From IMG/VR virus record IMGVR_UViG_3300023176_005819, positions 1-20,444 of that record: a stretch of DNA of 20,444 nucleotides. The stretch is one strand, 5' to 3'. Made by a program: the position numbers and the translations under genes. Under the pieces are notes generated by a model. That model saw only the letters and a list, made by a program, of their open reading frames with translations, was not told where the DNA came from and made no database searches. This stretch comes from a virus. Shown piece after piece: positions 1-20,444 of the stretch. Numbering within the stretch: position 1 is the first letter of the stretch; the number at the start of each line of letters is the position of its first letter.

Positions 1-292
1 TACTGGAAATACAAATATTGGTGCCAAACAAATTGATTTAAACAAGAGCGGTGCAAGTACTACAACAACATCAATAAATAGTTACAAGGATGTTGAGATA
101 ACAGATGATGGATGGACAGCAACCGAAGATAATGATTTAAGTTCTATTTGTACAGTTGTTCCAACTCACGAGCCGTACGCAAACCACGGCATAGGAGATA
201 CTGGAATAACTCCAATAGACAGAGACACATTGGATGAACAAATTGTTACTTTGATAGATAATAAAAAAGTAGAACCACCTAAATACACATAA
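1..292 (+). CDS. 3' end of an upstream virion gene, possibly gp5-like baseplate hub (partial)
   Basis: The reading frame starting at base 2 is open from the left edge to a TAA at 290-292 and gives the last 96 residues of a protein that begins outside the window. The tail is hydrophilic and rich in Thr, Asn and Asp, and contains CTVVPTHEPYANHG followed by a short acidic segment ending in KVEPPKYT. It lies directly before a gp25-like gene, with only 5 bases between stop and next start, so it belongs to the same late baseplate operon. In marine T4-like phages the hub/tail-lysozyme gene (gp5) often lies before gp25, and His-Glu-Pro motifs of this sort occur in hub proteins as I remember them. That name is therefore a guess from position; no lysozyme domain is visible in the part present. 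The coding call is firm, the function is not. Confidence 0.75.
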   Translation, partial: TGNTNIGAKQIDLNKSGASTTTTSINSYKDVEITDDGWTATEDNDLSSICTVVPTHEPYANHGIGDTGITPIDRDTLDEQIVTLIDNKKVEPPKYT

Positions 293-297
293 CAAAA

Positions 298-669
298 ATG
301 TACAAAGGATATAACACAATAGGTAAGATTAAAAATTTCAAAATCTCAGACTACGAGTTAGTAAAAAGAGATTTTTTAAATAATCTCAACATAAGACAAG
401 GCGAGGTACCAGGACGACCAGAAGTCGGTACAACACTATGGCACTTTGTGTTTGATCCCAACACAGAGGACACTGTTAGAAAATTAAAAGCAGAAATACA
501 ACGACTTGCGGACACAGATCCAAGACTGACAATCGAAGATATAAACATCGAAGCAAAAGCATACACAGTTTTAATGGAAGTAGGTGCTAGAATATACCCC
601 AATGTTGAAATAGAAATACTATACGTCAACTTTGATCAAAACACAAACACAGCAAGTTATACTTCATAA
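298..669 (+). CDS. 25: Baseplate wedge protein, gp25-like
   Basis: This 123-residue protein is close in length to T4 gp25 (132 residues), the small wedge component that interlocks with gp6 and contacts the tail-tube/sheath initiation complex. It shows the GPW/gp25 family pattern: a KRDFLNNLNIRQGE segment (about 24-37), the P-G-x2-E-x-G-T-T-L-W turn (38-48) with FVFDPN, then a helix with a DPR motif near residue 75 leading to I-x-D-I-x-I and a final beta pair ending in IEILY. The DPR and G-T-x-L positions are the most diagnostic. The ATG lies 5 bases after the previous stop and has no clear Shine-Dalgarno sequence, only A-rich DNA. The gp6-like gene follows after a 53-base gap, the expected partner. 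Nothing looks truncated. Confidence 0.88.
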   Translation: MYKGYNTIGKIKNFKISDYELVKRDFLNNLNIRQGEVPGRPEVGTTLWHFVFDPNTEDTVRKLKAEIQRLADTDPRLTIEDINIEAKAYTVLMEVGARIYPNVEIEILYVNFDQNTNTASYTS

Positions 670-689
670 TATACGTAGTTTATAAACGT

Positions 690-697
690 CATAAATA
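690..697 (+). promoter_or_regulatory. Candidate T4-type late promoter box (CATAAATA)
   Basis: The 53-base gap before the gp6-like gene contains CATAAATA, one base from the T4 late consensus TATAAATA, which is read by the gp55 sigma factor without a -35 element. If used, transcription would start about 6 bases after the box, near 703, giving a leader of about 20 bases to the ATG at 723. The same octamer occurs at 15426-15433, also between genes. In DNA this A+T-rich a chance match is possible. No hairpin terminator is visible in this gap. Confidence 0.4.
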
Positions 698-722
698 ACA
701 AAAAGCAAATTATTAAGTTATT

Positions 723-3700
723 ATGGCAACAAGTTCAAGACAAACACGTATATTTGGTTTAGAAGACTGGAAGTCTTTATATCAAACTTACAACCAAGCA
801 GATTTCCAAAGTTATAACTTTGAAACTTTACGTAAAAGTTTTGTAGATTACATTAGACAAAACTACCCAGAAGACTTCAACGATTATGTTGAATCTTCGG
901 AGTTTATTGCGTTACTTGATGTTATAGCATTTATGGGACAAGCAATCTCATACAGACAAGACTTAAACACACGTGAAAACTTTTTAGACACAGCAGAACG
1001 CAGAGACTCAGTTGTGCGTTTAGCAGACTTAGTCAGTTATACACCAAAACGTAACGAGAACTCAAGTGGATTTTTAAAAGTAACAAGTGTTGCCACAACA
1101 GAAAATATCACAGATTACAATGGTGTTAATTTAGCAAACGTAAAAGTACGTTGGAATGACTCAACTAATTTGGATTGGCAAGACCAATTTAACACAGTAC
1201 TAAATGCACTGTTAGTTGATTCACAAAAAATAAACAATCCTGGAAGATCAGCAACAGTGTTAGGCATTGATACAGATGAGTACACAGTTAACTTAGCAAA
1301 CAATCTACTTCCAGTTATTCCATTTAGTAGCAATGTAAATGGAACTGCAATGAATTTTGAAATTGTCAGTTCTACTACAGCAAACAGTACAAGAGTTTAT
1401 GAACCTGCTCCAGTTTTAAACGGAGACTTTAATTTCTTATACAGGAATGACAAACAAGGATTTGCATCTGCAAACACAGGTTTCTTTTTCCACTTTAAAC
1501 AAGGTACACTGACAAACAAAGACTTTACATTGAATGACAGAATTGCAAATAGAAGTGTTGATGTAAATGTGGAAGGTGTTAACAATAACGATGTATGGTT
1601 GTATGAATTAAATACAACAACAGGTGAAGTCATAAACGAATGGGAGCAAGTTGAAAACGTTTATGCTCCAAAAACATCACAAACAAACACAAGTGATAAA
1701 AAATATTTTAGTGTAACTAGCAGAACAAACGACCAAGTAACATATAACTTTGGCGATGGTGCATTTGCAGATATCCCATTGGGTTTCTTTAGAACATTTG
1801 TTCGTGTCAGTAATGGCAGAGAATACACAATTAACAAAAATGATATCACAGGTGTAAGTATTTCTGTTCCATACGTTAGTAGAACAGGAAGAAGTGAAAC
1901 AGCAACATTCACGATGTCACTTACACAAAATGTAAGCAACGCAAGTAGCAGAGAAACAATCGACGAAATCAAACGTAATGCTCCAGCAAGATTCTACACA
2001 CAAAATAGAATGGTCAACGGCGAGGATTACAACAATTATCCTTACACTGCTTACAGTAGTATTATTAAATCAAAAGCAATTGCTAGATCAAACATTGGCA
2101 CAAGTAGACATTTAGATTTAGTTGATCCAACTGGAAAGTATTCCAGTGTTAATACTTTTAATTCGGACGGTGTTATATATCAGGATACTAAACAATCAAG
2201 TTTTACTTTTGACTTTGATGACAAAAACGATGTCAACGATGTAATAAGAAATCAAATTGAACCAATACTTGCTGATAGAAGTACAGTTCATTTGTATCAC
2301 AACGAATACACAAGAAAAGATTTAACTACTATAGATATCAGTTGGAAACAAAGTACAACTACAACAAATACAACAACTGGATATTTTAAAAATTCATCAG
2401 GTACACCATTGGCAATATCAAGTTATGCAGGTGGTAATGCACAGTACATTGCTCCAAATGCCTTAGTTAAATTTAAAACTCCGGATGCTGATAGTAACGG
2501 TGTTTATTACTTTGATGAAAATAATAGATTAAAACAAAAAGTAGCACTAGATTCAACAGATGTCACAACAATATGGACCAGTGTTAAAAGTGTTGTATTA
2601 GATGGAACAAACTTTGGATCAGGCAACGACGATGATGGAGTTGGTCCAGTAGTACTTACAGATTTTGTACCAACTGATGCAGAAGTAGAAGAAGTAATTC
2701 CTGTATTCAACACAGACTTGCCAACAGCACTTGAATCAGACATTTTAGATCAAGTAGAACTTTACAATGACTTTGGTTTGGGATATGATGCAGATGCAGG
2801 CGAATGGTATATTATTACAAGTACAAACATTGATAAAACAGGTGACTTTGATTTAGCAAACGCACAAGACACAAGTGGAACTGGTATTGATGCCAGTTGG
2901 TTTGTAAAACTAACAGCAACAGATAACGTTTACACAGTCACAAACAGAGAACTAAATTATTATTTCAGTAGTGTATTAGAGTCACGTTTTTACTACAACA
3001 AAAATGATAAAATATATGATCCAAAAACTGGACAAGTTGTAAACGATTTTGTTAAGGTACTAAAGACAAACACACAACCAGGAAGCAACAATCAATTAAA
3101 GACAGATATCAAACTAGACATTGTTGATCAGCCTGTGTTATCAGATGGATTCGTTAATGACTACTTAGTTGAAGTAAGTTACACAGATGATGATTCGGAT
3201 GGAGTTGCTGATAATCCAGATTTCTTCACAGACATCTCTACTACAAATGGACAAGTATTTTTCCAAACAACTACTGATGCAGATAACTTAGAAAGAGATT
3301 TACCACTAGCAAGTGGAACTGTTGAAGCAGACTATAATGAAACAACAGACAGTGAATTAGTATTAACAAGTTATCCAGAAAATCAACTGTTTTACTTTGC
3401 TAACGAAACAAACAAGTTTAGAAAATTAGTCGATGGTGAATTAACAGTTGTAACTGATATTGTTTTAAAAACTGGAAGACAAGATTTACAATTCCAATAC
3501 AGACACAACAGCAGTGAGTCTCAAAGAATTAATCCTGGTTTAACAAACATCATCGATATGTATTTGGTTACAGAAAGTTATTACAACAGTTACAGAAACT
3601 ATGTTCAAGACACAACTAATACAGTGTTGGAACCAACAGCACCTACAATCAACGAATTGAGCAGTGCTTATGCTGGATTAGAAGATAAGAAAATGTTAAG

Positions 3701-4097
3701 TGATAACATTGTTATGAACAGTGTTACATTTAAACCATTGTTTGGCACTAAAGCAAGTACAGATTTGAGAGCAAACATAGAAGTTGTAAAAGCACCCAAC
3801 ACTGTAATTAGCGACAGCGAAATAAAGAGTCAAGTAGTAAGTACTATCAACGATTATTTTGATATTGATAACTGGAGTTTTGGAGATACATTTTACTTCT
3901 CGGAACTTTCGGCTTACTTACATGAACAATTGGGAACAATAATTGGAAGTGTGGTAATTACACCAAAGGATACAAGCAAGAGTTTTGGAAATTTGTATGA
4001 GATAAAATCGGGTGCAAATGAAATTTTTGTAAATGCGTTAACAGTTAACGATGTTGTAATTGTTAAGAACTTGAGTCAAAGTACTTTAAACGGATAA
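723..4097 (+). CDS. 6: Baseplate wedge protein, gp6-like, enlarged
   Basis: This 1,124-residue protein resembles T4 gp6, the wedge subunit whose dimers form the continuous ring around the inner baseplate, but is much longer than T4 gp6 (660). Family signs run in order: residues 52-116 with FLDTAERRDSVVRLADLVSY followed by TPKRNENSSG; an NFGDGAFADIPLGF strand-turn near 340, as in gp6/gpJ-type baseplate proteins; ARFYTQNRMVNGEDYNNYPY near 421-440, matching the usual P-x-F-x-T-Q-N-R-x-V-x-x-x-D-Y; and a C-terminal domain (about 980-1090) with SFGDTFYFSELSAYLHEQLG. The extra length lies mainly between about 460 and 950. It is Asp/Thr-rich, with a run of Thr codons near 2352-2384, NDDDGVG at 2625-2645, and D-D-D-S-D-G-V-A-D-N-P-D at residues 822-833, which fits a thrombospondin-type-3 calcium loop. 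The gene ends TAA TAG. The start has no Shine-Dalgarno but the frame upstream is closed soon. Confidence 0.85.
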   Translation: MATSSRQTRIFGLEDWKSLYQTYNQADFQSYNFETLRKSFVDYIRQNYPEDFNDYVESSEFIALLDVIAFMGQAISYRQDLNTRENFLDTAERRDSVVRLADLVSYTPKRNENSSGFLKVTSVATTENITDYNGVNLANVKVRWNDSTNLDWQDQFNTVLNALLVDSQKINNPGRSATVLGIDTDEYTVNLANNLLPVIPFSSNVNGTAMNFEIVSSTTANSTRVYEPAPVLNGDFNFLYRNDKQGFASANTGFFFHFKQGTLTNKDFTLNDRIANRSVDVNVEGVNNNDVWLYELNTTTGEVINEWEQVENVYAPKTSQTNTSDKKYFSVTSRTNDQVTYNFGDGAFADIPLGFFRTFVRVSNGREYTINKNDITGVSISVPYVSRTGRSETATFTMSLTQNVSNASSRETIDEIKRNAPARFYTQNRMVNGEDYNNYPYTAYSSIIKSKAIARSNIGTSRHLDLVDPTGKYSSVNTFNSDGVIYQDTKQSSFTFDFDDKNDVNDVIRNQIEPILADRSTVHLYHNEYTRKDLTTIDISWKQSTTTTNTTTGYFKNSSGTPLAISSYAGGNAQYIAPNALVKFKTPDADSNGVYYFDENNRLKQKVALDSTDVTTIWTSVKSVVLDGTNFGSGNDDDGVGPVVLTDFVPTDAEVEEVIPVFNTDLPTALESDILDQVELYNDFGLGYDADAGEWYIITSTNIDKTGDFDLANAQDTSGTGIDASWFVKLTATDNVYTVTNRELNYYFSSVLESRFYYNKNDKIYDPKTGQVVNDFVKVLKTNTQPGSNNQLKTDIKLDIVDQPVLSDGFVNDYLVEVSYTDDDSDGVADNPDFFTDISTTNGQVFFQTTTDADNLERDLPLASGTVEADYNETTDSELVLTSYPENQLFYFANETNKFRKLVDGELTVVTDIVLKTGRQDLQFQYRHNSSESQRINPGLTNIIDMYLVTESYYNSYRNYVQDTTNTVLEPTAPTINELSSAYAGLEDKKMLSDNIVMNSVTFKPLFGTKASTDLRANIEVVKAPNTVISDSEIKSQVVSTINDYFDIDNWSFGDTFYFSELSAYLHEQLGTIIGSVVITPKDTSKSFGNLYEIKSGANEIFVNALTVNDVVIVKNLSQSTLNG

Positions 4098-4103
4098 TAG
4101 CAA

Positions 4104-7100
4104 ATGGCAAGAAATAGATCAGTAGATTTTTTACCTGAGATTTTTAAAACAGATCCCAATAAGGAATTTTTATCCGCAACACTTGACCAACTCACACAAG
4201 AACCCAAATTAAAACAAGTACAAGGTTACATTGGTAACAAGTTTAAAGGTGGCGTAAAAACAAACGACACTTACTTGACTGAACCAACAATTGAAAGAGC
4301 AAACTATCAATTAGAAACTGGTGTTGTTTTTAATGATGAGAACAACGATGTTCAACAAGCAATAACATATCCAGAAATTATCGATGCACTTAAAACACAA
4401 GGTGCAAATGTCACACGTCACGATAGACTTTTTAGTAGCGAAGCATACAGTTGGAGTCCGTTAATTGATTTAGATAAATTTATCAATCATACACAATACT
4501 ACTGGATGCCTAATGGCCCAGACAGTGTTGACGTTCAAGCAACAGAAATAGATTTCACAGACACATATGTAGTAACCGAAGAGGACAACTATTACAGTTT
4601 TGATGGCATTGCAGGTGAGAATCCAACATTAACATTGGCACGTGGCGGAGAATATACCTTTCGAGCAGATTCAGAAAAGTTCTATATACAAACAGAACCA
4701 GGAACAAGTGGTACTAAAGCCTCTACACCAAATGTAAGTACAAGAGAAATTAATGGCGTCACAAACAACGGTGGTGGAAACATTACCTTTGCTGTGCCAG
4801 AAGCATCTGCACAACAGTTTTATCATGATTTAACTAAAGTAACAAATGTCGATTTGGCAACCTTCTCAAGATTTGATTCTATTAATGGTGCAGTATTAAG
4901 CAACTTAAAAACAATCGATGGTGTATCTGATTTAAACGGTAAGACAATTATATTCCTAGACAAAACAGCAGGTGATAGTGCAGACTTGGGTTGGCAATAT
5001 TTAGATTTGTTTGAATCAAATGATGGATTCGAATCAGATGCAATGGATGAGCCAACATATATTGATTCACAAGCAGACAGATACAGCGTCTACAAAATCC
5101 AATATCTAACAAGTGGCGATAGTACTGTTTTGAAACTTGTCAAAATTAAAGCAATCAACAAACACGAAAAATTCGATATCAACTATGGCAATACGTATGC
5201 TGGTTTAACTTTTTATAAAAATTCAGCAGGATACTTTGATGAAGTTCCTGTGTTGACTGCATCGGCAACAAAATTGTATTATCAAGATGCCACAAATGCC
5301 GATAGATTTGGTATTATAAATTTAGTAGACAATGTTGAAAATGTAGAACTAAATGTTGATGAAGATATTGTTGGAAAAGCAACTTACACAAGTCCCAATG
5401 GTGTTCAATTTACAAACGGATTAAAAGTTGTCTTTAGAGGAAATGTAGAACCAGAAACTTACAGTGAAAAAACATACTGGGTTGAAGGAGTAGGCACAAG
5501 TATTGTTTTGATACCAACTGAAAATTTAATAACTCCGGAATCGTTTACAGAAAGCGAAACACAACCGTACGATAGTTTGGGGTACGATTCGAGTAGTTTT
5601 GATTCTGCACTTAATTCTCCTATAGGAATTGATTACTTTACAATAAACAGAGCGAGTAATGATCTAAATGCTTGGACCAGAGGAAACAGATGGGTTCATA
5701 AACAAGTCATTGAAAAAACTGCCGAGTACAATAAAACAACTCCTGTATTCGATAATGATAATAGAGCGGCAAGACCTATTATAGAATTTAAACCTAACTT
5801 AAAACTTTTCAACTACGGTACAGAAAGTTTGGGTTCTGTAAACATTATTGATTTAACAGAGACAGATGCTTTAAGTAATGTCAATGGTGCCGCAAGTCAC
5901 GAATATGACAGTTATCAAGTTGTTGACGGAACAAAAATTATTTTTGCAAATGATTCAGATCCTGATGTTAAAAATAAAATTTACACTGTTGAGTTTGTAG
6001 ACTTACAAGATGATGGCACAGAAGAAATTAGATTAGTTGAACACACAACAAATATATTAACAGATCAATTAGTTGTTGTAGAAAATGGAACAACACAACA
6101 AGGTAAAGTTTATCATTACAATGGCACAAGTTGGATTGCTTCTCAACAAAAAACAAAACTAAATCAAGCACCGCTGTTTGACATTTACGATACAAATGGA
6201 AAAAGTTTCAGCGATACTGCTACATATAAGAGAACAACATTTGCAGGTACTAAAGTTTTTGCTTACGGTGTAGGAACAGGATTAGATGATGCTACATTAG
6301 GTTTTCCTTTGAAGTATCTCAGTATTGATAATATTGGCGATATTGTTTTTGAGAATCATTTATACACAGATACTTTTACATATGACATCACTGATATCAA
6401 AAAGAATATATCCGATGGCTTTGTGAGAAAGTACAGTGATAGAACTACATACACAAACGAAATTGGATGGACTACACATATTGATGAATATGTAGATGAC
6501 CAAGTGTTTAATTTCACATACAACGGAACAAGTTTAATCCTTGATGTGATATTAAAAAGTAATTTAAATACTCCAAATATAAAAGTTTATATCGATGGTA
6601 AGTATTGCCCAAGCAGTGATTACACTGTTACTGAAAGTTTAGCAGACAACACAACAACTGTGACATTCGACATAGAAGTCACAACAGGTGCAGACATTTA
6701 TGTAACAGCAATAAGTGATCAAAAGAGTCAAGTTGCTTACTACAGTATCCCATTCAACTTGGAAAACAATCCATTCAACGAAAATTCAACAGAATTTACG
6801 TTGGGTACTGTGAGAAACCATTACATTGAAATGGGACAAAACTTAATGAACCTAACTGGCGACATCAGTGGATCAAATAACAGTAGAGATTTACCCAACA
6901 TTGAAAAGTATAGTAGAAACATCATTCAAAATAGTTCTCCTGTAATTCCATTAGCAAAATTTTTACACAGCGACAAGTTTGATTATTTTGCAAGTTTAGA
7001 CTTTGCTAGTAACGCCTATGAAAAGTTTAAATTAAAAATTATTGATTACGTAAACAAAAATGACACGTATGATATGATTGCGTGTGATGTATTAGACGCG

Positions 7101-10100
7101 GCACTCAAAGAAATTAACATCGGTAAAAACAGTTTAAATGCCTATTACAAGAGCGATATGTTACCTGGAGCAACAACTCCAACTACAACCAAATACACAG
7201 TAACAGCAATCACAACTACAACATTTAATACTGAAGAAGTATATGATTTTACACAAGCAAATGGTAAAGCAATATTAGTATATATTAATGGAGTAATATT
7301 AACCAAAGACGAAGATTACACAGTCAGCACAGACAGTGCTAACATCACTGTAACAAAAACTTTAGCAGTTGGTGATGTGGTAACAATTAAAGAATATGAT
7401 ACAACTGTTGGTTCTTATGTTCCTAATACTCCATCTAAGATGGGATTACATCCAGTGTATGTTCCTAAAAAGTACACAGACAATTCATACACAACAGCAA
7501 CTGAAGTTATACAAGGACACGATGGAAGCATCACAGTTGCTTACGGTGACTCACGTGATGATGTGTTATTAGAATTTGAAAACAGAATTTACAACAACAT
7601 CAAAGTTGCAAGTGACAACTTGATTCCAATTATTGAGAGTGATGTTATTCCTGGTAAGTTTAGAACAACAGACTACACAGACGAAGAAGTAACAAGTATC
7701 TTAAGTGTCAGTTTCTTAAAATGGTTAGCATCTAATAGACTTGAATACAAAACACAAGACTACAATGCCGCAAACGAATTTACTTGGAACTATACAACTG
7801 CTGGAAGTATATTAGATGGAACAGCATTGAAAGGTCATTGGAGAGGAGTTTACAAAAACTATTACGACACAGATACTCCACACACAACACCTTGGGAAAT
7901 GTTAGGCTTGAGTAAAAAGCCTACGTGGTGGGAAGATGAATATGGACCTGCTCCTTATACCAGTGGTAACTTGGTATTGTGGGAAGATTTAGAAGCAGGA
8001 AGAATCAAAGATCCAAGCAACACAAGAATAGACACAAGATATGCTCGTGCTAACTTGACTGATGTTATTCCTGTTGACACAGCAGGAAATTTAAAAAGTC
8101 CATTTGAAGCAATAGTAAACAACTACAACAGTGTAGACTTTAAAAAGAGTTGGGTGTTTGGTGATCAAGGACCAACAGAAACTGCATGGCGTAGATCAAG
8201 TTCTTATCGTTTTGCTTTACAAAGATTATTTGCGTTAACTAAACCAGCAAAATATTTTGCTCTGAATATAGACAGAGATTTATACAAGTACGATGATACT
8301 ATTGGACAATACTTGTGGGATGGAAGATATAGATTAAACGCAACTGAAGTTGTGACACAAAAAGAAGACCAGCCGAAACACAGTTACACAAATTGGGTTG
8401 CAGACTATCACAACAACAATGGATGCGAATGTATTGAGATTAGTCAAGAACTAGCAAGAACTGATGTGAGACTTTGCTACAGAATGGCATCGTTTACAGA
8501 CAAGAGTTACTTAAAGATATTCACAGATAAAAGTAGTCCTGATAGTTCAAACACAGGATTACAGATTCCTGATCAAAATTACAAGTTATTGTTACACAAA
8601 AATATGCCACTGGCTGAATTACAGTTTAGTTCAGTTATTGTTCAAAGAACAGCAGATGGATACAGTGTATATGGACACAGTAAGACACAACCATATTTTG
8701 AAATTTACAGAAGTGTAACAACTGCAAATGGATATGCAATTGGCGATTACATAGTCCCAACAGAATTTAAAAACACAGTTACAACAGTTCCATATGGATA
8801 CGTGTTTACCAGCAAAGGTGCTGTTGTTGACTTCCTAGCAAGTTATGGTGCTTTCCTTGAAGACAAAGGAATGGTATTTGACGATACAGAAAATAGCACA
8901 TCTCTAAATTGGGGACAAATGGCAGAAGAGTTTCTTGCTTGGTCTGGACAAGATTGGGGTACAGGTGCAATCATTAATTTAAATCCAGGTGCTATAAGTT
9001 TACAGTTCAACAAAGCATTATCAATTGTAGATGATATCACAAAGAACAATATCGATGCACTAGATCAAAATGGATTGCCATTATTAAAAGAAGATTATGC
9101 CATAACACGTCTGGATAATTCATTTAGAATTCAAACAGTTAACAACAAGTCAATTAATTTATTAAAAATTAAATCTATCAGTTACGAACATTTATTAGTA
9201 TTAGATAACACAAGTATCTTTAACGATTTAATTTATCAACCTGTCACAGGATTAAGACAACAGCGTCTACGTGTTGTTGGCTTTAATACATTCGAATGGA
9301 ATGGACAGTTAGATGCACAAGGCTTTATTTTAAATCAAGACAATGTTGAAGATTGGAAACAAGACACTTACTACACAATGGGTAGTATTGTTAAGTACAA
9401 GAATTCTTACTGGAGCAGTGTTAAGAAACTAGAACCAAAAGAGACATTTGAATTTGGCGACTGGAGAAAAATTAATTACGAAGACATCAAGAAAGGATTG
9501 CTTCCTAACGTTGCCAACAAGGCAGGACAAATCAGAGAATACTATAACAAGAAAACTACTAACTTAGAATCAGATGTTGATCTACTTGCTATGGGCTTAC
9601 TTGGATACAGACCAAGAGATTATTTAAGCACACTGGATGATGTCAGTAGAGTCAATTTCTATACAAGATTTATTGCTGAAAAAGGTACAACATTAAGTGC
9701 AGATGTATTCAAGAATGTTGAGTTAGACAAACAAGTCACAGACTATGATATATTTGAAAACTGGGCAATCAAAGAAGCAACATTTGGTAACAGCGATAAC
9801 AGAGTTTATGTTGAATTAGAATTAGAAAAGTCTAAACTTGAGAGTAATCCTACATTAGTAGAAGTTGTTGAAGATCAAAGTTCTATCACAGTTGTTAATG
9901 GAACCACAGTTGATACATCATCGATAACAGCAGACACAACAGAGCACACAGCAGACCCAGATAGAGTTGTTGAAGTTGTTAGAACCCCAAGTACTAAGAA
10001 ACATCAAGTTATCAATGTAAGCGACATTTATGCTCAGTCAACTACACATACTAACAGTGATATATTCCCAATTAGAACTACACAGTTAACAGATACTAAT

Positions 10101-13100
10101 TTACCAACTGCTGGTTTTGTGAATACAAATGATGTCGATATAGCATTGTTTGAAAAAACAGATCTAAATGGCACTAGTGGAATTGTTTTCTTGAATCAAG
10201 TCGAAGATGGAACAACTATTTGGGTTGCAAAAGACAACGTTTACAATTGGAATGTTTACAGAGCAGAACAAGTCGCAAACATAAAGTCTATCACAGAGAA
10301 TGACACAGGTGTGTTGACTGTTGTATTTTATGACGCACACGAATTAGCAACTAACGAATGGTTAGTGATACAAGACTTAAGTACTGAAGTAAACGGTGCT
10401 TACAAAGTAACCAAAGTAAACAGCACGACAGAAATTGAAATTTCTAACACAATTGAATCAGCATATGTCCAAGTAACAGCAGATGCCAATGTAGTTACAT
10501 CTGATTCTGGATTATACAGTGCAGACCATACAACAGGAAGTGTATACAGATTGGTAAGTGTTAGAGCAGAATCATATACAGATTTAAGTAGTGGTTATTT
10601 CTCTACATTAGCAGATGATTCGTTGGCTTGGGTCGATAACAATGCAGACGGTAAGCCAGCAGTTTATAAAAAGACAAGTGGAGATTGGACGCAATACAGA
10701 GTACAACAAGATGTTGTTGATACAAAACTAATTAGTAAGGCATTGATATATGACAAAACAACAGAAGTAACTGATGTAGATTTAGACTATATAGATCCAT
10801 TAAATGGTAAATTGTTGGGTGATGCTCAAGAAAATATCGATTACATTACTATACAAGATCCAGCCATATACAATTACGATACAAGCCTAACTGGAGTTGT
10901 ATGGGCAGAACAACACGTTGGCGAAATTTGGTGGGATATTTCAAACACAAGATTCCTTGATTACTATGCAAGTGATGAAAACTATGCAAGTAAAAATTGG
11001 GGTACACTGTTTCCTGGAAGCACAGTAGATGTTAGACAGTGGGTTAAAAGTTCTTTACCACCATCAAAGTATACAGGTGTTGGTACTGTAGTTGATGCAA
11101 CAAAGTACACACAAGTATCAAAAGTTAATTCAGCAAATACAATTACACAAAATTATTACTTCTGGGTAACTGGCGTTGACAGTATTCAAAACAATAAGAC
11201 ATTGAGTTTGAATAATATAAAGACTTATATTTCTACACCAACTGCATCGGGAATACCGTATGCGGCATTTGTAGATAGAAGTACAGTGGCACTTTACAAC
11301 GCAAACAAATATATTCTTGATGGAATACTACACATCTCTTACGATAAAACAGAAAGTAAGAACAGTGTGTTTAACGAATTTAAGTTAATCAAGAAAAACA
11401 ACAAAAACAGTTTCTTAAGCGACAATACTTATTTAAAACTACAAGACAGTTTAATCGGTGGTAACAAAGTTGGTTTATCAGTTCCTGATAAAACACTCAC
11501 ACCAGTGAGTAGAGTAGGTGTTGGATTTAGGCCAAGACAGTCTATGTTTGTTGATAGATTTTCGGCATTAAAGTCATACTTAACTTATGTAAACAGTGTA
11601 CTTGAACAACATATTATTTCAAACAACAAAGACTTTACACAACTCAACAAAGCAGAAGCAATGCCCGGAGAGTCAAGTGGTCAATGGGATAAGAAAGTAG
11701 CAGACTTAGATGAATTAGGATATCAAAATTTATTAACAGTTGCAGTTGGATACAAATACTTAGTGGAAGTTGACAGCGACAATCAAAGTGGTTGGAGTAT
11801 ATACGAAGTTGTTTCTGGACCTGCATTACAACTGATAAAAGTTCAATCTTATGACACAACACGCAGTTGGAGTTATGTTGATTGGTACAAAGATACTGCG
11901 GCCCAAAACGCAATATTTGAAGCAATTGTTGATGACACATCTAAATTAACATCAGTAACAGTTGCTGACAGCAAGTACATCAAAGTAAACACAAACAGCG
12001 ACGGTAAATTTGAAGTGTATCAATACACTGATGGAAATTACGAACGTGTTGGTTTAGAAGATGGAACAATAGCATTTAACAGTAGTATTTGGTCTGGACA
12101 ATCTACGCAAGATAATATCACAGTTGACTCAAGTTTATTCACTGCAGACAACATTTACAACAGAGCAAGTGCCGGCACAGGCGGAAATGAATTACGTAAT
12201 ATTATCAAAGCGATCAATGAAGATTTGTTCACAGGCGATTTATTAATAGAACGTAACAAAGCATTAATGGTTGTGTTTGATTATATTTTATCTGAACAAC
12301 AAAACATAGACTGGTTAACTAAAACAAGTTTCATTGACATTGAGCAAAAAGTCAGAGACCTAGCACAATACACAACATACAAAAAAGATGATCAAGAGTT
12401 TTTACAGAATTATATCAACGAGAGTAAGCCTTATCATACTGCAATCAAAGAATTTTTATTGAAGTACAGTGGAACAGATCAGTACAATGCAGATACATTA
12501 GACTTTGACTGTCCTGCATATTATGATACAACCTTTGGAAAATATATTAGTCCTGTTTTGGATTACGATGGGGTTGTATTAAAGTCAGATCAAAGTAACT
12601 TCGATGATGATGGAGTTGGACTCAAGGAAACAAATTACAACATCTGGGAATTAGATCCGTGGGATAATTGGTACAACAATAGACTACTAGATGTTAAGAG
12701 TTTTACAATTATAAATGCTGGTACTGGTTATACAGAAGTTCCTAAAGTTATTGTCACAGGTGGTGGAGCAACTACACAAGCAACTGCAACTGCTAGAATT
12801 AACAACAGTGGAAACATAATTGAGATTAACTTGGTTACAAATGGTGAAGGATATTCATCAACACCAACTGTAACAATTGAAGGCAACGGTACAGGTGCAA
12901 TAGTAACACCTGTCATGCAAAACCGATTGGTACGTAACGTTGTTACAACATTAAAGTACGATAGATTAGAATACGATTACACAGTTGTTGATTGGACAAA
13001 GAATACAACACTGAGAACAACCATAGACGATACAAGTGTAACTGTAGACGCAGATACATTAACAGTTGATTCTTATGATACAGTTTATGACGCAGGACAA

Positions 13101-15422
13101 TTGGTACGTCATGAAAATAAAGTTTACACACACAATGTAACTAGAGCATTTAAATCTAAGTTCTTACTAGACGACTTCACTATTGCAGATTCAAGCACAC
13201 TATCTTCTACTGATAGAACAATGGGTTACTACACACCTACTGTAAATATGACAGGATTAAATTTACCAATGTTAATTGATGGTGTTGAGTATCCAGGTGT
13301 ATTAGTTGATGATGTAGACTTCACAGATACAACAACTGTATTAGATGCAGAACTCAAGAGTTCATTTGGAAACACATATTTAGGCACAAGCACAGAAGAT
13401 ATATTAACAGAAGGCGGTGCGTTTATCGATGAGTACTCAAGTCATAGTCCGGAAGAATTAATTCCAGGTGCAATGTATGACACAGTTGATATCAAAGTTC
13501 ACACACGTCCTGGTTACGATTATCAAGACAACGGTCATGGATTTGCGGCAGACTATATAAGACATAGATACACAACTGCTGGATCAAATACATTCTCATT
13601 TGCAAATGTAGTAGAGCATCCAATTAAATTAATTGTTATAAATGGAACCACTGGTCGTAGATTACACGTAACAGAAGACTACACAGTTGATTGGGTAAAC
13701 AAAACAATCACAGTCATAGCAAATGCTTTTGATCAAGACACTATACAAATTAACGTTTACGAAATCGGCGGCGGTAACCAATTGTACAGAAACACTTATG
13801 TTGGTACAGACTTTACAACAGATTTAGATATTCCTGTTGCGGCACAAGAAATTTATGAGATCGTTATATTAGTAAACGGTGTGAGATTAACCAGTGGATT
13901 TTCATCTACAGCAGATGGTAAGTTAACTGTGGATAATACACTTACTACAGCAGACTCTACAGTCTCAGTTGACAAAGTATCAACTGTTGAAAATTCAATC
14001 ACAACTATTTCGTTTACACAAAACTACAGTGCAAGTGACTTTATTTCAATAACAGTATTTGGATTTGATGGTGAAAATTACGATTGGAGTTATCCAATTA
14101 ACACACATTATGATCCTTACACAGCAGACACAGAGAATGATATAACCGCTGATAGTACAGAACTAAGAGTAGATCAAGTTGGATTTGATGTAGGTGCAGA
14201 TGTGTATGTTGGTGGTAGAAACAGAATGTGTGCTATTGTTGAAAACAGTGGATTTAGATTGAGACCACCAGAGGCAAAACGTTATACAGGTGATGGAACT
14301 GAAACAGACTTTAGATTACCAACTACAGGCGACATAGATCACACACTAGTTTCAAACAGTGAGATAGTTGTATTTGTCGGCACAGAGAGACAAACACTAT
14401 CAACTGATTACACAGTAATAACAGTCGTTGATGGCAGTGATACATACAAAGAAGTAAGTTTCACTACAGCACCAACTAGTGGAAGTATCATAGATGTATA
14501 CACAACACACTCCGCAGAATACACATTTAGTGATGCAGGTATTGTACAAATTAAACCAAGTGTTGGTTTAGTTGGAACTGATCACATAGAAGTAACAACA
14601 TTTAATGACACAGATCAACAAGATATGTTAACAAATGTATTTGTTGGTCCCACTACAGTTACAACTCCTATTATAGAATTGTTTGACAGTGGTGCATTTG
14701 ATACAGTTAGTTTTGATTATGTTAGTACATCTGCAAGTGACACTAACTTGTTTGATGTGGGCAGAGATATTTCAAACGACAATAGACTATGGGTAACTGT
14801 CAATGGTGAATTCTTATTGGCAGATGCAGATTATTATGTTTCAGGAAGCAATGTTCTTGTTGGCGGGGACCTTTTATCTCCAACTGATGTAGTCGTTATT
14901 ACAAGTTTCACAAGTAACCTGGTTCCAGATGCAATCAGTTTTAGATGGTTCAAAGATATGAATGGTAATGTAGCAATGTATAAGATGGATGATTACCACA
15001 TAGAGAAATTAAAGTATGACGTCACAGCAGATGCTGATATTATGTATTTGGAAAACACTGCCAATATGCCAGTTCCAAACTTGACACTTGGAAACTTTGG
15101 TATTGTAATGATAGGTGCAGAACGTGTCACATACAGAGAATTAGACACAGTCAATCACACAATAAGTGGATTGCGTAGAGGTACTGCTGGCACAGCCGCG
15201 GCACCACACACAAAAGGTACATCAGTGGAAGACTTTAGTAGAAAACACTTCATTGAAAACACAGAAAAAGAGTCAACTACATTAGACAGTGTCACTAGTA
15301 CAACAAGTTATGAAGGTGATAAGATTTGGTATGCAAGTGGAGCCACTACTGCAAGTAATGGCATAGCACTACAAAACCAAACAACTACACAAGCAACATT
15401 TATTAAAAACGTAGATATTTAA
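4104..15422 (+). CDS. Giant virion structural protein (3,772 residues), baseplate/tail periphery
   Basis: One unbroken frame encodes a protein of roughly 0.4 MDa, several times longer than T4 gp7 (1,032), which holds this position after gp6 in T4. I recognise it as the very large structural protein of marine T4-like phages, not as a family with proven function. Landmarks: an N-terminal SWSPLIDLDKFINH region (116-135); a cupredoxin-like module (about 163-243); PWEMLGLSKKPTWWEDEYG (from 1263); DNTSIFNDLIYQPVTGLRQ (near 1700); GLLGYRPRDYL (near 1831); two GY-x3-P repeats (2870-2938); several NG…DYTV beta modules, mostly after 3170; and GAERVTYRE…GLRRGTAGTAA (about 3670-3700). I see no signal peptide, membrane segment or enzyme motif, and only about seven Cys. 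The ATG has no Shine-Dalgarno and lies six bases after the gp6 stop in the same frame, so coupled translation is likely. Baseplate-rim location is inferred from gene order; a tape-measure role is unlikely because it lacks long helices. Confidence 0.8.
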   Translation: MARNRSVDFLPEIFKTDPNKEFLSATLDQLTQEPKLKQVQGYIGNKFKGGVKTNDTYLTEPTIERANYQLETGVVFNDENNDVQQAITYPEIIDALKTQGANVTRHDRLFSSEAYSWSPLIDLDKFINHTQYYWMPNGPDSVDVQATEIDFTDTYVVTEEDNYYSFDGIAGENPTLTLARGGEYTFRADSEKFYIQTEPGTSGTKASTPNVSTREINGVTNNGGGNITFAVPEASAQQFYHDLTKVTNVDLATFSRFDSINGAVLSNLKTIDGVSDLNGKTIIFLDKTAGDSADLGWQYLDLFESNDGFESDAMDEPTYIDSQADRYSVYKIQYLTSGDSTVLKLVKIKAINKHEKFDINYGNTYAGLTFYKNSAGYFDEVPVLTASATKLYYQDATNADRFGIINLVDNVENVELNVDEDIVGKATYTSPNGVQFTNGLKVVFRGNVEPETYSEKTYWVEGVGTSIVLIPTENLITPESFTESETQPYDSLGYDSSSFDSALNSPIGIDYFTINRASNDLNAWTRGNRWVHKQVIEKTAEYNKTTPVFDNDNRAARPIIEFKPNLKLFNYGTESLGSVNIIDLTETDALSNVNGAASHEYDSYQVVDGTKIIFANDSDPDVKNKIYTVEFVDLQDDGTEEIRLVEHTTNILTDQLVVVENGTTQQGKVYHYNGTSWIASQQKTKLNQAPLFDIYDTNGKSFSDTATYKRTTFAGTKVFAYGVGTGLDDATLGFPLKYLSIDNIGDIVFENHLYTDTFTYDITDIKKNISDGFVRKYSDRTTYTNEIGWTTHIDEYVDDQVFNFTYNGTSLILDVILKSNLNTPNIKVYIDGKYCPSSDYTVTESLADNTTTVTFDIEVTTGADIYVTAISDQKSQVAYYSIPFNLENNPFNENSTEFTLGTVRNHYIEMGQNLMNLTGDISGSNNSRDLPNIEKYSRNIIQNSSPVIPLAKFLHSDKFDYFASLDFASNAYEKFKLKIIDYVNKNDTYDMIACDVLDAALKEINIGKNSLNAYYKSDMLPGATTPTTTKYTVTAITTTTFNTEEVYDFTQANGKAILVYINGVILTKDEDYTVSTDSANITVTKTLAVGDVVTIKEYDTTVGSYVPNTPSKMGLHPVYVPKKYTDNSYTTATEVIQGHDGSITVAYGDSRDDVLLEFENRIYNNIKVASDNLIPIIESDVIPGKFRTTDYTDEEVTSILSVSFLKWLASNRLEYKTQDYNAANEFTWNYTTAGSILDGTALKGHWRGVYKNYYDTDTPHTTPWEMLGLSKKPTWWEDEYGPAPYTSGNLVLWEDLEAGRIKDPSNTRIDTRYARANLTDVIPVDTAGNLKSPFEAIVNNYNSVDFKKSWVFGDQGPTETAWRRSSSYRFALQRLFALTKPAKYFALNIDRDLYKYDDTIGQYLWDGRYRLNATEVVTQKEDQPKHSYTNWVADYHNNNGCECIEISQELARTDVRLCYRMASFTDKSYLKIFTDKSSPDSSNTGLQIPDQNYKLLLHKNMPLAELQFSSVIVQRTADGYSVYGHSKTQPYFEIYRSVTTANGYAIGDYIVPTEFKNTVTTVPYGYVFTSKGAVVDFLASYGAFLEDKGMVFDDTENSTSLNWGQMAEEFLAWSGQDWGTGAIINLNPGAISLQFNKALSIVDDITKNNIDALDQNGLPLLKEDYAITRLDNSFRIQTVNNKSINLLKIKSISYEHLLVLDNTSIFNDLIYQPVTGLRQQRLRVVGFNTFEWNGQLDAQGFILNQDNVEDWKQDTYYTMGSIVKYKNSYWSSVKKLEPKETFEFGDWRKINYEDIKKGLLPNVANKAGQIREYYNKKTTNLESDVDLLAMGLLGYRPRDYLSTLDDVSRVNFYTRFIAEKGTTLSADVFKNVELDKQVTDYDIFENWAIKEATFGNSDNRVYVELELEKSKLESNPTLVEVVEDQSSITVVNGTTVDTSSITADTTEHTADPDRVVEVVRTPSTKKHQVINVSDIYAQSTTHTNSDIFPIRTTQLTDTNLPTAGFVNTNDVDIALFEKTDLNGTSGIVFLNQVEDGTTIWVAKDNVYNWNVYRAEQVANIKSITENDTGVLTVVFYDAHELATNEWLVIQDLSTEVNGAYKVTKVNSTTEIEISNTIESAYVQVTADANVVTSDSGLYSADHTTGSVYRLVSVRAESYTDLSSGYFSTLADDSLAWVDNNADGKPAVYKKTSGDWTQYRVQQDVVDTKLISKALIYDKTTEVTDVDLDYIDPLNGKLLGDAQENIDYITIQDPAIYNYDTSLTGVVWAEQHVGEIWWDISNTRFLDYYASDENYASKNWGTLFPGSTVDVRQWVKSSLPPSKYTGVGTVVDATKYTQVSKVNSANTITQNYYFWVTGVDSIQNNKTLSLNNIKTYISTPTASGIPYAAFVDRSTVALYNANKYILDGILHISYDKTESKNSVFNEFKLIKKNNKNSFLSDNTYLKLQDSLIGGNKVGLSVPDKTLTPVSRVGVGFRPRQSMFVDRFSALKSYLTYVNSVLEQHIISNNKDFTQLNKAEAMPGESSGQWDKKVADLDELGYQNLLTVAVGYKYLVEVDSDNQSGWSIYEVVSGPALQLIKVQSYDTTRSWSYVDWYKDTAAQNAIFEAIVDDTSKLTSVTVADSKYIKVNTNSDGKFEVYQYTDGNYERVGLEDGTIAFNSSIWSGQSTQDNITVDSSLFTADNIYNRASAGTGGNELRNIIKAINEDLFTGDLLIERNKALMVVFDYILSEQQNIDWLTKTSFIDIEQKVRDLAQYTTYKKDDQEFLQNYINESKPYHTAIKEFLLKYSGTDQYNADTLDFDCPAYYDTTFGKYISPVLDYDGVVLKSDQSNFDDDGVGLKETNYNIWELDPWDNWYNNRLLDVKSFTIINAGTGYTEVPKVIVTGGGATTQATATARINNSGNIIEINLVTNGEGYSSTPTVTIEGNGTGAIVTPVMQNRLVRNVVTTLKYDRLEYDYTVVDWTKNTTLRTTIDDTSVTVDADTLTVDSYDTVYDAGQLVRHENKVYTHNVTRAFKSKFLLDDFTIADSSTLSSTDRTMGYYTPTVNMTGLNLPMLIDGVEYPGVLVDDVDFTDTTTVLDAELKSSFGNTYLGTSTEDILTEGGAFIDEYSSHSPEELIPGAMYDTVDIKVHTRPGYDYQDNGHGFAADYIRHRYTTAGSNTFSFANVVEHPIKLIVINGTTGRRLHVTEDYTVDWVNKTITVIANAFDQDTIQINVYEIGGGNQLYRNTYVGTDFTTDLDIPVAAQEIYEIVILVNGVRLTSGFSSTADGKLTVDNTLTTADSTVSVDKVSTVENSITTISFTQNYSASDFISITVFGFDGENYDWSYPINTHYDPYTADTENDITADSTELRVDQVGFDVGADVYVGGRNRMCAIVENSGFRLRPPEAKRYTGDGTETDFRLPTTGDIDHTLVSNSEIVVFVGTERQTLSTDYTVITVVDGSDTYKEVSFTTAPTSGSIIDVYTTHSAEYTFSDAGIVQIKPSVGLVGTDHIEVTTFNDTDQQDMLTNVFVGPTTVTTPIIELFDSGAFDTVSFDYVSTSASDTNLFDVGRDISNDNRLWVTVNGEFLLADADYYVSGSNVLVGGDLLSPTDVVVITSFTSNLVPDAISFRWFKDMNGNVAMYKMDDYHIEKLKYDVTADADIMYLENTANMPVPNLTLGNFGIVMIGAERVTYRELDTVNHTISGLRRGTAGTAAAPHTKGTSVEDFSRKHFIENTEKESTTLDSVTSTTSYEGDKIWYASGATTASNGIALQNQTTTQATFIKNVDI
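4590..4832 (+). other. Cupredoxin-like beta domain inside the giant protein, copper ligands missing
   Basis: Residues 163-243 of the giant protein read as the plastocyanin-like module common in marine phage virion proteins: NPTLTLARGGEYTF, then FYIQTEPGTSGT, then a GVTNNG turn and ITFAVPEASAQQFYHD. In complete copies that I know, the last strand continues as Y-Y-x-C-x-x-H-x-x-M with copper-type ligands. Here the strand ends QQFYHDLTKV, with no Cys and no Cys-x2-His. The fold call comes from pattern memory; metal loss is seen directly. Confidence 0.5.
12711..12917 (+). repeat. Two GY-x3-P-x-V beta repeats in the giant protein
   Basis: Residues 2870-2938 hold two copies of one pattern: NAGTGYTEVPKVIVTGGG and TNGEGYSSTPTVTIEGNG, separated by an Ala/Thr-rich strand and a G-N-I-I-E-I-N-L-V strand. 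This G-x-G-Y-x3-P-x-V-x-I-x-G-x-G repeat is widespread in phage virion proteins and probably forms a short beta-solenoid or spacer. It is in frame and intact. Confidence 0.65.
13621..14915 (+). repeat. Series of NG…DYTV beta modules near the giant protein's C-terminus
   Basis: Four related modules follow each other at about 13623-13772, 13850-14068, 14358-14515 and 14781-14915. Each has a strand with V-x-V/I-x-G (VINGTTGR, LVNGVRL, VFVGTERQ, TVNGEFL), a D-Y-x-V or equivalent turn (DYTV, DYTV, DYYV; weakest in the second copy), and a late strand with D-x-I/V-x-V. Two more copies lie earlier at about 6579-6717 (KVYIDGKY…SDYTV) and 7266-7400 (VYINGVILTKDEDYTV). They look like the tandem beta modules of phage fibre and tail-tip proteins and may place adhesive surfaces at the protein's distal end. 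Copies are diverged at DNA level, so they are old. Confidence 0.55.
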
Positions 15423-15425
15423 ATG

Positions 15426-15433
15426 CATAAATA
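15426..15433 (+). promoter_or_regulatory. Candidate late promoter box (CATAAATA) before the 40-residue ORF
   Basis: The same CATAAATA octamer as at 690-697 lies in the 16-base gap after the giant gene. A T4-type late start 6 bases downstream of the box would fall on base 15439, the A of the next ATG. If functional it would yield a leaderless message for the 40-residue ORF and a leader of about 125 bases for the gene at 15564. The evidence is only the motif and its placement between genes. Confidence 0.4.
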
Positions 15434-15438
15434 GTGCT

Positions 15439-15561
15439 ATGAAGGAAGATAAGAAAACACAAAAACCTAAACCAAATGAAGCAGGTGCAATAAGTGTTGA
15501 GGCACATTTAAAAATATTTGATCCAAATACTGAGCAAGTATTTGTTAATAAAAGAAGTTAA
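15439..15561 (+). CDS. 40-residue ORF, truncated tandem paralogue of the next gene's N-terminus
   Basis: This short frame runs from ATG at 15439 to TAA at 15559-15561. After a Lys/Pro-rich start (MKEDKKTQKPKPNEAGA) it reads VEAHLKIFDPNTEQVFVNKRS. The neighbouring gene begins almost the same way: VEGFLKIFDPATNEIFFEG. The two copies share an exact 19-base stretch 92 bases apart. The small protein ends just where its paralogue continues into NAIHFENMS, so it looks like a partial duplicate that lost about 160 C-terminal residues, or a copy kept for a separate small role. Its stop is two bases from the next ATG, which suggests coupled translation. There is no Shine-Dalgarno sequence, and it sits directly after a candidate late promoter. 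The homology is clear; whether the peptide is made is open. Confidence 0.6.
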   Translation: MKEDKKTQKPKPNEAGAISVEAHLKIFDPNTEQVFVNKRS

Positions 15562-15617
15562 TTATGAAAGAAACAGCAAAACCAACAGTTGAAGGATTTT
15601 TAAAAATATTTGATCCA
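15507..15617 (+). repeat. Direct repeat pair from partial gene duplication
   Basis: A 19-base sequence (TTTAAAAATATTTGATCCA) occurs at 15507-15525 and again at 15599-15617, a spacing of 92 bases. Around it the two copies keep weaker similarity at DNA level and clear similarity at protein level (LKIFDP in both). This is the DNA trace of the tandem relation between the 40-residue ORF and the 201-residue gene, and could support deletion or expansion by recombination. Confidence 0.85.
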
Positions 15618-16169
15618 GCAACCAACGAAATATTTTTTGAAGGTTCAAACGCAATACACTTTGAAAATATGTCAGAGTCTTTGGCACAGAGTTTGTCTAA
15701 CAAAGACTTGGGTTACATATATCAAATGTCGTTTGGTAACGGTGGAACATCAGTTGATCCAACAGGAACTATAACATATCTTCCAGCAAACACAACAGGA
15801 CAAAATGCAGATTTGTATAACGAAACTTTTCAAAAAGTTGTTGATGATAATTCATTAACAAACACAGATACATCTAGAAACAATTTAACTGTGTTACATA
15901 CTTCTGGAAAAGTTTATACAGATATTTTAGTCAGTTGTTTGCTTGATTATTCGGAACCAACTGGACAACAAGCATTTGATAATTCAACAGATTTAGATGG
16001 AGAATATGTATTTGACGAATTAGGTTTAAAAACCTGGAACGGATCAGCAAGTGATCTGAGATTAATTACACACGTTGTATTTCATCCAGTACAAAAAGCA
16101 TTAAACAGGCAAATACAAATCGATTATACAGTTCGTATACAAACACTTACGAACCTTAGCACAACATAG
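15564..16169 (+). CDS. Conserved virion structural protein (201 residues), function unknown
   Basis: I recognise this as a protein family conserved in marine T4-like phages next to fibre genes, without an established role. Conserved-looking features in order are LKIFDPATNEIFFEGSNAIH and FENMS (18-42), MSFGNGGTSVDPTGTITYLP (about 52-71), a D-L-Y-N-E-T-F-x-K-V-V-D segment (about 82-93), LHTSGKVYTDI (about 111-121), YVFDELGLKTW (about 147-157) and THVVFHPVQKALNRQIQIDY (about 168-187) followed by TVRIQ. It appears to be a compact, mainly beta protein with no signal peptide or membrane segment. The start is two bases after the stop of its truncated paralogue, in the sequence TAATTATG; upstream DNA is purine-rich (AAAAGAAG), a weak ribosome site. 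Its stop overlaps the ribosome site of the next gene, so the fibre genes are probably co-translated with it. A tail or collar accessory protein is plausible from position only. Confidence 0.8.
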   Translation: MKETAKPTVEGFLKIFDPATNEIFFEGSNAIHFENMSESLAQSLSNKDLGYIYQMSFGNGGTSVDPTGTITYLPANTTGQNADLYNETFQKVVDDNSLTNTDTSRNNLTVLHTSGKVYTDILVSCLLDYSEPTGQQAFDNSTDLDGEYVFDELGLKTWNGSASDLRLITHVVFHPVQKALNRQIQIDYTVRIQTLTNLSTT

Positions 16170-16175
16170 AGGGAG
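16169..16175 (+). promoter_or_regulatory. Strong Shine-Dalgarno sequence (GAGGGAG) before the first fibre gene
   Basis: GAGGGAG begins on the last base of the preceding TAG stop and ends two bases before the ATG at 16178. It is the only strong Shine-Dalgarno sequence I find in the window; the gene at 19937 has a weaker AGGA and the other starts have A+T-rich leaders such as AATTATG. This suggests this fibre gene is translated at higher level or independently of coupling. Confidence 0.7.
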
Positions 16176-16177
16176 AT

Positions 16178-17509
16178 ATGGCTTACGAAGTTAACTTTAC
16201 AAACGGAACAGTAGCAAAACTCGTAGAGGACGGTATAACCGACAGCACATACAGTGTTAAGTTAGTTGGTAAAAACGTCACTGCATACGGAGAGACATTT
16301 GCTGAAAACTTTATTAAATTATTAGAAAACAGTGCCAACAACACAGCACCCACAAACCCAGTTGAAGGTCAACTTTGGTTTAATACAAACAGTGTTGCTG
16401 TTGATAGTATTGCACCTAATTCAATTGGTGTTTATGATGGTACTAAATGGAAAGCATTAGGCGGTGCAACAGTACAAAGCACACAACCATCAAGTCCAGC
16501 AGACGGTGATTTATGGTACGATACAACTAACAAACAATTAAAAGTTTACAGCGGTACTGCGTGGGATGTTGTAGGTCCTGAATACAGTTCAGTTGATGGT
16601 AAAAACGGAGCAATCACAGAAACAGTTGAGGATACATTAGGCAATAATCATATTATTACAAAAATTTACTCAGCAACAGAAGGTGCTCCTGGTTCTACAC
16701 AAGTTGTAGCAACAGTCAGTAAAGATGCAGAATACACATTAGCAGTAGCAGATCAATTTACAGGATTCACTGGTACTATTAAACCGGGTATTCAATTATC
16801 AAGTTCAATTGGTAGTGTTAAATTCCATGGAGAAGCAACAAGTCTAAGTGGATACGATGAAACAGATTTTTTAAGTAGTACAACAAACGATACCACAGCA
16901 GGAACACTAGGTGTTTTAAATGATGGCGGTATCACAGTTGGTGCTAGTTCAGATTTAACAGTGACTGTTAGCACAGATGATGTAGTTATTAAGAACAACA
17001 CATCAGATGGTGACATAACAATTGGTGTCAACGATGGCGGAACCCCAACTACAGTAATTACAATTGACGGTGCTACAGCAACAGCAAGAGTAAACGCCGA
17101 TCCAAGTGCAAACTTAGGTATTGCTACTAAACAATATGTAGATACAGCAGAAACAGATGCAGTTACAACAGCAAACAACTACACAGACACGGAAATCACA
17201 TCGTTGATTGACAGTGCTGGTGCCGGTTACCAAACATTAGGTGACATTGAGACAAGTGTGGGAACTGTATCAAGTGCAAGTACAAGTGGGTTAGCACTTA
17301 AATTAGATAAAGCAGGCGGAACAATGACTGGTGCGTTAACATTAAGTGGAGCACCAACGGCAAGTTTACACGCCGCAACAAAAGATTATGTTGACACACA
17401 AACAAGTGCTGTCACACCAGCCGCAGGAACAAACGGTTATGGAACAAGAACTGTAAGTTCGTCTGCACCAAGCGGTGGTTCCGATGGCGATGTATGGTAT
17501 AGAATTTAA
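16178..17509 (+). CDS. Tail fibre-like protein with ENFIKLLEN cap and K-x-YVD repeats
   Basis: This 443-residue protein is built like phage fibres. Residues 1-70 form a cap with YGETFAENFIKLLEN and PVEGQLWFNT, a frequent N-terminus in marine phage fibre and virion proteins and the probable attachment end. Two more G-D-L-W-Y / YDGTKW type hairpins follow (to about 130). Residues 237-322 form a module ending ATKQYVD, 67% identical to one in the fibre gene at 18510. A second canonical fibre repeat follows, with GGTMTGALTLSGAPT and HAATKDYVD (near 390-410). The protein ends PSGGSDGDVWYRI, a common fibre C-terminus. A Ser/Thr/Asp-rich composition and absence of hydrophobic helices fit a trimeric beta fibre. 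It starts at a strong Shine-Dalgarno site and stops two bases before the adhesin-like gene. The name 'fibre' is well supported; receptor specificity is not visible. Confidence 0.8.
   Translation: MAYEVNFTNGTVAKLVEDGITDSTYSVKLVGKNVTAYGETFAENFIKLLENSANNTAPTNPVEGQLWFNTNSVAVDSIAPNSIGVYDGTKWKALGGATVQSTQPSSPADGDLWYDTTNKQLKVYSGTAWDVVGPEYSSVDGKNGAITETVEDTLGNNHIITKIYSATEGAPGSTQVVATVSKDAEYTLAVADQFTGFTGTIKPGIQLSSSIGSVKFHGEATSLSGYDETDFLSSTTNDTTAGTLGVLNDGGITVGASSDLTVTVSTDDVVIKNNTSDGDITIGVNDGGTPTTVITIDGATATARVNADPSANLGIATKQYVDTAETDAVTTANNYTDTEITSLIDSAGAGYQTLGDIETSVGTVSSASTSGLALKLDKAGGTMTGALTLSGAPTASLHAATKDYVDTQTSAVTPAAGTNGYGTRTVSSSAPSGGSDGDVWYRI
16886..17143 (+). repeat. 86-residue fibre module, copy 1
   Basis: Residues 237-322 (from NDTT to KQYVD) match residues 187-272 of the fibre encoded at 18510 without gaps, 58 of 86 identical by my hand count. 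The best-kept pieces are GTLGVLND, TSDGDI, VNDGGTPTT, TIDGAT and ATKQYVD. The copies lie about 2.2 kb apart in the same orientation, on either side of the glycine-rich gene. Confidence 0.9.
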
Positions 17510-17511
17510 TT

Positions 17512-18471
17512 ATGACATTATACGTTAAAGATTCTGGATCTTGGGAAACTGCTACAGAAGTCTATATTAAAAAAGACAGTGTGTGGACAAGATGTAAAGA
17601 AGTTTACATAAAAGAGAATGGCCAATGGAAATCTCTTTTATTTGAAGCCGCAACTCAAAGCATTACAACTACAGGCACAGGATCATTTGATGTCCCCCAA
17701 GGTGCCTATCGAGCAATTGTAACAATTGCTGGCGGTAACGGTGGACGAGGTGGCGACGACACGCACACACCAGGTAGCGGTGGAAAGGGAGCAGAACTGA
17801 CTATTGTATTAGATGTTGAACCTTTTACAACTTTTACATATGATATAGGCCAAGCAGGCGCCGATGGTGTTGATGGCCGTGGTAGTGCCGCGGGAGGAAC
17901 CGGTGGCTCTGGATACTCATCCGGTGGTAATGGCGGCCAAGCAGGTCCGTATGGATCATCCGGTGGCGGTGGCGCCGGTGGAGGATCTACAGCAATCACA
18001 GATCCTGATGGAAATCTCTTAGTTATTGCCGCAGGTGGCGGCGGTGGCGGTGGAGCCGGTAACGAACACTATATGGGAAGCAGTGTAGTTAATGGTAAAA
18101 ACGCAACATATATTTCTGATGGATACGATGGGAATATTTTTGTAGGAGATCCAACAGCAGGCGAACAAGGAAGAGATTGTCAAGCGGCAGACGGTGGAGC
18201 CGGTGGTGGTGCAGGAGCAGGTGTAAAAAGAGATTTGAGTGAACCGGGGTGGCCCAACAATGTCAGAGGAGCATATGCTGGGTTGTATGCCGCTGAAACT
18301 AGATGTGGACCAGGGTGCTTTACAGATTGGGCTCATTACGATTCAGATGGACAGGGTGGCCAAGGTGGATTTAGTTATTACAATAGAGACTTTGTCAAAG
18401 ATGTTGATACTGGTTTAAACACCGGTACAGATGGCAGTATAAACATAACTTGGCTACAAGATAGATTTTAA
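17512..18471 (+). CDS. Glycine-rich adhesin-like tail-tip protein
   Basis: This 319-residue protein has three parts. Residues 3-44 hold three exact 14-residue-spaced W/VYIK repeats. Residues 45-75 form a beta stretch (TGSFDVPQGAYRAIVTIAGG). Residues about 75-240 are dominated by glycine, with runs such as GSSGGGGAGGGS and AAGGGGGGGGAG. The C-terminal part keeps fewer glycines, has C265-G-P-G-C269, and ends SINITWLQDRF. Such sequence resembles phage receptor-binding tips with polyglycine type II packing, as in the gp38-type adhesins of T2 and S16, and other glycine-rich phage tail proteins; this is analogy, not a family match I can prove. It lies between two fibre genes, so a role at a fibre tip fits. 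Local G+C is about 62% in rows 17881-18000, against about one third elsewhere, mostly from Gly/Ala codons. There is no Shine-Dalgarno; the start is TAATTATG, coupled to the previous stop. Confidence 0.7.
   Translation: MTLYVKDSGSWETATEVYIKKDSVWTRCKEVYIKENGQWKSLLFEAATQSITTTGTGSFDVPQGAYRAIVTIAGGNGGRGGDDTHTPGSGGKGAELTIVLDVEPFTTFTYDIGQAGADGVDGRGSAAGGTGGSGYSSGGNGGQAGPYGSSGGGGAGGGSTAITDPDGNLLVIAAGGGGGGGAGNEHYMGSSVVNGKNATYISDGYDGNIFVGDPTAGEQGRDCQAADGGAGGGAGAGVKRDLSEPGWPNNVRGAYAGLYAAETRCGPGCFTDWAHYDSDGQGGQGGFSYYNRDFVKDVDTGLNTGTDGSINITWLQDRF
17518..17643 (+). repeat. Three 14-residue W…VYIK repeats at the adhesin N-terminus
   Basis: LYVK, VYIK and VYIK begin at residues 3, 17 and 31, and Trp falls at 11, 25 and 39, so the period is exactly 14 residues. 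The pattern Y-x-K-x-x-x-x-W is known from N-termini of phage tail tip and fibre proteins and probably forms stacked hairpins that dock onto a carrier fibre. The preceding fibre gene ends GDVWYRI, a related motif. Confidence 0.75.
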
Positions 18472-18491
18472 AAAAAGGTAAATATACATAA

Positions 18492-18499
18492 TATAAATT
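18492..18499 (+). promoter_or_regulatory. Possible late promoter box (TATAAATT)
   Basis: The 38-base gap before the second fibre gene is almost pure A+T and contains TATAAATT, which keeps seven of eight late-consensus bases. A start 6 bases downstream would fall at about 18505, five bases before the ATG. No hairpin is visible, so the A-run at 18470-18476 is not a terminator. The match is weak evidence in such A+T-rich DNA. Confidence 0.3.
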
Positions 18500-18509
18500 T
18501 GTAAGAATT

Positions 18510-19874
18510 ATGGCATACACAATTAATAAAACAAATGGATCAGTTTTCGCCACTATTGCAGATGGAACAGTAGACACGTCTAGTTCTATTTCTATTATTG
18601 GAAGAAACTATTCGGGATACGGTGAATTTTTAGGTGAAAACTTTATCAAGTTGTTAGAAAATCATTCTAACGCATCGGCACCGTCTGCTCCACTAGAAGG
18701 TCAATTGTGGTATGACTCAACAAACAATATTTTAAAAGTTTACAATGCTACTGAATTTAAACAATTAGCACACGTAAGTGTTGGAACAACAGCACCTACA
18801 ACAAGTTTAGTAAGCGGCGATTTATTTTATAAAACAAGTACACAACAATTATATGCGTACGATGGTTCAAGTTTTGAACTTATTGGTCCAACAGTTGGTA
18901 GTTCTACACTAACAGGTGACCAAGATTTAAACGGTAATGATATTATTGGAACTGGTGATATTAATATCACAGGTACAGTTACAGCAACAGGTGGTTTTAG
19001 TGGAACAGCAACAGACTCAGATTCATTGGGTGGAGTTGCCGCGGCAAACTATCTAAGAAGTAATGCTAACGATACTACATCGGGTACACTAGGTGTATTA
19101 AACGATACAGGTTTAGCAGTTGGTGTTGATTCAGACTTTACTGTGACAGTCAGTAGTAGTGATGTTACATTAGCAAATGCTACATCAGACGGTGACATTA
19201 TTTTTAGTGTTAACGACGGCGGTACACCAACAACAGCAATGACTATTGATGGTGCTACAACATTAATTACTATCACAGGTGATCCAACAGCGGCACTGGG
19301 TGTTGCTACTAAACAATATGTAGATTCGCAAGTGAGCAGTGGAGCATATTTAAACCAAGATGGATCTAACGCATTAACAGGTGACTTATTGCCTGATATC
19401 AATAACACAACAGACTTGGGATCAACAACAAAAGTATTCCAAGAAGTACACGCAACAACGTTTTACGGAACAGCAACAGAGGCTCAATATGCGGACGTGG
19501 CAGAACGCTTCCACGCAGACATGGTCATGGAACCAGGAACAGTTGTTGAAATGGGTGGAATTCATGAAATTACATCCGCAGTAGAAGAATTAACAGAAAA
19601 AGTGTTTGGAGTAGTATCAACTAAACCAGCACATTTGATGAATGCAAGAGCAGGAACCAATGAAACACATCCAGCAATTGCAATGAATGGAAGAGTTCCA
19701 GTGAAAGTTACTGGAATTATTCACAAAGGTGATCGACTAGTTTCGGCAGGTAATGGTTTGGCACGTGCGGCTAACACCGATGAAATAACTGCTTTTAACG
19801 TTATAGGAAGATCTTTAGAAAACAAAGACACAGAAGGCGAGGGAACAGTCGAGGCAATAGTGAAGATCAACTAA
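18510..19874 (+). CDS. Tail fibre-like protein with a C-terminal YADVAE domain
   Basis: This 454-residue protein shares its first 70 residues with the fibre at 16178 (35 of 70 identical, no gaps), including GENFIKLLEN and PLEGQLWYDS. Two W/F-Y hairpins follow (to about 128), then short fibre repeats, then the 86-residue shared module (187-272) ending ATKQYVD. Residues about 290-324 read as a DLGSTTKVFQEVHATTFYG pattern typical of the approach to a fibre's C-terminal domain. The last 130 residues (325-454) begin AQYADVAERFHADMVMEPGT and contain VFGVVSTKPAHLMN and NGRVPVKVTG. I know this domain from many cyanophage fibre-type proteins; it faintly resembles the Peptidase_G2 domain (YAE-x-FEW), an autocleaving intramolecular chaperone. 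Cleavage here is speculation. It stops with TAA after KIN. Confidence 0.82.
   Translation: MAYTINKTNGSVFATIADGTVDTSSSISIIGRNYSGYGEFLGENFIKLLENHSNASAPSAPLEGQLWYDSTNNILKVYNATEFKQLAHVSVGTTAPTTSLVSGDLFYKTSTQQLYAYDGSSFELIGPTVGSSTLTGDQDLNGNDIIGTGDINITGTVTATGGFSGTATDSDSLGGVAAANYLRSNANDTTSGTLGVLNDTGLAVGVDSDFTVTVSSSDVTLANATSDGDIIFSVNDGGTPTTAMTIDGATTLITITGDPTAALGVATKQYVDSQVSSGAYLNQDGSNALTGDLLPDINNTTDLGSTTKVFQEVHATTFYGTATEAQYADVAERFHADMVMEPGTVVEMGGIHEITSAVEELTEKVFGVVSTKPAHLMNARAGTNETHPAIAMNGRVPVKVTGIIHKGDRLVSAGNGLARAANTDEITAFNVIGRSLENKDTEGEGTVEAIVKIN
19068..19325 (+). repeat. 86-residue fibre module, copy 2
   Basis: This is the partner of the module at 16886-17143, in the same orientation and the same length, encoding residues 187-272 of the second fibre. 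Copies differ at many third positions (for example AACGACGGCGGTACACCA here against AACGATGGCGGAACCCCA), so the duplication or exchange is not recent. Confidence 0.9.
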
Positions 19875-19886
19875 GATCTAACGCCG

Positions 19887-19928
19887 AGTATAATACTTGA
19901 CGTGTTGAATAACTAAAACTATAGGAAA
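19887..19928 (+). promoter_or_regulatory. Intergenic control region: TATAAT-centred dyad, TTGACG/TATAGG, and AGGA ribosome site
   Basis: The 62-base gap before the last gene is the longest in the window. It contains the near-perfect dyad AGTATAATACT (19887-19897) around a TATAAT, then TTGACG at 19897-19902 with TATAGG 17 bases further on (19920-19925), a sigma70-like pair. AGGA at 19923-19926 lies 10 bases before the ATG at 19937 and could be the ribosome site. The box overlap means these cannot all work at once. I see no G+C-rich hairpin with a T-run, so no terminator is called. Confidence 0.3.
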
Positions 19929-19936
19929 CAAACAAA

Positions 19937-20444
19937 ATGGCATATGCACAAGGCGGTACAATTGAAGACGGACACTATAATGGGTTCGCAACTTCGATAA
20001 ACAATATTTGGGGGTCAGGATCAGGTAACACGGGTTACGGTAACGGTTCTGATATAAGTTCAGTAAGTGCGGGAGCAAGTGTAACTGCTACACAATGGGA
20101 ATCATTGTTGAGTAGATTAGAATCAATTGCGTCACACCAAGGCACTTCTGGTGTATCATTTAGTACAGTAAGTGCTGGTGATACAATTACATATTTAAGT
20201 GATTTACAAACTGACATTAACTCTTGTACAACTAACAGAGGTAATGCGGCAACACAAGGTTCTGCTATAACAGGCAGTAGTAACAGAACAGGTTCGTGGA
20301 ACGGATGTTTGACATTTACAGCAACTTGTACTTTTTCAAGTGCGGCAAATGCCAGATACTTTTTCAATGCAGGTGGATTATTAAAAGTAGACTTTACTAA
20401 CCAAGGCGGTGGATCCAAAAACAAGGATACTGCGTGGGGTAACT
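19937..20444 (+). CDS. Tail/fibre structural protein with ARYFFNAGG motif (partial, runs off right edge)
   Basis: A frame opens at ATG 19937 and stays open to the end of the window, giving 169 residues with no stop. It starts MAYAQGGTIEDGHYNGFATS, has a GYGNGSDISSV segment, a helical stretch (TQWESLLSRLESIASHQGTS, about 56-75), and then WNGCLTFTATCTFSSAANAR followed by YFFNAGGLLKVDF. The ARYFFNAGG motif after a W-N-x-x-L-x-F strand is familiar from a phage tail-protein family in marine and other T4-like phages. It follows the fibre block on the same strand with its own weak ribosome site (AGGA), so it probably continues the set of tail-tip genes. Three Cys occur in the visible part, more than in the far larger baseplate proteins. 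The true length and C-terminal domain are outside the window. Confidence 0.8.
   Translation, partial: MAYAQGGTIEDGHYNGFATSINNIWGSGSGNTGYGNGSDISSVSAGASVTATQWESLLSRLESIASHQGTSGVSFSTVSAGDTITYLSDLQTDINSCTTNRGNAATQGSAITGSSNRTGSWNGCLTFTATCTFSSAANARYFFNAGGLLKVDFTNQGGGSKNKDTAWGN

Follow-up and report, generated by a model that had tools for sequence, protein, structure and literature searches.

A conserved small gene that partly repeats the N-terminus of its tail-fiber-like neighbor across divergent giant phages

Introduction

Why would a giant phage carry, directly ahead of a long gene, an open reading frame (ORF) of 40 codons that repeats the beginning of that gene and then stops? The question is raised by a 20,444-nucleotide stretch of viral DNA (IMG/VR record IMGVR_UViG_3300023176_005819, positions 1 to 20,444; here referred to as the window), a 20.4-kb fragment that holds part of a tail-baseplate cluster. 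An earlier note on this DNA described the small ORF as a truncated tandem paralogue and offered three accounts of it: decay after duplication, a decoy or assembly regulator, and a relic of domain exchange. Here, we compare the small ORF with its neighbor and with related loci, and we ask which of these or other accounts fits best.

Baseplate-type neighbors in the window include a gp25-like protein (298-669) and a gp6-like protein (723-4097), followed by a single ORF for a 3772-residue protein (4104-15422) that matches phrog_10938 (virion structural protein). A brief stretch near residues 1197-1272 of the second part of this giant ORF matches a baseplate hub/lysozyme family. The small ORF (15439..15561, + strand) and the long ORF behind it (15564..16169, +) are accompanied by more structural or fiber-like ORFs. 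Two of the window's ORFs, at 16178-17509 and 18510-19874, share an N-terminal module (MAYxxNxTNG...GQLWF/Y...) and have the look of tandem paralogues, with a Gly-rich ORF between them; each of phrog_14394 and phrog_15511 is matched by both.

Results

The small ORF encodes 40 amino acids (MKEDKKTQKPKPNEAGAISVEAHLKIFDPNTEQVFVNKRS), ends in TAA, and falls into two parts: a Lys/Pro-rich lead with a P-N/D-E-x-G signature (residues 1-17; 15439..15489, +) and a hairpin segment placed by alignment with homologues (residues 19-39, SVEAHLKIFDPNTEQVFVNKR; 15493..15555, +). Its likeness to the N-terminus of the next gene, claimed earlier, is borne out: in a single BLASTP comparison, the two window proteins were identical at 14 of 31 positions (E 3e-06). 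What the small ORF repeats of the long protein is its first 20-odd residues only. The longest exact repeat that the two ORFs share, TTTAAAAATATTTGATCCA, is the 19-base repeat already reported, found at 15507..15525 (+) and again inside the long ORF at 15599..15617 (+), with a spacing of 92 bases. The small ORF also ends, as described, where the NAIH core of the long protein would start, two bases before the long start codon. The kinship is not a matter of chance, since the small-ORF profile also matches the long-protein N-terminus in other phages (Vibrio phage 2.275, E 3.7e-5; Phosso, E 2.9e-4). Across the small-ORF alignment, P12, I26, P29, and R39 are nearly invariant, and the window copy (KPNEAG, NKRS) shows the family pattern of a P-N/D-E lead, then a hairpin, then a C-terminal K-R-x or similar, as well as the family position directly before the long gene (copies separated from it by an insert also count). 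By these sequence comparisons, the long protein has in the small ORF an ancient partial paralogue of its N-terminus, made up of lead and beta-hairpin.

Existing protein families do not capture it. The window small ORF has no match to phrog_11259, the family of the long protein; it ends before the NAIH core and is thus a partial paralogue, not a member. PHROG and NCBIfam have no model for the small ORF, the sole PHROG matches being weak, at E 0.068 (N-terminal match of the copy in phage Atu_ph07 to phrog_11259) and E 0.3. Nor is the small ORF discussed in the papers searched.

The long ORF encodes 201 amino acids, belongs to phrog_11259 (E 1.7e-66 over residues 3-194), and has a predicted tail-fiber/tail-collar-like fold. 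A confident AlphaFold2 model (pLDDT 84, pTM 0.81) has an N-terminal beta-hairpin (15585..15647, +), whose strands are formed by residues 8-16 and 23-28, in addition to a mixed beta domain; the core, from NAIHFENMS on (15648..16166, +), is the part that is missing in the small ORF. A Foldseek search of BFVD, a comparison among predicted models only, returned tail-fiber and tail-collar fiber proteins with a probability of ~1.0 and TMq of 0.42-0.52. Among solved structures, the long protein had no relative by sequence, and a fold search of the PDB returned nothing below E 0.001 and nothing convincing. The Pfam search, which covered the proteins neighboring the small ORF, gave the long protein no family up to E 0.05, DUF3751/tail-collar included. 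In tail-collar-type fibers, the DUF3751 domain is a tail anchor (PMC7882524). Any likeness to this fiber anchor (P2 H, R-pyocin fiber N-terminus) lies in the predicted fold of the long protein only, and the anchor domain is missing from the small ORF. On the basis of predicted fold and gene order, the long protein may be a connector between fiber and baseplate.

An exact repeat between adjoining ORFs might be thought to mark recent copying. In 32 genomes, though, a genome's small and long hairpins resembled each other no more than did small and long hairpins compared across its three nearest relatives (Wilcoxon p = 0.22 for DNA and 0.15 for protein). Recent duplication and gene conversion were rejected for want of any such within-genome excess. 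The duplication is thus old and the 19-base repeat marks no recent event; its identity in the window is due to conserved codons for LKIFDP rather than to fresh copying. The case carries a caution, in that a short exact repeat between adjoining genes need not signal a recent duplication.

The earlier note had asked whether related phages carry the small ORF and whether it is under purifying selection, and both answers are positive. We gathered 80 viral contigs, metagenomic relatives of the window, by the long protein alone, so that the sample was not selected on the small ORF. At all 80 loci there is either an intact small ORF whose end meets the long start or one fused long ORF, in which the P-N/D-E lead and a single hairpin precede the core; a broken small ORF was found at none. 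A search with the small ORF of one relative (L047) returned 41 loci, of which 40 have complete small ORFs and one is cut by the contig end. Deeper searches placed the small ORF in far relatives as well, in all 11 PA5oct-like phages (gp356 in PA5oct), and in Atu_ph07 (gp179). A profile search found no separate small ORF in six annotated jumbo phages (Phosso, 121Q, RaK2, CBB, Vibrio phage 2.275, and XaC1), and it is therefore not essential across the whole family.

Pooled dN/dS over 13 independent pairs was 0.18 in the whole small ORF, 0.26 in its lead, and 0.10 in its hairpin; the first 11 hairpin codons, at 0.05, are its most constrained part. Fisher p values ranged from 1e-47 to 3e-11. Because all relatives that carry the ORF carry it intact, and because purifying selection holds it, we regard it as a functional gene. 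The proposal of a decaying or truncated relic fails on this evidence: the ORF is intact even in deep relatives and in 11 cultured Pseudomonas phages. The condition that the earlier note itself set for a decaying remnant, a lack of conservation or frame-breaking changes in close relatives, thus turned out contrary. A pseudogene or decaying duplicate is rejected on the count of 0/80 broken copies together with the dN/dS of 0.18.

The relatives fall into three forms: split (A), with a separate small ORF; fused (B), in which one ORF encodes lead, hairpin, and core; and a form that has only a long ORF and no lead (C). The 115 records that were classified comprise 48 of A, 58 of B, and 9 of C. Fused relatives (e.g., L009, L021, and L114) have the upstream box, lead signature, hairpin, and core of the window but in a single ORF, with neither a separate small ORF nor a second hairpin. 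The statement that the lead has no counterpart in the longer paralogue is accordingly right for the window but not for the family, as fused relatives bear the lead on the long protein. Domain exchange fares similarly: the lead is detached from or attached to the long protein according to lineage, but the reading of the small ORF as a relic does not stand. In most fused ORFs (e.g., L006:2941-2980, L009, L021, L030, and L038), a second Met lies ~9-17 residues in, before the P-N/D-E motif; being just before that motif, this internal ATG, rather than the box-adjacent one, may be the true start of the fused form.

We built a tree on the long cores, with hairpin and lead left out (71 non-redundant rows). 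The three states need 9 changes on it, B alone needs 5-6, and the deep PA5oct branch is A. Long branches converge close to the root, so the antiquity of the split state, as judged from this tree, is likely but a grade short of proof. The fused hairpin mixes residues of both types: a long-type G and D and, in 20/28, a small-type Arg. Given this mosaic and a parsimony that yields no polarity, we do not claim that fusion always proceeded from the split state, and the window's own lineage could have re-split from a fused one.

Among named phages, a close counterpart is found in an 11-phage group (PA5oct, MIJ3, Paride, Callisto, and others), where a 41-residue ORF, gp356 of Pseudomonas phage PA5oct (YP_010678858.1), lies between a giant structural gene and the long protein. 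It has a KKPDE lead, a hairpin-like segment (DHVKIVDLKTNKELLNKRG), and a TAAATA box 4-5 nt upstream, features that have their counterparts in the window; only about a third of its residues are identical to the window copy. In this group the small ORF is annotated as hypothetical (unannotated in two records), and the records state no function or kinship. PA5oct gp356 carries no ESI-MS/MS tag, and the preceding giant protein and the following long protein are both tagged. A Lys-rich peptide of ~4.7 kDa is easily lost on gels, so the missing tag is weak evidence against a virion role. In Agrobacterium phage Atu_ph07, the counterpart is gp179 (YP_009611844.1), a small ORF of 42 residues that contains the hairpin and precedes the long protein. 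It differs in having no P-N-E lead and a longer C-terminus, and in having a GIY-YIG/NUMOD3 endonuclease gene before the long gene. Such an endonuclease ORF between small and long ORFs occurs at two loci of distant phages, L083:2252-2965 (Atu_ph07 gp178, NUMOD3) and L125:1268-1984, with 43% identity between the two products over 223 residues. At a further locus (L103), an insert of ~340 bp with a reverse-strand ORF of ~80 codons separates the small and long ORFs.

Both flanks of the small ORF carry nucleotide signals. Upstream, a putative T4-type late-promoter-like box, ATAAATA (15427..15433, +), lies 4-5 bases before the small ORF, one of three copies in the window, all on the + strand. In the 45 nt ahead of the first ORF, TAAATA is present at 31 of 34 A loci and 26 of 28 B loci, compared with an expectation of 2.7 for all 70 loci together; most often the box is 4-5 nt from the ATG of that ORF. 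Ahead of the long ATG it occurs at just 2 of the 34 A loci. Late-promoter consensus sequences are TATAAATA in T4 and NATAAATA in cyanomyoviruses (PMC2984593). The TAAATA box matches the consensus and may act as a promoter. At two deep relatives (L099 and L101), the box overlaps the sole in-frame ATG/GTG of the small ORF, which makes either the start codon or the promoter reading uncertain there.

Downstream, the two ORFs meet at TAA-TT-ATG (15559..15566, +). Overlapping stop-start pairs can couple translation, and in the split form the small stop adjoins or overlaps the long start: the window has a 2-nt gap, most relatives have an ATGA or TAATG overlap, some loci are spaced differently, and ATGA was present in 38/38 loci of the L047 search with enough downstream sequence. 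The last Arg codon of the small ORF is AGA, AGG, CGA, or CGG in 32/32 and CGT or CGC in 0/32, although the latter two account for 44% of the Arg codons in the long cores and for 11/20 at the junction in fused genes. Shine-Dalgarno pairing exceeded that of synonym-shuffled versions in 25/32 loci and was weak in the window and its group. From codon choice and pairing together, it follows that the C-terminal K-R signature is partly a nucleotide signal. The 3' end is, in many lineages, partly constrained as a ribosome-binding site for the long gene, so the last residues say little about protein function. We have withdrawn the K-R signature as evidence of that kind, the codon choice fitting a ribosome-binding site.

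Discussion

The reading that we favor, with confidence that is about even, takes the small ORF for a working late gene whose product, an accessory structural mini-protein, is co-translated with the long protein, sits with its hairpin at a site of the type used by the long hairpin, and supplies its lead in trans. Late transcription would start from the box, with the small ORF as the first cistron ahead of the long gene, and translational coupling would keep the small protein in step with the long one. The small hairpin would then dock at a site of the kind that the long hairpin occupies, on a neighboring subunit or another baseplate or fiber protein, and the disordered Pro/Lys-rich lead would thereby be brought to the assembling tail tip; fused lineages would provide the same lead in cis. 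In favor are the gp25-like and gp6-like baseplate neighbors and the retention of the lead in fused genes. Synchronous translation, docking, and presence in the virion are steps that we infer. An AlphaFold2 model of small plus long protein, read through at L004, gave the small part a pLDDT of <50 and no docking contact; with only two rows covering that part, the result says little either way.

The main rival is a leader cistron, in which the act of translating the small ORF is what matters, re-initiation sets the dose of long protein, and the transcript starts at or near the small AUG. Much of the nucleotide evidence would suit it, namely, a box placed just before the small ATG and rarely before the long one, the ATGA overlap in all 38 loci of the L047 search, the Arg codon bias, and the Shine-Dalgarno excess. 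A leader needs no specific peptide, yet constraint is strongest in the initial half of the hairpin, a part that precedes any ribosome-binding site. It leaves the paralogy to the long N-terminus and the survival of the lead after fusion unexplained, and the Shine-Dalgarno match is weak in the window itself. We consider this account doubtful, if the best of the alternatives. The decoy or assembly regulator of the earlier note, a free hairpin that would compete for the partner of the long hairpin and so time or limit incorporation, seems to us unlikely. It would explain a hairpin without a core, made alongside the long gene, and an untagged gp356, but fused lineages have no free hairpin and yet keep the lead, and a pure competitor would have no need of a lead. 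Programmed frameshifting or stop read-through, joining small and long ORFs into one protein, is very improbable. The ORFs do abut, and in L004, L005, and L010 they share a single frame; across lineages, however, relative frame, spacing, and overlap vary, the junction holds a start codon and, in many lineages, a ribosome-binding site, and the product would have two hairpins, unlike natural fused genes. We rejected this candidate because the relative frame is not conserved. Least credible of all is a decaying remnant of a recent tandem duplication, which the shortness of the ORF and the exact repeat might suggest, against conservation out to PA5oct-like phages, purifying selection, the lack of any broken copy, and no within-genome excess of likeness.

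Returning to the accessory structural mini-protein, what is new here is a conserved partial-paralogue gene, structural on that reading, that exists in split and fused forms. It occurs in marine and freshwater metagenomes as well as in cultured Pseudomonas phages and lies next to a baseplate cluster. Genes of ~40 codons tend to be passed over or labeled hypothetical, and this one is conserved over very divergent giant phages. The alternation of free and fused forms amounts to a natural experiment on the role of the N-terminal lead and hairpin. More tentatively, and short of an even expectation, it is possible that these genes encode virion mini-proteins of a family so far unrecognized in jumbo T4-like phages, each a free-standing docking hairpin with a mobile, disordered lead, such that two kinds of subunit would fill quasi-equivalent baseplate sites. 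If that is true, evolution would have placed the lead, repeatedly, now on the main protein and now on a separate polypeptide.
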